Part shown: in pieces, positions 1-64,000 of the stretch
Layout: every line of letters starts with the position of its first letter
Numbering within the stretch: position 1 is the stretch's first letter
Source: Enterococcus crotali
GTDB lineage: Bacteria; Bacillota; Bacilli; Lactobacillales; Enterococcaceae
Length of the DNA stretch: 64,000 nt
Assembly (NCBI RefSeq): GCF_000633635.1
Contig: NZ_AYPQ01000002.1
Location: 423,643-487,642, forward strand
Reading direction: 5' to 3'
Program-made: the position numbers and the translations under genes
The notes under the pieces: model-generated
What the model saw: only the letters and a program-made list of their open reading frames with translations
The model's database searches: none
Told to the model about the DNA's origin: nothing

Positions 1-32
1 ATCAACCCGTTTTTCCCTCCTATCCTATACAA

Positions 33-3000
33 CTATGCCTCAGCGACGATTGCGCCGCCTTCTTTAACTTCTTCCAAACGAACAGAAACGATTTTCGACA
101 CCCCTGATTCTTGCATCGTCACACCATACAACACGTCTGCCGCTTCCATCGTTCCTTTACGGTGTGTTACCACAATAAATTGCGTGTCATCTTCAAACTC
201 ACTCAAGTAATGACCAAAACGAGAAACATTGGCGTCGTCTAAAGCCGCCTCTACTTCATCCAAGACGCAGAAAGGAACAGGTCTAACACGGATGATAGAA
301 AACAATAACGCAATGGCCGTCAACGCTCGTTCGCCACCTGAAAGTAAGCTTAGATTTTGTAACTTTTTGCCTGGCGGTTGTGCTTCGATTTCTACTCCTG
401 TATTCAGTAAATCTTCTGGATTGGTTAAAATCAGCTCTGCTCGGCCGCCCCCAAACATATTTGGGAACACCACTTTAAACTGGGCACGAATCGCTTCAAA
501 GACTTCACTAAAACGTGCTTTGACTTCTTCATCCATTTCACCCATCGTTTCAAACAATTGCTCTTTGGCATCTAACAAGTCGTCACGTTGAGAGACCAAA
601 AACTCATGACGTTCATTGACTTGCTCATATTGTTCGATCGCGTTGAGATTAACAGGACCTAGACGTTCAATCTCACGTTTTAAACGTTTAACTTCGATTT
701 TGGCCTGTTCTTTGTCGATCGTTAATTCATAATCTTCATTCGCACGTTCAAAGGTTAAACTGTACTCTTCTTGCAAATATTGCAATGAATTATCCAGCTT
801 GATCTCTGCGCGGTTTTTCTCGACTTCGATTTTGGTTTGCTCCGTCAATAAATGCTGTTGCTGTTTATTTTCTTCAGCTAAACCAGTATCGATTTGATCG
901 ACTTGTTCTTGTAATTGCTGACGAGCAGTTTTTGCTTCTTGGATACTTGCCTGCAACTGTTCTTTTTTCTCTGCCAATTGTTCTAATTGGATCGCTAAGC
1001 TTTCTTCAGTCACTTGGTGATCTGTTGAGTTGTCATTCAATTGTTGCAATTGTTGACGTAAGGCTGTTTCTCTTGCTAAGAATTCATCTAACTGCGTTTG
1101 TCTTTCTGTTACTTGCTCTGTTAGGTGTGCTAATTGTTCTGCTGCAACAGCTTGGTCAGCCTGAACTTGGTTGAAACGCTCAAACGCTTCTGCTCTCAAG
1201 GTTTCCATTTGGCTCGCTTCTTGATCCACTTGTTTCATTTCCTGATCTAAGCGATCTTTCGTCTGATTCAGTTCTTGCTGTTGTTCAGTCAGTTCTGATT
1301 TTCTCGCTTGATACTCTGTTAAAAATTGATGTAGCTCACGAGCTTCAAATTCGAAAAGACGTTGTTCTTTAGTTAAACGTGTAATCGTTTCTTCTTGATT
1401 CACTAATTTATTTTGTAATTCTTGCTGTTTCAAGCGACTTGTTTCACCAGTTGAGCGGAGTTGCTCAAGCTTTTCATTTAGCGCTTTAGCTTCATCGGTT
1501 AGTTGTTGAACATCTTTTTCAGTAGCTGTTAATTGTTTTTCAACTCGCTCCATTTGTTCAGTCAATGTTTGAAGTTCTTGCGTTTGAGAAAATAGGCTGC
1601 CTTGATTGCCTCGTTTATTGGCACCACCAGTCATCGAACCACCTGAATTCATGACATCACCATCTAAAGAAACAACACGATATTGGTAGTTCACCGTTTT
1701 GGCTAATTGGTTGGCGCTTTCTAGTGTTTCTGCTAATAAGGTCACACCTAATAGATTCTGGATGACATTGCTGACATCCTCTGAAAAACGGACTAGTTCA
1801 CTGGCTATTCCTAGAAATCCTGGAATCGTACTGACACGATCCCGAACTGCAGTAGAAACCATTCTCGGCTTGATCGTCGTCAACGGTAAGAAGGTTGCAC
1901 GCCCGCTATGCTGTTGTTTTAAGAACGTAATCCCGGCACGACCGTCTTTTTCCGTTTCTACAACAACGTGTTGCGCTGCACCGCCTAAAGCCGTTTCAAT
2001 TGCCAGAGTGTAGTCTTTTGGCACATCGATCAACTCGGCAACTGCTCCAACGATTCCAGTTAATTGGTCTTTGTGTTTCAATACAGCTCGAACGCCTTGG
2101 TAAAATCCTGAATAGTTTTCTTGGATTTCCTGCAAGCTTTTTTGACGTGCTTTGGCTTGTTGGACTTGATTCATCGCTTGATACATTTGTTTTTGTTTCA
2201 CAGCTAATTGCCCTTGTTTTTGATCTAGCTGTTGTTTCAATTGGGTATATTGTTCTCTTTGATCAGTTAATGATTGGTCTGATGTAGCTAAATCAATCTC
2301 TACTTGTTCTTTCTCCGCCAAAGCATCTGTCATTTGTTTTTCTAAAGCTTCGTGCTTTTGGATAGATTGCTGATTTTTAGCTGTCTCTTGCTGATACTGA
2401 CGTTCTAAATATTTTAGCTCATTCGTTGTGTTGGCTTGTTCTTGCATCACTTCCACGTATTGGCTTCGTAGTTCTTCTAGTAATTCTTTTGAAGATTTGC
2501 TGTATTTTTCAACTTCTAGCTCTGAGACTCTGATTGCTTCAACTAATGATTCCCGTTGAGCTTTTTTCTCGGTCACTTTTGCCTGTAAGTCTTGGACTTC
2601 TTCACGATAGCGTGTGATTTTTTCAGCATTTTCTTCTAAAGATTGTTGATATTCACTAGTTGTCTGCATCGTATGTTTTGAACGTTCGACCAAGACATTT
2701 TTTTGTCCTTCAGTTTGTTTCAACGCTTCTGTGATTTGCAGTAATTGCTGCTGCTCTGTTTCGATTTGTTCGTCCAGTTTATTCCGTTTACCACGCAGCT
2801 GGAATAGTTCATCTTCTGAATCACGAATTTTTTTGCTTGCTATTTGCAGCTTTTCTTCAATTGCAGTAAGTTCAGCTGCTTTTACTTCCCAAACTTCTTT
2901 GGCTGATTCGATTTCAGTGACCGTTAAACTAACATCGATCTCTGTCAAAGTCTCTTTAAGTTTCAAAAACTCCTTGGCCGCTTCGCTTTGTGCAGCTAGA

Positions 3001-3610
3001 GGAGTCAATTGATCTTCTAATTCATAAATGATATCTTGCACACGGCTTAAATTATCTTCTGTTTCAAACAGTTTTTGCTCAGCTTTTTTCTTACGCTGCT
3101 TATACTTTAACACTCCTGCAGCTTCTTCAAAGATACCGCGGCGGTCTTCTGGTTTGCTATTGAAAATTGCTTCAACTTTCCCTTGAGAAATGATTGAGAA
3201 CGATTCTTTCCCTAACCCAGAATCCATAAATAAATCGTGGATATCTTTTAAACGACACGCTTGTTTATTGATATAAAAATCACTTTCACCCGTTCGGCGA
3301 TAGCGACGAGTCACGCTGATTTCAGTAAAATCTAAAGGTAAAAAATGATCACTATTATCTAATACAACCGTTACTTCAGCAATATTCAACGCCTTACGAC
3401 CTTCAGAACCAGCGAAAATAATATCCGGCATCTTGCTCCGCGAAGGCTTTTTGCCGATTGTTCGCCTAAGACCCAGCGAATCGCTTCGGTGATATTACTT
3501 TTCCCGCTGCCATTTGGTCCAACGACAGCCGTCACACCATTTTCAAACTCTATAACGGTTCGATCCGCAAAGGATTTAAATCCTGCGATCTCAATTCGTT
3601 TTAAATACAC
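33..3610 (-). CDS. smc: Chromosome segregation SMC ATPase (one frameshift)
   Basis: Smc organises and segregates the chromosome as the core ATPase of the Smc-ScpAB complex. The N-terminal Walker A is GPNGSGKSN, long coiled coils flank a central hinge near residues 500-650, and the C-terminal head carries [10 protein letters not shown] and the Walker [14 protein letters not shown]. The reading frame breaks near 3436-3440, after the residues SAKSLRG. Restoring one base gives SLRGSKMPDII and a 1192-residue protein, the normal family length, so I read this as a sequencing error. The likely start is the GTG at 3610, preceded by AAGGAG, rather than the earlier in-frame TTG. It follows rnc by 23 bases. 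Confidence 0.95.
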
Positions 3611-3633
3611 GAATAAAACGGCTCCTTCCAAGC

Positions 3634-4326
3634 TTATTCAGGATTTTGTTTCAGCGCTCGTTCAGCGGCGTCCTGTTCTGCTAATTTCTTCGATTTACCA
3701 AAACCTGCTCCAATCATTTTTTCGTTGACATAAACTTCAACGTAAAAGATTCGATCATGGGCAGGACCTTCTTCATTGATCAAGCGGTATTCAATGCTGA
3801 CATCCCCTTGACGTTGTAATACTTCTTGTAAATGTGTTTTATGATCCATCTCATGTGAAAAAGCACCGGCATCGATTTTTGGAAAAATGACTTCTGCAAT
3901 AAACTTTTTAACTGCATCGACTTTTTGATCTAAAAACAAAGCGCCTAAAAACGCTTCGAATAAATCACAAAGCAACGCCGGACGAGTCCGTCCGCCAGAA
4001 TTCTCTTCTCCTTTGCCAAGAAGAATATATTGGTCGAAGTGACATTCTTTCGCAAATTTGGATAAACTATCTTCACGAACGATAGCTGCTCGCATTTTTG
4101 TCAATTTGCCCTCCGGCAATTCTGGGAATTGTTTATACAAATATTGAGAAACCAATAATTCTAAAACGGCATCTCCTAAAAATTCTAATCGTTCATTGTC
4201 AGATAGCTTTAAGTATCGATGCTCATTCACATAGGATGAATGGGTAAAAGCCTGTTCTAATAGGTTGACATCATGGAAAACAATGCCGTAACGTTCTTTT
4301 AATTCGGTAGTTAACTGATTGTCCAT
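3634..4326 (-). CDS. rnc: Ribonuclease III
   Basis: RNase III cleaves double-stranded RNA in rRNA precursors and in some mRNAs. The 230-residue protein has the usual two parts: a catalytic domain with the signature [14 protein letters not shown] at about residues 45-58 and a second acidic site ([13 protein letters not shown]) near 115-127, then a C-terminal double-stranded-RNA-binding domain from about 155 to the end. It sits directly upstream of smc, the usual rnc-smc arrangement, and the two are probably co-transcribed. Confidence 0.96.
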
Positions 4327-4572
4327 TTGCTACATTCCTTTAAGTTTATTTACAACCTTCTCTATTATACTTTTTTTTGCGGGATTTTTAAATGGTTAGG
4401 GAGGAATTGCGCTAAAATCACTACTGAATTCATCGTATTTGAAGGATTTCCTAATGATTTCAGGAACTAGTATGAGACTTTTTATAATAAATAGGACAGA
4501 TTCCGGCATTCTTTCCATTTAAACAGACAAAAAGCGCTCAAGATCGTCACCACTTCTTGATACGCTCTCATT

Positions 4573-4980
4573 TTAATTCGATTCATTAAAAAATCGGTTG
4601 ATCTCAATTGTAGCCGCTTCTGGGGAATCCGATGCATGGATAATATTTTCGTAACTGTTAGCACCGTAATCGCCTCGAATCGTTCCTGGTTCAGCTTCTA
4701 AACAATTTGTTGCACCAATCATTTTTCGAACAGTTTTAATGACACTAGTTCCTTCTAAAACTAAATAAACAACTTCTGATGAAGTCATGTACTTCATCAT
4801 GTCTTCAAAAAAATCAAACTTCTTCACATGTGCATAGTGTTCTTCCGCTAACTCCCGGGACATTTTTGCTACTTTTAATTGGTTTAGCTTTAATTGTTTT
4901 TTCTCAAATCGCTGAAGGATTTCTCCAACTAGTTTACGTGAAACGCCATCTGGCTTGATGATAACGAGTGTTTGCTCCAT
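4573..4980 (-). CDS. ndk: Nucleoside diphosphate kinase
   Basis: Ndk transfers the terminal phosphate of ATP to nucleoside diphosphates through a phosphohistidine. The 135 residues match the small bacterial family: MEQTLVIIKPDGVSRKLVGE at the N-terminus, then GTIRGDYG, and the active-site histidine in NIIHASDS near residue 115. An AGGAG-type site (GAGGAGAATTCAA) precedes the ATG. It is flanked by intergenic gaps of 246 and 298 bases, so it may be transcribed alone. Confidence 0.95.
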   Translation of the reverse strand: MEQTLVIIKPDGVSRKLVGEILQRFEKKQLKLNQLKVAKMSRELAEEHYAHVKKFDFFEDMMKYMTSSEVVYLVLEGTSVIKTVRKMIGATNCLEAEPGTIRGDYGANSYENIIHASDSPEAATIEINRFFNESN

Positions 4981-5204
4981 TTGAATTCTCCTCTTGTTCT
5001 CTTTTTTAAAGCACCCATTTTGTAAGCGCTTAAAAAGAAGGTTATCATGCTTAGGAATTTATGTCTAGGATACAAGTGACAAAAAAAGATTGGTCTTTGT
5101 CACTGTTAGATATAATAAACAGTGAACCCATGAACAATTGCACTAGTTAAGGATACTCTACTATCCGAACATAATTAAAAAACGACACTAAAAAACGCTG
5201 AAAG

Positions 5205-5248
5205 CAGAAGCAACTTTTTAGTCGATTTCTCAAAGTTAAACGCTTCTG
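5205..5248 (-). terminator. Possible terminator after oppA
   Basis: A GC-containing inverted repeat (CAGAAGC / GCTTCTG) with a large loop is followed on the minus strand by T-rich sequence. It lies just downstream of the oppA stop codon. The first T run is about nine bases past the stem, so the call is weak. The rest of the 4981-5278 gap also holds an AGTGACAAA / TTTGTCACT inverted repeat at about 5074-5104 with no clear role. Confidence 0.35.
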
Positions 5249-5278
5249 TCCCAGCCTCGCTATTTAAATCTCACTAAA

Positions 5279-7057
5279 TTAACGTTTTTCAGCTGTTAAT
5301 TCAATCGTATAAAAATCTTTAGTCTCTTCATAATTCCAAGTAAATGATTTCACTCGGTCATTTACTGGCATGATTTGATTCCGATACAACGAAGGAATCA
5401 CAGGTGCTTGTTCAAACATATATTCTTGCCAAGCATCATACGCTTCTTTACGTTTTTCATCATCAAAAGATGCTTTTGAATCAATCGCTTTTAATAATTT
5501 ATCATTTTCCTCAGAAGAAAAACGAGAGTAGTTAAATGCTGCGTTGCGTCCATATAATCCAGCTGGAGAAGGAGCTGTTCCTGTTCCCCACGCAGCTTGA
5601 AAGACATCGATTTCCGGATCATCATTTTTTAATTTATCGTAAAATGCTTGGAAATCAATCAAACGACCTGTTGTAAGTTTTACATCTAAGCCGATTTCTT
5701 TCCATTGTTGTAGATAATAATCGGTTAATGGTTGCGCTGTTTCTCCACCAGACATTGAAGCTAAATTGATTGTTAGCTTTTCTCCCTTAGGATTTTCTCT
5801 AAGTTTGTCACCATCTGTATCCTTATAGCCTGCATCATCCAATAACTTCTTCGCTTTATCTAAATCATATTCGTAACCTTTTACCTCAGAATCATGTAAT
5901 GTTTTGAAAACTGGCGGAATCAATGTTGTTGCATTAGAACGCAACCCATTATAAAATTTTTCACCAACTGTATCATTATCTATGGCATATCCCATCGCCT
6001 GACGCAATTTCACATCTGACATTTTAGCATCTGGATTCGTAACAACTTCGCCTTTTTCTTTGTCAAAAGTCCCTAATTTAAAACCAACATACGTATACGC
6101 TAACTCTTCACGCCCTAGCATTTGATAGCCATCTAAATCCTTGTACGTTGGATATACATCCGTTGGCATTGAATAAACTAAATCGTAATTCTTTGCTTTT
6201 AATGCTTCTACAATTGAAGATGATGGCACATTTGTAAACACGATTTTATCTAATTTAGGCTTGCCTTTATAATAATGCTCATTTGGTAAATATTCCACCG
6301 CTTCTCCGGTTACAATCTTACTCATGTAATAAGGGCCGAATGTTACTGAATTTTTCCGAACTGCATCGCTTTGTACCTGATCTTTGATGGGAATATCTTT
6401 AAAGACATGTTTTGGCATAGCAGCAGCATAAACACCGCCACTCAACTGTAGTAAATTAGGACTCACTTCTTTATAAGAAATCTCTATCGTTAAATCATCT
6501 ACTTTTTTAATTCCAGAAATAGTATCTGATTTCCCATCATGATATTCTTCCATACCAACAATATTTGTAAAATCGTCATCATAACGAATCCCTGTATACT
6601 CTTTGTTCCCAATCACTTCATAAGGATAAAGCAGATCATCCGAGGTGACTGTCTCGCCATCTGACCACTTTATATCTTTTTTCAAGGTAACTGTTGCCTT
6701 TTTATTCTCAATATCCAAATCTAATTTTGCAGGCCCCTCATCTGTAATCACAAAATCTTTATCATATGAGAACAAAGATTCATGTGACGGACGCATATAA
6801 TAATTATCATACGTTTCTTCATAATATACCTCAGAAAATAATCCTCTAAACTGCGTATCTGACACTACTGCGACATCCAAAGTCCCACCTTTGACTGCCT
6901 CTTTATCATTCTTGACTTCCATCGCAAATTTACTGATATCCTCAGTTTCTACATTCTTGTTTCCTGAATCTGATTTTTTACCTCCACCGCACGCAGCTAA
7001 TGTTACAGCCACCACTGCTGTCAATGTAATTAAACCCAAAAGATTTTTGCTTTTCAC
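5279..7057 (-). CDS. oppA: Oligopeptide ABC transporter substrate-binding lipoprotein
   Basis: This lipoprotein captures oligopeptides outside the cell and delivers them to the OppBC channel. It has a lipoprotein signal peptide ending in the lipobox LAAC, followed by a Gly/Ser/Lys linker, then an SBP family 5 domain over most of the 592 residues (for example the stretches LRQAMGYAIDN and LDKAKKLLDDAGYKDTDGD). It is the last of five co-directional opp genes, 16 bases after oppC. The peptide specificity cannot be told from sequence. Confidence 0.92.
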   Translation of the reverse strand: MKSKNLLGLITLTAVVAVTLAACGGGKKSDSGNKNVETEDISKFAMEVKNDKEAVKGGTLDVAVVSDTQFRGLFSEVYYEETYDNYYMRPSHESLFSYDKDFVITDEGPAKLDLDIENKKATVTLKKDIKWSDGETVTSDDLLYPYEVIGNKEYTGIRYDDDFTNIVGMEEYHDGKSDTISGIKKVDDLTIEISYKEVSPNLLQLSGGVYAAAMPKHVFKDIPIKDQVQSDAVRKNSVTFGPYYMSKIVTGEAVEYLPNEHYYKGKPKLDKIVFTNVPSSSIVEALKAKNYDLVYSMPTDVYPTYKDLDGYQMLGREELAYTYVGFKLGTFDKEKGEVVTNPDAKMSDVKLRQAMGYAIDNDTVGEKFYNGLRSNATTLIPPVFKTLHDSEVKGYEYDLDKAKKLLDDAGYKDTDGDKLRENPKGEKLTINLASMSGGETAQPLTDYYLQQWKEIGLDVKLTTGRLIDFQAFYDKLKNDDPEIDVFQAAWGTGTAPSPAGLYGRNAAFNYSRFSSEENDKLLKAIDSKASFDDEKRKEAYDAWQEYMFEQAPVIPSLYRNQIMPVNDRVKSFTWNYEETKDFYTIELTAEKR

Positions 7058-7073
7058 ACTATTTCCTCCTCTT

Positions 7074-7979
7074 TTAACCTAAACGTTGTCTAGCATCTGC
7101 TGAACGCTTAAACGCCTGGCCAATATAATTTATACATAGCATAAGTACTAAAATCAGTACGGATGCAGGTACCCAGATCCATGTTTTATTTGCTAAAACA
7201 TCACCATTGCTTGCATATCCGATCAATGTTCCAAGACTCGGTACATTTGTCGGCAAGCCAAATCCTAAGAACGTTAGTGTCGTTTCGATCCCGATATTTG
7301 CCGCAAAGTTGATCGTTAAGTTCGTGATGATCAATGAACTTAAGTTTGGCATGATTTCTCGAAACATGATTTTAAAATCATTTGTTCCTAATGTTTTTGA
7401 GGCACTCACATAGTCTCTGCGAACTTCAGATAGCGTCTTACTTCTAAACAATCGGGCTTTGGCGACCCAGTAAAAGGCACTCATGATTCCCACAAAAGAC
7501 CAAACATTATAATTAGGAATGATCGTAACAAATACGATAATGATCATCATGATCGGTAAAATCATGATAAAGTCAACCACACGCATCACTGCATTATCAA
7601 ACATTCCGCCATAATAACCTGAAACGATACCAATACCTACACCGATGATCGAAGTCAAAATCGTGATTGCAAACCCGATCACAACAGAGTTACGAGCACC
7701 AATGATCAATTGTCCAAGCACGTCACGTCCGCCTTCATCTGCCCCCAATATGAAGTTTCCACCAGGCTCTGTATATTTATCTAAAATACTGACTGTCATT
7801 ACTTTGTCTTGATCGGTCAATAGAGCACCGATAAAAACAACCAATAAAATGACTATCAACAGTACCAATGAAAAAATCGCTAATTTATCCTTTTTGAACT
7901 CTCTTGCGATCATTCGAAATCCCATTGGTGGAATCGTTTCTGGTACAGCAACTACTATAAGTTCTTTATTTTTATCCAT
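7074..7979 (-). CDS. oppC: Oligopeptide ABC transporter permease OppC
   Basis: One of the two integral-membrane subunits of the peptide importer. The 301-residue protein has a hydrophobic segment near residues 33-55 and five more after residue 95. It carries the EAA-type cytoplasmic loop (RRDYVSASKTLGTNDFKIMFREI) that docks onto the ATPases. The N-terminal OppC domain and ALGADEGGRDVLGQ-like stretch (LGADEGGRDVLGQLI) are typical of the family. It lies between oppB and oppA in the operon. Confidence 0.92.
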   Translation of the reverse strand: MDKNKELIVVAVPETIPPMGFRMIAREFKKDKLAIFSLVLLIVILLVVFIGALLTDQDKVMTVSILDKYTEPGGNFILGADEGGRDVLGQLIIGARNSVVIGFAITILTSIIGVGIGIVSGYYGGMFDNAVMRVVDFIMILPIMMIIIVFVTIIPNYNVWSFVGIMSAFYWVAKARLFRSKTLSEVRRDYVSASKTLGTNDFKIMFREIMPNLSSLIITNLTINFAANIGIETTLTFLGFGLPTNVPSLGTLIGYASNGDVLANKTWIWVPASVLILVLMLCINYIGQAFKRSADARQRLG

Positions 7980-8010
7980 CTCGTCTCTTCCTCTCCTTAA
8001 AATTGATTTA

Positions 8011-8972
8011 CTATTGAATTCGAATCCGCGGATCTACAAGACTCATCACAATATCTGAAATCAGATTTCCAACAAGCGTTGCAATTCCTAAAATCAATAC
8101 TAAGGACGTGATCACTGCATAATCCCGTTGTCCGATCGAATCAATAAATAACTTCCCAATTCCCGGATAACCAAAGATTTTTTCAATGACTACCGAACCA
8201 CTGATTAAAGCTGTGATCTCATAGCTAAGTTGAGAAACGATTGGTAAAGAAGCATTTCTAAAAATATGTCTTGTATAGACTTTACTTGTCGGTACCCCTT
8301 TTGAACGAGCCGTCCGCACATAATCCAGTGATTGGGAATCAATCACTTCATTACGTAAATATTGGATCGTGATCGCAGTTCCTAAAAGTGCTTGAGATAA
8401 CGCCGGTAAAATCAAATGATAGAACCGATCCCAAATATACGCGCCGGTCCCCGGCTCAACACCACTGGAAATCGAACCTGTTGTCGGAAACCAATCTAAA
8501 CGGTAACCAAAAATAAATAGCATAACGAGTGCGAAAATAAAAGGTGGCACGGCAAAACTGAAAAAGTTATAAATGACGACAAATTTATCTAAAATAGAGT
8601 TTTGATAACGACCTGATAAAACACCTAATGGTAACGCGATCGCATACATGATCACAACTGTTACTAAGGACAAGAGAATCGTGTTCACTGCGCGGCTACC
8701 AATCAATGTCGATACTGGCAATTTGAAAATAAAGCTTTCACCAAAATCGCCATGGAAAACATTGACGATCCAACGAATATATTGTGTTGTCCAAGGGTCA
8801 TTCAGACCAGCTGACTCACGCATTTTTTCAATAACAGCCGGATCAGTATTAGGATTGATCAATCCAGTAAAGGGTCACCCGGCATCATTTTAGCTAATAC
8901 AAAAATCAGTACACTTAAAATCAAAATTTGAGGAATCATAAACAGTACACGCCGTAAAATCGTCTTCCACAT
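8011..8972 (-). CDS. oppB: Oligopeptide ABC transporter permease OppB (one frameshift)
   Basis: This is the second membrane subunit of the peptide importer, with six predicted membrane segments and the EAA loop [20 protein letters not shown]. The true ATG at 8972 overlaps the oppF stop (TAATG). The frame breaks at an A run (plus strand) near 8869-8871, right after the residues KMMPGDP. Adding one base restores [14 protein letters not shown] and a 320-residue protein, the normal length. The break is probably a sequencing error because the rest of the operon is intact. Confidence 0.92.
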
Positions 8973-9916
8973 TAGATTGCACCTCCATCTTTTAACGCTA
9001 CTTGATGCGTTTCACTGATTTTACGCAAATCATATACGCGACCCTTTTGATCATAATAATCTTTTTGATGCTCAATATACGCTTTTTCTACTTGACGGCG
9101 TTGTGCTTTGTGCTCTTCCCGATGGGCAACATCGATTTTAGGAATGGCAGACAGTAAGCGTTTCGTGTAAATATGCTGTGGATTTGTATAAATATCTTGG
9201 CGAGTCCCAATCTCTACAAATCGCCCTTTGTACATGATCGCAATGTTGTCACACATGTGTTTTACCACACCTAAGTCATGCGAAATAAATAAGTAGCTCA
9301 ATCCATATTCTTCTTGAATATTTTTCATAAAATTCAACACTTGAGCCTGAACAGATAAATCCAAGGCAGAAACTGGCTCATCTGCAATAATCAACTTAGG
9401 GTTTGTTGCAACAGCTCTAGCCACGCCCAAACGCTGGCGCTGTCCACCTGAAAATTCATGAGGGTATTTATACAACGCATCTTCCGGCATTCCAACGATA
9501 TCCAAAAGTCCTCTGACCTTTTTCTTTTCTTCTTGATCACTCAAGCGTTCGAAGTTGCGAATCGGTTCAGCAATAATGTCTAATACTCGTTTTTTCGGAT
9601 TTAAACTGGACATCGAATCTTGGAAAATCATTTGAACATCTTTGTTATATTTCATGGCTTTACGATTATGAGCTTTCGTCACATCTTGATCTTGGTATAA
9701 AATGCTGCCGCTGGTCACTTTTTCCAGCCCGATAATAGCTTTTCCTGTAGTAGATTTTCCAGAACCTGATTCACCCACTAGGCCGTATGTTTTGCCTTTT
9801 TCAATAATAAAATCAACCCCATCAACCGCCAACACATGATCCGTCACTCTGTTAAAGAAACCACTGCGGATAGGATAATGAACTTTCAAGTCTTTGATTT
9901 GAATGATTTCTGCCAT
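8972..9916 (-). CDS. oppF: Oligopeptide ABC transporter ATPase OppF
   Basis: A 314-residue ATPase that powers peptide import with OppD. Visible motifs are Walker [12 protein letters not shown], signature [14 protein letters not shown], Walker [13 protein letters not shown] and the switch histidine in LFISHDLG. The C-terminal oligopeptide-ABC extension follows, with sequence [15 protein letters not shown]. It shares TAATG junctions with the genes on both sides, indicating translational coupling in the operon. Confidence 0.93.
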
Positions 9917-10941
9917 TATGCATCCTCCTGATCGTCTCTAAAATGAAACTGCTGATAACAAGTACAGCGGACAAAATGCCCTTCTGACACTTCATGCAAT
10001 GTTGGCTCTGCTTCATGAGCATCCTCTGAAACCCAAGGAATTCTTGGCGCAAAACGACAGCCTTCTCTCGGTAGCTTACTCAATGAAGGAACCACACCTT
10101 CAATCACATGTAATTGACTATCATCTGAATTTTCTTGTGGAATTGATTGCAGTAAAGAACGTGTGTATGGATGTTTAGGATTGCTGAACAATTCTTCAGC
10201 AGTCGCAACTTCAACAAATTGCCCAGCATACATCACAGCCACTTTATCTGCCATTTCAGCAACTACGCCTAAATCATGCGTAATCAAAATGATTCCCGAG
10301 CCAGTTTCCTCTTGTAAATCCTTAAGTAAATCCAAAATCTGTGCTTGAATCGTAACATCCAATGCTGTTGTTGGCTCATCTGCAATAATAATTGCGGGTT
10401 TACAAGCAATCGCAATTGCTATGATCACACGTTGACGCATTCCCCCAGACAATTCGTGAGGGTACTGCTTTCCAACACGTTCAGGATTTGGAATACCCAC
10501 TTGTGTCAATAGTTCGATTACTCGCGCTTGTTTTTGTTCTGCGTTCATCTCCGTATGATATGTTAGACTCTCCTTGATCTGGTCTTCGATCCGCATCAAA
10601 GGATTCAACGCTGATAATGGATCTTGAAAGATCATCCCAATGTCGTTGCCACGAATTTTATTATATAATTGTTCGTTAAACGTAGTTAAGTTCAAATCCT
10701 TGTATAAAATTTCTCCAGTTACACGAGTATTATTTGCATCATGTAAACCGATAATCGTTGTAGCTAAGGTACTTTTCCCACAACCTGACTCTCCAACGAT
10801 TGCCAAAATTTCATTTTTTCCTAATTCAAATGACACATCATCAACAGCATCATAGTACTCGTCTTTAATACGAAAACCTGTGTGCAGATGCTGAACATCT
10901 AATAACGGATTACCCTCATTCACTTTAATACACTCCTTCAT
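9916..10941 (-). CDS. oppD: Oligopeptide ABC transporter ATPase OppD
   Basis: First gene of the opp operon and partner of OppF. The 341-residue protein contains Walker A GESGCGKST, signature LSGGMRQRVIIAIA and Walker B IIADEPTTALD. The C-terminal OppD/DppD extension includes NPKHPYTRSLLQSIP and a Cys pair (REGCRFAPR and FVRCTCYQ) that in relatives binds an iron-sulfur cluster. The order D-F-B-C-A is unusual compared with the commoner A-B-C-D-F but occurs in Firmicutes. The start is uncertain by a few codons. Confidence 0.92.
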   Translation of the reverse strand: MKECIKVNEGNPLLDVQHLHTGFRIKDEYYDAVDDVSFELGKNEILAIVGESGCGKSTLATTIIGLHDANNTRVTGEILYKDLNLTTFNEQLYNKIRGNDIGMIFQDPLSALNPLMRIEDQIKESLTYHTEMNAEQKQARVIELLTQVGIPNPERVGKQYPHELSGGMRQRVIIAIAIACKPAIIIADEPTTALDVTIQAQILDLLKDLQEETGSGIILITHDLGVVAEMADKVAVMYAGQFVEVATAEELFSNPKHPYTRSLLQSIPQENSDDSQLHVIEGVVPSLSKLPREGCRFAPRIPWVSEDAHEAEPTLHEVSEGHFVRCTCYQQFHFRDDQEDA

Positions 10942-11099
10942 GCTCAGTTAACTATCTCAATCACAATAGAAACTCTTATTAAAAAAACACCGTTTTCTAA
11001 TTTTCTCTCTATACTCTAATTGTAATCATTTTTAAGCAATTGTATATAATAATTATGAAAAATGCAACATTTTGATAAACTGTTTTTTCTTAAAAGAAC

Positions 11100-11147
11100 A
11101 AAAAAAGAGCACGAATCAAAACATTGTTAGTTTTGATTCATACTCTC
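11100..11147 (-). terminator. Rho-independent terminator
   Basis: The inverted repeat GAATCAAAA / TTTTGATTC, extended by GAG...CTC pairs, is followed on the minus strand by a run of seven T. It would stop transcription arriving from acpP before the opp operon. Confidence 0.8.
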
Positions 11148-11160
11148 ACATAAAAAATAA

Positions 11161-11212
11161 CGAGAAAAAAGTGGCTCCGCCCAAGTTATCAAGGCTAAAC
11201 ACTTTTATCTCG
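11161..11212 (-). terminator. Terminator-like hairpin downstream of acpP
   Basis: CGAGA-AAAAGTG pairs with CACTTTTTTCTCG around a central loop, starting 21 bases after the acpP stop codon. Together with the hairpin at 11100-11147 it makes a double terminator. Similar wording (gagaaaaaag...gctaaacacttt) occurs again at about 42685-42785, so this belongs to a small dispersed terminator family. Confidence 0.6.
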
Positions 11213-11233
11213 TCATTTTCTTTATGTTTCAAA

Positions 11234-11473
11234 TTATAGGTTATTCATAATATAATCTACAGCGGCACCAACTGTTTCAATCTGCTCTGCGTCTTCATCA
11301 GAAATTTCTGTACCAAACTCATCTTCAAGCTCTAAAACAAATTCCATTACACTAATTGAATCTGCATTCAAGTCATCTTTAATGTTTAATTGATCTGTCA
11401 CTTTCTCAGCTTCAATATCAAAGTGGTTTGAGATAATCTTCGCTACTTTTTCAAGTACTTCTTCACGAGTCAA
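11234..11473 (-). CDS. acpP: Acyl carrier protein
   Basis: The carrier holds growing acyl chains on a 4'-phosphopantetheine attached to the serine of NADSISVM, near residue 39. The 79-residue, strongly acidic four-helix protein has the normal family length. It follows plsX by about 140 bases, and the plsX-acpP pairing links it to phospholipid synthesis. The common DSL attachment motif is DSI here, a mild variant. Confidence 0.95.
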
Positions 11474-11616
11474 CTGTATTCACCTCCACTGCTTTTGAAA
11501 AGCGTTCCTCACGACTGAGTTAAACGCTATGATACATTGTACTCACAAATGATCGATTTGTCCATCTTTTTTTGCAGCCTTATTACAAAATAGTTGCAAA
11601 TAGGTTGCAAGAATCG

Positions 11617-12615
11617 TTATTCTTTTGTTTCATAGTAGCTGACAAGTTGTGGTACAACTTGTGTCTCCAACATTGCATGGATTTGACGAATTGTATATCG
11701 AACAGCTTCTGGGCCTGTTGAACCATGTGTTTTGATAACAGGTGCTTTCAATCCAAAAAGAACTGCTCCGCCATGTTTTGAGTAATCCATTTCATCTTTC
11801 ATACCACGTAGTGCATTTTTTAAAAGTAACGCACCCATTTTGCCTTTAAAGCCTTCTGCCAGAATTGATGATTTCAACAGCCCCATCATATTCAGCGCGG
11901 TTCCCTCAATTGACTTCAATACAGCATTTCCTGTAAAACCATCCGTTACAACTACATCTGCTGCTCCGTTTAATAGGTCACGTGCCTCGACATTTCCAAT
12001 AAAATTGATTTCAGCTTCTTCAGATAATAATTCAAAGGCCTTTTTAGTCAACTCACTACCTTTTGTTGCTTCAGATCCATTATTTAAAAGACCCACACGA
12101 GGTTTTGCGATATTTCTTACTTTTTCAGCGTAAAAAGAACCAAGCACAGCATACTGAACTAAGTGTTCTGGTTTATTATCAGCATTTGCGCCTAAATCCA
12201 GCATATCAAAACCGCCATCTGGCTGTCCAATAACCGGCAACGTCGACATCAAACCTGGGCGTTCTACGTTTTTGATCCGCCCAACGATAAACAATCCAGC
12301 TGCCAACAAAGCGCCGGTATTACCAGCAGAAAAAATCGCATCTGCTTCTCCATTTTTTACTGCTTGTGCCGCTAAGACCATCGAAGCTGTTTTCTTACGA
12401 CGAATCGCCTTCACAGGTTCATCATCACTATTGATTTTTTCATCCGTGTGAATAATCGTAATATTTGTTGCGTCTGTTACATATTTTTTAATTTCAGACT
12501 CTTTTCCATAAAGTAAAAACTCAATCTCCGGAAAATCTTGTTTGGCGAGCATAACACCTTCAACAATAGCCTGTGGTGCATGATCGCCACCCATTGCATC
12601 AACTGCAATCTTCAT
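11617..12615 (-). CDS. plsX: Phosphate acyltransferase PlsX
   Basis: PlsX makes acyl-phosphate from acyl-ACP, the donor for the first step of phospholipid synthesis by PlsY. The protein starts [20 protein letters not shown] at the ATG at 12615, behind the site AGGAGGGA; an in-frame upstream extension has no such site. Conserved blocks [13 protein letters not shown] and [17 protein letters not shown] are present, and the length of 332 residues is typical. Confidence 0.95.
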
Positions 12616-12798
12616 AACATAGTCCCTCCTAGGTAAATTACAATAAGTAGTATAACATAACGAAAAGCGGAACAAAGCGTTTAACTCTCATGAAAATTAG
12701 AAATCTAGCTAGGAAACTCTTTTTGTTTCATAGACAGATTGTCTATTTTCCTTGAAAAGCGGAACTTTCTTTCATTCTCTTGTGAATTCTCAAAAACT

Positions 12799-14835
12799 TT
12801 AGTCAAAAAACTGCTGCTCATCATCATTTGGCTTGATTTTATCAGCAACGCCACGATACTCTGGCAAAATCCACCACTGGCTTTTTTTCCAAATTGCACT
12901 AGCTTCTTGTCGAGCAACTTCAAGTATATTGAAGTCTGTCACGATATCGCCCACTGCAAATTGTGGTACACCTGATTGTCTAGCCCCAAATACTTCGCCA
13001 GGACCTCGTAACTCCAGATCCTTTTCACTCAGGACAAAACCATTGTTCGTTTCCGTCATGATTTTCATTCGCTCCACACCCATCTCATTTTTCGGGTTGG
13101 CAACTAGAATACAATAGGACGCCTCTGAACCTCGACCGACCCGACCGCGTAGTTGATGTAGCTGTGCCAATCCAAAGCGATCCGCATCCATAATCAGCAT
13201 AACCGTCGCATTTGGAACGTTGACACCCACTTCGATTACAGTAGTAGAAACTAAAAGCTGTAAATTATTTTCTTTAAATTCCTGCATAATCTCTTCTTTT
13301 TCCTGATTCTTCATCTTCCCATGAAGTAATCCAACTTGATAAGTGGGATTGAAAAAAGCCGACATATGTTCAAAAATTTCTGTTGCATTCTTAACATCCA
13401 AGGCTTCGGATTCCTCGATCAGCGGACAGATCACATACACTTGGTGTCCACGAGCTAGTTCCTTTGTCATCCATTCTAAAACTGTATCTAATTGCGGTGG
13501 TCGGATCCAACGCGTTTCGATCGGTATTCGGCCAGCAGGCATTTCATCAATGATCGAGACATCCATTTCACCAAAAGCTGTAATAGCCAAGGTTCTCGGA
13601 ATTGGGGTAGCTGTCATAAATAACACATCTGGCTTTAGTCCTTTTTCTCTTAAAATTCGCCGTTGATTTACCCCAAAGCGATGCTGCTCATCTGTGATGA
13701 CTAACCCTAACTTATGAAAAATAACATCTTCTTGAATCAAAGCATGTGTACCGATGATAATGTCGATTTCACCTGCGGCAAGTTGTTCAAGCAATTCTCG
13801 GCGCTCTTTCGTTTTAGTTGATCCTGTCAATAGCGCTGTTTTCACTTCTAAGGGATCATATAATTGCTGTAAGCTTTCCATATGTTGTTGCGCTAGAATC
13901 TCTGTAGGTACCATTAACGCTCCTTGAAAGCCTGCGGTCATCGTTGCATAAAGAGCAATTGCTGCTACCACCGTTTTCCCACTACCTACATCACCTTGTA
14001 GCAAGCGCTGCATATGGTTAGAACTCATTAAATCTCGACAAATTTCATTGGTTACTTTCTTTTGTGCGGCAGTCAATTCAAATGGGAGTTTTTGCGTAAA
14101 TGACTTCAGACGCTCTATATCATACTGAATGCTCAAGCCATTTTTCTCTGCTTTTTCATGTCTTTTTAGTCCTTGCATTTTCAGCTGAAATAAGAAAAAT
14201 TCTTCAAAAACCACTCGGCGCTTTGCTTGGTGGCTTTCATTTGGATCACTTGGAAAATGCATGGCAAACATCGCTTCTTTTCTTGGCATCAAACGATACT
14301 TTTCCAATAGCTCTTCTGGCAAAATTTCAGGAATCAGCTCACCATATTTTTCAAAAGCTGTCCGGATAAGTTGGACCAAACTACTTTGGCGAACCTTTTT
14401 ATTAACATGATAAATTGGAGCAAAGTCCTCTCCATCATTTTTAGCCGCTAATATTTTCATCCCATTCAATGCTTTTCGTTTAGCATCCCATTTTCCATAA
14501 ACTGCAATTTCCTCAGACATAACAATTTTGTCCTTTAAATAAGGCTGGTTAAAGAAGGATACATTGATCACCGCATGGTCTTGCATCATTCGAAACATCA
14601 TCCGACTCTTTTTATATCCGTATCGACTGACTACCGGTTCCGATACTACAAGTCCTTTTAAGGTAACTTTTTCTTGATCTTGAATTTCGTTCAATTCTTT
14701 CTCTTGGATATCATCGTATCGAAAAGGATAATATGACAACAAATCTTCAATCGTGTGAATCCCTAATTCCTTTAAATTCTCCGCCCGTTTCGGCCCCACG
14801 CCTGATAACACACCGATGTCATCTGATAAACCCAT
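12799..14835 (-). CDS. recG: ATP-dependent DNA helicase RecG
   Basis: RecG regresses stalled replication forks and branch-migrates Holliday junctions. The 678-residue protein has the N-terminal wedge/OB region, then a superfamily 2 helicase with Walker A GDVGSGKTVVA, DEQH box ITDEQHRFG, the motif MTATPIPRTLA and motif VI QLRGRVGRG. The start at 14835 follows AGGAGGG; the in-frame extension upstream runs into a hairpin repeat and is not coding. The gene's 5' leader contains the tandem hairpin array. Confidence 0.95.
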   Translation of the reverse strand: MGLSDDIGVLSGVGPKRAENLKELGIHTIEDLLSYYPFRYDDIQEKELNEIQDQEKVTLKGLVVSEPVVSRYGYKKSRMMFRMMQDHAVINVSFFNQPYLKDKIVMSEEIAVYGKWDAKRKALNGMKILAAKNDGEDFAPIYHVNKKVRQSSLVQLIRTAFEKYGELIPEILPEELLEKYRLMPRKEAMFAMHFPSDPNESHQAKRRVVFEEFFLFQLKMQGLKRHEKAEKNGLSIQYDIERLKSFTQKLPFELTAAQKKVTNEICRDLMSSNHMQRLLQGDVGSGKTVVAAIALYATMTAGFQGALMVPTEILAQQHMESLQQLYDPLEVKTALLTGSTKTKERRELLEQLAAGEIDIIIGTHALIQEDVIFHKLGLVITDEQHRFGVNQRRILREKGLKPDVLFMTATPIPRTLAITAFGEMDVSIIDEMPAGRIPIETRWIRPPQLDTVLEWMTKELARGHQVYVICPLIEESEALDVKNATEIFEHMSAFFNPTYQVGLLHGKMKNQEKEEIMQEFKENNLQLLVSTTVIEVGVNVPNATVMLIMDADRFGLAQLHQLRGRVGRGSEASYCILVANPKNEMGVERMKIMTETNNGFVLSEKDLELRGPGEVFGARQSGVPQFAVGDIVTDFNILEVARQEASAIWKKSQWWILPEYRGVADKIKPNDDEQQFFD

Positions 14836-14854
14836 CAAATTCCCTCCTAACTTT

Positions 14855-15209
14855 AAAAGCGTAAAGGGCTCATTTAGCCTTGACAGAAAAATAGGAAATT
14901 GTCGATTGTGACGTTCTTGGTCACCTTCGATCATTTATCTTTTTTCCGAAAGGTTAGCCCTTAGAGCTAGATAATAAAAGCGTAAAGGGCTCGTTTTACC
15001 TTGACAGAAAAATAGGAAATTGTCGATTGTGACGTTCTTGGTCACTTTCGACCATTTATCTTTTTTCCGAAAGGTTAGCCCTTGAAGCTAGATAATAAAA
15101 GCGTAAAGGGCTCATTTAGCCTTGACAGAAAAATAGGAAATTATCGATTGTGACGTTCTCGGTCACCTTCGATCATTTATCTTTTTTCTGAAAGGTTAGC
15201 CCTTGAAGC
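14855..15209. repeat. Three tandem 121-bp hairpin-forming repeats
   Basis: Copies begin at 14855, 14976 and 15097, an exact 121-base period, and differ at only a few bases. The third copy is slightly truncated. Within each unit AAAGGGCT near the start pairs with AGCCCTT near the end. An inner stem pairs a tract reading GATTGTGAC with one reading GTCAC-TTCGA, so the whole unit can fold into a long imperfect hairpin. The array occupies the recG leader and stops 9 bases before the recG ribosome binding site. No coding sense is visible. Confidence 0.9.
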
Positions 15210-15266
15210 GAACTGCCTATCATACACTAAATACGAAAACTATCGCCCTTATTTTTAATTTCTACA

Positions 15267-15294
15267 GAAAAAGCCAAACAACTAGTGTCTGGCC
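15267..15294 (-). terminator. Terminator after fakA
   Basis: GCCAGACA and TGTTTGGC form an 8-bp stem (one G-T pair) around a short loop, followed on the minus strand by TTTTTC. It begins 16 bases after the fakA stop codon. Confidence 0.65.
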
Positions 15295-15309
15295 TCAATA
15301 AATCATTCA

Positions 15310-16983
15310 TTATTCTGCTGAAAATAGATATGGATAAACTGGTTGTCCGCCTTCATGAAGCTCAGTTTCTACGTCTTCATATTCAGCAGCCAAAGCCTCA
15401 ACGAATTTCCCAGCTTCTTCCATAGTCCCGTCTTCACCTACAATGATCGTTACAATCTCTGTATCTTCATCAATCATACGTTTTAGCGTATCTAATGACG
15501 CTTTGAACATATCTGGTTCAGACACCACGATTTTGCCATCGATCATCCCTAGATAGTCGTCTTTTTTGATTTCAACATTATCGATCGTTGTATCACGTAC
15601 AGCCGTTGTTACTTGTCCGCTGACGACACTTTCGATCATTTCTGTCATGGTTGTTTTATTTTCTTCAAGCGTTTGTTGATCATTGAATGCAAGCATAGCT
15701 GTCATTCCTTGAGAGATTGTTTTTGTTGGAACAACCGCTACTGGAATATCAGCTACTTCTGCTGCTTGATCAGCTGCCATGAAGATGTTTTTGTTGTTAG
15801 GTAAAATGATAACTTGATCAGCGTTGACTTCTTTTACAGCTTTCAGGATATCTTCTGTACTAGGGTTCATTGTTTGACCGCCGCTAATGATATAACTTGC
15901 ACCAAGGCTACGGAACAATTCTTGAACACCTTCTCCTGCTGCAATTGCAATAACCGCATACGGCACACGAGCTTTAGGAGCAATCGCTGCTTTAGCATCA
16001 TGTTCAACCAATGTCTCATGTTGTAAACGCATGTTATCAACTTTGATTTTTACTAACGAGCCAAATTTTTGACCGTAGTTCATAACTTCACCAGGATGTT
16101 CTGTATGCACATGAACTTTGATGATTTCATCGTCATTTACAACAAGCAGAGAATCTCCTAGTTCATTTAGGTAATTTCTAAATGTTTCATAATCGAAGTC
16201 GCTGTCCACCGTTGGACCTTCACCGATTTGAACCATGATTTCTGTACAATAACCAAATTTAATATCTTCAGTCGCTACATGTCCGCTGACACCACGGTGA
16301 TGTTCTGCATTGACCATTTCATCCATTTCACCTGGACTTGGTTCATAAACTTCTGTTGCTAAAAATTTACCTGATAAAGCTTCTAAAAAGCCTTCGTAGA
16401 TAAATAACAAACCTTGACCGCCACTATCAACTACTCCAACTTCTTTTAACACAGGTAAAAGATCAGGTGTTTTGGCTAATGCACGTTTTGCTCCTTTAAC
16501 AACTGCTTCCATTACTTCGATGCAGTCATCCGTTTCTTTAGCTTTGCGTTCACCAGAACGCGCAGCTTCACGGGAAACAGTCAAAATTGTTCCTTCTACA
16601 GGTTTCATTACTGCTTTATAGGCAGTCTCTACTCCATGAGTAAATGCTGCTGCTAAATCTTTGGCATTCAATGTCACTACATCTGGGACTTGCTTAGAAA
16701 AACCGCGGAATAATTGGGATAAAATAACACCTGAATTCCCTCTAGCGCCCATCAATAGTCCTTTTGAAAGAATTGTTGTTAATTCTCCCACTTTTTCAGA
16801 ACGAGAATCGGCTACCGCTTTTGCTCCACTGGTCATAGATAAATTCATATTTGTTCCTGTATCGCCATCTGGCACAGGGAAAACGTTCAATGAGTTGACA
16901 TACTCTGCATTCACATGCAGACGACTCGCGCCAGCCTGAACCATCTCTTGGAACTGACTTGCACTGATTTCTGTTACATTCAC
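15310..16983 (-). CDS. fakA: Fatty acid kinase subunit FakA (DhaL domain)
   Basis: FakA is the ATP-binding subunit that, with FakB carriers, phosphorylates exogenous fatty acids for use in phospholipids. The N-terminal DhaL domain shows the metal/ATP motif PVPDGDTGTNMNLSM at about residues 36-50 and RGNSGVILSQLFRG; the C-terminal region is the DegV-like/DAK phosphatase-like part of the family. The 557-residue length fits. Its position behind an Asp23 gene is the conserved yloU-yloV order, and plsX further along is functionally related. Confidence 0.92.
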   Translation of the reverse strand: MNVTEISASQFQEMVQAGASRLHVNAEYVNSLNVFPVPDGDTGTNMNLSMTSGAKAVADSRSEKVGELTTILSKGLLMGARGNSGVILSQLFRGFSKQVPDVVTLNAKDLAAAFTHGVETAYKAVMKPVEGTILTVSREAARSGERKAKETDDCIEVMEAVVKGAKRALAKTPDLLPVLKEVGVVDSGGQGLLFIYEGFLEALSGKFLATEVYEPSPGEMDEMVNAEHHRGVSGHVATEDIKFGYCTEIMVQIGEGPTVDSDFDYETFRNYLNELGDSLLVVNDDEIIKVHVHTEHPGEVMNYGQKFGSLVKIKVDNMRLQHETLVEHDAKAAIAPKARVPYAVIAIAAGEGVQELFRSLGASYIISGGQTMNPSTEDILKAVKEVNADQVIILPNNKNIFMAADQAAEVADIPVAVVPTKTISQGMTAMLAFNDQQTLEENKTTMTEMIESVVSGQVTTAVRDTTIDNVEIKKDDYLGMIDGKIVVSEPDMFKASLDTLKRMIDEDTEIVTIIVGEDGTMEEAGKFVEALAAEYEDVETELHEGGQPVYPYLFSAE

Positions 16984-17105
16984 CTAAAAAATCCTCCTTT
17001 GAGATTCACTGTTGCATAGAAAAGCGAAACGAACCCCTCCAACAACCGAGTAGGTACCTTTCTACATCAACTTATTTTTATTCGTTGTGTGTCAAGGCAA
17101 TTAGT

Positions 17106-17144
17106 AAAATGCAGAAAAGATACTTTTTGTCTTTTCGGCATTTT
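17106..17144. terminator. Hairpin between Asp23 gene and fakA
   Basis: AAAATGC-AGAAAAGA and TCTTTTC-GGCATTTT form a long stem. The flanking T tract on the minus strand is short, so it may only weaken read-through from the Asp23 gene into fakA. Confidence 0.4.
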
Positions 17145-17235
17145 ATCTATTTGTTGAGAGGTCTGGTTCGTGGAGCTAGATCAATAAAAAGTAAAACGAT
17201 CACATCCAGCTAAACTCTTGCTAACAGCTGGCTAC

Positions 17236-17598
17236 CTAGTCAGGCAACACACGAACACCTTGCACAAACACGTTGACAGAATTAGCTGTCACGCCTAGTA
17301 GTGTTTCAAGGTTATATTTTACTTTTTCTTGTACATTACGAGAAACTTCTGAAATTTTTGTTCCATAACTTACAATTGTATATACGTCGACCGCAACGCC
17401 ATTTTCTTCTTGACGCACGACAACACCTTTAGAATAATTTTCTTTACGCAAAATGCCATTTAAATTATCTTTGATTTGGTTTTTACTAGCCATACCGACG
17501 ATACCATAGATATCTGTCGCAGCTCCGCCAACTACAGTGGCGATAACCTCATTGGTAATCTCAATGGTGCCTGCTGGTGTTTTGATTTTTACAGCCAT
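17236..17598 (-). CDS. Asp23/Gls24 family protein (YloU-like)
   Basis: Members of this family are abundant envelope-stress proteins of Gram-positive bacteria. This 120-residue protein begins MAVKIKTPAGTIEITNEV and keeps the conserved VYGIVGMA-like block (IYGIVGMASKN) and VDVYTIVSYG. The start at 17598 is set by AAGGAGG; the upstream in-frame extension lies in the leader. It is the last core gene before the accessory island. A consensus-like promoter precedes it. Confidence 0.9.
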   Translation of the reverse strand: MAVKIKTPAGTIEITNEVIATVVGGAATDIYGIVGMASKNQIKDNLNGILRKENYSKGVVVRQEENGVAVDVYTIVSYGTKISEVSRNVQEKVKYNLETLLGVTANSVNVFVQGVRVLPD

Positions 17599-17692
17599 TG
17601 ATGAAAGCCTCCTTAAAGAGCACAATTGCCCTATTTTCTTCTATAATATTTTAACATAGCCGTACCTCAATGAAAAGGAACTTATCCAGATA

Positions 17693-17721
17693 ATTATAGA
17701 GCGTCTCATCAAATTTACCAA
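17693..17721 (-). promoter_or_regulatory. Probable sigma-A promoter for the Asp23 gene
   Basis: On the minus strand TTGGTA (17721-17716) and TATAAT (17698-17693) are separated by 17 bases, close to consensus, about 95 bases before the start codon. Confidence 0.65.
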
Positions 17722-17772
17722 TAATTGTATAATTTACATCGTTTGAAGGGAATTGTCAAACTGAAATAAACG

Positions 17773-17812
17773 AAAAAAGCAACATAAAACCTTGAGGGTC
17801 TATGTTGCTTTT
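17773..17812 (-). terminator. Terminator at the end of the agr operon
   Basis: AAAAGCAACATA and TATGTTGCTTTT form a perfect 12-bp stem around a 14-base loop, followed by T-rich sequence on the minus strand. It starts 7 bases after the agrA stop codon. Confidence 0.85.
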
Positions 17813-17818
17813 GAAAAC

Positions 17819-18538
17819 TCATAAATTTTTCATAGCTCTTACAGAAACGAGACAGGTTTCACCATTACTCATTTCAACTATTCGTTCTTTCTTTTGTATC
17901 TCTGAGATATGGTTTTTATTAATCAAAAATGATTTATGACAACGATAAAACTCTTCGTATTGATCTTCGATATCTTTTAAGGCACCGTAAAATTCTTCTT
18001 CCCCATTCTCTAGATGCATGATCACTTTATGTGAAGAGATAGAAGATTCAAAAAAGATAACATCGTTTACATCGATCGATCGTACAGAATCCCCTGTTTT
18101 AAATTTGAAAAAATTCTTTTTACCACTACGATCATTTTGACTACGCTCATGAGCGATTCGAATACATTCGCAGACTCTCGCTTGAATCGTCTCTTGTGAA
18201 TCTTTAATAATGTAATCCATTGCCTCTACTTTGTATGTAAATGTTAAATAAGAAAGCTCTCCGTGCGTCGTTACAAAGACGATTTTCCCCAAATCATCAT
18301 ACTTGCGGATTTCAGCGGCTAAAGTCAAACCTGACATTTCATGCTGTAAATCTACATCAAAAAAATAAAGCCCCATAAATTTAGGTTTACTTTTAACATA
18401 TTCTAAAACTTCTGTTGGATTCCCCGTGGAAAATACTAATTCCATATCTAAATTTTCCATCATAATATAATTTTTCACATATTGCTCCAACAACTGGCGC
18501 TGTTTCCAATCATCTTCACATATAATAATCGACAGCAT
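17819..18538 (-). CDS. agrA: AgrA-type LytTR response regulator
   Basis: The transcription factor of the agr quorum-sensing system. The 239-residue protein has an N-terminal receiver with the acidic pair ICEDD and the phospho-acceptor aspartate in YFFDVDLQHEMSG near residue 61. A LytTR DNA-binding domain begins around residue 140 (KTGDSVRSIDVNDVIFFESS), with the typical FYRCHKSFLINKNHI stretch. It is the last gene of agrBDCA, 15 bases after agrC. By family knowledge it would bind paired sites near agr and near target promoters; I could not identify convincing sites by eye. Confidence 0.92.
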   Translation of the reverse strand: MLSIIICEDDWKQRQLLEQYVKNYIMMENLDMELVFSTGNPTEVLEYVKSKPKFMGLYFFDVDLQHEMSGLTLAAEIRKYDDLGKIVFVTTHGELSYLTFTYKVEAMDYIIKDSQETIQARVCECIRIAHERSQNDRSGKKNFFKFKTGDSVRSIDVNDVIFFESSISSHKVIMHLENGEEEFYGALKDIEDQYEEFYRCHKSFLINKNHISEIQKKERIVEMSNGETCLVSVRAMKNL

Positions 18539-18553
18539 TTTTTCCCTCCATCT

Positions 18554-19864
18554 CTAAAACTCAATTACTAATTTTTGCGTAAATAAATCATCCACGATTG
18601 ATGTAGATAAAAATAAATTATTCGCTTCTGCAATAATTTCTTGAACATTACTTAAGCCATTTCCACGATTTGTTCCTTTTGTAGAAAAACCTCTAGCTTT
18701 CAACTGATGGAGTTTAGGAATATCTTCTCGACAGCTATTTTGTAAAATAACATGTACTGCTTTTTCATCTTGATACAATGCTACAGACAAAAGTCCACTA
18801 CCTAAATACTCCAATTCTTCAATCGCATTATCTAAAAATATCCCTAGCACTCTGACTAGCGCCACTGAATCCATATTGACCTTATCAACAATTTCAGTCA
18901 CTTCTACTTTCGTATTGATTCCCTTTTCTTGTGCAGTGATCAGTTTTGAAGCAAAGATACTTTTTAACTCTCTTACTTGAATATTTCCTAATTTCTCTAA
19001 TTTATAATTGTTTTGTTCGATCACTTGGGAAGATGTTTTGACGACCGAATGATAATAGTCATTCAACCCTTCGATATCCTTCTCAACAATGAAATTCTCC
19101 ATCGACATTAGAATATTTTTATAGTCGTGACGAAATTTACTGATTTCTTTGAATTGATTTTCCATGCTTTCCATGTAACGCTGGTTAGCTAAGTGTTCCA
19201 GTTCTTTTTGTTGCGCTTCGTATTTGTTTCTTGTAGAGCTGGCGTACATGAAAAAGGTTAGAACGGAAATAAAGAAATAGATAATGAAAAAAATTAAGTT
19301 TAAGGTGATGATCTCTGTGTTGTTGCCTAAGTATTTTCCTAATAATATACTTATGTAATAAATGACCATCATATAAATGCCTATAATACTAATGATTGGA
19401 GCAAATTCATTCATAAAAGGGATCTTTTTATGTACTAATGTTCTTAATTTAACAATTAAAAGTGCCATAATAAGAGATAAACCAAGACCAAAAAACAAAT
19501 GAATTAGAGCAGACCAGAAAGATACTTCAACATTATCGTTCTTCCACAAATAGGCATCCAACACTCCCGAAATATGGTCACATATAACGGATATTATAAG
19601 AGCATATGACATTGCACCAGCAATATATATTTTTTTTAAGTCCACAAAAAGCATACCAAGAAACAATAAAAAGAGAATCATCATAACTATGGTAAAACTT
19701 CCCATATAAAAGAAAAGATTTCCTATAATTAATGATCCAACTAGTAGCAAAATGATTTCCTTTTTTTGAAAATTATTCTTTCCTATCAACAATTTAAAAA
19801 TGATATAATCAAAAATCATTTGGGACGCCGCTCCAAATAAAAACACAAAACTATTTCTGTCCAA
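18554..19864 (-). CDS. agrC: AgrC-type sensor histidine kinase
   Basis: Membrane receptor for the cyclic autoinducing peptide. The 436-residue protein has six to seven hydrophobic segments over residues 1-210, then a cytoplasmic kinase of the HPK10 class. The H-box is FRHDYKNIL near residue 246, the N-box is GIFLDNAIEE, and the G-box is STKGTNRGNGLSNV. The ATG at 19864 lies 129 bases after the agrD stop codon, with a terminator-like hairpin between. The ligand-binding half is the fast-evolving part of this family and would set signal specificity. Confidence 0.92.
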   Translation of the reverse strand: MDRNSFVFLFGAASQMIFDYIIFKLLIGKNNFQKKEIILLLVGSLIIGNLFFYMGSFTIVMMILFLLFLGMLFVDLKKIYIAGAMSYALIISVICDHISGVLDAYLWKNDNVEVSFWSALIHLFFGLGLSLIMALLIVKLRTLVHKKIPFMNEFAPIISIIGIYMMVIYYISILLGKYLGNNTEIITLNLIFFIIYFFISVLTFFMYASSTRNKYEAQQKELEHLANQRYMESMENQFKEISKFRHDYKNILMSMENFIVEKDIEGLNDYYHSVVKTSSQVIEQNNYKLEKLGNIQVRELKSIFASKLITAQEKGINTKVEVTEIVDKVNMDSVALVRVLGIFLDNAIEELEYLGSGLLSVALYQDEKAVHVILQNSCREDIPKLHQLKARGFSTKGTNRGNGLSNVQEIIAEANNLFLSTSIVDDLFTQKLVIEF

Positions 19865-19948
19865 TAGAACATAACCTCCATTTTAATGATATTTAAATTA
19901 TACATATTATTAATTATCAAAGCAAATTAATTTTAGTCATTCATAAAG

Positions 19949-19982
19949 CAAAAAATAACAGCTCCATTACTAGGCTGTTATT
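19949..19982 (-). terminator. Terminator-like hairpin between agrD and agrC
   Basis: AATAACAGC and GCTGTTATT form a 9-bp perfect stem around an 11-base loop, followed by TTTTTTGC on the minus strand. It lies within the agr operon, so it may reduce agrCA transcription relative to agrBD, or end a short agrBD message. Confidence 0.65.
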
Positions 19983-19993
19983 AACTAATGATA

Positions 19994-20113
19994 TTATTTT
20001 AATTGTTCCTTTAATTCTGCTGGAATTAGAACTTCATCAGCAAAAAAACCACAACACATAACTAAATTTTGACTTCCCCAACCAGCAAATAATCTAAACA
20101 ATAACTTTTTCAT
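19994..20113 (-). CDS. agrD: AgrD autoinducing peptide precursor
   Basis: A 39-residue precursor of the cyclic quorum-sensing peptide, too short for routine gene calling. It has the three-part AgrD layout: an amphipathic N-terminus (MKKLLFRLFAGWG), a signal core, and a charged tail DEVLIPAELKEQLK that resembles the DEVEVPKEL tail of staphylococcal AgrD. By analogy AgrB would cut before DEV, giving a peptide ending in CGFFA with a thiolactone between Cys21 and the C-terminal Ala25. An adjacent Cys20 is unusual. It starts 13 bases after agrB. Confidence 0.9.
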   Translation of the reverse strand: MKKLLFRLFAGWGSQNLVMCCGFFADEVLIPAELKEQLK

Positions 20114-20126
20114 TTTCTATTCTCCC

Positions 20127-20723
20127 CTAATCCTTTTTTATTTTTAATGGTAAAACACTCATACCAGATAAAACATTTCCAATAACCATAAGATTTTGTA
20201 TTAGTAATTCTGGAACACATATCATAATAACCGTCATAATCAGACACGAACTCAAGGCTTGCATTCTTCTTCGTTTCTTCTTTTCATCACTGCCAATCGG
20301 ATTTTTACTTGTTGCTTTTGGTGCATATTTGCTTAATATCAATCCATTAATGACTTGTAAGAAGATCAATCCTTCCATCGGAATTAAGATTCCACCAGTA
20401 AGAACTCCGGCAGATCCAACAAATAATAAGATACTCGTAACGATACAACCAAAACTACTACCAGCATGATCTCCATATGCAAATACTCTAATAGTCAGAA
20501 AACTCAGGTGTAGAATAAATGTTTCAAATCCAATATTTAGAAGAAATGCTGTACTGTAGATAAACAGTAATTTAGATACATTGATGACTATTGATTCAAT
20601 TCCGAGTTTACATTTTAAGTAATCGATACGATTCAACTCTTCATGTCCATCTATAATAAAGCTCAAAATCAGGTTGCTTATATAGCTTTCCACATTCCAT
20701 AAATTCCAAATATTTTTCTCCAC
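20127..20723 (-). CDS. agrB: AgrB peptide-processing membrane protease
   Basis: AgrB is the membrane cysteine protease that cuts and cyclises AgrD. The 198-residue protein has the expected hydrophobic segments, and the catalytic pair is visible as HAGSSFGC: histidine and cysteine seven residues apart near positions 86 and 93. The later stretch LSKYAPKATSKNPI is also typical. Translation starts at GTG (20723) behind GGAGGG. It is the first gene of agrBDCA and is separated from the peptide genes by a terminator. Confidence 0.92.
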   Translation of the reverse strand: MEKNIWNLWNVESYISNLILSFIIDGHEELNRIDYLKCKLGIESIVINVSKLLFIYSTAFLLNIGFETFILHLSFLTIRVFAYGDHAGSSFGCIVTSILLFVGSAGVLTGGILIPMEGLIFLQVINGLILSKYAPKATSKNPIGSDEKKKRRRMQALSSCLIMTVIMICVPELLIQNLMVIGNVLSGMSVLPLKIKKD

Positions 20724-20878
20724 GTTTATTCCCTCCGTTTCCTTGAATTAACTTTACCAAATAAATAGCTAGTAATGATAGTTATTGCTTGAATCATCAA
20801 ATTCGTTGCTTTAACTGATAAAAAGAGTGTCTTTTATCGCGTAAACGTTCATTTTCTATTCCTAAGTGTAAAAATACA

Positions 20879-20919
20879 AAAAAGCGAAGAGAACTTTACT
20901 GCTGATCTCCGCTTTTTTG
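20879..20919 (-). terminator. Terminator after the peptide gene array
   Basis: AAAAAAGCG-AGAGA pairs with TCTC-CGCTTTTTT, with a T tail on the minus strand. It lies between the last short peptide gene and agrB, so the peptides and agrBDCA are separate transcription units. Confidence 0.8.
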
Positions 20920-20950
20920 TTCTTATGTGATTAAATTTTCTACTCGCTTT

Positions 20951-21046
20951 TTAATACCAACAGAATAATTTTAAGCCCCACGCATCTACTACGCAAAATT
21001 TCCCGCCTTTTACTTTATCTTCTTGTTTCGCTGTTAGTTTTTTCAT
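20951..21046 (-). CDS. Double-glycine peptide, copy 1
   Basis: A 31-codon gene with ribosome binding site AGGAAGAG. The leader is MKKLTAKQEDKVKGG; a C39 peptidase would cut after GG, releasing KFCVVDAWGLKLFCWY (16 residues, two Cys with ten residues between). The core is identical to that of copy 2; only one leader residue differs (Asp instead of Gly). Seven of the eight neighbouring peptide genes share the C-x10-C pattern, which rules out chance. The function is unknown; bacteriocin and signal roles are both possible. Confidence 0.85.
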   Translation of the reverse strand: MKKLTAKQEDKVKGGKFCVVDAWGLKLFCWY

Positions 21047-21123
21047 CTATTCTCTTCCTTTTCTTTTTATTTTTTGTTGTATTTGATTGCCAGTTTGATT
21101 TTAATTACTGTTTATTCTATTGC

Positions 21124-21219
21124 TTAGTACCAGCAGAATAATTTTAAGCCCCATGCATCTACTACGCAAAATTTCCCGCCTTTTACTTTTCCTTCTTGTT
21201 TTGCTGTTAGTTTTTTCAT
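21124..21219 (-). CDS. Double-glycine peptide, copy 2
   Basis: 31 codons, start behind AGAGGAATATC. The leader is MKKLTAKQEGKVKGG and the predicted mature core is KFCVVDAWGLKLFCWY, identical to copy 1 and offset from it by 173 bases. The DNA of the two copies differs at synonymous sites (for example in GAT-GCA-TGG), suggesting that the duplication is not brand new and that the core is under selection. Confidence 0.85.
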   Translation of the reverse strand: MKKLTAKQEGKVKGGKFCVVDAWGLKLFCWY

Positions 21220-21289
21220 GATATTCCTCTTTTCTTTTTTAGATTGATCGTTTTTTGATTCTACAACACTTTATGATTCAGCGTTTTAT

Positions 21290-21382
21290 TTAAAAGCAAA
21301 TTTTGATTCCTAATATATTATTGACGAAACACCATTTGCCGCCTCTTACTGTTTCTTCTTGTCTCTTAGTTAATTTTTTCAT
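21290..21382 (-). CDS. Double-glycine peptide, copy 3
   Basis: 30 codons with site AGAGGAATAATAC before the ATG. The leader is MKKLTKRQEETVRGG and the core KWCFVNNILGIKICF (15 residues, C-x10-C). It differs from copy 4 only in the leader. It lies inside a duplicated block of about 118 bases that also includes intergenic DNA, so this duplication is recent. Confidence 0.85.
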   Translation of the reverse strand: MKKLTKRQEETVRGGKWCFVNNILGIKICF

Positions 21383-21455
21383 GTATTATTCCTCTTTTCT
21401 ATTTTTTGATTGATCGTTTTTTGATTCTACAACACTTTATGATTCAGCGTTTTAT

Positions 21456-21548
21456 TTAAAAGCAAATTTTGATTCCTAATATATTATTGACGAAACACCA
21501 CTTGCCGCCTTTTACTGTTTCTTCTTGTCTTGTTGTTAGTTTTTTCAT
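21456..21548 (-). CDS. Double-glycine peptide, copy 4
   Basis: 30 codons with a strong GGAGGG site. The leader is MKKLTTRQEETVKGG and the core KWCFVNNILGIKICF, the same mature peptide as copy 3 at an offset of 166 bases. Together the pair doubles the dose of one product. Confidence 0.85.
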   Translation of the reverse strand: MKKLTTRQEETVKGGKWCFVNNILGIKICF

Positions 21549-21605
21549 GTGTTACCCTCCATATATTGATTTTCTATTATTTTATGTTTTCTTCGTCAGG
21601 TTAGT

Positions 21606-21707
21606 TTAGGCGTACCAACAGAATAGTTTGACTCCCCAAATATTGAACGCACACACTCTCACACCTGCTTGGATTTCATTTGTTTCCTTTTGTTCTAATT
21701 TATTCAT
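21606..21707 (-). CDS. Double-glycine-type peptide 5
   Basis: 33 codons behind AGAGGAGA. The leader MNKLEQKETNEIQAG ends in AG instead of GG, a variant C39 peptidases accept. The predicted core VRVCAFNIWGVKLFCWYA keeps C-x10-C and the W-G-x-K-L-F-C-W-Y ending of peptides 1 and 2 although the leader is quite different. Confidence 0.85.
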   Translation of the reverse strand: MNKLEQKETNEIQAGVRVCAFNIWGVKLFCWYA

Positions 21708-21756
21708 AATTATTCTCCTCTTCTTTGATTGTCTATTTGTTTTTTCAGTCATTTAA

Positions 21757-21858
21757 TTAAATGTTAAAACACAATATCTTATAACCAAAAGCATCCAACA
21801 CACAAAACATTTTTCCTGCTTTGATCTCTTCGCCCTTTTTCATCGTTAACTTAAACAT
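21757..21858 (-). CDS. Double-glycine-type peptide 6
   Basis: 33 codons behind AAAGGAGC. The leader is MFKLTMKKGEEIKAG and the predicted core KMFCVLDAFGYKILCFNI, with C-x10-C and the shared D-A-aromatic-G-x-K pattern. It is a close paralogue of peptide 7. The start could also be the internal ATG at codon 6, but the leader alignment and ribosome binding site favour the first. Confidence 0.83.
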   Translation of the reverse strand: MFKLTMKKGEEIKAGKMFCVLDAFGYKILCFNI

Positions 21859-21926
21859 TTTATCGCTCCTTTCATTCCTATTTATTAAAAGAGATGTCTT
21901 CTCTATTTGTTTTTCGACTTACTATT

Positions 21927-22031
21927 TTATTTAAAAGTAAAACATAATACTTTATAGCCAAAAGCATCTACTACACAAAATGTTTTCCCGGCTTTGATCT
22001 CGCTGCCCTTTTTCATCGTTAACTTAAACAT
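21927..22031 (-). CDS. Double-glycine-type peptide 7
   Basis: 34 codons behind AAAGGAGAC. The leader is MFKLTMKKGSEIKAG and the core KTFCVVDAFGYKVLCFTFK (19 residues, C-x10-C). The leader is almost identical to that of peptide 6, while the core has diverged at several positions outside the cysteines, glycine and lysine. Confidence 0.84.
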   Translation of the reverse strand: MFKLTMKKGSEIKAGKTFCVVDAFGYKVLCFTFK

Positions 22032-22076
22032 TCGTTGTCTCCTTTGTTTTTTATAGTTACTTCTTGTTGATCGATA

Positions 22077-22184
22077 TTATTTCCAAGAGCCGCAAAGAAC
22101 TTGATATAGCCACCAAGAACTCGCTGGAGCTAGAATTTTTCCAGCTTGAATTTCCTTACTTTGTTTCAAGTCTAATTTCTTCAT
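22077..22184 (-). CDS. Double-glycine-type peptide 8, divergent core
   Basis: 35 codons behind GAAGGGA. The leader MKKLDLKQSKEIQAG clearly belongs to the same set, but the predicted core KILAPASSWWLYQVLCGSWK has only one cysteine and lacks the shared pattern. It is the member closest to the oxidoreductase and exporter genes. It might be a partner peptide, or a signal rather than an effector. Its function is unknown. Confidence 0.75.
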   Translation of the reverse strand: MKKLDLKQSKEIQAGKILAPASSWWLYQVLCGSWK

Positions 22185-22244
22185 CTTATTTTTTCCCTTC
22201 TACATGTCATTTTCAAGTTCTAGCTTATTGTTCTTTTATATGCG

Positions 22245-22756
22245 TTATTTTGATTTTTCTACATTATCTGTAATCCATTTATTTACTTGTTCAACAGATA
22301 TGCCTTTTTCTGGCGTCCACTCTACTTTACTGTCTAGCTTTCCGTTGACAAACTTGGCAATTGTAGGTGTATAAATCAAATCATACGTCTTTTTAAAACT
22401 TTCCCATTTTGTCTCATTGGTTCGAAGTTCTGCGACATTGAGATACAGCAGCTGGTCCTCTAATTTGTGCATTTTTACCAATTTGATCAGATCTGGTTCA
22501 AAATCATTACAATCCCCACAGGTTGGCGCCCAACGTAAACATAGAATGATTCCTGATTTGCTACTTTATTTTCAAATGTATTTAATGTGATCGCATCAAG
22601 ATGATTGTAAATTTGCGGATATGAGCGTTTAGATTCAACCAATTCAGTTTCTTTTTCTTCAACCTGTGCACTTAATGAATAAGCATGGTTAGCAGTGAAT
22701 AAATTTGCTCCAAAAATTGCGGTCAAGAGTGCTGCATAGATTACTTTTTTCTTCAT
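22245..22756 (-). CDS. Secreted thioredoxin-like bacteriocin accessory protein (one frameshift)
   Basis: The N-terminus (MKKKVIYAALLTAIFGANLF, then TANHAYS) is a signal peptide. The frame breaks near 22525, in the middle of the active site. Restoring one base gives YVGRPTCGDCNDFEPDL, a CxxC thioredoxin motif, and joins the downstream part (QLLYLNVAELRTNE, YTPTIAKFVNGKL) into a 170-residue protein. The overall design matches PedC/BrcD-type bacteriocin accessory proteins that form disulfides in exported peptides. The cis-proline TPT is present. Confidence 0.8.
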
Positions 22757-22770
22757 TTTTTAGTTCCTTT

Positions 22771-23175
22771 CTAGAATTTTGCTTTTCCTAATAGGATATC
22801 TTCTGTTTCCTTTAGTTCTCGACTGCCTTCAAGGCGTTTCATATTACCATTTTCAACAATCAGAATCGTTGGTGTCACTGTAATATTATGCTCTTTAAGA
22901 AAACCACTATTTTTTGCGTTATCTGTATCCATGTAATAGACTGTTTTATTGGTATTCTCAATAGCTTCTTCCATCACTGGTTTGTATTCTTGACATGATG
23001 AACAGCCTCTGTTTCCCACCACAACAAAAACATCTTTTTTAGCGGTTTTAAATTGCTCTAATTCTTCCATATCTATCTTATTTTTCGTGTAATCTTTCGT
23101 CTGATTATTCATCATAAACAAGACACCTGCTACTATGATGATCATCCCTAAACCTATTTTAATTAGATTCTTGAT
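22771..23175 (-). CDS. Membrane-anchored thioredoxin-like protein
   Basis: A single N-terminal membrane segment (IGLGMIIIVAGVLFMM) is followed by a thioredoxin fold with active site GNRGCSSCQEYKPVM and cis-proline VTPTILIVENG, again like PedC/BrcD accessory proteins. It overlaps the end of the exporter gene. The ribosome binding site GGAGG is 8 bases before an ATC codon at 23175, which gives MKNLIKIGLG if used; the only ATG nearby is ten codons further and an upstream start would lie deep in the exporter gene. The start is therefore uncertain. Confidence 0.82.
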   Translation of the reverse strand: MKNLIKIGLGMIIIVAGVLFMMNNQTKDYTKNKIDMEELEQFKTAKKDVFVVVGNRGCSSCQEYKPVMEEAIENTNKTVYYMDTDNAKNSGFLKEHNITVTPTILIVENGNMKRLEGSRELKETEDILLGKAKF

Positions 23176-25291
23176 TGTTTTCTCCTCCTTTTTTCTGTAT
23201 CTCAAGGATCTTATCCGAACAAGCCAAAACGTCTGGCTCATGGCTAACTAAGAGAACAATTTTATTTTTGTCCTTTGCTAACGCCCTAATTTTGTTCATT
23301 AATGCTGATTTTGAATCACTATCCAGATTTCCCGTTGGTTCATCAAAAATGTAAATACTTTTTTCTTGATATAAGGCCCTCATCAAAAGGATTTTTTGTT
23401 TTTGTCCTTGTGAAAGATTGGCTGCATCCATTTGAACAAGGTGATTATTAGATAGTTTTAAGTTAAAAATATCTTCATATTGATTTTTTTCTTTTTCATG
23501 TAATTGCTCATTAAAAACTTTATATCGAATGTTACGACCAACTGTATTACTGTACAGATTAAACTCTGGAGAATACATTCCTATGTACTCATTAATATCT
23601 GTTTCTTTTAGTGATCGTTTTTTCGTGCTCTCATTGATGATAAATTCTCCTTCATCTGGTTGTAAGACTCCTGAAAGCAATTTGATCAAAGTTGACTTAC
23701 CCGAACCATTCTCTCCTTTGATTCCATAAATTGTTCCTGCCTGCATTTCGAAACTGAAGTTCTCAAAAATTTGCTTGCTCTTATCGTAACTAAAATCCAG
23801 ATGATCAATTGCAATTTTTTCGATTTTTTCCACACCTAATGGCTCTTTGCTTTTGATTTCTATATTACTTTGATAGTCATTCGAACTTTGGATAAAATCG
23901 ATTGCTACAGTACTTTTCTGATACATCAACCAACTTTGAACAACAGGAGATAGACTATTTAAAATAATCGAGATGATGAAAATACCTGTTGTGGTATTGA
24001 TCATACTTTCTTGTTCTCCATACAAGGTCATTGTGCTTAAAATTAGAAATGCACTTAAACTCATTAGTGTAATCATCGATTGATAAACAGAAACTACGTT
24101 CAACTCCGTAGTGCTATTGCTTAATCTAGCACTTAGGAAGCTTTTCATCTTATCTTTAACAAAATCCCCTGATTGTTTTGTTTTAGAAAATACATTGATA
24201 TCTAGAGATGATTTAATATTATTTTCTATTGATGAAGAAAATACGGAAGATTTCCCTATAATGTCCATCTCATTACTCTTAATCGCCTGAATCTTGCGGT
24301 TTAAATAAATGACATAAACGGCACTCCAGAACAATAGAGCGAGTGCCAGCCAGCTTGAAATGCTCGCTAAGACAACGGTCAATACAATGACATAACTAAT
24401 ATTGATCTTGAAATAAAATTTTTGAAATAGGCCGGATACTGAATTGACTAAATTCCAGAAATAGCCTGTGACATTCTCCAAATTCTTTCCAGAATCAAGA
24501 TCACTGATCTTCTGATTGTAATAATTCATCAAGATCTTTTCTTGAATATCATTTTCGAGTTTTACTTTCTGCTTACCTTCTCTAAGGTTTACTAAAAAGA
24601 ATAGATAGATCAGCCAACCTACTATAAAAACTGGTTTTAAGATATCGATGATCTGTGACTCTGGTGTAATGCTTTGCATCAAAGATTGAATAAACATCGT
24701 TGTTGCAAAAGGCAAAATGTATTTCAGAAAGAGTAATAAAATCATATTGGCTTTTGTTTTAACTGGTAAGCTGGTCATTACTTCTTTATAAAGAATTTGT
24801 GCGACACCTGTTTCTTTTTCCTTTGATCTAAAATTGAAAGAGATTTTTTTCTTTTTCTTAGCAACTTGTGTCACTTCTTGAATGTCTTCAATACATAATG
24901 CATACCCGAGAAAGATAGCTCTCAAATCTTCTTTTTCGTAGACTCTAAGTTTAGGTTCAGCAGGATTAGATATTGTATAGTGATTGTCTTTGATTTCGTG
25001 GACAACAACGTAGTGTGCATATCCCTCATTTTCAACCACTAACACCATTGGCAGCTGTTCAACACTTGCTAACTCTTCAAAATCCCTAACTTCGTAAGAA
25101 CTGGATACTACACCATACTGTAGCAATATTTCATTTAACTCTCCCAGAGACAATCCCTGATCTTTTTTTAAATTGTAATGCTGATATAACTCACTAACAT
25201 TTTTAATTTTAATTTCAAGTTGAGCTAAAATCACTCTCAGTGAGGCAATGCCGCAATCCGTACTCGATTTTTGCATGTAGTGCGCATACAT
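23159..25291 (-). CDS. Peptidase-containing ABC exporter (C39, PCAT)
   Basis: This 710-residue exporter would cut double-glycine leaders and export the peptides. The N-terminal C39 peptidase shows the catalytic cysteine in QKSSTDCGIASLRV (residue 13) and histidine in HYVVVHEI. The usual aspartate of the DP motif appears as asparagine in ISNPAEPK. Membrane segments run from about residue 180 to 440, and the ATPase has Walker A GENGSGKST, signature LSQGQKQKILLMRA and Walker B YIFDEPTGNLD. It sits upstream of the peptide genes in the same direction, its obvious substrates. Confidence 0.9.
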   Translation of the reverse strand: MYAHYMQKSSTDCGIASLRVILAQLEIKIKNVSELYQHYNLKKDQGLSLGELNEILLQYGVVSSSYEVRDFEELASVEQLPMVLVVENEGYAHYVVVHEIKDNHYTISNPAEPKLRVYEKEDLRAIFLGYALCIEDIQEVTQVAKKKKKISFNFRSKEKETGVAQILYKEVMTSLPVKTKANMILLLFLKYILPFATTMFIQSLMQSITPESQIIDILKPVFIVGWLIYLFFLVNLREGKQKVKLENDIQEKILMNYYNQKISDLDSGKNLENVTGYFWNLVNSVSGLFQKFYFKINISYVIVLTVVLASISSWLALALLFWSAVYVIYLNRKIQAIKSNEMDIIGKSSVFSSSIENNIKSSLDINVFSKTKQSGDFVKDKMKSFLSARLSNSTTELNVVSVYQSMITLMSLSAFLILSTMTLYGEQESMINTTTGIFIISIILNSLSPVVQSWLMYQKSTVAIDFIQSSNDYQSNIEIKSKEPLGVEKIEKIAIDHLDFSYDKSKQIFENFSFEMQAGTIYGIKGENGSGKSTLIKLLSGVLQPDEGEFIINESTKKRSLKETDINEYIGMYSPEFNLYSNTVGRNIRYKVFNEQLHEKEKNQYEDIFNLKLSNNHLVQMDAANLSQGQKQKILLMRALYQEKSIYIFDEPTGNLDSDSKSALMNKIRALAKDKNKIVLLVSHEPDVLACSDKILEIQKKGGENNQESN

Positions 25292-25306
25292 AGTCCTTGC
25301 CCCTTC

Positions 25307-25870
25307 CTATTTTTCAACAGTGATGTCCCCCATTGTGTCGATTTTTATTTGATCTTTACTTAATTTTTTTGTTTCAGGGACAGCTTTGACTTCGCCTTGC
25401 TCATTTGTTTCTAATTGATAAATACCTTCAAAAGTTGATTGAATTTTTGCTTCAACATTACCAACTACACTGTCGATTTCTAAAAATTTATAAGATGCAT
25501 CTTTCCCTAAGTCAATTGTAAAGAGTAATGGTTCTTTGCCATTAGCCGTGGTCATCAACCTAAATTGATTGAGTTTTGCTAAAGGAATTTCTAATGAATT
25601 CTCTTTTTTCACAGTCCCTTTTAAAAATTCTTCGTTCTCTTCAGAGACTTTGCCTGACAAAGTGATCTTCGTCTTATCATTCGTTGTTTCATTAACTACT
25701 ACTTTGACCTCTTGCTCTGCTCCTTGTAATGCGATTTTCTCGATTTGAGCATCTGCTAATTCCCATGATAGATCTACTTGATTTGCTGGTTTCCCTGCAG
25801 CAAAACTTGTATAACTAAAGAACCCAATTGTTACTAATACCGCTACTAAAATCATCATTTTTTTCTTCAT
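25307..25870 (-). CDS. Secreted protein of unknown function
   Basis: A 187-residue protein with a clear signal peptide (MKKKMMILVAVLVTIGFF, cleavage after SFA or similar). The mature part is rich in Thr, Lys and Glu with alternating short hydrophobic stretches (VKVVVNETTNDKTKITLSG), suggesting beta structure like DUF4097-type adhesin repeats, but I cannot assign it. Its place between the Bcr-type transporter and the exporter suggests a role in immunity or sensing of the peptides. Confidence 0.75.
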   Translation of the reverse strand: MKKKMMILVAVLVTIGFFSYTSFAAGKPANQVDLSWELADAQIEKIALQGAEQEVKVVVNETTNDKTKITLSGKVSEENEEFLKGTVKKENSLEIPLAKLNQFRLMTTANGKEPLLFTIDLGKDASYKFLEIDSVVGNVEAKIQSTFEGIYQLETNEQGEVKAVPETKKLSKDQIKIDTMGDITVEK

Positions 25871-25885
25871 AATAAATCTCTCCTC

Positions 25886-26611
25886 TTATTTAAATTCCCT
25901 ATTTTTGAATAATCTAAAGCTGATCAATAATGCAAGTGCTGCGTAAATGGCACTGCTGATAAAAATTGTTTGGACTTGGCTACTTGAAAGTGCCGATAAA
26001 TCTGTGACCATGCGTAAATTTGAAAAGAATAGAGTATCTAAAATAAAATCAAATTTAGCAAAGTATGTAGAAATAATGTTTGAAAAAATAGTATCTCCGA
26101 CAAATGCCAGTGAAATAAATGCTGCTACTGAGATATACGAAGCTTTAAGCCCATTGAACAATAAAATTCCTAGACTGCTAGCCGCCAGATATAATGGAAG
26201 TTGCGCTAACAACGGTTTCAGCGCTGTGCTTAATGAAAATCCTCCTTTTAAAGCCCATGTTGTAATCATCAAACTCGTTGCATATACACCAATAAACAAA
26301 ATTGTTAATAAAAAGGTCAAAATTGTTTTGCTGGCAAAGAACGTACTGCGTTTCATACCTGAAATCAACGAATTGTTGACAACACGGTAACTAAACTCAT
26401 GTCCCCAAGAAATCATGAAAATGTTCGTTAAAAATACTGGTATCAGTAATGCGCCATTGGATAATCCTGATTGGATGATCAATTGAGGCGTGTTGTCTGA
26501 GGAAGCTAAGAACCCAAATGCTATCCCCACAACAACTAATCCTGCTACTGAATAAAATCCTAATGAGCTTTTAAAAATCCTATAAAAATCTGCTTTTAAT
26601 GTACTAATCAT
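25886..26611 (-). CDS. ABC-2 type permease, probable immunity transporter
   Basis: A 241-residue integral membrane protein with about six hydrophobic segments, starting MISTLKADFYRIFKSSLGFY. The start at 26611 follows GGGAGAG and overlaps the end of the ATPase gene. The family (BcrB/LanEG-like) removes antimicrobial peptides from the membrane. Context with a peptide exporter supports self-protection, which is an inference. Confidence 0.8.
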   Translation of the reverse strand: MISTLKADFYRIFKSSLGFYSVAGLVVVGIAFGFLASSDNTPQLIIQSGLSNGALLIPVFLTNIFMISWGHEFSYRVVNNSLISGMKRSTFFASKTILTFLLTILFIGVYATSLMITTWALKGGFSLSTALKPLLAQLPLYLAASSLGILLFNGLKASYISVAAFISLAFVGDTIFSNIISTYFAKFDFILDTLFFSNLRMVTDLSALSSSQVQTIFISSAIYAALALLISFRLFKNREFK

Positions 26612-27515
26612 GTTTAGCTCTCCCATCAATTAAGTTTAAATAATATTCTTCTAAATTCTCTTCTCTATAGTCAAAATGTGTAAGATAAATATTATTTTCA
26701 AACAACAGTTTTGCAATGGCTGGCATCATCTCTTTTTCTGCTTTGACCACTATAAAATCATCTTTTTGCTCTACTTGATAGTTGTTTTTGCTTAACAACT
26801 CAATCGTTAACGAATCAGTTGAACTCTTCAAAGAAATACTTCTGCCGCATTCTTCTGCTAGTTCTTCACTCGTTAGCTCTTTGATCAAACTTCCTTCGTT
26901 GATAATTCCATACCTACTGGCAACTAATGATAGTTCCGTAAGAATATGGCTGGAAATTAGGATCGTTGTTCCAAATTCTGTATTCAAACGATGAATGATC
27001 TCTCTGATTTCTACGATTCCTTGAGGATCTAAACCATTTACAGGTTCATCAAGAATCAAAAATTCTGGGTTATCTAGAATAGCCAAGCCGATTCCTAGGC
27101 GCTGTTTCATTCCTAAAGAATAGTCTTTAAAGACTTTCTTTTTGTCTACATTTGCCAAGCCTACAAATTCGAGTACTTCATCGATCCGCTTTTTATTTTT
27201 TATATTTCGTTGAATAGCATAATAGTTTAAATTGTCTCTTGCTGATAAATATGGATAACAGACGGGCCCTTCAATAACTGCCCCCATTTTCATTTTGTTT
27301 ACTGAATTGAATGTCAAGTTCCCAGAACTTTTTTCTATTAATTGTGTGATAAGACGAATAAAGGTTGTTTTTCCCGCACCATTTTTTCCTATAAAACCAT
27401 AAATGTCTCCTTTATTGATCGTCATGGAAACTTCATTGACCGCATGATATTCTTTGTAAGTTTTGAATAAGTTGTCTGTTTTAACTAAATAATTGCTTCT
27501 GTTTGGTACTTCCAT
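26604..27515 (-). CDS. ABC transporter ATPase, BcrA-like
   Basis: A 303-residue ATPase with Walker A GKNGAGKTTFIRL, signature YSLGMKQRLGIGLA, Walker B FLILDEPVNGLDP and the switch HILTEL. The C-terminal extension (after about residue 215) is typical of bacitracin/lantibiotic self-protection ATPases. It is the first gene of a run of co-directional genes down to the peptide array and is coupled by overlap to its permease. Confidence 0.88.
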   Translation of the reverse strand: MEVPNRSNYLVKTDNLFKTYKEYHAVNEVSMTINKGDIYGFIGKNGAGKTTFIRLITQLIEKSSGNLTFNSVNKMKMGAVIEGPVCYPYLSARDNLNYYAIQRNIKNKKRIDEVLEFVGLANVDKKKVFKDYSLGMKQRLGIGLAILDNPEFLILDEPVNGLDPQGIVEIREIIHRLNTEFGTTILISSHILTELSLVASRYGIINEGSLIKELTSEELAEECGRSISLKSSTDSLTIELLSKNNYQVEQKDDFIVVKAEKEMMPAIAKLLFENNIYLTHFDYREENLEEYYLNLIDGRAKHD

Positions 27516-27584
27516 TATTTTTCCTCCTCATTTAAGAGTTAATTTGTTCTTGCAGCTCGTTGTTTTGTCTGCCTTACACTACTT

Positions 27585-27613
27585 ATTATAGACAGAATAA
27601 AATACCAGAACGT
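27585..27613 (-). promoter_or_regulatory. Possible activator-dependent promoter
   Basis: On the minus strand a perfect TATAAT (27590-27585) lies 70 bases before the ABC ATPase gene. The hexamer 17 bases upstream, CGTTCT, is far from TTGACA. A good -10 with a poor -35 fits control by a LytTR activator such as AgrA, but no clear pair of LytTR sites could be confirmed by eye. Confidence 0.45.
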
Positions 27614-27794
27614 TTTTTGGCTTAAAACGAATAAAACAGCACATTATCGTTGTTTTCCTGTTATTCTCTAACGATAAAGCCAACCTGAATGACTCTATCT
27701 TGTTTGTTAATCACTTATGCCTTCCTAAGCGTCATTATCAGAACCAACACATTCATTTTTTGATTCATCTTCAGCATATTTCTCTGATAATAAA

Positions 27795-27836
27795 AGAGTG
27801 AGTGGGACATAACTCTTCGAGTCATATCCCACTCAC
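27795..27836. repeat. Dispersed palindromic repeat, copy 1
   Basis: TGAGTGGGACATAACT is complementary to AGTCATATCCCACTCA with one mismatch, with CTTCG in the loop. The same core (GACATAACTCTTCGAG) recurs at 53473 and 58700. It may act as a terminator between the unknown gene at 27925 and the transporter genes. Confidence 0.8.
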
Positions 27837-27924
27837 ATGGAATTCGGATAAATGCTATCCTTTCTTACGATAAGCATATCTGATGTTTACGGTGTCCTCA
27901 TGTTTACATTTATGTTTAAAACGT

Positions 27925-28440
27925 TTATTTAGAAACATTCAGGTTCGTTTTCAGAATTTGTTCTAACTTCCAACTTCTATTTAATAAATATAATGAGTTT
28001 TTACTATCCTGGATTTCATAGTTGATAGCTTTCTGATTTAATAGTAATAAAATTTTTTCAGCTAAGTCATCTTCTTGTTCTTCTTCAATGTTTCTCAATA
28101 AAATAATGTAATGAGCATTTTTCTTCAATTGGTGGTTATTTCTTATTCTTATTATATGAAGACTGTCTTCTGTATTTTTTTGATATAGGCTATCCCGTTA
28201 ATAACTACTATCAGTCTCAGATCCATTTCACCTATATAACTGCTAGACATCTTCACTTCTTCTAGAAAATTGAATAACTCCAAAAAACAAGTTTCTCCTT
28301 GTTTGCTTCTTGAATCATATCAAGCGTTTTAAAAGGAACTGTAGGTAATTGATCATGCGGCCCTTTCAAAAAATCAAAGAATAATGCTTCGTCTTTATTT
28401 TTTTCTTGCTGACCTCTACTCTCTAATTTAGCTTTGACAT
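27925..28440 (-). CDS. Unrecognised gene, three frameshifts
   Basis: Four overlapping fragments on one strand join into a single 172-residue protein if one base is added at each of three A runs (minus strand), near 28427, 28299 and 28178. The reconstructed start is the ATG at 28440 behind AAAGGGTGG, reading MSKL then KLESRGQQEKNKDEALFF; later parts include FLKGPHDQLPTVPFKTLDMI, SSYIGEMDLRLIVVINGIAY and YIILLRNIEEEQEDDLAEKI. I recognise no family. The mix of charged and aliphatic stretches suggests a soluble cytoplasmic protein. It could be a decayed gene, but the indel pattern matches the suspected errors elsewhere. Confidence 0.6.
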
Positions 28441-28649
28441 TACGACCACCCTTTTCCTATTAGATTTTTTTACCAACTGGAGTATATTTGTTAGTTACTT
28501 ACTATTTTATCTGATTTTTTTATATTTGGACTTTTTTTCTTAAAGTCTTGATTTCTTAGCTTTTCTTAGAATTATTACGTTTAAGCATGCTTGAACGTAG
28601 TAATTTCAAGAAAATCAGCACTATAATCCATACAAAAATTGAAATCCCC

Positions 28650-28678
28650 TTGCCAAATCACTAGTAATGTGATAAATT
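28650..28678 (+). promoter_or_regulatory. Probable rpmB promoter
   Basis: TTGCCA and TAAATT are separated by 17 bases, about 60 bases upstream of the rpmB start. Confidence 0.5.
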
Positions 28679-28736
28679 AAGTTAGTATGAGCTGAAAAAT
28701 ATCGCTCCGAGATCAAAGCAAAGGAGGAAACTAAAA

Positions 28737-28925
28737 ATGGCAAAAGTATGTTACTTTACTGGTCGTAAGACAAGCAGCGGCAATAACCGCTCACATGCAA
28801 TGAACGCTACTAAACGTACTGTTAAACCTAACTTGCAAAAAGTTCGTGTATTAATAGACGGTAAACCTAAAAAAGTTTGGGTGTCAACTCGTGCTTTGAA
28901 ATCTGGTAAAATCGAGCGTGCTTAA
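28737..28925 (+). CDS. rpmB: Ribosomal protein bL28
   Basis: A 62-residue basic protein of the large ribosomal subunit, beginning [20 protein letters not shown], with the conserved [13 protein letters not shown] and [12 protein letters not shown] blocks. An AAAGGAGG site precedes the ATG. It is transcribed alone on the plus strand, converging on thiN. In related genomes it is expected next to the Asp23 gene; here the agr/peptide island lies between them. The Cys at residue 5 appears without the full four-cysteine zinc set. Confidence 0.95.
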
Positions 28926-28943
28926 TCTTAATCGAACATAATC

Positions 28944-28976
28944 AAAAAGCTGAACGGCATGCCGTTCAGCTTTTTT
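28944..28976. terminator. Bidirectional terminator between rpmB and thiN
   Basis: AAAAAGCTGAACGGC and GCCGTTCAGCTTTTT form a perfect stem with A and T runs on the two flanks, so it can serve rpmB from one side and thiN from the other. Confidence 0.9.
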
Positions 28977-29619
28977 ATTTATCATCTCGACTTTGGATCA
29001 CTGCTATCATTCCTGTATCGAATGAAAATCCAGCGGTTTCTCCTACAAATTCATTGCTTGCATACGAAGTAGGAATCGCTACGTCCACGTGATCTAACGT
29101 ATATTTGCTTTCTGTCAAAGTCAGGTTTTTAACTGGAGTTAAACAACAGTATGCTAAATAATCCATCCTAGCTTCCTTTTGGACCACATACTCTCCTGGA
29201 AGATAATAAACGATACTATTTTGATGATCTTTTATTTTTATTTGACGGACAAACTGCTGAAATCGCGGTTCAAACGGCAACCACAGATTGGCTAAAAAAT
29301 GGTCCAAACGACCACCTGTCGCCCCTATGATCGTGATATCGGCTTTTGGAAACTTTTCAACAGCCAACGCCAATGCTAATTGAGTATCTGTATCATCTTT
29401 TTCTGCTGTTGCTTGTACTAGTTCTCCTGCTTCTTTTTGGATCAACTGCCGTTCTTCATAGGATAAAGAATCAAAATCCCCAACCGCTAAATCCAATGAC
29501 CAACCACTCTTTACAATATACAAACTTCCTCGATCAATGCCCACCAAATAATCAAAGGTTTCAGCATCAAACTGCGGCCACTCATCAGGCGAACCGCCAG
29601 CCACCAGAAGAATATTCAT
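28975..29619 (-). CDS. thiN: Thiamine pyrophosphokinase
   Basis: ThiN turns thiamine into the cofactor thiamine diphosphate using ATP. The 214-residue protein has the family motifs VGIDRGSLYI, LAVGDFDSL and EKDDTDTQLALA near residues 25-85, then GATGGRLDHFLANL. It is coupled to rpe by a TAATG overlap and ends the rsgA-rpe-thiN group. Confidence 0.93.
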   Translation of the reverse strand: MNILLVAGGSPDEWPQFDAETFDYLVGIDRGSLYIVKSGWSLDLAVGDFDSLSYEERQLIQKEAGELVQATAEKDDTDTQLALALAVEKFPKADITIIGATGGRLDHFLANLWLPFEPRFQQFVRQIKIKDHQNSIVYYLPGEYVVQKEARMDYLAYCCLTPVKNLTLTESKYTLDHVDVAIPTSYASNEFVGETAGFSFDTGMIAVIQSRDDK

Positions 29620-30269
29620 TAATCCAACACAGCTCTCAATGCAGCAATACGATCTTTAGGACTTTCCGAATTATAAATATAAGAACCTGCTACAAAAACA
29701 TTTGCGCCTGCTTCTTTACAGCGTTTAGCTGTCTCTGGAACAATCCCGCCATCTACTTCAATATCATACGTATAGCCTTTTGTTTCTTTCCATTCTTTTA
29801 ATTGAGCGATTTTCTCTAATGAACTTTCGATAAATGATTGTCCGCCAAATCCTGGATTAACGGTCATGATCAAGACCTGATCAACTAAATCCAGCACATA
29901 CTCAATCGCGGACAAAGGAGTTCCCGGATTAATTACAACACCAGATTTGACACCCGAATCATTGATCATTTGAACCGCACGATGGATATGGGGCGTTGAT
30001 TCCACATGAACAGTGATAATATCTGCCCCAGCTTTAGCAAAGTCCTCAATGTAGTTTTCCGGCTGTACGATCATCAAGTGAACATCTAAAGGCAACTTAG
30101 TCACTGGACGAATCGCCGAGACCACGTTTGGTCCTAAGGTAATATTTGGCACAAATTGACCATCCATCACATCGACGTGAATGTAGTCCGCTCCTAATTT
30201 TTCAACTAATTGAATATCTCTTTCTAAATTGGCAAAGTCAGCACTTAAAATCGATGGTGCTAGTTTCAT
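29619..30269 (-). CDS. rpe: Ribulose-phosphate 3-epimerase
   Basis: Rpe interconverts ribulose 5-phosphate and xylulose 5-phosphate in the pentose phosphate pathway. The 216-residue TIM barrel shows MKLAPSILSADFANL, HVDVMDGQFVPNIT with the metal-binding His and catalytic Asp, and MTVNPGFGGQSF with the phosphate loop. The start at 30269 follows AAGGAGTGG; a GTG three codons earlier is less likely. Confidence 0.95.
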   Translation of the reverse strand: MKLAPSILSADFANLERDIQLVEKLGADYIHVDVMDGQFVPNITLGPNVVSAIRPVTKLPLDVHLMIVQPENYIEDFAKAGADIITVHVESTPHIHRAVQMINDSGVKSGVVINPGTPLSAIEYVLDLVDQVLIMTVNPGFGGQSFIESSLEKIAQLKEWKETKGYTYDIEVDGGIVPETAKRCKEAGANVFVAGSYIYNSESPKDRIAALRAVLD

Positions 30270-30374
30270 TAAAACCACTCCTTCTTCTTTTTGGTCGATC
30301 CTTCAATACTTATAACACAAGACTCTATGTTGATCTGAGCTTTCTAAAATAAGGCATTGCTTCTTTGCGGTATA

Positions 30375-31277
30375 TCATTTATTTTTCTTATAGATTGGTC
30401 TACGATTCTCTATTTCTAATAAAAATTGTAAATAATTATCGTATCGTGTCTGAGCGATCGCTCCTGATTCTACTTGTTTTTTCACTTCACAACCAGGTTC
30501 TTTCCGATGCATACATTCACGAAATTTGCATAACGATGAGGCTTCTACAAATTCTGGAAATTGTTTTGGCAGCTCAGTTGCTTCCATTTCTAAAAAGTCG
30601 ATCGAACTAAATCCTGGGGTATCTGCAACTAGACCATCGTATAAAGGTAGTAATTCTACATGGCGTGTCGTGTGTTTCCCCCGACCTAGCGATTCAGAAA
30701 TTTCATCCGTTGCTAGTTGCAAGTCAGGTGAAATTCTGTTTAACAAGGTTGATTTACCCGCACCTGATTGCCCCATAAAAACGGTCAAACGTTCTGGAAA
30801 ATATTGTTCTAGCGTTTTGAGTGCTGCTGCATCATCGACTTTTGTTGCGGCGATTACTGGATAACCGATCGCTCCGTAGACTTTTTGAGCATCTGCCACA
30901 CTGACTGCTTCCTTCCCAGTTAATAAATCAACTTTCGTCAAATAAATGATTGGCGCAATCTCTTTGTCTTCCAAAGTGACCAAAAAGCGATCCAGTAAGT
31001 TGTATGAAAAATTAGGCTCAACCATACTCATGACAATCACACCTTGATCTACATTCGCCACAGGCGGACGCACCAATTCATTATGTCTAGGGAAAACCTC
31101 AAGCAAATAGCCATCTGTTGGGTTGTCACTTTCAAACATCACTTCATCGCCAACTAACGGCGTGATTTTTCGGTTCCGAAAATTACCACGAGCTCTCGTT
31201 TGAAATGTTGCGCCATCTGCATAAATGTAGTAAAAACCGCTTAACGCTTTTCTGATTTGACCTTTCAGAAATGCCAC
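30375..31277 (-). CDS. rsgA: Ribosome small subunit GTPase RsgA
   Basis: RsgA is a circularly permuted GTPase that checks 30S subunit maturation. The roughly 297-300 residue protein has an N-terminal OB fold, the G domain with TKVD, GQSGAGKSTLLN and DTPGFSSID, and a C-terminal zinc site CKFRECMHRKEPGCEV. The start is unclear. The coordinates use the GTG at 31277, which overlaps the AGGAGG site; a CTG at 31268 is 8 bases from it and gives MKGQIRKALSG. The gene lies between prkC and rpe in the standard order. Confidence 0.92.
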   Translation of the reverse strand: MAFLKGQIRKALSGFYYIYADGATFQTRARGNFRNRKITPLVGDEVMFESDNPTDGYLLEVFPRHNELVRPPVANVDQGVIVMSMVEPNFSYNLLDRFLVTLEDKEIAPIIYLTKVDLLTGKEAVSVADAQKVYGAIGYPVIAATKVDDAAALKTLEQYFPERLTVFMGQSGAGKSTLLNRISPDLQLATDEISESLGRGKHTTRHVELLPLYDGLVADTPGFSSIDFLEMEATELPKQFPEFVEASSLCKFRECMHRKEPGCEVKKQVESGAIAQTRYDNYLQFLLEIENRRPIYKKNK

Positions 31278-31356
31278 CTCCTCGTTTCTATTGCTTTCAT
31301 TTTAACATAGGTTTAAGAAAAGCTAAACGCAGGGCTGAAGAAATCTCTTTTTCACC

Positions 31357-31396
31357 TAAAAAAAGTGATTAAGACAATATTCGTCTTAATCACTTT
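31357..31396 (-). terminator. Terminator after prkC
   Basis: AAAGTGATTAAGAC and GTCTTAATCACTTT form a perfect 14-bp stem, followed on the minus strand by a T run. It lies 11 bases after the prkC stop codon. Confidence 0.88.
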
Positions 31397-31407
31397 AAGT
31401 TATTTAA

Positions 31408-33595
31408 TTAATTATTTTCATTACCTGTTGAATCTGTTGCACTTGTAAAATTGACGGTTACAGAAGTACCCTTTGCAACACTGTCACCAACACTCGGTGA
31501 AATGCTTGACACGGTTCCCTTAGCAGCATCACCACTGCCTTGTACATACTTCAAACCGCTACTTTCTATTTGAGACTTCGCCTCAGCCTGAGAAAGCCCT
31601 AATACACTTGGGACGCTGACATTACTTGGTCCAGTGCTGACTTTCAGTGTAATTCTCCCATTTTTAAGATCAAACGTTGCACCAGCACCCGGATCTTGTG
31701 AAATAACTGTTCCTTTTGGCAAATCACTGGCTTCATCCACTTTAGAAATTTGGTTTTCTTTGATACCTAAATTAGTCAAAGCATTTACGGCATTTTCATA
31801 CGTATAGCTTTCAGCGTAGCTACCTAAAACGACTGTACTCGATTCAGAGCTGGACGTTGTTGTTTTATCCGGCCCAGAGCTGACCGTTAACGTAATTTTG
31901 CCTTTTTTAGGATTGAATGGATTGCCCGCAGCTGGATTTTGAGCAATAACTAAATCTTTTGCTACTGTATCACTTGGTTTATCTACTCGATTGATTTGAC
32001 TTTCTTTGATGCCATAACCTAGTAGCTCATCCACTGCATTAGAGTAACTATAGCCTAAACTAGCGTAATCAGCGAGGTAAATATCATCAGGTCCTTTGCT
32101 GACAACCAATGTGATCTCATCTGTCTTCGGATCGACTTCAACACCTTCTTCTGGTGTCTGACTAATGACTTTGTCTTCGTCGATCTTAGAATCTGTTTCT
32201 TTGGTAATTTTGATTTGACTCTCTTTGAATCCTAGTTTACCTAACGCTTCGATCGCGTCTTTATAGTCTTCTCCAGAATAATCATCCAATTTGATTTTTT
32301 TATTCCCAGAGCTTATATAAAGTTCAACTTCCCGATTTTTTTTCACAGTGGAATCTATCGCAGGATCTGTTTTAACTACTTTTCCTTCTGCAATAGAGTC
32401 ATTAGGAATTTCTTTTGTCTCCGCTTTGACTTTCAGCCCAGCATCTTCTAAAAGTTTACGTGCTTCTGCTTCCGTCTTGTCTTCCACGTTAGGAATCTTG
32501 ACTTCACTGCTGCCTCGTCCTGCAAAATAGAAAATCCCTCCGATAAGCAGCGCTAACGCTAACAGACTTATTAAAATGATCGCCAGTTTATTTTTCTTCT
32601 TTTTCTTCTTTGCGACTTCTTGCTGCTCGATTTCTTCATGCTCGTTACGCTCTTCAGGTGGTGTCTCCATCGAGTTAAAAGACGATGGCATCGCCATCTC
32701 ATCTGTGATCGGCGTTAAAATCTTCGTTTCTCCCATCAGCCTGTTGGCTGCCATTTGGCTCATTTAAACGGTTTGCCGCCAGTACCGTATATAAGTCACG
32801 TGACATTTCTTCAGCCGTTTTATAGCGGTCTGCTGGATCTTTAGCCGTCGCATGCAGCACTACATTTTCCAACGATTGAGGAATATTCGGGTCAAAACTT
32901 TTAACTGAAGGCATCTCTTCTTGGAAATGCTTTAAAGCAATGGTTACAGCTGACTCTCCATCGAAGGGTACATTTCCTGTCAGCATCTCATATAAAATAA
33001 TCCCCACTGCATAAACATCTGATTGATTGGTCGCCATACTACCTCTGGCTTGTTCAGGAGAAAGGTAATGGACCGATCCCAGCATTGTGTTGGTTTGTGT
33101 GATCGATGTTTCTGTTAACGCAATGGCGATCCCAAAATCGGTGATTTTAACAACGCCGCTTTCATCCATCAAAATATTTTGCGGTTTCAAATCTCTATGA
33201 ATGATTCTATGTTCATGCGCTAGTGAAACTGCTGATAAAATTTGTTCCATGATATCAACAATTTTTGCATATGGAATGGGATATTGTGTTTGAATAAATC
33301 GTTTCAGATCCATTCCTTTTACGTATTCCATTACTAAGTATTGCAACCCGTCTTCTTCACCTACATCATAGACACTGACGATATTTGGATGAACCAACTC
33401 AGTCGCAGCTAAGGCTTCTCTTTGGAAACGGCGGATTGCTGCTTGATCATTTTGAAAGTCAAAACGAAGCACTTTAACAGCAACATCACGATCCAAAATC
33501 AAATCATGAGCTAAGAAGACATTTGCCATACCACCGTTGCCAATATTGCCAATAATATGATATCGACCATTCAATTTTCTGCCGATTTCGATCAT
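31408..33595 (-). CDS. prkC: PASTA-domain Ser/Thr kinase PrkC/IreK (one frameshift)
   Basis: This membrane kinase senses cell-wall fragments and lipid II and controls envelope stress and cephalosporin resistance in enterococci (where it is called IreK). The kinase domain (about residues 10-270) has [31 protein letters not shown] and ITDFGIA; a membrane segment near 335-357 follows a poly-Lys stretch; then come five PASTA-type repeats and a Ser/Thr-rich tail. The frame breaks near 32731-32733. Removing one G gives [16 protein letters not shown] and a normal 728 residues. This is the one break that needs a base removed. Confidence 0.93.
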
Positions 33596-34339
33596 TGGTT
33601 TTCCTCCTTCTGTTCATCAAAATGGATCACTAAAACAGTGATATTGTCTGCTCCGCCTGCTTCATTGGCTGTCTTGATCAATGTTTCAACTTTTTCATTT
33701 AATGGTTTTTCTGAGACTAAAACTGACAAAATATCCTCTTCTGAGACCATATTTGTCAACCCATCTGAGCATAGTAAAATATAATCATCAGGAACCCAAA
33801 GGTGATTGGCTACATCGACTTCTACCATTCTCGCATGCCTAACGAGCGAGTCAAAACATTTTTGCGCGGGTGATTGGCCGCCATTTCGCGGGTGATCTCA
33901 CCAGATTTTACTAATTCGTTAACTAGAGAATGGTCTTCTGTCAACTGACGTAATTGATTATTACGCACCAAATAAGCTCGCTATCGCCAATATTGGCCAA
34001 TATGAAGGATTGATCCAGCAATACTGCACTGACGATCGTCGTCCCCATTCCTAAATATTCAGGTTGAGACTGACCCTTTTGATAAATCATTTCATTTTCG
34101 TCCTGGATTTCTTTGATCAGCCATTGTGCTGCTTTTTCCGATGTATCGATAAGACTTTCCTGCCAGCGCTCACCTAGATTATTGACTGCCATCTGACTAG
34201 CAACATCCCCAGCCTGATGACCGCCCATCCCATCAGCTAAAATAGCTAAAGAAACGCCTGCCTGATTTTCAAATAGACCAGCATAATCTTGATTTGTATT
34301 GCGTTTTCGTCCGACATCTGTTTGAAAATTGATTTCCAC
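33592..34339 (-). CDS. prpC: PPM-family phosphatase PrpC/IreP (two frameshifts)
   Basis: PP2C-type phosphatase that dephosphorylates PrkC and its targets. Motifs are [42 protein letters not shown] and [10 protein letters not shown]. The frame breaks near 33979 and 33828. Adding one base at each restores [20 protein letters not shown] and [15 protein letters not shown] and gives 249 residues, as in the family. It overlaps the prkC start by four bases (ATGA), the usual coupled pair. Confidence 0.92.
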
Positions 34340-34354
34340 TATGCTTCACCTCGT

Positions 34355-35719
34355 TTAACAAACTTTCTGCATACAGCAAATAAAAAATCCATCCGTTCCT
34401 AATTGATGTGGGTATAACGTAAGCATTTGATCATGCACAGCAGACTGAACAGCTTCACTGACATTCACATCGATTTTTTTAAATTCTGGATGCTTTTGTA
34501 AAAATGCTGCAACAACTTCCTGATTTTCTTCTTCAGCAATTGTACATGTACTATAGACCATTATACCGCATTCTTTCAACGTTGGGGCGACACTTTCTAG
34601 AATTTCTAGTTGAATTTTAGGCAATTGCTCAAAATCCTGAGCTGATTTATTGTATTTAACATCTGGTTTACGGCGCATTAAACCTAATCCCGAACAAGGT
34701 GCATCAACTAAGATTCGATCAAAGTAATTTGCTGGAAATTCTTCTCCGACCTTGCGTGCATCTAATTTTTCAGTATCAACAACATCTTTTACATGCAAAC
34801 GTTCAGCATTTTGTTTGATCAGCTTGATTTTGTGATCATGGATATCTAACGATTTCACACGTCCACCTTGAGCCGAATCAAGAAATGTTGCGATATGGGT
34901 CGTTTTACCACCAGGAGCCGCACAAGCGTCTAAAACAACGTGATTTTTTTCGATTTGCATCGCTGGTGCAACTAGCATCGAACTTTCATCTTGAATTGTT
35001 AGTTTACCTGCTGTAAATAAATAACTACCTGCTAAAAAGCCTTTATCTGCCACTACACCATAAGGCGAAACTTGGCTAGCTGATGCTTCGATATGATCTT
35101 TGTGTAATTCTTCTAAGGCATCTACAATACTGATTTCGCGAGTATCAACTCGACCGCTGACATGACTTTTTTCAAAAAGTGATACGCCTAATTTTCTTGT
35201 TTCGTCCATGCCCATTTGCTTGATCAGTTTTTCTGTCAACCATTTAGGCATACTGATTTCAATCGATAGACGCTCTACAGGATCTTTGATGTCTTCTAAA
35301 CTTGGTGCACCTTCACGCTGAAATGCACGAAGTACGCCGTTAACAAATTTACCGATTCCGACATTGCCTCTGTGTTTTCCGATTTCTACCGCTTCATTGA
35401 TGATCGCATGATCAGGAATTTTATCTAAAAACACTAATTGATAGATCGACAAGCTCAGTAAATTTTTCACCCAACTATCCACTTTTTTAGGATTTGTAAT
35501 GAATGGTGTTAAATAATATTCTAGTAACAACTTCCGGCTGATCGTTCCATAGACAAGCTCTGTGAATAAGCGGCTGTCTTTTTCTCCTAAAGCCGATTTA
35601 TTGATCATTTCATTTAATAATAAATTAGAGTAGGCTCCGCCGTTATCTACACGTTCGATTGTTCTTAATGCGACGTAACGAACTGAGTTTTTTACTCGTG
35701 CTGGTATTTTTTTTCCCAT
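34355..35719 (-). CDS. rsmB: 16S rRNA m5C967 methyltransferase
   Basis: RsmB methylates C967 of 16S rRNA. The 454-residue protein has an N-terminal NusB-like RNA-binding domain (about residues 10-140) and a Rossmann methyltransferase with SAM loop LDACAAPGGKTTHIA, DAPCSGLGLMRR and catalytic cysteine STCTIAEEEN. It lies between fmt and prpC. Confidence 0.94.
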   Translation of the reverse strand: MGKKIPARVKNSVRYVALRTIERVDNGGAYSNLLLNEMINKSALGEKDSRLFTELVYGTISRKLLLEYYLTPFITNPKKVDSWVKNLLSLSIYQLVFLDKIPDHAIINEAVEIGKHRGNVGIGKFVNGVLRAFQREGAPSLEDIKDPVERLSIEISMPKWLTEKLIKQMGMDETRKLGVSLFEKSHVSGRVDTREISIVDALEELHKDHIEASASQVSPYGVVADKGFLAGSYLFTAGKLTIQDESSMLVAPAMQIEKNHVVLDACAAPGGKTTHIATFLDSAQGGRVKSLDIHDHKIKLIKQNAERLHVKDVVDTEKLDARKVGEEFPANYFDRILVDAPCSGLGLMRRKPDVKYNKSAQDFEQLPKIQLEILESVAPTLKECGIMVYSTCTIAEEENQEVVAAFLQKHPEFKKIDVNVSEAVQSAVHDQMLTLYPHQLGTDGFFICCMQKVC

Positions 35720-35725
35720 TTTTGA

Positions 35726-36667
35726 CTAGCCCACCTTATCTGATTCTGCAACTGTTTTACCGACTCCGTTTAAGAAATCCTGGATGAATAATTTTCCTTT
35801 ACCGGAGGGCTGAACTGTGTCTACAGAAATAACCGTTCCTTGGCCGCACGCGATCCATAACTCTTTTTTGCCACGCTTGATGATTGTTCCAGGCGCGTCC
35901 TTTGTTGTTTCTTCTAATGGCGTTACTTCCCAGAGTTTCCAGTTTGTTTCTTTGTAAGTCGTAAAGGCTGTCGGCCACGGACGCATCCCACGAACTTGAT
36001 TATCGATTTGTTCCGCTGTTTTAGTCCAATCAATTCGTTCTTGTTCTCTCGTAATATTTGGTGAAAAGGTTACTTGATTCTCATCTTGTGGAATCGGCGT
36101 GATTTCATTGGCTAAAATTTTAGGTAATGTCTCTAGTAATAATTCTTTTCCGACAATACTTAACTTATCAAACATTGTACCTACATCATCCGCTTTAGTG
36201 ATTGGGATCGCCTTTTGAGAAAGAATATCTCCAGCATCCATTTTTTTCACCATTTCCATGATCGTAACGCCTGTTTCTTTTTCGCCTTCGATGATCGAAT
36301 AATGAACAGGTGCTCCGCCGCGATATTTCGGTAATAAGGATGCGTGAACATTGATTGCACCAAATTTGGGTGCGTTTAAAATTTTCTCTGGTAAAAATTG
36401 ACCGAAAGCAGCTGTCACAATAAGATCAGGTGCAAGTTCGATTATTTTTTCCATTTCAGGTGAACCAGAGATTTTTTCTGGTTGTAAAACAAGTAAACCA
36501 TGCTTTACTGCAGCTTCTTTCACAGGTGTCGCTGTGATTATTTTTTTTCGTCCAACTGGGCGATCTGGCTGAGTGACTACGGCTAGGATTTCATAGCCAT
36601 GTTCAATCAATCCTTCTAAAATAGGAACTGAAAATGCTGGTGTTCCCATAAAAATTAGTTTAGTCAT
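35726..36667 (-). CDS. fmt: Methionyl-tRNA formyltransferase
   Basis: Fmt formylates the initiator Met-tRNA. The 313-residue protein shows the folate-binding motif NVHASLLPKYRGGAPVHYSI with catalytic residues Asn, His and, further on, the Asp of KMDAGDILSQ. The C-terminal OB domain is present. Its start overlaps the end of def, and deformylase plus formyltransferase act on the same N-terminal methionine. Confidence 0.95.
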   Translation of the reverse strand: MTKLIFMGTPAFSVPILEGLIEHGYEILAVVTQPDRPVGRKKIITATPVKEAAVKHGLLVLQPEKISGSPEMEKIIELAPDLIVTAAFGQFLPEKILNAPKFGAINVHASLLPKYRGGAPVHYSIIEGEKETGVTIMEMVKKMDAGDILSQKAIPITKADDVGTMFDKLSIVGKELLLETLPKILANEITPIPQDENQVTFSPNITREQERIDWTKTAEQIDNQVRGMRPWPTAFTTYKETNWKLWEVTPLEETTKDAPGTIIKRGKKELWIACGQGTVISVDTVQPSGKGKLFIQDFLNGVGKTVAESDKVG

Positions 36668-37154
36668 CTAAATGTTCCTCCATATATGCATCTAAATCTT
36701 CTGGTTTGATTGGGTCAATGATTTTATCGATAAACAACTCACCATTGAGATGATCGATTTCATGTTGAAATGCTCTGGCAAGATAACCATATGCCGTTAC
36801 TTCGATTTCATCCCCTTCACGGTCAAAATAACGCACGGTTACTTCATCTGCACGTTCCACGGTTCCATAAGTTTCTGGAATACTTAAGCAACCTTCCACA
36901 TCGATATCCGTACCTTTTCGTTCGATAATTTCAGGGTTGATCAGTTCAAACAATCCTGTTTCTTCATCCACTTCAATCACGGCAAGTTGCAAATTTTTAC
37001 CGATTTGAGGAGCAGCCAGACCAATTCCATCATGAGCAACCATTGTTTCGTACATATCTTCTAAAAGTGTAATTGTTTCATCCGTGATCATAGTCACAGG
37101 CTTTGCTTTTTGTTTTAGACGTTCATTAGGGTGTATCACTATAGGGTAGCGCAT
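36660..37154 (-). CDS. def: Peptide deformylase
   Basis: Def removes the formyl group from nascent proteins. All three metal-site motifs are present: GIGLAAPQIG, EGCLSIP and HEIDHLNGELF. The start at 37154 (MRYPIVIHPNE) follows AAAGGAAACCTT and is ten codons inside the longest open frame. At 164 residues it is the shorter type-1-like form. Confidence 0.94.
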   Translation of the reverse strand: MRYPIVIHPNERLKQKAKPVTMITDETITLLEDMYETMVAHDGIGLAAPQIGKNLQLAVIEVDEETGLFELINPEIIERKGTDIDVEGCLSIPETYGTVERADEVTVRYFDREGDEIEVTAYGYLARAFQHEIDHLNGELFIDKIIDPIKPEDLDAYMEEHLDD

Positions 37155-37225
37155 AAGGTTTCCTTTCTTTGGATCAAGTATCATCAGTCTATTATCACAC
37201 TTTGATATTTGATAAAACTAAGAGC

Positions 37226-39658
37226 TTAGATAAAATTCATCGGCTCAGCATCGATCGATAATTTCAATCCGTGTGCTGTTGCTCTTTGGGTATCAGTCAG
37301 TATTTTTTTCAAGATATTTTGGAGATTTGGTTCATTTTTGTATTTAATGATCACTTGATAAAAGTAACGATTATTGACTCTCATAATTGCGTTAGGTGTT
37401 GGTCCAAGCAAAATACTTTGGTCAGACAGACCTGTTTTCAGTTCTTTCACTATTTCAAACATCTGTTTAGCTGCTTGATTTTCTTCAGGATGACTTGCCG
37501 TAATTTGGACTGTAAAATAAAACGGCGGGTAGTCGCCCCGATGGCGGACGTGCATTTCTTTTTGATAAAAGTCTTCATAATCTTGGGCTTTAGCTAACTG
37601 AATGGCATAATGCTCTGGATTAAATGATTGAATGATCACTTCCCCAGGCTTTTCTGCTCTTCCTGCTCGCCCACTGACTTGAGTCAATAACTGGAATGTG
37701 CGCTCACTTGAACGAAAATCCGGCAAATTAAGTGCCGTATCAGCGTTCAACACACCAACTAACGTCACATTAGGAAAATCCAATCCTTTAGCGATCATTT
37801 GCGTTCCAAGTAGAATATCTGCTTCATGGTTGCCAAATGCTGTCAAAATCTTCTCATGCGCGCCTTTTCGTCTGGTAGTATCTACATCCATCCGTAAAAC
37901 ACGACTTTCAGGGAACAGTCCTTTTAACTCTTCTTCAACCTTCTGTGTCCCTGTCCCATAATAACGAATTTTATCTCCACCACAATTTGGACAATGGTAG
38001 GGAATTCGTTCTTCATGACCGCAATAATGACATTTCATCGTTTTTGTATCCATATGCAGCGTTAAAGAAATATCGCAGTTTGGACAAGGTAAAACATATC
38101 CGCAATCTCGGCACATCACAAAAGAAGAATAGCCGCGACGATTCAGTAGTAGCACACTTTGTTCCTTTTTAACTAGACGATCTCGAATTTTTTCTTGAAG
38201 CGCCAATGAAAAAGATGAAGTATTTTTATTTTGGATTTCTTCCCGCATATCTACAACGTCGATTGTCGGTAATGTCGCCGTCTGATTGGCTCTTTTAGTC
38301 AATAATAGCCGTTCATACACATTTTTTTGCGCTCTAGCTCGTGATTCTAACGAAGGCGTTGCACTGCCCAAAATAACAGGGCAATGATGATAAGCGCCTC
38401 GCCAAATTGCTAGATCCCGCGCATGATAACGGGGCGTTTCTTCTTGCTTGTAGCTTGCTTCATGTTCTTCATCGATGATCACCACACCAAGATTTTCCAA
38501 TGGTGCAAAAATAGCCGAGCGGACCCCCACTACGACCTGAGCTTCACCGCGCTCGATCTTACGCCACTCATCATATTTTTCACCTTGAGATAAAGCACTA
38601 TGCATCACAGCTACTTGTTCACCAAAACGGCTTTTAAATCGATGGACCATCTGAGGTGTCAATGAAATTTCTGGAACTAGCATCATGGCCGTTTTGCCCT
38701 GATTCAAGACTTCAGCTATGACTTGCAGGTAGACTTCTGTTTTCCCACTACCAGTAATTCCTTCTAATAGGTAAGTTGTGCTGGCTTTTTGATTTACAGA
38801 TCCTAGTATTTTATCCACTGCTATTTGCTGTTCATCGTTTAAAGCTAATGCTGTGGTCTTTTCAAATGTATGGTCAGCAAAAGGGTCACGATAAGCCTCC
38901 GCTTCGATAAACGTCAGCCATTGTCTATTCGCTCCATCATTTAAAACAGCGGTACTAAAACCTAGTTCTTTCATCTCTTTGACCGTCGTCATTTTTTCTA
39001 AGCCTAATTGCTGTAAATAGCTGATCAATTGCTCTTTCTTTTGTGAACCTTTTCTAAGTTCCATCCGTGCTTCTTCCAACTGTTCAAAATCTTTCAGTGC
39101 TTGGATATAACGAATCGTCTTTACTTTATTTCGCGTATTTACTTCGTAGCGAATATCCACTTTTTGCTGTTTTCTAAGTTGCATCAATTGCGGTAAAATA
39201 TTGCGGGCCAAAGCATCTTCCCATGCAATTTCATCTAGCCCATAGAACAGCTCATCTTGCATGTTTTCTTCTAATTCGTCTGTTAAATATATGTATTTGC
39301 TATAATCTGCACGCATTACACTTGGCAGCATCGTTTGTAGGCAGGTGATTTTAAAGGCAAATGTTTTTTCCTTCATATAATCTGCGAGTTCCAACAATTC
39401 CGTATTCAGAACTGGTTTTAAATCTAATACAGAAAGAATTTCTTTCCATTCAAATTTTTGTGCTGCAATCACCTCGTCTGACACTTCATCTATTGCTAAA
39501 ACGAAGCCTTGAAGATGCCGATTACCATTACCAAACGGAACTTCTACCCTCATACCGATGGCCAATTGTTGTTCTAAGTTAAAAGGAATCAAATAAGTAA
39601 ACGGTTGATCAGTCTGCATCGTTGGTACATCAACGATTACTTGTGCCGCTTTTCTCAT
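37226..39658 (-). CDS. priA: Primosomal helicase PriA
   Basis: PriA restarts replication at stalled forks. The 810-residue protein has an N-terminal DNA-binding part, a helicase with Walker A GITGSGKTEVYL, DEEH box VIIDEEHEASYK and GSATPSLESRA, a zinc cluster CRDCGYVLPCPNC and CHYCGH...CPNCGG, and motif VI VSGRAGRAEKPG. The start at 39658 is at the proper distance from GGAGGA; the ATG two codons earlier overlaps that site. Confidence 0.95.
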   Translation of the reverse strand: MRKAAQVIVDVPTMQTDQPFTYLIPFNLEQQLAIGMRVEVPFGNGNRHLQGFVLAIDEVSDEVIAAQKFEWKEILSVLDLKPVLNTELLELADYMKEKTFAFKITCLQTMLPSVMRADYSKYIYLTDELEENMQDELFYGLDEIAWEDALARNILPQLMQLRKQQKVDIRYEVNTRNKVKTIRYIQALKDFEQLEEARMELRKGSQKKEQLISYLQQLGLEKMTTVKEMKELGFSTAVLNDGANRQWLTFIEAEAYRDPFADHTFEKTTALALNDEQQIAVDKILGSVNQKASTTYLLEGITGSGKTEVYLQVIAEVLNQGKTAMMLVPEISLTPQMVHRFKSRFGEQVAVMHSALSQGEKYDEWRKIERGEAQVVVGVRSAIFAPLENLGVVIIDEEHEASYKQEETPRYHARDLAIWRGAYHHCPVILGSATPSLESRARAQKNVYERLLLTKRANQTATLPTIDVVDMREEIQNKNTSSFSLALQEKIRDRLVKKEQSVLLLNRRGYSSFVMCRDCGYVLPCPNCDISLTLHMDTKTMKCHYCGHEERIPYHCPNCGGDKIRYYGTGTQKVEEELKGLFPESRVLRMDVDTTRRKGAHEKILTAFGNHEADILLGTQMIAKGLDFPNVTLVGVLNADTALNLPDFRSSERTFQLLTQVSGRAGRAEKPGEVIIQSFNPEHYAIQLAKAQDYEDFYQKEMHVRHRGDYPPFYFTVQITASHPEENQAAKQMFEIVKELKTGLSDQSILLGPTPNAIMRVNNRYFYQVIIKYKNEPNLQNILKKILTDTQRATAHGLKLSIDAEPMNFI

Positions 39659-39864
39659 AAACATTCCTCCATTCTATAATTATAGTACTGACTTTTTAGA
39701 GCTAAACAGATACCACATTCAGATTCCTAATTTTCTCGTGACGTGACCGATTCGTTCTGCTTTTCTTTGCTTATTGTACTAAAGAATCCGACATTTGTCT
39801 TGTTCCTCTGATTTCTGTTACAAAAAATTAAAGCACTTGTTTGCTGATTGCTTTTAACACATAT

Positions 39865-39902
39865 AAAAACTGAGATGAAAACTCTAAATAGTCTCATCTC
39901 AG
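39865..39902 (-). terminator. Terminator after rpoZ
   Basis: CTGAGATGA and TCATCTCAG form a 9-bp stem with a T run on the minus-strand side, starting 13 bases after the rpoZ stop codon. It separates gmk-rpoZ from priA. Confidence 0.8.
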
Positions 39903-39914
39903 TTGCTTATAATT

Positions 39915-40220
39915 TTATAAACTTTTCTCGTCGCGAATACGATTTTCAAGTTCTTTTTGTTCTTGTTCGTGTCTCATTTTTTGTTCTTCTTTCGCCATAC
40001 GCATTCTTTCACGTTTTTCTTCTGGGCGAGGATCATTGATCACTGTTGCAGCATCGATTTCTTCTAATGCTTGGCCTACACTTTTTACAGATTCAAAACT
40101 TTCTAGTGTTGGTTGTGCTCCTTCGTCTAATTCATGGGCACGTTTGCTTGCTAGGATCACAAGTGAATATTTTGATGGTACTTCTTTTAATAATGAGTCA
40201 ATAGATGGTTTTAGCATCAT
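39915..40220 (-). CDS. rpoZ: RNA polymerase omega subunit
   Basis: The omega subunit helps assemble RNA polymerase. The protein begins [21 protein letters not shown] and contains the core [14 protein letters not shown]; a charged, Glu/Arg/Lys-rich C-terminal tail follows, giving 101 residues. It lies directly after gmk, as usual. The first or second Met could be the start. Confidence 0.93.
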
Positions 40221-40224
40221 AAGG

Positions 40225-41178
<954 letters not shown>

Positions 41179-42617
41179 ATGTTCACAAGAAAAACACTTT
41201 TGAAAACAACCAGTTGCTTCTTACTAATTGCCTGTATTTTACTCGGAGGTTTCCCACAGATAAATTATGCTGAAGAAGATTTGCTGGACTTTGCAGAAAA
41301 AACGGGTTTCCCCGTCAAAGAAGCCTATCGTCCAAAAGCTTCGATCGTTATTGATGCTGATTCTGGGCAAATTTTATGGGAAGAGCAACCTGATTTGTCA
41401 TGGAGTCCTGCGAGTATTGCAAAAGTCATGACCATGTACTTAGCTTTTGAAGCGATGGAACAAGAAAAATTCACTTTAGATACAACAGTCACAGCGACGG
41501 AACAATATGTTAATATTTCGCAAATTTACGCATTAAGCAACAATAAAATCTCTTTAGGTGTCGACTATCCTGTTCGCGACCTATTCTCTATGGTTGCCGT
41601 TCCTTCTTCAAACGTTGCCACACTAATGCTGGCAAATCTAGTTTCTGATAATGATGAAGCTGGTTTTATTCGTAAAATGAATGATAAAGCGGCAGAATTA
41701 GGCATGACCAATACTACTTACTTTAACTGTAGCGGCGCACAAATCAGCGCCTTTGATGGCTTGTATCAAGCGCCAGGAATCGATCCCAATGGAGAAAACA
41801 AATCAACAGCTCGAGATCTAGCTACGTTGACCTATAATCTAATCAAAAAATATCCTGATGTATTACAGTTCACCAGCAAACCTGTTGTTAAAACTATGGA
41901 AAATACGCCTTACGAGGAAACTTTTGAAACCTATAATTACTCATTACCTGGTGCAAAATATGGCTATGACGGTGTGGATGGACTAAAAACTGGTTCAAGT
42001 CCCACTGGTGCCTTTAACTATATCGCCACAGCCAAAAAAGGGAATGTTCGACTTATAGAAGTTATTTTAGGCGTCGGCGATTGGTCTGATCAAGAGGGAG
42101 AATATGAGCGGCATCTAGCAGGTAATGCCATTTTAGATCACGCATTTTCTACGTATGAATACAAAAAATTACTTTCCAAAGGACCAAATACGATCGATCA
42201 AAAAAAATCGACCTCGAACAAGATTTTTATGGATTCATTAAAAAAAATACTGAACCTAGTTTTACGATGAACGACGGACAATTATCATTAAAAAGCGATT
42301 ATGGGCAAGTATCACCAGAGATTCCTGCGCAAACTGTTACCTATCAGGAAACTGCGTCAAAAGCTGTAGATGCCCCTTCAGTAAAAAAGAAGACGAGTCA
42401 GACTTCATCAAAAGAACATGCTAAGTACAACTATTTAGTTAGTAGTATTCTGGCGCTCTGCGGTATCTTGTTCCTGATTTTTTCTCGAGTCTTTAGAAAA
42501 CGAGTTGCAGGAGTCAGACGACGTAGCCGCAAAACAGCTACACCAACCACTCATTTGTTATTTGCAGTGGGTGTTCTCTTGATTTTATCAGCGATCAGTG
42601 TTTTTGTCTTTTTATAA
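41179..42617 (+). CDS. D-Ala-D-Ala carboxypeptidase, PBP5-like, copy 1 (one frameshift)
   Basis: This enzyme trims the terminal D-Ala of cell-wall stem peptides. All active-site motifs are present: SxxK as SIAK near residue 70, SxN as PSSN and KTG as DGLKTGSSPTG. A signal peptide leads the protein and a membrane segment lies near the C-terminus. The frame breaks in the A run at 42200-42207; one more A gives KKIDLEQDFYGFI and 479 residues, matching the paralogue at 49990. The start at 41179 follows AAGGGA; an upstream GTG at 41146 is less likely. Confidence 0.9.
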
Positions 42618-42622
42618 TAATA

Positions 42623-42670
42623 AAAAAGAGTGTGAGACAAAACTAAAAATCAGTTTTGGCGTGCACTCTA
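42623..42670 (-). terminator. Terminator of the small gene at 42816
   Basis: AGAGTG-GAGACAAAACT pairs imperfectly with AGTTTTG-C-CACTCT, and the minus-strand side ends in TTTTTTATTA. It lies at the convergence of the PBP5-like gene and the small gene at 42816, so it can serve both. Confidence 0.6.
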
Positions 42671-42698
42671 AAACCGAATAAACGGCGAGAAAAAAGCA

Positions 42699-42775
42699 GC
42701 TCCTTCGGAAATAAGCTGGAATTCACAAAAATTTGAAGAGCAATTTTCGTAAATTCCCTCTTATTTCTCGGAGCT
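42699..42775. repeat. Long imperfect hairpin
   Basis: GCTCC-GGAAATAAG at the left pairs with CTTATTTC-GGAGC at the right, and an inner pair (GGAATT-AC-AAAATT with AATTTT-GT-AATTCC) continues the stem. It is similar in wording to the hairpin at 11161. It is not part of any gene. Confidence 0.7.
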
Positions 42776-42815
42776 AAACACTTTTGTATCGGCCTCTTTT
42801 TATGTTTAACGTATT

Positions 42816-43103
42816 CTAAAATCCCATATTTGATAAGGTATTCACAACACCCATGATCTCATCATGGCGTTTGATTTTTTTATCCACAGGACCTTCTACT
42901 TCTTCAACATCCACTCGGACGACGAAACGACGATTCAACGTTATATACGCATCTTCATTTACTCGAATATTTAAACTATCCTCTGTAAATGACACACAAG
43001 CATCTTCCCAAACATTAAACGGTTCTTTATCCGAAATAATTTCTCTTTTTACTACGGATTTTCCGCTTAATTCATGGAACGTTACATCATAATACTTTGA
43101 CAT
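42816..43103 (-). CDS. Small conserved-looking protein of unknown function
   Basis: A 95-residue protein, MSKYYDVTFHELSGKSVVKRE onward in sense, with alternating beta-like stretches (YITLNRRFVVRVDVEEVEG) and an acidic/basic mix. It has a good GAGGTG ribosome binding site and ends near a terminator. No signal peptide or membrane segment is visible. I do not recognise a family. Confidence 0.65.
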   Translation of the reverse strand: MSKYYDVTFHELSGKSVVKREIISDKEPFNVWEDACVSFTEDSLNIRVNEDAYITLNRRFVVRVDVEEVEGPVDKKIKRHDEIMGVVNTLSNMGF

Positions 43104-43173
43104 AATTATTCACCTCTTTGCTTTCTTCTCTTTAATTATAGCTTTAAACAATAGAATCACAAACTATTTTCTA

Positions 43174-44058
43174 TTATTCGACATTTTGGATTTGTTCACG
43201 AATTTTTTCGAGGATCGTCTTCATTTGAACGACGATATTTTTGATCTCGATCGGACTTGATTTAGAACCGATCGTATTGACTTCACGATTCATCTCTTGA
43301 ATCAGAAAATCCAGTTCTCGTCCGACTGGTTCTGATTGAATCAATAATTCCTGCAATTTATCCACATGAATTGTCAAACGATCTAGCTCTTCATGGATAT
43401 CCCCTTTTTCAAGTAAAATCGCCAGTTCAGTCAATAAACGTGTTTCGTCGACTTGACTGCCTAGCCAATCATTCAACCGCGCTTCAAATTTTTCGCGGTA
43501 ATCTTTTTCATAAATTGCCACAAATCCAGATAAAGTTTGAACTAATTCGATGAAATCTTGGCTATACGTAGTCAAAATCTGTTGGATTTTTTGACCTTCT
43601 TGCAGACGGCTTGCATCGATTCGTTCAACAGCTTTTCCCACCACATCTAAAACTAATTGACCAAATGTTTCATCTATTTCCTGTTTTTCTGTCACTTCGA
43701 CGTAATCTGAATTGTTCAGCAGTTGATTGATATTTTTCGCAGGATCAAATGTTGCTTGTGGATAATTGACTGTTAATTCTTGTTGAATGTCTCCTAACAA
43801 TTGATGGATCAGTTCCCAATGAACCAACACTTCTTGATTGCCGCTGCCTGTATTGTTAATATTGATATAGGCTTCGATCCGTCCACGCTGCACCGTTTCT
43901 TTCATCATCTGACGAATGGCCATTTCATAAGGATTGACCTCTTTAGGCATGCGTAATTGAATATCTAAAAAGCGTTGGTTAACACTTTTGATTTCTACAT
44001 CGATTTGATAGGTATCATTTAAAAATGATTCTTTCCCAAAACCAGTCATACTTTTCAT
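43174..44058 (-). CDS. YicC/YloC family endoribonuclease
   Basis: Members of this family cut RNA and affect sRNA decay. The 294-residue protein starts MKSMTGFGKESFLNDTY, the family hallmark, and ends with the conserved C-terminal block around LDFLIQEMNREVNTIGSKS. In many Firmicutes the gene lies just upstream of gmk; here it is separated from gmk by the plus-strand PBP5-like gene. Confidence 0.88.
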   Translation of the reverse strand: MKSMTGFGKESFLNDTYQIDVEIKSVNQRFLDIQLRMPKEVNPYEMAIRQMMKETVQRGRIEAYININNTGSGNQEVLVHWELIHQLLGDIQQELTVNYPQATFDPAKNINQLLNNSDYVEVTEKQEIDETFGQLVLDVVGKAVERIDASRLQEGQKIQQILTTYSQDFIELVQTLSGFVAIYEKDYREKFEARLNDWLGSQVDETRLLTELAILLEKGDIHEELDRLTIHVDKLQELLIQSEPVGRELDFLIQEMNREVNTIGSKSSPIEIKNIVVQMKTILEKIREQIQNVE

Positions 44059-44074
44059 TGACAGGGTGTCCTCT

Positions 44075-44293
44075 CTACATGGATTTTATTGCTTTAGATA
44101 AAATTTCAAATTCCTCGTTTGTAAGTGTAATGCCTTTACCCATTTTTTCGTGATCTGCCGACCAATCTCTTAAATCAAATTTCGGTGGACGTCCGTTCCA
44201 ACTAACTAAATTGAATTCTTTCCGCCATCCCTGTGTGTTTTCTGATAAAACAGCAATTTCTTCTACGATTTCATATGAAAATTCTTGTTTCAT
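44075..44293 (-). CDS. PC4/YdbC-like protein
   Basis: A 72-residue protein with the PC4/YdbC single-strand nucleic-acid-binding pattern (KEFNLVSWNGRPPKFDLRDW, then GKGITLTNEEFEIL). The start at 44293 shares a TAATG overlap with the patatin gene, which sets the start and indicates coupling; a longer upstream reading frame overlaps the patatin gene and is not real. Its role in vivo is not clear. Confidence 0.8.
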   Translation of the reverse strand: MKQEFSYEIVEEIAVLSENTQGWRKEFNLVSWNGRPPKFDLRDWSADHEKMGKGITLTNEEFEILSKAIKSM

Positions 44294-45986
44294 TATTCCT
44301 TCACTCCTTGTTGTATAAATTCTTTCATTAAAATTTGTAATACTTGTGCAGGTAATTTCTCTAATAAGAAAGCTATCCGCTGAGCTTCTCTTGTTTATCG
44401 CCATTTAACAGCTCGTTCACTAATGATACCTGTTGTTTATCGGAAAGTAAAAAGTAATCTTCATAGTATCTTTTCAACCATTCCTGTACAGAAATCATCC
44501 CGATGCTCTCCACTAGGTCCGTTTTCTCATGCTCACTTTTCAGTATGATGCCTGCTAACTCTTTGACTGTGTATAGCTTAGAAGCAGATATTTCCTGATT
44601 TTTTGCTAAAAGTTCGATTAAAACTAATCCGATATTTTCTGTATACACCCTGTCTTTATAAATTCTACGCAATTTTTTACAGATTCTATTTTTTTGTTCC
44701 ATAGAATTCCATAATTTTATTTGATATGTTTCTTTTATATAAACAAAAAATGTCTGCTGAAATGCGGTTAGATCACTTAAGGTTTCAGCAAATGTATACC
44801 AATAACCTAAATATTTCCCGCTGATCTTCTTCATTGTTTCTAGGTAGCCCAATTGAATATTTCGTGTTGAGCGCATCCCATCAAATAATAGAACAGCCCC
44901 CATCGTCCAAGGCGTTTGCAAGCTCAAGCAGCTGACAACTGCTGGTATTTTTACCGGTTTCGTGATTCCTGGTCCTTTTACGTCTACGATGATACATTCT
45001 GTTGCACCTGCATTCAACGCTAAATCAACGGGAATATTGTTGCGATAGCCACCGTCTACGTAATATTTATCTGCAATTTTTGTTGCAGCCATTGCTGGAA
45101 AAAACGATGCCGAAGCTAACAGCCAATTTTGCCATTGCTCACTGTGACAGCTTTTGAAACGAATTTCTTTTTCCTGCATATTTGGTAATTCCGTTGTAAC
45201 TAAATAAAAATCGGTGGTCGCTTGCTGCATTTTTTCTTGTGAAAAGGTCTCTTGGATCAGAGATTTCAACGGCTGAGTAGAAACGCCCTTTGATTGGATC
45301 GCACTCCGAGTGAACGAGCCGATTTGACTCATCATACCGCTTAAGGTTTGGGTGGAAACATCCGTTATTGGAAATGAAAGAATTTTTTGTGTATCGATTT
45401 TTTCCCACATATTTTTCGCCGCTTCAAAATCATCTTGTAAAATCAAGGCACCATTCAGCGCACCGACCGATGTTCCAGTAATGATTTCAATTGAAATATT
45501 CAACTCTTTCAACGCTTGCCAAACGCCGATCTGATAAGCGCCCCTAGCCCCGCCTCCACCTAGAACCAATCCAGTCTGATACACTAGCTCTTTGGATACA
45601 GATGTATTATCCACCACTATATAGCCATGTTTCAAAAAAACTTCTTGTAAGTGCATGGTAAGCGCTTTTGGGAATGTAAATGAGATTGTTTGTTGAAAGC
45701 TTTGCTTAAACAATTTGTCCACAACTAAAAAAATAGTTCCCCAACTCAATTGAACCGTTTCTTGAGCCAGTATATTCGTAACTTGACCTGCTGTTATTGT
45801 TATAAAAAGACTAGGAATTTTTCCCCTATAAATAACGTAAGATGCATCACTATTTTCTCGAACCTTACTACTAAAAACCTGCCTTGCTAAGGTATGAGTT
45901 TCATAAAAAGGCAGTAACTGAATACTTCCAGAAAAATACTTAGAGAATATTTCCCACTCTGAAGCAACCATTCGTTCACTTCTCAT
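44293..45986 (-). CDS. Patatin-like phospholipase (one frameshift near the end)
   Basis: Ser-Asp dyad lipase of the patatin family. The oxyanion loop GGGGARGAYQIG lies near residue 140, the nucleophile in GTSVG near 172 and the aspartate in VDGGYRNNIP near 310. The N-terminal 130 residues and the C-terminal helical part are outside the catalytic fold. The frame closes early at 44373. Adding one base near 44388 extends it as EEAQRIAFLLEKLPAQVLQI to a stop that overlaps the YdbC start, for 564 residues. The start at 45986 follows GGAGGTG. Confidence 0.87.
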
Positions 45987-46146
45987 TACAAGCACCTCCA
46001 TCTATTAAAGTATACCAAAATTCTTCAAAAATTACTTTTTATTAAAAATATACAAAAAACGTACATTTCTGTTCGATTTTCACGTAAAATGAATATATTA
46101 TAATTTTTATAGAATTACATAAAAGTTGGTAAAAAAGGAGAATAAT

Positions 46147-47835
46147 ATGGGGATCATTGGGATTGATTTAGGAACATCGAATAGTTTGGTATCATTTTGG
46201 GACGGAGAAAAAGTTCAGTTGATCAATAATCAATTTGATCAAGCCTTAACACCGTCTGTTGTAGGTGTCGATGATAATGGGGACATTTTAATCGGCGCAA
46301 TTGCTAAAGAACGCCTCATCAGTCATCCACAATTAACAGCAGCAACTTTTAAACGGTTTATGGGAACCGATAAAAAATATGATTTAGGTGGACATTCATT
46401 TACACCAGTTGAATTGTCTTCTTTAGTCTTACGTAGTTTAAAAGAAGATGCTGAAGCATTTTTGAAGCAGCCCTGTGATGAAGTTGTGATCAGCGTACCT
46501 GCCTACTTTAACAATATCCAGCGAGAAGCCACTGTTGAAGCGGCAAAGCTAGCAGGACTGACCGTTCAAAACTTGATCAGTGAACCTACCGCAGCGGCAA
46601 TGGCGTATGGCTTTCACAAAGAAGCAGATCAATCCATCTTAGTCGTTGACTTGGGTGGTGGGACTTTTGACGTATCTTTATTAGAAATGTTTGACGGTGT
46701 CATGCAGGTAGAAGCTATTTCTGGGGATAATCACTTAGGCGGAGAAGATTTCACTTACGTGATCGTTCAAGACTGTCTGCGTGAGTATAAATTGACTGGT
46801 ACTGTGTTAGCAGCAACAACACAATCTGTTTTATACCAAAAAGCCGAATTATTGAAACATGCACTGACTACACAGGATTTTGGTTCGTTTGATTTTGAAT
46901 GGGATGATCATACGTATTCTTATAAGCTTACGCAAGAGCGTTACAAAGAGCTATGTGAACCTTTGTTAACTAGAATGCGACAGCCGATCGGTCGTGTGTT
47001 AAATGATGGACGTATCACTATTCAAGAAATTGATCAGGTGATTTTGATTGGCGGTGCAACGAAAAATCCAATCGTGCGAAACTATTTTGCCCGTTTACTA
47101 AAAACAATACCCTATACACAAATCAATCCAGACGAGGCTGTTGGACGCGGTGCAGGCATTCAAGCCGCTTTAAAACAAGATCGCTCAATGGTCAGTGAAA
47201 TGATTTTAACAGATGTTTGCGGTCATACATTAGGTGTCGATTCAGTGAGTCAAACAAGTACTGGCTATATCGAGGGCGTTTTTTCTCCGATTATTGAGCG
47301 AAATACCACCATCCCTGTCAGTAAAATGAAGACATTCTATACACTAAGAGACAATCAAGAATATGTGGCTTTTTCTATCTACCAAGGCGAAAATCCAATG
47401 GCAAAAGATAATCTAAAAATTGGTGAATTAGAAATAAAAATTCCAAAAGGACCTGAGAACACGCCGATCGACTGTCGCTTTACTTATGACTCTAACGGCC
47501 TTTTAGAAGTTATTCTTACCCATACAAGTGGCCGATCAGAGCAGTTGATCATTGAAAGTGCTCCTGGAAAGTTAACGTCACAGCAAATGAAGGAAAGTTT
47601 AGCGAAGTTAAATGCGTTAAAGGTCCATCCACGAGATCGTGCTGAAAATCGGTTGTTACTTGCCCGTTTGGAAAGACTTTACGCTGAAACAACTGGTATG
47701 CAGCGAGAACAAGTCCAAGCATTATTATTTCATTTTAGAGATGTCCTAGAAAAGCAAGAAGAAATTCTAACAAAAAGAACTGCTGCCGAATTAACACAAC
47801 AACTAAACGAACTTGAAAAAGGACTCTGGTTATGA
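46147..47835 (+). CDS. HscC-like Hsp70 chaperone
   Basis: A 562-residue Hsp70-family ATPase, clearly shorter than DnaK. It keeps IGIDLGTSNSLVSFW, VISVPAYFNNIQREATVEAA, EPTAAAMAYG, LVVDLGGGTFDVSLLE and LIGGATKNPIVR, and has a small substrate-binding part. The start at 46147 follows AAAGGAGAA; a few codons upstream are in the leader. No CIRCE-like heat-shock operator was seen. It overlaps the next gene by four bases (ATGA), giving an HscC/J-protein pair as in E. coli hscC-djlC, by analogy. Confidence 0.85.
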   Translation: MGIIGIDLGTSNSLVSFWDGEKVQLINNQFDQALTPSVVGVDDNGDILIGAIAKERLISHPQLTAATFKRFMGTDKKYDLGGHSFTPVELSSLVLRSLKEDAEAFLKQPCDEVVISVPAYFNNIQREATVEAAKLAGLTVQNLISEPTAAAMAYGFHKEADQSILVVDLGGGTFDVSLLEMFDGVMQVEAISGDNHLGGEDFTYVIVQDCLREYKLTGTVLAATTQSVLYQKAELLKHALTTQDFGSFDFEWDDHTYSYKLTQERYKELCEPLLTRMRQPIGRVLNDGRITIQEIDQVILIGGATKNPIVRNYFARLLKTIPYTQINPDEAVGRGAGIQAALKQDRSMVSEMILTDVCGHTLGVDSVSQTSTGYIEGVFSPIIERNTTIPVSKMKTFYTLRDNQEYVAFSIYQGENPMAKDNLKIGELEIKIPKGPENTPIDCRFTYDSNGLLEVILTHTSGRSEQLIIESAPGKLTSQQMKESLAKLNALKVHPRDRAENRLLLARLERLYAETTGMQREQVQALLFHFRDVLEKQEEILTKRTAAELTQQLNELEKGLWL

Positions 47836-49916
47836 GTATCTGGTCCATTTTAGGAATCGCTCCGACAATTGACAAAAGAGAGATTAAGCGCGCTTATGCG
47901 GCTAAACTAAAATTGATCAATCCAGATGAACAACCAGAGGAATTCCAACGGCTAAAAACCGCTTTTGATTCAGCGTTGACTTTAGCAAAAAACGATAGTT
48001 TAATAGAAAGCAAGCATGTTACTCTGCCAACTGGACCTACTGACGCAACTATTGACTTTGAGCAACTAGCAGATAAAGATGCGTTATATTCCGATCATCC
48101 AAGCTTTTCCGCTTGGGAACCGGTGGAATCTTTTTACGATATTCTACAGCGGATAATTGAGGAGGAAGATTACTTTTATGACTTATCTGTCTGGAAAGAA
48201 GTAACCGCCTCGATCGATCATTGGTCTATTGATGAATATATGCACAATACTTACACGATCCAATTGCTTTTAGTGAAGAACTATCCCTGCTTAGCTAAAG
48301 AGGTCATCCGCTTTCTATTTAAACTATTTGATTTAACCGAATTAACCGATCATATTGGTCAAGAGCGGTTTGTCTCAACTGAATTTATGCGTTTAAAAAA
48401 AGTAATTTACAATGTTCCGCCTTTTTCTTTTAAAATAGCAGATGAAATCCCTAAAAATCAACGGGAAGACTATTTTCATCTGCGCTACGATATTTATCAG
48501 ATGATTGTTGATTCGCCAGATTCCATTGAAGAAACCATCTCTGAATGTGCGACTATTTTTGCGTATGATAGTGAGCTTTGGAATCTTCAGATGATCCATC
48601 TATTAAATCAGTCAAATGGATTGTTGGATAACGCTGAAGATAAAATAGTATTTGCTTCATTATTAGAGCGAACAAAAACAATGAACAATAATCCAACCAC
48701 AGATTTTTTGACTAGCTATTTTGCGTTATTAAATGGAACGCATACAGATAATACACGTTTTACTTGGCACAAGGAACTACTGACCATACCAGACGAATTA
48801 TTCATGCTGTTGCTGGGCTCTATTTTCTTTCATACAAATCGATACATTCCAGCTTTCAATCTTTGGAAGCAGTTGGATCTTTCAAGAAAAATTGCTCTAC
48901 AGGAACAGTTTAAAAGACTACTTCCGTATTTATCTAAAAATGAAAAAAAAGCATACCACCTAATCGAAAAGGAAATCAAATGCGCACAAAAGAAAAAGTC
49001 ACCTGTATTAAAAGCTCTTATGGAATTTTTTGCTATTCCGTTAATAGTTATAGTGCTTTTGTTTTTTTTCCACGACGCTAGTACAGATAATTCTAATCGA
49101 ACCCCAGAACAGCTTATGGATGTTCTAGTAGAAAAGGAAAGCTTATACGAACAAGAATCCAATGAAGAAATCGAAGCTGAGACCAAGCTTTACGATGATA
49201 CATTGGAAGAACAGTTTATCCATTATTTTTATGCGTCAAACGATCCTGAAGGAAAACAGCTATTTATTGATAGAAATGTCTATGATCAAGCGTTGAAAAA
49301 ACTTTTGGACGATTATGTAAACCGAGATACATCTACGCACAGTGACCGTTCTGCCTTTACGTTTGAAGAGAATTTCGTCAGCGATCCAAAAAGCCGCAAA
49401 ATTGCAGTCTATTATGATGAAGAACTGTTGTGTATCTTAGAAACTGATGAATCTCTTTTTAACCTTACGAATGTTTATGGCAATCAATGGCACCCACTTT
49501 CAGAGAGCGAATTTCAGACTATGCTTCAATCAATCAAAATAAATCCAGAAAGTAGCACAACTATTTTCTTAAAAAAATTCTTGTTTTCTGACAAAAAGCA
49601 GCAAAATCTGTTAGAATACACTGACTACCTTTCAGAAAACATGAAAAAAGTCATAGAAAACAAACTGAATGAACCTATCTCTGAGAAGTTGAAAAGAGGA
49701 TTTCTCTACGTAGTAAAAGAGCCCCAACTAAAGTTTATTGTCTCTGATCAAAATCAAGAAAAAGAAGAAAAACTGATCCTTACATTCGATGATCAAGGAA
49801 GATTAGATCATGTTTTTGGCCCACATTGGGAAGAAGTTGATGAAGAGATGATTCATTATCCTAATAGAGATGCATTTAAAAATATTCCTACTTTATTAGA
49901 AGAACCTGAACAATGA
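47832..49916 (+). CDS. Membrane J-domain-like protein (DjlB/DjlC-like)
   Basis: A 694-residue protein. The N-terminal 45 residues (SILGIAPTIDKREIKRAYAA, then KLKLINPDEQPEEFQRLKTAF) resemble the J-like domain of DjlB/DjlC. The histidine of the canonical HPD motif is absent: the motif reads NPD. A long helical region follows, then one membrane segment near residues 398-416 and a 280-residue C-terminal part predicted to be outside the cell. Being coupled to the Hsp70 gene, it probably activates or targets that chaperone at the membrane. Confidence 0.82.
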   Translation: MSIWSILGIAPTIDKREIKRAYAAKLKLINPDEQPEEFQRLKTAFDSALTLAKNDSLIESKHVTLPTGPTDATIDFEQLADKDALYSDHPSFSAWEPVESFYDILQRIIEEEDYFYDLSVWKEVTASIDHWSIDEYMHNTYTIQLLLVKNYPCLAKEVIRFLFKLFDLTELTDHIGQERFVSTEFMRLKKVIYNVPPFSFKIADEIPKNQREDYFHLRYDIYQMIVDSPDSIEETISECATIFAYDSELWNLQMIHLLNQSNGLLDNAEDKIVFASLLERTKTMNNNPTTDFLTSYFALLNGTHTDNTRFTWHKELLTIPDELFMLLLGSIFFHTNRYIPAFNLWKQLDLSRKIALQEQFKRLLPYLSKNEKKAYHLIEKEIKCAQKKKSPVLKALMEFFAIPLIVIVLLFFFHDASTDNSNRTPEQLMDVLVEKESLYEQESNEEIEAETKLYDDTLEEQFIHYFYASNDPEGKQLFIDRNVYDQALKKLLDDYVNRDTSTHSDRSAFTFEENFVSDPKSRKIAVYYDEELLCILETDESLFNLTNVYGNQWHPLSESEFQTMLQSIKINPESSTTIFLKKFLFSDKKQQNLLEYTDYLSENMKKVIENKLNEPISEKLKRGFLYVVKEPQLKFIVSDQNQEKEEKLILTFDDQGRLDHVFGPHWEEVDEEMIHYPNRDAFKNIPTLLEEPEQ

Positions 49917-49989
49917 GACTAGAAGCTACTCTTTAAAAATAAGCTACGTGCTTCTATTTTAGCCTCGATTAATTACAAAGGATGTTTAT

Positions 49990-51423
49990 ATGAAGAAAAG
50001 AAACGTATTACTGAAAATCTGCTCACTCGTATTAGCTATAGGCTACTTTTCAGGTATTTTTACGGCTACTAACGCCTATGCCCAAGAAGATATTCTGACA
50101 ATCACCCAAAATGCGGGCTATCAAACAAATGAAATGTATAAGCCAAAAGCCTCGATCGTAATCGAAGCTCAAACTGGACAGGTCCTTTGGGAAGACAATC
50201 CCGATTTAAAATGGAACCCTGCCAGTATAGCTAAATTAATGTCTGTATATCTCGTTTTCGAAGCGATCGACCAAGGAAAATTCACCTTGGATACAACAGT
50301 CAAAGCAACAGATAGCGATCAAGCTATTTCACAGATTTATGAGTTAAGTAACAATGCCATTGTTTCCGGTGTAGACTATCCCGTCAAAGACTTGCTTTAT
50401 GCCACACTGGTTCAATCATCAAATGTGGCGACTGTAATGTTAGCAAACCTTGTAACAGCCAATGATGAAGCAAAATTCATCCATATGATGAACGATAAAG
50501 CCAAAGAATTAGGTATGACCAACTCTACTTTTTACAACTGCAGCGGTGCTGAAACAGGCTCTTTCAATGGCTATTACAAACCAGAAGGAATCGACCAAAA
50601 TGCCGATAATGTGACTACAGCTCGAGATTTAGCTATTTTATCTTATCATTTACTTAAAAATTATCCAGATACAGTGAACTATACTAGTCCAACTCAAATC
50701 ACGATCATGGAAAATACACCTTATGCTGAAGTTTTAGAGAATCACAACTATTCTTTGCCAGGTCTAGCATATGGCTATGAGGGCGCGGACGGTTTAAAAA
50801 CCGGTTCTAGTCCAACTGGCGGCTTTAACTACGCAGCAACGGCTAAACGGGAAGATACACGCTTGATTGAAGTCGTACTGGGCGTAGGTGATTGGGAAGA
50901 CCAAGAAGGTGAGCTACAACGTCACGCTTTTGGTAATGCGATTTTTGATCGAGCATTTGCTACCTATGAGTATAAGAAACTACTATCTAAAGGAGACAAC
51001 ACAGTCAGCCAAGAAGAAGTCATTTTAGATCAAGACTTGTATGGCGTGATCCAGCGAAATACTGAGCCAACGTTTAAGCTAGTTGCTGATAAAGTGATGT
51101 TGGAGACAGCTCTTGCTCAGGTTTCGCCTATGATCAAAGCACCTAATGTCAGTTTTAAATATGCTAAGAAATTGAAAGCTCTACAAAATTCAACACTTTT
51201 AAAAAATAGCGCTAAAAAGAATGGTCTATCAACCTTTTTCATTAACGGTTTACTGATTATTTTAGGTCTGCTGCTTGCAGCTTTATCCAAGTTATTTAAA
51301 AAGGAAACTACAGAAACTGTAAATACTAAAAAATTCAGTCCTTTATTGATCATCGGGATTCTTTTGATCCTTGTAGGAATTGGTCTAAGTATTTATACAG
51401 TGGTCGTTGGGCCATGGATTTAA
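49990..51423 (+). CDS. D-Ala-D-Ala carboxypeptidase, PBP5-like, copy 2
   Basis: A 477-residue intact paralogue of the gene at 41179. Motifs are SIAK (SxxK), SSN and DGLKTGSSPTG, with an N-terminal signal peptide and two C-terminal hydrophobic segments (FINGLLIILGLLLAALS and LLIIGILLILVGIGLSIY). The two share most of the catalytic domain but differ in the C-terminal region. It lies 73 bases after the J-protein gene, in the same direction, so the Hsp70/J pair and this enzyme may be co-transcribed. Confidence 0.9.
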   Translation: MKKRNVLLKICSLVLAIGYFSGIFTATNAYAQEDILTITQNAGYQTNEMYKPKASIVIEAQTGQVLWEDNPDLKWNPASIAKLMSVYLVFEAIDQGKFTLDTTVKATDSDQAISQIYELSNNAIVSGVDYPVKDLLYATLVQSSNVATVMLANLVTANDEAKFIHMMNDKAKELGMTNSTFYNCSGAETGSFNGYYKPEGIDQNADNVTTARDLAILSYHLLKNYPDTVNYTSPTQITIMENTPYAEVLENHNYSLPGLAYGYEGADGLKTGSSPTGGFNYAATAKREDTRLIEVVLGVGDWEDQEGELQRHAFGNAIFDRAFATYEYKKLLSKGDNTVSQEEVILDQDLYGVIQRNTEPTFKLVADKVMLETALAQVSPMIKAPNVSFKYAKKLKALQNSTLLKNSAKKNGLSTFFINGLLIILGLLLAALSKLFKKETTETVNTKKFSPLLIIGILLILVGIGLSIYTVVVGPWI

Positions 51424-51428
51424 TTGAA

Positions 51429-51475
51429 TAAAACAAAGAAGACAGCTCCTTGGCGGCAGCTGTCTTCTTTGTTTT
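51429..51475 (+). terminator. Strong terminator after the second PBP5-like gene
   Basis: AAACAAAGAAGACAGCT and AGCTGTCTTCTTTGTTT form a perfect 17-bp stem. A T-rich tract follows. Confidence 0.9.
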
Positions 51476-51494
51476 GTTCATCTCATAGTATAAA

Positions 51495-51524
51495 AAATAG
51501 TGAAGGATTTCTCCTTCACTATTT
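51495..51524. terminator. Second hairpin, possibly for the opposite strand
   Basis: AAATAGTGAAGGA and TCCTTCACTATTT form a perfect 13-bp stem with a 4-base loop. Minus-strand T runs on the left side suit the gene at 51627. Confidence 0.75.
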
Positions 51525-51626
51525 CTATCTATCCCTGCCAATATAGGTTAGCAAAAATAATTTATAAGATTCACACAAATTTGGGTAAGAAAGTTGAGAA
51601 TTAATAATTAGTTAGTTATTAGGGAA

Positions 51627-52493
51627 TTATTTGTTTTTCTTTAGTTGTTTGATTTCTTTTTCGATTTGATCGATTTGTTTGCCTAATGCTTTTTGTTCGT
51701 TTTTATCACGTGATGCTTTTTTCTTGTTAACCAATTCTTGTTTTTCTTGGATCAATGCTTGGATTTTAGCAGCATTGTCTTCAACTGGTGTAGATGGTGC
51801 TGTTGTGTTTCCAGTTGAACCACCTGTTGAGCTACCGTTTTTCAACGCTTGGATTTCACGTTCGATTTCACCAATACGGATGCCTAATGCTTTTTGTTCT
51901 TGTGGGTCGCGGCTAACTTTTTTCTTGTTGATTGCTTCTTGTTTTTCTTGGATCAAGGCTTGGATTTTTGATGCTGTATCTTCACCTGGCGTTGTTGGTG
52001 TTGTTGTGTTCCCAGTTGAACCACCTGTTGAGCTACCGTTTTTCAATGCTTGGATTTCACGTTCGATCTCACCAATACGAATGCCTAATGCTTGTTGCTC
52101 TTGCCAGTTAGTGCTCACTTTTTTCTTGTTGATCAATTCTTGTTTTTCTTGGATCAAGGCTTGGATTTTTGATGCTGTATCTTCACCTGGCGTTGTTGGT
52201 GTTGTTGTGTTTCCAGTTGAACCACCTGTTGAACCGCCTTTTTTCAATGCTTGGATTTCACGTTCGATTTCGCCGATGCGGATTCCTAATGCTTTTTGCT
52301 CTTGTGGGTCACGACTAACTTTTTTCTTGTTGATTGCTTCTTGTTTTTCTTGGATTAAGGCATTGATTTTAGCTGTGTTATCTACAAGTTGTGCTGAGTT
52401 AGCATGTACTTGAGTAGCTGTTGCTAAAAATCCTGTTCCTCCGATTGATAAAGCTAAACCAGCAACTACTGCACCTTTTACAAATTTGTTCAT
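51627..52493 (-). CDS. Secreted repeat protein with four coiled-coil units
   Basis: A 288-residue secreted protein with an N-terminal signal peptide (MNKFVKGAVVAGLALSIGG) and four repeats. Each unit has a charged, heptad-like segment (IQALIQEKQELINKKK then IGEIEREIQALK) that should form a coiled coil, followed in the first three units by a Gly/Ser/Thr/Pro linker (GSTGGSTGNTTTPTTPGED). The DNA repeats at an exact 201-base period. No LPXTG or membrane anchor is seen at the C-terminus. The start at 52493 follows GGAGG. I cannot assign a function; surface binding or cell-wall association is possible. Confidence 0.8.
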   Translation of the reverse strand: MNKFVKGAVVAGLALSIGGTGFLATATQVHANSAQLVDNTAKINALIQEKQEAINKKKVSRDPQEQKALGIRIGEIEREIQALKKGGSTGGSTGNTTTPTTPGEDTASKIQALIQEKQELINKKKVSTNWQEQQALGIRIGEIEREIQALKNGSSTGGSTGNTTTPTTPGEDTASKIQALIQEKQEAINKKKVSRDPQEQKALGIRIGEIEREIQALKNGSSTGGSTGNTTAPSTPVEDNAAKIQALIQEKQELVNKKKASRDKNEQKALGKQIDQIEKEIKQLKKNK

Positions 52494-52707
52494 TATAAAT
52501 TCCTCCAATTATTTTTTTGTTCGAATACTACTGTTCATATAATAATAGTTCCGATACACAAATTATAACCACACTTCTCTAAAAAGTAAACTATTATTTT
52601 ATAAATAGTAGCATCAAATATTTGTGAAAATCTCGATTTTTTTGAAAAACATTGATTTGCCAAGGGTTTGAACGCTGATTTTTTACGAAAAAATATTTAT
52701 AAAAACG

Positions 52708-52757
52708 AAAAAAACTAACTTTCTTACTACAAAATCAGTAGAAAAGTTAGTTTTTTG
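52708..52757 (-). terminator. Terminator after pgsA
   Basis: AAAACTAACTTT and AAAGTTAGTTTT form a stem around a 20-base loop, followed by T-rich sequence on the minus strand; it starts 24 bases after the pgsA stop codon. Confidence 0.8.
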
Positions 52758-52780
52758 CTATTAATTCGATTAAATGATAA

Positions 52781-53359
52781 TTACATTGAGCCCTTAAATA
52801 CGTCTGCATTTTTCACAAAATAATCGACTCCTGAATAAATTGTAAAGATCAGACAGATATATAACATGATTTGATCTACTGGAAAACCAATAGCCGCAAA
52901 CGGAATATTATTGATAAACAATAGAATGATCGCAACCATCTGTGTTGCCGTTTTGACTTTCCCCGGCCAAGCAGCAGCCATCACTTCACCGCCTTCAACT
53001 AATAACAAACGCAATCCTGTGACTGCCAATTCTCTACATACAATGATTGCAACTACCCAAGTAGGTGCTTTTTGCTGCCCTACTAAAACAATAAAAGCCG
53101 TCATTACTAACATTTTATCTGCTAACGGGTCAGCAAATTTACCAAAGTTTGTTACTAAGCCTCGTGCTCGAGCGATTTTTCCATCTAACCAATCGGTAAT
53201 ACTTGCCACTGCAAAAATGATGGCTCCGACTAATTGTGTGACTGCTAAAGATGTTCCTGCTATTGTAATAGTACCCCAATCCATCGGTATACTGACGACA
53301 GCAATAAAAATGGGAATCATAAATATTCTGATAACTGTTAATTTATTTGGTAAGTTCAA
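52781..53359 (-). CDS. pgsA: Phosphatidylglycerophosphate synthase
   Basis: PgsA joins CDP-diacylglycerol and glycerol 3-phosphate, the committed step to phosphatidylglycerol and cardiolipin. The 192-residue membrane protein has the CDP-alcohol phosphotransferase motif DGKIARARGLVTNFGKFADP with its DG-AR-G-D-D spacing, and several membrane segments. It follows rodZ, a common pairing. Confidence 0.93.
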   Translation of the reverse strand: MNLPNKLTVIRIFMIPIFIAVVSIPMDWGTITIAGTSLAVTQLVGAIIFAVASITDWLDGKIARARGLVTNFGKFADPLADKMLVMTAFIVLVGQQKAPTWVVAIIVCRELAVTGLRLLLVEGGEVMAAAWPGKVKTATQMVAIILLFINNIPFAAIGFPVDQIMLYICLIFTIYSGVDYFVKNADVFKGSM

Positions 53360-53472
53360 TGCCTTTTACCCCTCTCTTCTTTTACTTATTTTACGTTATC
53401 TTATAGATCATGTCACTAAAAAAGACATTTTTCTAATTCTAAAAACTAAATAAATTAAAATAGGTGAAAAAA

Positions 53473-53517
53473 CTTGTGACTAGGACATAACTCTTCGAGT
53501 TATGTCCTAGTCACAAG
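53473..53517. repeat. Dispersed palindromic repeat, copy 2
   Basis: A perfect 20-bp stem (CTTGTGACTAGGACATAACT paired with its complement) with a CTTCG loop. It lies between rodZ and pgsA and could act as a terminator for either strand. The core is shared with the elements at 27795 and 58700. Confidence 0.85.
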
Positions 53518-53638
53518 AGAATTAATTACAACGACTGTGCTTCGCCGTTGCGCTGCCTCACCTTTACTCTTTAAGCGCTAGCACGCTAAAAGTTGAAGTT
53601 TTTTGTTCTACAACTTACTTAATAAAGCCGCCTATTAT

Positions 53639-54582
53639 TTATTGTGGTTGCTGAGATTGTTCGGATTGCTCTGACTGCCCAGTTTGTGCATAGGCAAGAG
53701 TCATATTGATATCTCTTGGTCCAATACCAGTATTGTTCGGATTAAATTCCGCTTTTTGACCATCTAGTTTAAACTCCATATACTCTGATGCGCCTAGACT
53801 CACAACTATTTGCGTTGTGCCTGCTGGGATTTCAACAGATTTTGGCTGACCAGGTTGGATTGTCTCTTGATAAAAATAACCATTATCATTATTAGCTGCT
53901 GTAGCAATATAGACACCGACCCAACAAGGTCCTGTCACCGCACTAAACTCAAGTTTAGCTGGAGTCGCAACATTGGTCGCACTCATATTTATATTCGCTC
54001 CTGATTCACTAATAAAATTCACTTCGGTTGGTGCCTTAGGTTCAGATGACGAACTTGATGTTGATGATTCTGTACTGCTCGAAACAGGTGCCTGACTTGA
54101 TTCAGAGTCTGGTGTTGAATCAGATTCTCTGATGATTTCAGAAGCTGGTGGCTGAATTATAGGCTAGTCTGCTGATCTTGCCACGTGATATAAAACACCA
54201 CAATTGCGATTGCTAAACCAATCAAAGAAAAAATAACTGCAGGTAAACTCCGCATAAAACGTTTTGTTTGGCTGTTTTCATCGTACATTTGAGTTCTTGA
54301 TTCTTCTAAAGTTTCATACTGAATCGCTGATTCTACGTCTTCTGGTTCATCGATTCCATCATAAATCTCTACTAATTCATTGCCATCCAAGCCTACTGCA
54401 CTCGCATACTGACGAATAAAGGCACGCACGTAAAAAGTGCCTGGCATAGAATCAAAATCATTTTCTTCAATAGCTATTAAATAGCGCTTTTGTGTTTTGG
54501 TAATTTGCTGCAGTTCGTCCAAAGACATATTTTGCTGCAGTCGTGCATCTCTTAATTTTTTCCCTATATTTACGCTGGCCAC
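53639..54582 (-). CDS. rodZ: RodZ-like cell-shape protein (one frameshift)
   Basis: The 314-residue protein has an N-terminal helix-turn-helix domain (GKKLRDARLQQNMSLDELQQ), a membrane segment near residues 115-135, a Ser/Thr-rich linker and a C-terminal DUF4115-like beta domain (residues about 190-300). The frame breaks near 54162. Adding one base gives QTSPIIQPPASEIIRESDS and joins the two halves. Translation starts at GTG (54582) behind GGAG. In rod and ovoid bacteria RodZ links MreB or the elongation machinery to the membrane; here the partners are not visible. Confidence 0.88.
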
Positions 54583-55055
54583 TCGTCCATCTTCTCCAGT
54601 CTCTCTAATTTCTCAGTTTTATTTACCTAATTTATTAGGTAAATCTTTAATCTCGTAGTTTAAATGTGTCATAAATGTCTCTGAATAGACATGCATCCGA
54701 CTGCTTTTATCATACATTAAAATTGGTATCTACTTTATGTACTACACTTGTGGTGAACTGAGTTATTTTCTAAAATCGGCTGATTAAAAAAATTAAATAT
54801 TCCATTCACCCAGTATTCTAAGGATACCATAAAAAAATACTGATGAGCATAACATTTTTGAAAGTTTTCCACTAAATATCGGACTTTTTTTATTTAACAC
54901 AAAAGGATTTCTAATGGGTCTTTACTATGTTCGTTGGTGCATTAGTTATTATTCGTATTACGCCTTGTTTCTTTGCTATAAATTCTGATGATTTTCTCGC
55001 AAAACAGGAAAATCATCAGAATAAAAACTAAGCTAGATTTCTAATAAAACGTTCT
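54583..55055. other. Gene-free stretch between ymfH-like gene and rodZ
   Basis: 473 bases without a convincing gene. It holds a perfect 10-bp hairpin (ATTTACCTAA / TTAGGTAAAT) at about 54620-54643 in the rodZ leader, and a terminator for the M16 gene at 54980-55026. The rest is AT-rich sequence in which I see nothing. Confidence 0.75.
54980..55026 (-). terminator. Terminator after the second M16 gene
   Basis: ATTCTGATGATTTTC and GAAAATCATCAGAAT form a 15-bp stem around an 11-base loop. It lies 30 bases after the stop codon of the gene at 55056. Confidence 0.8.
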
Positions 55056-56348
55056 TTATTTTTTAGGATGCATATAAAAACGGCTCAAACCATCCTTATT
55101 GATAAAACGCTGTGCTAGTTCTTTCACATCAGCCAATTGAATACTTTCGATTACTTCTGGTGTATCAAATAATGTTGTCTCATCATAAAGCGATTGTGAA
55201 AATTGATTGGCAATATATTCTAATGAGTTTAATGATTGGAAGTACTTTCCGATCATTTTTTTCTTCAATAAAGCTAGATTTTCATCCGTTAACTCTGAAC
55301 TTTCCGATACAGTTAAAAGAATTTCTTCAATTCGTTCGGCTAATTGCTCAGGCTGATCACTATCTCCGCCGAAATCAGCAAAATGGAAGCTACGGTCTAA
55401 ACTAAATTCATAACCGAAACTATCATCTAACAATCCTTCATTATACAAACTCAAATAATTTTGAGAGGTATTACCAAACAATAATTGGAATAATAAGTTT
55501 GCTGTTGTCTTGTATTTAAGCAGCTCTTTGCCATCTTCTGGCACTTCATCTAAGCCTTTCAATCCGACAATAACTTTTGAACGGCTAATGGCCATTTCGA
55601 TCGAGCTTTCCTTAATGATATCCGCTGCTGTCTCTTTGGGAAAGTGTCGCCTGATCGGTGCCGCTTTGGCAAATTCTTTAGCAGACTGATTGTTGCGGAT
55701 AAACGCCATCATTTCTTCGGGCTCCATTTTACCTACAACAAATAATGTCATGTTGCTTGGATGATAAAATGTGTTGTAACAGGTATATAGATCCTCTGCA
55801 GTAATTTCATCAATACTCTCCACTGTTCCCGCAATATCAATGTGCAATGGATGTTTAGGGTAAAGATTGCCTAATGTACCAAAAAATAAGCGCCAGTTCG
55901 AATCATCCAAGTACATTTGGATTTCTTGCCCAATGATCCCTTTTTCTTTCTCCACTGTTTCTTTCGTAAAGTAAGGATCTTGAACAAAATCTAACAACGT
56001 TTCTAAATTTTTCTCCACCTGATCCGTTGTTGAAAACAAGTAGCTGGTTTTGGTAAAGCTGGTAAAGGCGTTAGCAGAAGCTCCTTGACGTCCAAATTGT
56101 TGGAAAATATCCCCATCTTCTTTTTCAAACATTTTATGTTCCAGAAAATGAGCGATTCCATCTGGTACTTTCACAAAATCTTTTTCCCCGATTGGAACAA
56201 ATTCATTGTCGATCGAACCATAATTTGTCGTAAACAAACCATAAGTCTTGTTGTAATCTTTTTTAGGCAACAAATAAACGGTCAGTCCATTATCCAATAC
56301 TTCTGTATAAAGGACTTCGTTGATTTGAGAATATTCTTTTTTATTCAT
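55056..56348 (-). CDS. M16 family peptidase, YmfH-like
   Basis: A 430-residue zinc peptidase of the insulinase family. The inverted zinc motif HxxEH appears as HFLEHKMFE near residue 70, with the distal Glu in the EKGIIGQEIQMYLDD block. The start at 56348 overlaps the end of its partner by 8 bases; a longer upstream frame overlaps the partner and is not real. It is paired with the gene at 56341 as ymfF-ymfH, and the cluster with rodZ and pgsA is the usual Firmicutes order. The substrate is unknown. Confidence 0.88.
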   Translation of the reverse strand: MNKKEYSQINEVLYTEVLDNGLTVYLLPKKDYNKTYGLFTTNYGSIDNEFVPIGEKDFVKVPDGIAHFLEHKMFEKEDGDIFQQFGRQGASANAFTSFTKTSYLFSTTDQVEKNLETLLDFVQDPYFTKETVEKEKGIIGQEIQMYLDDSNWRLFFGTLGNLYPKHPLHIDIAGTVESIDEITAEDLYTCYNTFYHPSNMTLFVVGKMEPEEMMAFIRNNQSAKEFAKAAPIRRHFPKETAADIIKESSIEMAISRSKVIVGLKGLDEVPEDGKELLKYKTTANLLFQLLFGNTSQNYLSLYNEGLLDDSFGYEFSLDRSFHFADFGGDSDQPEQLAERIEEILLTVSESSELTDENLALLKKKMIGKYFQSLNSLEYIANQFSQSLYDETTLFDTPEVIESIQLADVKELAQRFINKDGLSRFYMHPKK

Positions 56349-57609
56349 CGACTTTTTCTCCTTCCAAAAAGAAAATCGCTTGTAATTGCACCAATTTGGC
56401 CACACGCTGAACATCAGCCAACGTGACTGCCTCCATTCGGCGAATCCACTCGTCATCTTTTAGACGAAGGTGAGGAATCAAATCATTTAAATACTCATTT
56501 TCCAAGACAGCACCTGCATTATCTAAAGCAAGTAGATATTGATTTTTCAGCATTGCTTTAGTCTGTTCGATTTCTAAGTCTGTCACATTTCCTTGACGAA
56601 TATTTTCTAGCTCAGCCGCAATCAAATGCAGAACCTGATTCCGGTTTTGACCATCGATCCCAGTCTGAACACTTAATAAGCCGCGGAATGTGTCAATACT
56701 GCTAGATGCATAGTAGGCTAAGTTTTCTTTTTCACGGACATTCATGAATAATTTAGAATGCGGATAGCCGCCAAACACACCATTAAAGATTTGTAGCGCA
56801 AAATAGTTTTCATCACCATAATAAACATCTGTATGATACCCTAGATTTAGTTTTGATTGTGCTAGTGATTCTTGTTCCGAGCGTTCTTCGATCACGTTTC
56901 TAGATGGTTGCGTGTAAAAGATATCAGCGATCCCCGCTGCTCGGTCTTCAAATGGCAGCTGACTAAACAATGCCTCCATCTCAGACTCGTCCACGTCTCC
57001 CAAGACAAAAATATCCACTTGGTCTTCACGGATCATTTGTTGATGATACGCCGCAATACTAGCCGCTGTTTCCTTTTCCAAGTCTTCAATGGTCCCAAAA
57101 CTTGGAATTTTTTGATCTTCTGATTGGCTGAAATATAAATTTTGTAATGCTAAAGAAGAATAGACTTGCTTATCTTCTGAGATGCTTTCGTAATAAGCAT
57201 TCAGGTTTTCTTTTTCACGTTGGAATGTTTCAGCTTCAAATTTCCCATCAATGATGTTTGGGTAAAACAAAATTTCTTTTAAAAATGCAACAGCATCTAC
57301 TAGTACATGACTATTTTCCAAATATTTATCGTTAACTAAGTTCAATGAAAGGTTCAACCAATGTAAATTACCCTTTTTATTCACGTTAATTCCGAAACTA
57401 GCTCCATATAGCTCTGCCAGTTTCCCACTCAACTTCACCTGATCTGGATAATTCAAACTATTTGTTTCCATCAAACTGGATAAAAGTGTCCGTTTTGTGA
57501 TTGTTTCTTTATTCAAACGCGTATTGAAACGAACCAAAATACGCACTGTTTTGTATTTTTCGGTTGGAACAACATGTAAGTTGACCCCTTGTGCTAATGC
57601 AATCGGCAT
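56341..57609 (-). CDS. M16 family peptidase-like protein, YmfF-like
   Basis: A 422-residue partner of the M16 peptidase. It lacks the HxxEH motif at the expected place (the N-terminal region reads LLSSLMETNSLNYPD), as in the non-catalytic partner of such pairs. The start at 57609 (MPIALAQGVNLHVV) follows GAGGAG; an in-frame extension upstream is leader sequence. Confidence 0.86.
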   Translation of the reverse strand: MPIALAQGVNLHVVPTEKYKTVRILVRFNTRLNKETITKRTLLSSLMETNSLNYPDQVKLSGKLAELYGASFGINVNKKGNLHWLNLSLNLVNDKYLENSHVLVDAVAFLKEILFYPNIIDGKFEAETFQREKENLNAYYESISEDKQVYSSLALQNLYFSQSEDQKIPSFGTIEDLEKETAASIAAYHQQMIREDQVDIFVLGDVDESEMEALFSQLPFEDRAAGIADIFYTQPSRNVIEERSEQESLAQSKLNLGYHTDVYYGDENYFALQIFNGVFGGYPHSKLFMNVREKENLAYYASSSIDTFRGLLSVQTGIDGQNRNQVLHLIAAELENIRQGNVTDLEIEQTKAMLKNQYLLALDNAGAVLENEYLNDLIPHLRLKDDEWIRRMEAVTLADVQRVAKLVQLQAIFFLEGEKVDE

Positions 57610-57813
57610 CTTGTCAGCTCCTCTTTGTTTTTCATCATAATAAAGCCCAGCATGAAATACAATCATCTGGACGTTTTTAAACGTTTTTTTAAGATTTTCT
57701 ATATCTATTTAATTATAGCACAGCTCAATGGTCTTTCATCGATGTAAGAGTCTTTCATTTCAAATTTTTTTATTTCTTTTGTATACTGAACTTGAGAAAG
57801 GATGGATGAACTG

Positions 57814-58263
57814 ATGATTAAAGAATTTAAAGAATTTATTATGCGTGGTAATGTCCTTGATTTAGCTGTTGGGGTCGTTATTGGTTCTGCTTTTACTGCT
57901 ATTGTTACACAAATCGTTAATGGATTGATTACGCCGTTAGTTAGTTTAGTTTTCGTATTGACTACTGGAGAAAAAAGTGCGGATGATGCTTTAGGAGCTC
58001 TTGTTTTCCATGTCAAAGGTGTAGCATTCAACATTGGTGATGTGATCAGTGCTCTTATTACATTTTTAATCACTGCTTTTGTTTTATTCCTAATTGTAAA
58101 AGCCGTTAACAAAATGAAGAAAAAACCTCAAGCTGAGGAAGAAGAAGTTACTGGACCTACAACGGATGACTTATTAGAACAAATCCGTGATTTACTTGCG
58201 GCGCAAAATACTGCAACGCTAAACAATGATACAAAGGTTAGCTCTGAAAACATCAAAAAATAA
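57814..58263 (+). CDS. mscL: Large-conductance mechanosensitive channel
   Basis: MscL opens under osmotic downshock to release solutes. The 149-residue protein has the typical start MIKEFKEFIMRGNVLDLAVG, two membrane segments (about residues 15-45 and 73-95) and a charged C-terminal helix LLEQIRDLL. The start at 57814 is at a good distance from AAAGG; an in-frame ATG four codons earlier has no spacing. Confidence 0.93.
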   Translation: MIKEFKEFIMRGNVLDLAVGVVIGSAFTAIVTQIVNGLITPLVSLVFVLTTGEKSADDALGALVFHVKGVAFNIGDVISALITFLITAFVLFLIVKAVNKMKKKPQAEEEEVTGPTTDDLLEQIRDLLAAQNTATLNNDTKVSSENIKK

Positions 58264-58291
58264 TTATCGAGTAGCCTTATAGCCATAACTT

Positions 58292-58342
58292 AACTTTCCT
58301 AACAAACATAGGTATGCTTATGTTTGTTAGGAAAGTTTTTTG
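58292..58342 (+). terminator. Strong terminator after mscL
   Basis: AACTTTCCTAACAAACATA and TATGTTTGTTAGGAAAGTT form a perfect 19-bp stem with an 8-base loop, followed by TTTTTTG. Confidence 0.92.
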
Positions 58343-58421
58343 TTTATAGTACCATTTCCTTAAAACGTATACATTACTCTAATAATTCCTGTATACTTTA
58401 TACTAAAGGAGGTAAATTAGC

Positions 58422-58676
58422 ATGAAAAAAAACTTGACTAACATTAGCTTACCGATTTCCACACTTATCTTTTTAGGGATTTTTACACTATTAATCCAAC
58501 CTCGCCTAGGAACATTTGTTATAAATTGTGTTGTAGGTCTCGCCTTTATAGTCGTTGGCTGGCAATTGAACATAAAAACAAATTGGTTCGCCCGCATTAT
58601 TTTGTTATTGGGTGTACTTTGGCTAGTATATTTATTTTTATATTATGTAACTGGGTTCAATAATCCCCATTTTTGA
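58422..58676 (+). CDS. Small membrane protein of unknown function
   Basis: An 84-residue protein with three hydrophobic segments (ISTLIFLGIFTLLI, FVINCVVGLAFIVVGWQL, IILLLGVLWLVYLFLYYV) and few charges. A strong AAAGGAGG site precedes the ATG. No family is recognised. Confidence 0.75.
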   Translation: MKKNLTNISLPISTLIFLGIFTLLIQPRLGTFVINCVVGLAFIVVGWQLNIKTNWFARIILLLGVLWLVYLFLYYVTGFNNPHF

Positions 58677-58699
58677 TTTCTAGCCCTGATCCAAAATAA

Positions 58700-58733
58700 G
58701 ACTGAGACATAACTCTTCGAGTTATGTCTCAGC
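58700..58733. repeat. Dispersed palindromic repeat, copy 3
   Basis: CTGAGACATAACT and AGTTATGTCTCAG form a perfect 13-bp stem around CTTCG, the same core as the elements at 27795 and 53473. It lies between two converging genes and can act as a bidirectional terminator. Confidence 0.85.
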
Positions 58734-58805
58734 CTCAAGGTATCCAAATAAACGGTTGGAGCAAAAACAACTACTACATTACGCTAGATGCCTTTTGCAT
58801 CCATC

Positions 58806-59240
58806 TCATTTAATTTTTCTCATCTCAACATGAGGAATATCATCTTCTAAATACACATCAGAAATCACTTCAAACCCAAACGCTCCATAAAACTCTGTCA
58901 AATGAGCTTGTGCACCAATGATGATCGGACGGGTTGGATATTTATCTTCTACTACTTTCAACGTTTCTTCTACAAGTTTGTTCCCCAATTTTTTTCCACG
59001 ATAATCAGGATTCACTATTACTCTGCCAAAAGTCACTGTATCTCCTTTATCAATGATTCGGGTATAGCCCACAATATCTGTTCCTTCTTGCAACCAAGTA
59101 TGATACGCCAACTCATCAGCATCGTCCACCTCTTGATAAGGACAGTTTTGCTCAACTACAAATACAGCGATTCTAAGTTTTACAAGTTCTAGAAATTCCT
59201 TCGTCGTCAATTGTGAAAACTGCTTTACATGATACTCCAT
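58806..59240 (-). CDS. GNAT acetyltransferase, ElaA-like
   Basis: A 144-residue N-acetyltransferase with the ElaA pattern LVKLRIAVFVVEQNCPYQEV, then the acetyl-CoA region RVIVNPDYRGKKLGNKLVE. The start at 59240 (MEYHVKQFSQL) follows GAGGGGG; the upstream in-frame stretch belongs to the end of the TSUP gene. The substrate is unknown. Confidence 0.87.
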   Translation of the reverse strand: MEYHVKQFSQLTTKEFLELVKLRIAVFVVEQNCPYQEVDDADELAYHTWLQEGTDIVGYTRIIDKGDTVTFGRVIVNPDYRGKKLGNKLVEETLKVVEDKYPTRPIIIGAQAHLTEFYGAFGFEVISDVYLEDDIPHVEMRKIK

Positions 59241-59290
59241 TATACGCCCCCTCAACACCTCGTGTAGTGTAAAAATAATCATTCTCTTGA

Positions 59291-60087
59291 TTAAATAAAC
59301 AATTGTACCCCATTCCATAAATTCAACAGCAAGACTAAAATAATGACAACCTGAAATACTTGTGTCACTCTTTCAGAAGAAATTTTTCCACTAATCAAGC
59401 TCCAATAAAGCCACCCAAAACAGCAGCTGGAATCACATACCATAAGATAGCCAAGTCAAATCGGCCAAAACCAGTTGTTTGTGCAATCGTAACTAATTTT
59501 GCTGCCTGTGAAAAGAAAATCGTGATGATCGAATAAACAGTTGCTTCTTTGATCGGTATTCCAAAACATAGCATCAATAACGCCACATTAATTGGTCCGC
59601 CGCCAATTCCCAATAAAGTAGAAATAAACCCTAAAAACAAGCCTACAATCACATACCAAACAGGATGAGATAACTTAAAGGAACGCTCATTACCCATTTT
59701 TGTATAGAAAAAAGCAAATAACAACGTTACGATCGTCAAACAGATCTGAATCAATTGAACATATTTCTCATCAGAAAAGAACCGTAACAGAGTTTCAAAG
59801 ACCCCATTCCCAGAAATCCCACCTACTACAGAACCCAAAGATACCAATGCCGCAATTGGAATTTGTAACTTCAGACCATTTTTCATCTGCCTCAATGTAG
59901 AAACGATCGACATCGTAAAAACTGCTACACTAGAATAAAATGAAATAGCTGCCAACGGATGAAAATGCAAGGTATCCAGTACAGGTTTGATGATCACGCC
60001 ACCCCCCATGCCCGAAATAGCACCGACCGTATTTGCTAAAATAATGACAATGAAATAGATTATCCCTATATACATTAGTACTTTCAT
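59291..60087 (-). CDS. TSUP family membrane transporter (one frameshift)
   Basis: A sulfite-exporter-TauE/SafE type permease with repeated motifs AISGMGGGVIIKP and LLGIGGGPINVALL. The frame closes early at 59395. Adding one base near 59397 continues as GGFIGALISGKISSERVTQV for a total of 265 residues and a final membrane segment, the usual family length. The substrate is probably a small organosulfur or carboxylate anion but cannot be told from sequence. Confidence 0.85.
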
Positions 60088-60109
60088 CTCCTAGAAACAA
60101 CCAAATTTT

Positions 60110-60823
60110 TTATGCTTTTCTTCTTCTGGCAAAATCGACAAACTTAAATTTGTCTAATCTATGTCTCGATTCCGTGTACTCAAAACAACGTGTATCTTCT
60201 AAGCTCACAACACTGCGAACGACCACAACATGAGTATCTTCATTGATACTCATTAACTTTCGATCAGCTTCTGTTACCGCTTCGACAGTGATCTCTTTTT
60301 GTGCATAGCTGATAGCTAGTCCTAAATCGTTTTCAAAATAATCGTAAATAGAGTCCGCTGCCCGCTCTTTAGGCAGCTCTTGAATAATCTCTTTTAATAA
60401 GTAATCGATATCAACGATCACCACTTCCCCATCGATCTCTCTTTGACGCACAAGTCGCCAGACCGCCGCATCTTTCTTCCAACCAGTCAAACGCGCTAGC
60501 GATTCACTGACGGTCTCTTCTTCCAGTTCCACAACTCTGGTGATGCTATGTATTTGCTGAGCATTCTGCAATTCTTTATAACTGATCACTCCTGAAATCG
60601 GCAAATCAAATTTTCTAACATTTAAAACGATCGAGCCTTTACCTTGCTTTTTTTGGATATAACCTGCGTTGATCAGTAAATTCAGTGCTTTGCGAATCGT
60701 CTCTCTTGAAACAGAGTATTGCTCGACCAATTGATTTTCACTTGGCAGCAATGTCCCTGGCTGATAATCGCCTTCTAGAATACCTTTTTCAAGCTCTAAA
60801 AATATATCATGAAATTTATTCAT
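60110..60823 (-). CDS. GntR family regulator with UTRA domain, TreR-like
   Basis: A 237-residue repressor-type protein. The N-terminal winged helix (MNKFHDIFLELEKGILEGDY, then LPSENQLVEQYSVSRETIRKAL) binds DNA and the C-terminal UTRA domain binds a sugar phosphate or related effector. The start at 60823 follows GGAGGG. It is transcribed divergently from the GH65/pgmB operon, so it most likely controls that operon; closest resemblance by eye is to trehalose regulators, but this is uncertain. Confidence 0.85.
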   Translation of the reverse strand: MNKFHDIFLELEKGILEGDYQPGTLLPSENQLVEQYSVSRETIRKALNLLINAGYIQKKQGKGSIVLNVRKFDLPISGVISYKELQNAQQIHSITRVVELEEETVSESLARLTGWKKDAAVWRLVRQREIDGEVVIVDIDYLLKEIIQELPKERAADSIYDYFENDLGLAISYAQKEITVEAVTEADRKLMSINEDTHVVVVRSVVSLEDTRCFEYTESRHRLDKFKFVDFARRRKA

Positions 60824-60935
60824 GTCCATCCCTCCACCCTAGGATACTCAAAGAAAATGATAGCACATTCTCCCCTAAAAATATAGCATTCTCAACAACT
60901 AACTACCTAAACGAAAACATTTCTTTAGGCCTTCA

Positions 60936-60964
60936 CTTGTATTTATAAACGATTCATACTATAA
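60936..60964 (+). promoter_or_regulatory. Possible promoter for the GH65/pgmB operon
   Basis: TTGTAT and TAATAA are separated by 17 bases, about 60 bases upstream of the start. CTTGTAT near 60935 and ATACAAG near 60987 form an inverted pair around the promoter that could be operator halves for the divergent GntR protein. Confidence 0.45.
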
Positions 60965-61024
60965 TAAAAACGAAAACGACATGTCTATACAAGTTCAAAA
61001 AAATCTTAGTCAGGAGTCGCCACT

Positions 61025-63731
61025 ATGAACTATTTGTTCCTCTCATTTACGCAAGATACTTTATATGTTCAAGAGAAAAAACAACAGTTGCTAGTATCCC
61101 AACAGGAGTTTTCATTCTCTGATTTTGAATTTCCAAGCACAATTGAATGCTTGGCAATGAAAATTAACGAACAATACCCAACTATCAATGGCGCTGTTTT
61201 AGATACAATTCCACCCGAATTTTATCTTAAAAATACCCACGTAACACTTTTAAATGCAGGAATAGAGAATCTTATCAAACATTTTTCAGAATTATTAAAT
61301 TGCCCAATACTTACAACTTCTGAACAGGTTGCTGCTGTAGATTTAGCAACAGCGTTTAAAGAAAAAGCAGAAGATTCCACTTGGCATTTAGATTATTTCG
61401 GCTATACACCTGGAAAAGAAGAATATTCAGTTGAGTCCTTACTGACGACAGGCAATGGTTTTATGGGACTGCGCGGTACGACACCTGAAATGTCCCTTAC
61501 AAAAGATCATTATCCTGCCACTTATATCGCCGGGCTCTACAATGAAGAGAAATCAGAAATCGCTGGTCAAATTGTTGAAAATGAAGACTTTGTCAACACG
61601 CCAAACAACCAATATATCAGCATCAAAGTTGCTGGAACCGATGAATGGTTGACACTTGAAAATGCGACATTACATTACTTGCACCGAAATCTAGACTTAA
61701 AAAGCGGCTTGTTCACTTCTCATATGGTCATTGAAGATCCACAGCAACATCAAGTAAAAATCACCGCTCATAAAATTGTAAATATGGCGAAAATGAATAA
61801 CTATAGTATCAAATACTCCTTTACGCCATTAAACTTTTCTAAACAGATGACAGTCAAAACTGAAACTGACGGCTCGGTCTATAATTTCAATGTCGAAAGA
61901 TATCGTAATCTAACGGCTAAACACTTTCATATCACTCACTTGGAAGCAGAGAAAAACAGGACAATGATCGAAGTTCAGACCAATCACTCAAACATTAACA
62001 TTCTTCAATCAGCCAAAATCATTGGTGATTTTTTGAACCTGATAAAGTCAGTCATTCGATAAGCGAGCAAAAGATCGAACAGGAGGTTTCGTTTTATGCT
62101 GAACAAAACAAAACATATACACTTGAAAAACACGTCCAAGTCCAAGCTTCCATAGCCGAAACAACCTGGAAAAAGCCTGTGGCTCCTGCCACTTCTTTTG
62201 ATTCAGAATTTGCTGAAAGTAAGCAGGCTTGGGAATCCTTATGGGAAAAAGCAGATATTCAAGTTACAGGCGATCTAATGTCTCAAAAATTATTACGGAT
62301 CCATACCTACCACCTACTTGTTTCAGCTTCTCCATTTAGTAATAATGAGTTGGATGTTTCTGTAACTGCTCGCGGCTTACACGGTGAGGCCTATCGCGGA
62401 CATATTTTCTGGGATGAGATTTTTATCTTGCCTTTTTATATTCTACATTTCCCTGAAACAGCGAAACAGTTGTTGATGTATCGATATAATCGCTTAGGTA
62501 AAGCAAAAGAGAATGCTCATGATAGTGGCTATGACGGCGCTATGTATCCGTGGCAATCTGGTCTTGACGGCAGCGAAGATACACAAAAACTTCATTTGAA
62601 TCCATTGAACGGCGAATGGGGCGAAGATCACAGTATCTTACAAAGACATGTGTCACTAGCAATCGCGTACAATATCTGGATGTACTGGAACAATTCCGGT
62701 GACGATCAATTCATCAAAGCACATGGTGCCGAGATGTTAATGGAAATCGCGAACTTCTGGCGCAGTGCGGCAACCTTCGATGAAAAAACTGACCGCTATT
62801 ATATCGATAAAGTTATGGGACCAGATGAATTTCACGAAGCATACCCTAATAGCACAGAAAGCGGCTTGAAAAACAATGCTTATACAAATATCATGGTCGT
62901 TTGGTTATTTGAGGAATTAGAAAATATCCTTTCACTATTAAATACGCAAGAACAGACAGAATTATTTAATAAAACACACATTACACAAGAAAATCTAGCA
63001 AAAATGAAAGATATCCGCAAACGCTTAGCGCTGGAGATCAATGAAGACGGGATCATCGCCCAATATGAAGGCTATTTTGCATTAAAAGAGGTCGATTGGG
63101 AACAAGCAAAAGAAAAGTATGGTAATATTTACCGCATGGACCGCATTTTAAAAGCCGAAGGACAGTCACCAGATGATTATAAAGTGTCCAAACAAGCAGA
63201 TACCTTAATGTTGTTCTATAATTTAAATAAAGAAAAAATCGATGAAATCTTAGAGGAACTTGGCTATGACCTACCTACTGATTACCTTGAAAAAACCTTT
63301 TATACTATTTAAATAGAACGTCTCATGGTTCTACACTTTCAAGAATCGTTCATGCTCAACTAGCCGAAGAGGTAGCATTTCACGATTTGTCTTGGAAGTT
63401 ATACCAAGAAGCCTTACATTCAGATTATCAGGATATCCAGGGCGGTACGACCGCAGAAGGCATCCACACTGGTGTTATGGCTGCAACAATTTATGTTACC
63501 CTAACCACTTATGCTGGCATCGATATCAAAAAGAAACACTTGACAATCAAACCTAATTTACCAGAAACTTGGGCTGATCTGACGTTTAACATCGACCACA
63601 AAGGGATTCACTATGAAATAACCGTTTCAAAGCATTGCGTTCGAGTTTATCCCTCACAAGATACAACCATACTGGTCAATGATCAGCAGTATCCATTGAT
63701 TGCTCATGAAGAAATAACCATCAATTACTAA
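61025..63731 (+). CDS. Glycoside hydrolase family 65 disaccharide phosphorylase (two frameshifts)
   Basis: Family 65 enzymes split a glucose disaccharide (maltose, trehalose, kojibiose or nigerose) with phosphate to glucose and beta-glucose 1-phosphate. The body begins near residue 120 (TWHLDYFGYTPGKEEYSVES); the general acid is in MGPDEFHEAYPNSTESG and the phosphate site in RTSHGSTLSRIVHA. The frame breaks at a T run near 62029-62034 and near 63303; one base at each gives 902 residues. About 110 N-terminal residues precede the usual family start and match nothing I recognise. Beta-phosphoglucomutase follows directly and would use the product. Confidence 0.85.
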
Positions 63732-63752
63732 TTGTCAGATAGGAGAATACAC

Positions 63753-64000
63753 ATGAAAAAAGGCTTTGTTTTCGATTTAGACGGCGTTATTACCGATACA
63801 GCCAAGTTTCACTATATTGCTTGGAAAGAGCTCGCAAAAAATTTAGGCATCACCATCGATGAGACATTCAATGAAACCTTAAAAGGAATCAGCCGCATGG
63901 ATTCTTTAGATAAAATTTTAGCTTACGGTCAACGAGAAAATGATTTTACTTTAACAGAAAAAGAAGCATTAGCACAAAGCAAAAATGATGAATATGTTAA
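63753..64000 (+). CDS. pgmB: Beta-phosphoglucomutase, cut by the window end
   Basis: PgmB converts beta-glucose 1-phosphate, made by the GH65 enzyme, into glucose 6-phosphate. The visible N-terminus shows the HAD nucleophile motif FDLDGVITDTAKFHYIAWKE. It starts 21 bases after the GH65 stop codon behind AGGAGA and runs beyond the window. Confidence 0.92.
   Translation, partial: MKKGFVFDLDGVITDTAKFHYIAWKELAKNLGITIDETFNETLKGISRMDSLDKILAYGQRENDFTLTEKEALAQSKNDEYV

Follow-up and report, generated by a model that had tools for sequence, protein, structure and literature searches.

The window analysed here, the whole stretch of 64,000 nt from Enterococcus crotali (GCF_000633635.1, contig NZ_AYPQ01000002.1, positions 423,643 to 487,642), carries on its minus strand, in this order, an ABC pair, a secreted protein, a C39-ABC exporter, thioredoxin-like genes, eight small ORFs, and agrB, agrD, agrC and agrA. 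An earlier note made from the sequence had described a one-strand gene set, and all of the genes do lie on the minus strand; it had placed agrB-D-C-A within 20127..27515, and although all four genes are present, only agrB falls inside, with agrD, agrC and agrA at 20113-17819. The features are as follows.

27928..28438, minus strand: remnants in three pieces of an upstream 155-176-aa ORF (tblastn, L003 copy against 17 records)
26604..27515, minus strand: ABCa, ATP-binding subunit, LanF-like, putative self-protection (Pfam ABC_tran; best NCBIfam model TIGR03740, below cut-off)
25886..26629, minus strand: ABCm, membrane subunit of the ABC pair, kept beside ABCa in relatives
25307..25870, minus strand: sec187, beta protein that is secreted or anchored in the membrane, apparently toastrack/DUF4097-like
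23159..25291, minus strand: C39-ABC exporter, a peptidase-containing ABC transporter (Peptidase_C39 1e-20, ABC_tran 8e-27)
22771..23175, minus strand: trxT, thioredoxin-like protein with CSSC (Thioredoxin 2.1e-9)
22245..22756, minus strand: trxP, second oxidoreductase gene (DUF6568/thioredoxin type), in two open pieces here, one open frame in relatives
22077..22184, minus strand: P1 precursor with an AG leader and only one Cys; found at this position also in L001, L041, L042 and L002
21927..22031, minus strand: P2 precursor, AG leader, C-x10-C core
21757..21858, minus strand: P3 precursor, AG leader, C-x10-C core
21606..21707, minus strand: P4 precursor, AG leader, C-x10-C core
21456..21548, minus strand: P5 precursor, GG leader, C-x10-C core
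21290..21382, minus strand: P6 precursor, GG leader, core identical to that of P5, within a tandem repeat
21124..21219, minus strand: P7 precursor, GG leader, C-x10-C core
20951..21046, minus strand: P8 precursor, GG leader, core identical to that of P7
20724..20950, minus strand: gap that separates agrB from the array; a possible LytTR-type repeat (ACACTTAGG...AACGTTTAC), seen by alignment, is not significant in the window copy
20127..20723, minus strand: agrB (PF04647 4.1e-25)
19994..20113, minus strand: agrD, predicted autoinducing-peptide precursor, between agrB and agrC, conserved in L001, L041, L042 and L003
18554..19864, minus strand: agrC histidine kinase (HATPase_c_5 5.6e-14)
17819..18538, minus strand: agrA LytTR response regulator (LytTR 1.2e-21, Response_reg 2.8e-14)

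Precursors, exporter and oxidoreductases

The array of tiny genes with leaders ending in GG or AG is real: all eight ORFs, of 30-35 codons and located between the exporter/thioredoxin-like genes and agrBDCA, have such leaders (AG in P1-P4, GG in P5-P8). The ribosome binding site claimed for each gene is, by eye, a clear Shine-Dalgarno-like stretch ahead of seven ORFs but weaker ahead of P1, and the C-x10-C core is found in seven of the eight, P1 having one Cys and no such core (its counterpart in L002 is divergent and Cys-free). For P4 the likeliest start is 21707, preceded by its ribosome binding site, and not the longer mechanical ORF start; P6 lies within a 166-bp tandem repeat at 21171-21554. 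The window cores are 15-20 residues long, weakly charged and hydrophobic, with at most one Cys pair, and six of the eight (P3-P8) contain no Ser or Thr. Among 17 tabulated two-Cys cores, a selection from a survey whose first scan admitted spacings of 7-12, 10 residues separate the two Cys in 15 cores and 6 residues in the other two. Comparison with two relatives shows purifying selection on the small ORFs: pN/pS is 0.29 for the five precursors compared with L041 and 0.09 for the seven compared with L042. No NCBIfam model credibly matched any of eleven precursors, six out of the eight in the window and five from relatives, and an AF2 model of one precursor (pLDDT 53) hints only weakly at a hairpin.

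The exporter stands as first described, with both listed domains in one protein. Two CxxC proteins had also been reported; trxT has its CSSC intact, but trxP is broken in the window, its start-to-stop ORFs (22756-22487 and 22481-22245) both excluding the CxxC, which falls in the second open frame, ahead of that frame's first start codon. The L002 copy of trxP matches PF20207 and PF00085, and among trxP's relatives are DUF6568 proteins encoded next to enterocin 96 and within a glycosyltransferase-C39 cluster on a plasmid; the trxP-related loci L045, L048, L051-L056, L062 and L063 lack the present type of array and are not counted as arrays. At 1e-20, the trxP profile matched one of 398 genomes drawn from the class, the window's own, and a search of plasmids with the exporter at 1e-40 returned one Weissella plasmid. 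Pediocin-type class II bacteriocins with PedC/BrcD also combine a C39 exporter with a thioredoxin-like protein, as at the present locus. A PedC/BrcD assignment of the oxidoreductases did not hold, scores against NCBIfam TIGR01295 being 17-42 bits for a cut-off of 120, and a pediocin-like (class IIa) assignment was rejected on this shortfall and on the absence, by eye, of YGNGV from all eight precursors.

The broken trxP and the fragmented upstream ORF, which within our survey occurs at agr-linked loci only, could mean that the array is decaying or inactive in this strain and that only its agr part is in use. We consider this very improbable: the exporter, trxT, the eight precursors, the ABC pair and sec187 are all open, selection on the precursors is purifying, and in L001, a close relative, trxP is open and there are ten precursors.

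Distribution among relatives

Arrays of 2-10 genes were found with the peptide profile (E<=1e-5) in 12 of the 22 genomes of the genus, and related peptides occur also in another genus and another family. Each array adjoins ABCa, ABCm, sec187, C39ABC, trxT and trxP, and precursors with a GG/AG-type leader lie beside the C39-ABC exporter in the window and in every array genome. The earlier note had named a lack of homologous peptides beside C39 exporters in relatives as evidence against its reading; these 12 genomes carry them. The co-occurrence that it proposed to test holds for the exporter (12/12 arrays) but only in part for agr, agrB adjoining four of the 12. Its "cocktail" of peptides describes the agr-linked species, but several other species have multiple copies of one or two core types. 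The profile was built with peptides from 8 of the 12 array genomes and, because the peptides of G004, G006 and G013 are identical or nearly identical to its rows, G011 is its sole distant test. Among the titles and abstract openings searched, a scope outside which many journals fall, we recognised these arrays in no description.

The ABC module and the role of the peptides

The ABC pair had been called Bcr-type. Paired ATPase and membrane genes are indeed present, but the NCBIfam model nearest to ABCa is TIGR03740, lantibiotic protection ABC ATPase, at 219.5 bits against a cut-off of 309.75. The window copy of ABCm has no Pfam or NCBIfam match, and a PDB sequence search with sec187, which appears toastrack-like, returned nothing at E<=1. 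A Listeria toastrack/PspC protein is reported to be tied to garvicin KS susceptibility (PMC12791056).

The ABCa-ABCm-sec187 module, present at all 12 arrays, also stands alone, with no intact exporter or peptides adjoining, at L115, L116, L119, L062 and L003. Searched genome-wide with the peptide profile, G071, G288 and G394 gave nothing and G001 gave one weak match of another peptide type. In an ABCa tree of 23 rows, which omits L117 (a second sec187 locus in G288, itself broken), module-only loci are interspersed with producers, the label "no intact exporter" requiring 6 changes, at least 5 of them forced by well-supported branches; sec187 of G001 is 96% identical to that of the producer G009. 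One module-only locus, L062, adds agrC-agrA without agrB or agrD. A non-producer label for BWB1-3 was dropped, as the L003 genome has a second, complete C-x6-C array (L050).

Taken together, comparative genomics gives good support to a group of short secreted peptides, probably closed by disulfides, that have export genes and putative self-protection genes of their own. We think it probable that the locus is of bacteriocin type, making looped peptides with their own export and protection, and that in this species group agr sets the timing of production. In such a mechanism, the C39-ABC exporter would cut a leader of about 15 residues behind its GG or AG and export a hydrophobic, aromatic core of 15-19 residues (7/8 peptides), the thioredoxin-like proteins would help to close one disulfide across 10 residues, and the product, a looped and probably hairpin-like peptide, would act on the envelope of related bacteria. 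The producer would be shielded by the LanF-like ABC pair together with toastrack-like sec187. The agr circuit downstream of the array would probably time production by cell density.

The earlier note had called bacteriocin and multi-signal roles both possible, and the protection-only loci favour the former. As signals of a multi-pheromone system or modulators of agr receptors, the peptides would be handled or sensed by the ABC pair and sec187. Pheromones, too, are reported to leave through C39 exporters (PMC7018657), a quorum system lies next to the array in four genomes, some agr loci have several AgrC sensor variants, and in several species near-identical copies are repeated, as might be expected of a dosage signal. 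Yet we saw no receptor set tracking the peptide types, eight of the 12 arrays have no adjoining agrB, and ABCa is nearest to lantibiotic-protection ATPases; the module kept without exporter and peptides fits self-protection, and hence bacteriocins, better than signals, which we regard as unlikely. The peptides might instead be directed at biofilm, surface, or an animal or plant host, being neither bacteriocins nor signals, with ABCa-ABCm-sec187 handling envelope stress caused by export. The weakly charged, hydrophobic cores would suit this, and a biofilm role of GG-motif secreted proteins is on record (PMC4997328). However, the module without an exporter speaks against export stress as its reason, and we give such targets little credence.

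The agr circuit and known systems

The agr locus is complete, AgrB, AgrC and AgrA being assigned by PF04647, HATPase_c_5 and LytTR, and AgrD, which has no Pfam or NCBIfam match, by position and conservation. AgrA-type direct repeats are expected ahead of agr-controlled operons. A scan with this LytTR/AgrA consensus, scored against 300 shuffles, was at chance ahead of ABCa, the start of the peptide operon, in six genomes (83-298 shuffles reaching the score); ahead of agrB in four genomes, 20-110 did so (110 in the window, 20 in L041, 25 in L042). Promoter-like sites, 29 in number, are not commoner than in shuffled sequence (33.8); there are 6 terminator-like sites for 2.7 in shuffles, and none of the 6 lies between the array and agrB. 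The density control of the peptides that had been proposed is suggested by linkage. As agrB adjoins only a third of the arrays, the circuit is an add-on, and we rejected a fixed dependence on agr, also because AgrB went unmatched at E<=1e-6 in three of the 12 array genomes. Within the present species group, agr probably times peptide production by cell density.

Compared with E. faecalis fsr and staphylococcal agr, which share AgrB, AgrC and AgrA homologues and an AgrD-like precursor, the present circuit adjoins a peptide-export operon. It differs also in that three related loci (3/5 agr loci having agrD) each have two or three copies of AgrC whose sensor halves diverge, and that L062 has agrC-agrA only. 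The pneumococcal blp (pneumocin) locus similarly joins several double-glycine peptides, their own C39 exporter and quorum control, whereas at the present locus the circuit is of agr type, the cores are very short, and oxidoreductase genes and the ABC module are present. Control of blp is by the double-glycine pheromone BlpC with BlpH/BlpR, and strains with broken exporters have been discussed as cheaters, a view against which PMC4739728 argues. Pneumococcal rtg is alike in its C39 exporter and several GG peptides; their function is unproven, with bacteriocins speculated, and control is of the Rgg/SHP type (PMC7018657).

Among enterococcal glycocin-type clusters, enterocin F4-9 and the enterocin 96 region of pTEF2, which we take to be glycocin-type, have a C39-ABC exporter, thioredoxin-like proteins including the DUF6568 type, and secreted disulfide peptides. 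The present locus differs in its many precursor genes with short cores of at most two Cys, and in immunity, where enterocin F4-9 has a small membrane protein in place of an ABC pair with sec187. A glycocin would have two disulfides and a glycosylated residue. Pfam detected no glycosyltransferase among ten locus proteins of the window and, because six of eight cores also lack Ser and Thr, we rejected a glycocin assignment. LanFEG/BcrAB-type transporters resemble the ABC pair in the ATPase model matched and the paired membrane subunit; here, ABCa falls below the cut-off and the toastrack-like protein is a steady partner, and no lantibiotic synthetase was seen in the operon.

More tentatively, these loci might represent a class of their own: hairpin bacteriocins with one disulfide and an ultra-short core (12-20 residues), encoded in tandem multi-gene arrays and free of backbone or sugar modification. 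It would include a social layer of multiplied agr receptors, with swapped sensor halves following several autoinducers, and some relatives that retain protection and listening alone (agrC-agrA, no agrB-agrD) while producing none of the peptides. Since common gene-calling limits lie above the 27-58 codons of such precursors, the family may be overlooked. If active, the peptides would be, to our knowledge, among the smallest double-glycine bacteriocins, simple to synthesise and with one disulfide, and the arrays would offer natural tandem variants for structure-activity work. With producers, protection-only loci and a listen-plus-protection locus in one set of species, a peptide system linked to quorum sensing would be open to direct tests of cheating and eavesdropping.

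Gene order and distribution of the peptide array

The array of short double-glycine-type precursors is real and conserved. In the Enterococcus crotali genome (3.9 Mb) its genes share one strand with their neighbours; the earlier note had placed the locus, agr included, at 20127..27515, and agrB does fall within these limits, with the remaining agr genes lying beyond them, to 17819.

Genes of the window locus
Minus strand, first in transcription order: ABCa, ABC ATPase
Minus strand, second: ABCm, membrane partner of ABCa
Minus strand, third: sec187, secreted protein
Minus strand, fourth: C39-ABC exporter
Minus strand, after the exporter: trxT, thioredoxin-like gene
22245-22756, minus strand: trxP, second thioredoxin-like gene, broken
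Minus strand, between trxP and agrB: P1-P8, eight small precursors
Minus strand, last, reaching 17819: agrB-agrD-agrC-agrA

Homologous peptides beside C39 exporters in related genomes, on which the earlier reading had been staked, were indeed found in 12 of the 22 genomes of the genus (E ≤ 1e-5), using a profile of 21 precursors that included peptides from 8 of these 12. Since the peptides of G004, G006 and G013 are the same or nearly the same as profile rows, only G011 (E 1e-7) tests the profile at a distance. At E ≤ 0.01 the profile matched 14 of the 22, including those 12, and the weak matches in G001 and G008 are other peptides. ABCa, ABCm, sec187, the exporter, trxT and trxP adjoin the array in 12/12 array genomes, in varying order, and array size runs from 2 genes (G013) to 10 (G004 and G014). 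With copies paired by position and P1 left out, pN/pS was 0.29 against the relative locus L041 (five precursors) and 0.09 against L042 (seven), the changes being mostly synonymous. Outside the genus, G045 (genus g4) carries two copies with cysteines ten residues apart (C-x10-C) at a contig end; in family f3, G366 and G261 each have one C-x10-C gene, placed upstream of ABCa, and G423 has the same gene there but without an ATG at that place.

A trxP homologue was matched in 16 of the 22 genomes at 1e-5; 19 regions from this search were mapped, two being duplicates of loci already in the set. The gene is open in Enterococcus sp. DIV0212c (L001), which is the closest relative with a name among those found and has an exporter protein 100% identical to the window's, and the break in the window is either a real mutation or a sequencing error. 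In the other eleven array genomes an ORF of about 163-209 aa occupies the place of trxP; the G007 match spans one stop near its end.

Peptide cores and related systems

Leaders end in AG in P1-P4 and in GG in P5-P8. P2-P8 share the C-x10-C core and P1 has a single cysteine; cores are identical within the pairs P5/P6 and P7/P8, and a 166-bp tandem repeat takes in P5 and P6 together with the leader region of P7. Among 18 tabulated cores, a selected set, with spacings of 7-12 admitted in the first scan, the spacing is 10 residues in 15 and 6 in two, with a single cysteine in one (P1); their length is 12-20, GRAVY 0.22 to 1.97 and side-chain charge -1 to +3. Spacings of 10 and 6, four apart, would match the expectation for cysteines facing across a two-stranded hairpin, and an AF2 model of a precursor shows a helical leader plus two strands, with a pLDDT of only 53. 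Near-identical copies make up the C-x6-C arrays of G003, G018 and G016. Agr-linked species carry several core types, the others one or a few.

Other precursors with GG/AG-type leaders, with cysteine pairs 8 or 9 residues apart, lie near C39 exporters and AgrC/AgrA homologues at L048:788-1096, L052:3534-3638 and L053:817-921, and possibly form a second peptide family. On Weissella hellenica plasmid pMBEL1842, a distant C39 exporter is preceded by a single AG-leader peptide with a cysteine pair (L065:5807-5932).

A tblastn search of plasmids with trxP returned 104 records, 100 from Enterococcus and every one under 60% identity. In the two opened, the relative on pTEF2 adjoins enterocin 96, and that of ATCC 29212 sits in a glycosyltransferase-C39-thioredoxin cluster, which the enterocin F4-9 cluster resembles in content (PMC8620827); in the window operon no glycosyltransferase was found. 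Nearest in working principle are pneumococcal blp (PMC4739728) and rtg (PMC7018657). The blp paper argues that pneumococcal strains with broken exporters are not cheaters, which counsels caution in reading loci that keep ABCa-ABCm-sec187 without an intact exporter or peptides.

Linkage to agr

Four of the 12 array genomes (G000, the window's own, G002, G004 and G014) have agrB next to the array, and an AgrB match occurs anywhere in 15 of the 22 genomes of the genus, including 9 of the 12. A scan for terminator-like sites turned up none in the gap that separates the array from agrB, so transcription may read through into agr. Scans for LytTR-type direct repeats ahead of agrB gave scores reached by 110 (window), 102 (L001), 20 (L041) and 25 (L042) of 300 shuffles, and ahead of ABCa by 83-298 of 300 (six genomes); linkage is therefore the sole basis for proposing agr control of the peptides.

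Upstream of the operon, an ORF of 155-176 aa was present at 6/6 agr-linked loci and 0/11 others (17 records), with no credible family match found; a 68-aa ORF takes its place at 9 of the 11 (e.g. L115:8109-8315).

Upstream ORF and tandem AgrC genes
Window 27928-28438, minus strand: 155-176-aa ORF, in pieces
L003:6597-7127: 155-176-aa ORF
L041:3318-3848: 155-176-aa ORF
L001:13778-16740: tandem AgrC genes behind a single agrD
L041:12251-14946: tandem AgrC genes behind a single agrD
L003:11321-15442: tandem AgrC genes behind a single agrD

There is one AgrC copy in the window and one in L042, two in L001, two in L041 and three in L003. Within the last three loci the copies diverge in their first 150 residues (30-60% identity) and are much closer in the remainder (84-100%), which suggests swapped sensors on one kinase; strains with multiple AgrC would therefore listen to several autoinducers. 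L062:8936-14472 has trxP, ABCa, ABCm, sec187, agrC and agrA and lacks agrB, agrD, exporter and peptide, possibly a locus for listening and being protected.

These very short, disulfide-type double-glycine peptides are most likely bacteriocins, of a family apparently undescribed in the literature covered by our limited search; one species group has them linked to agr.
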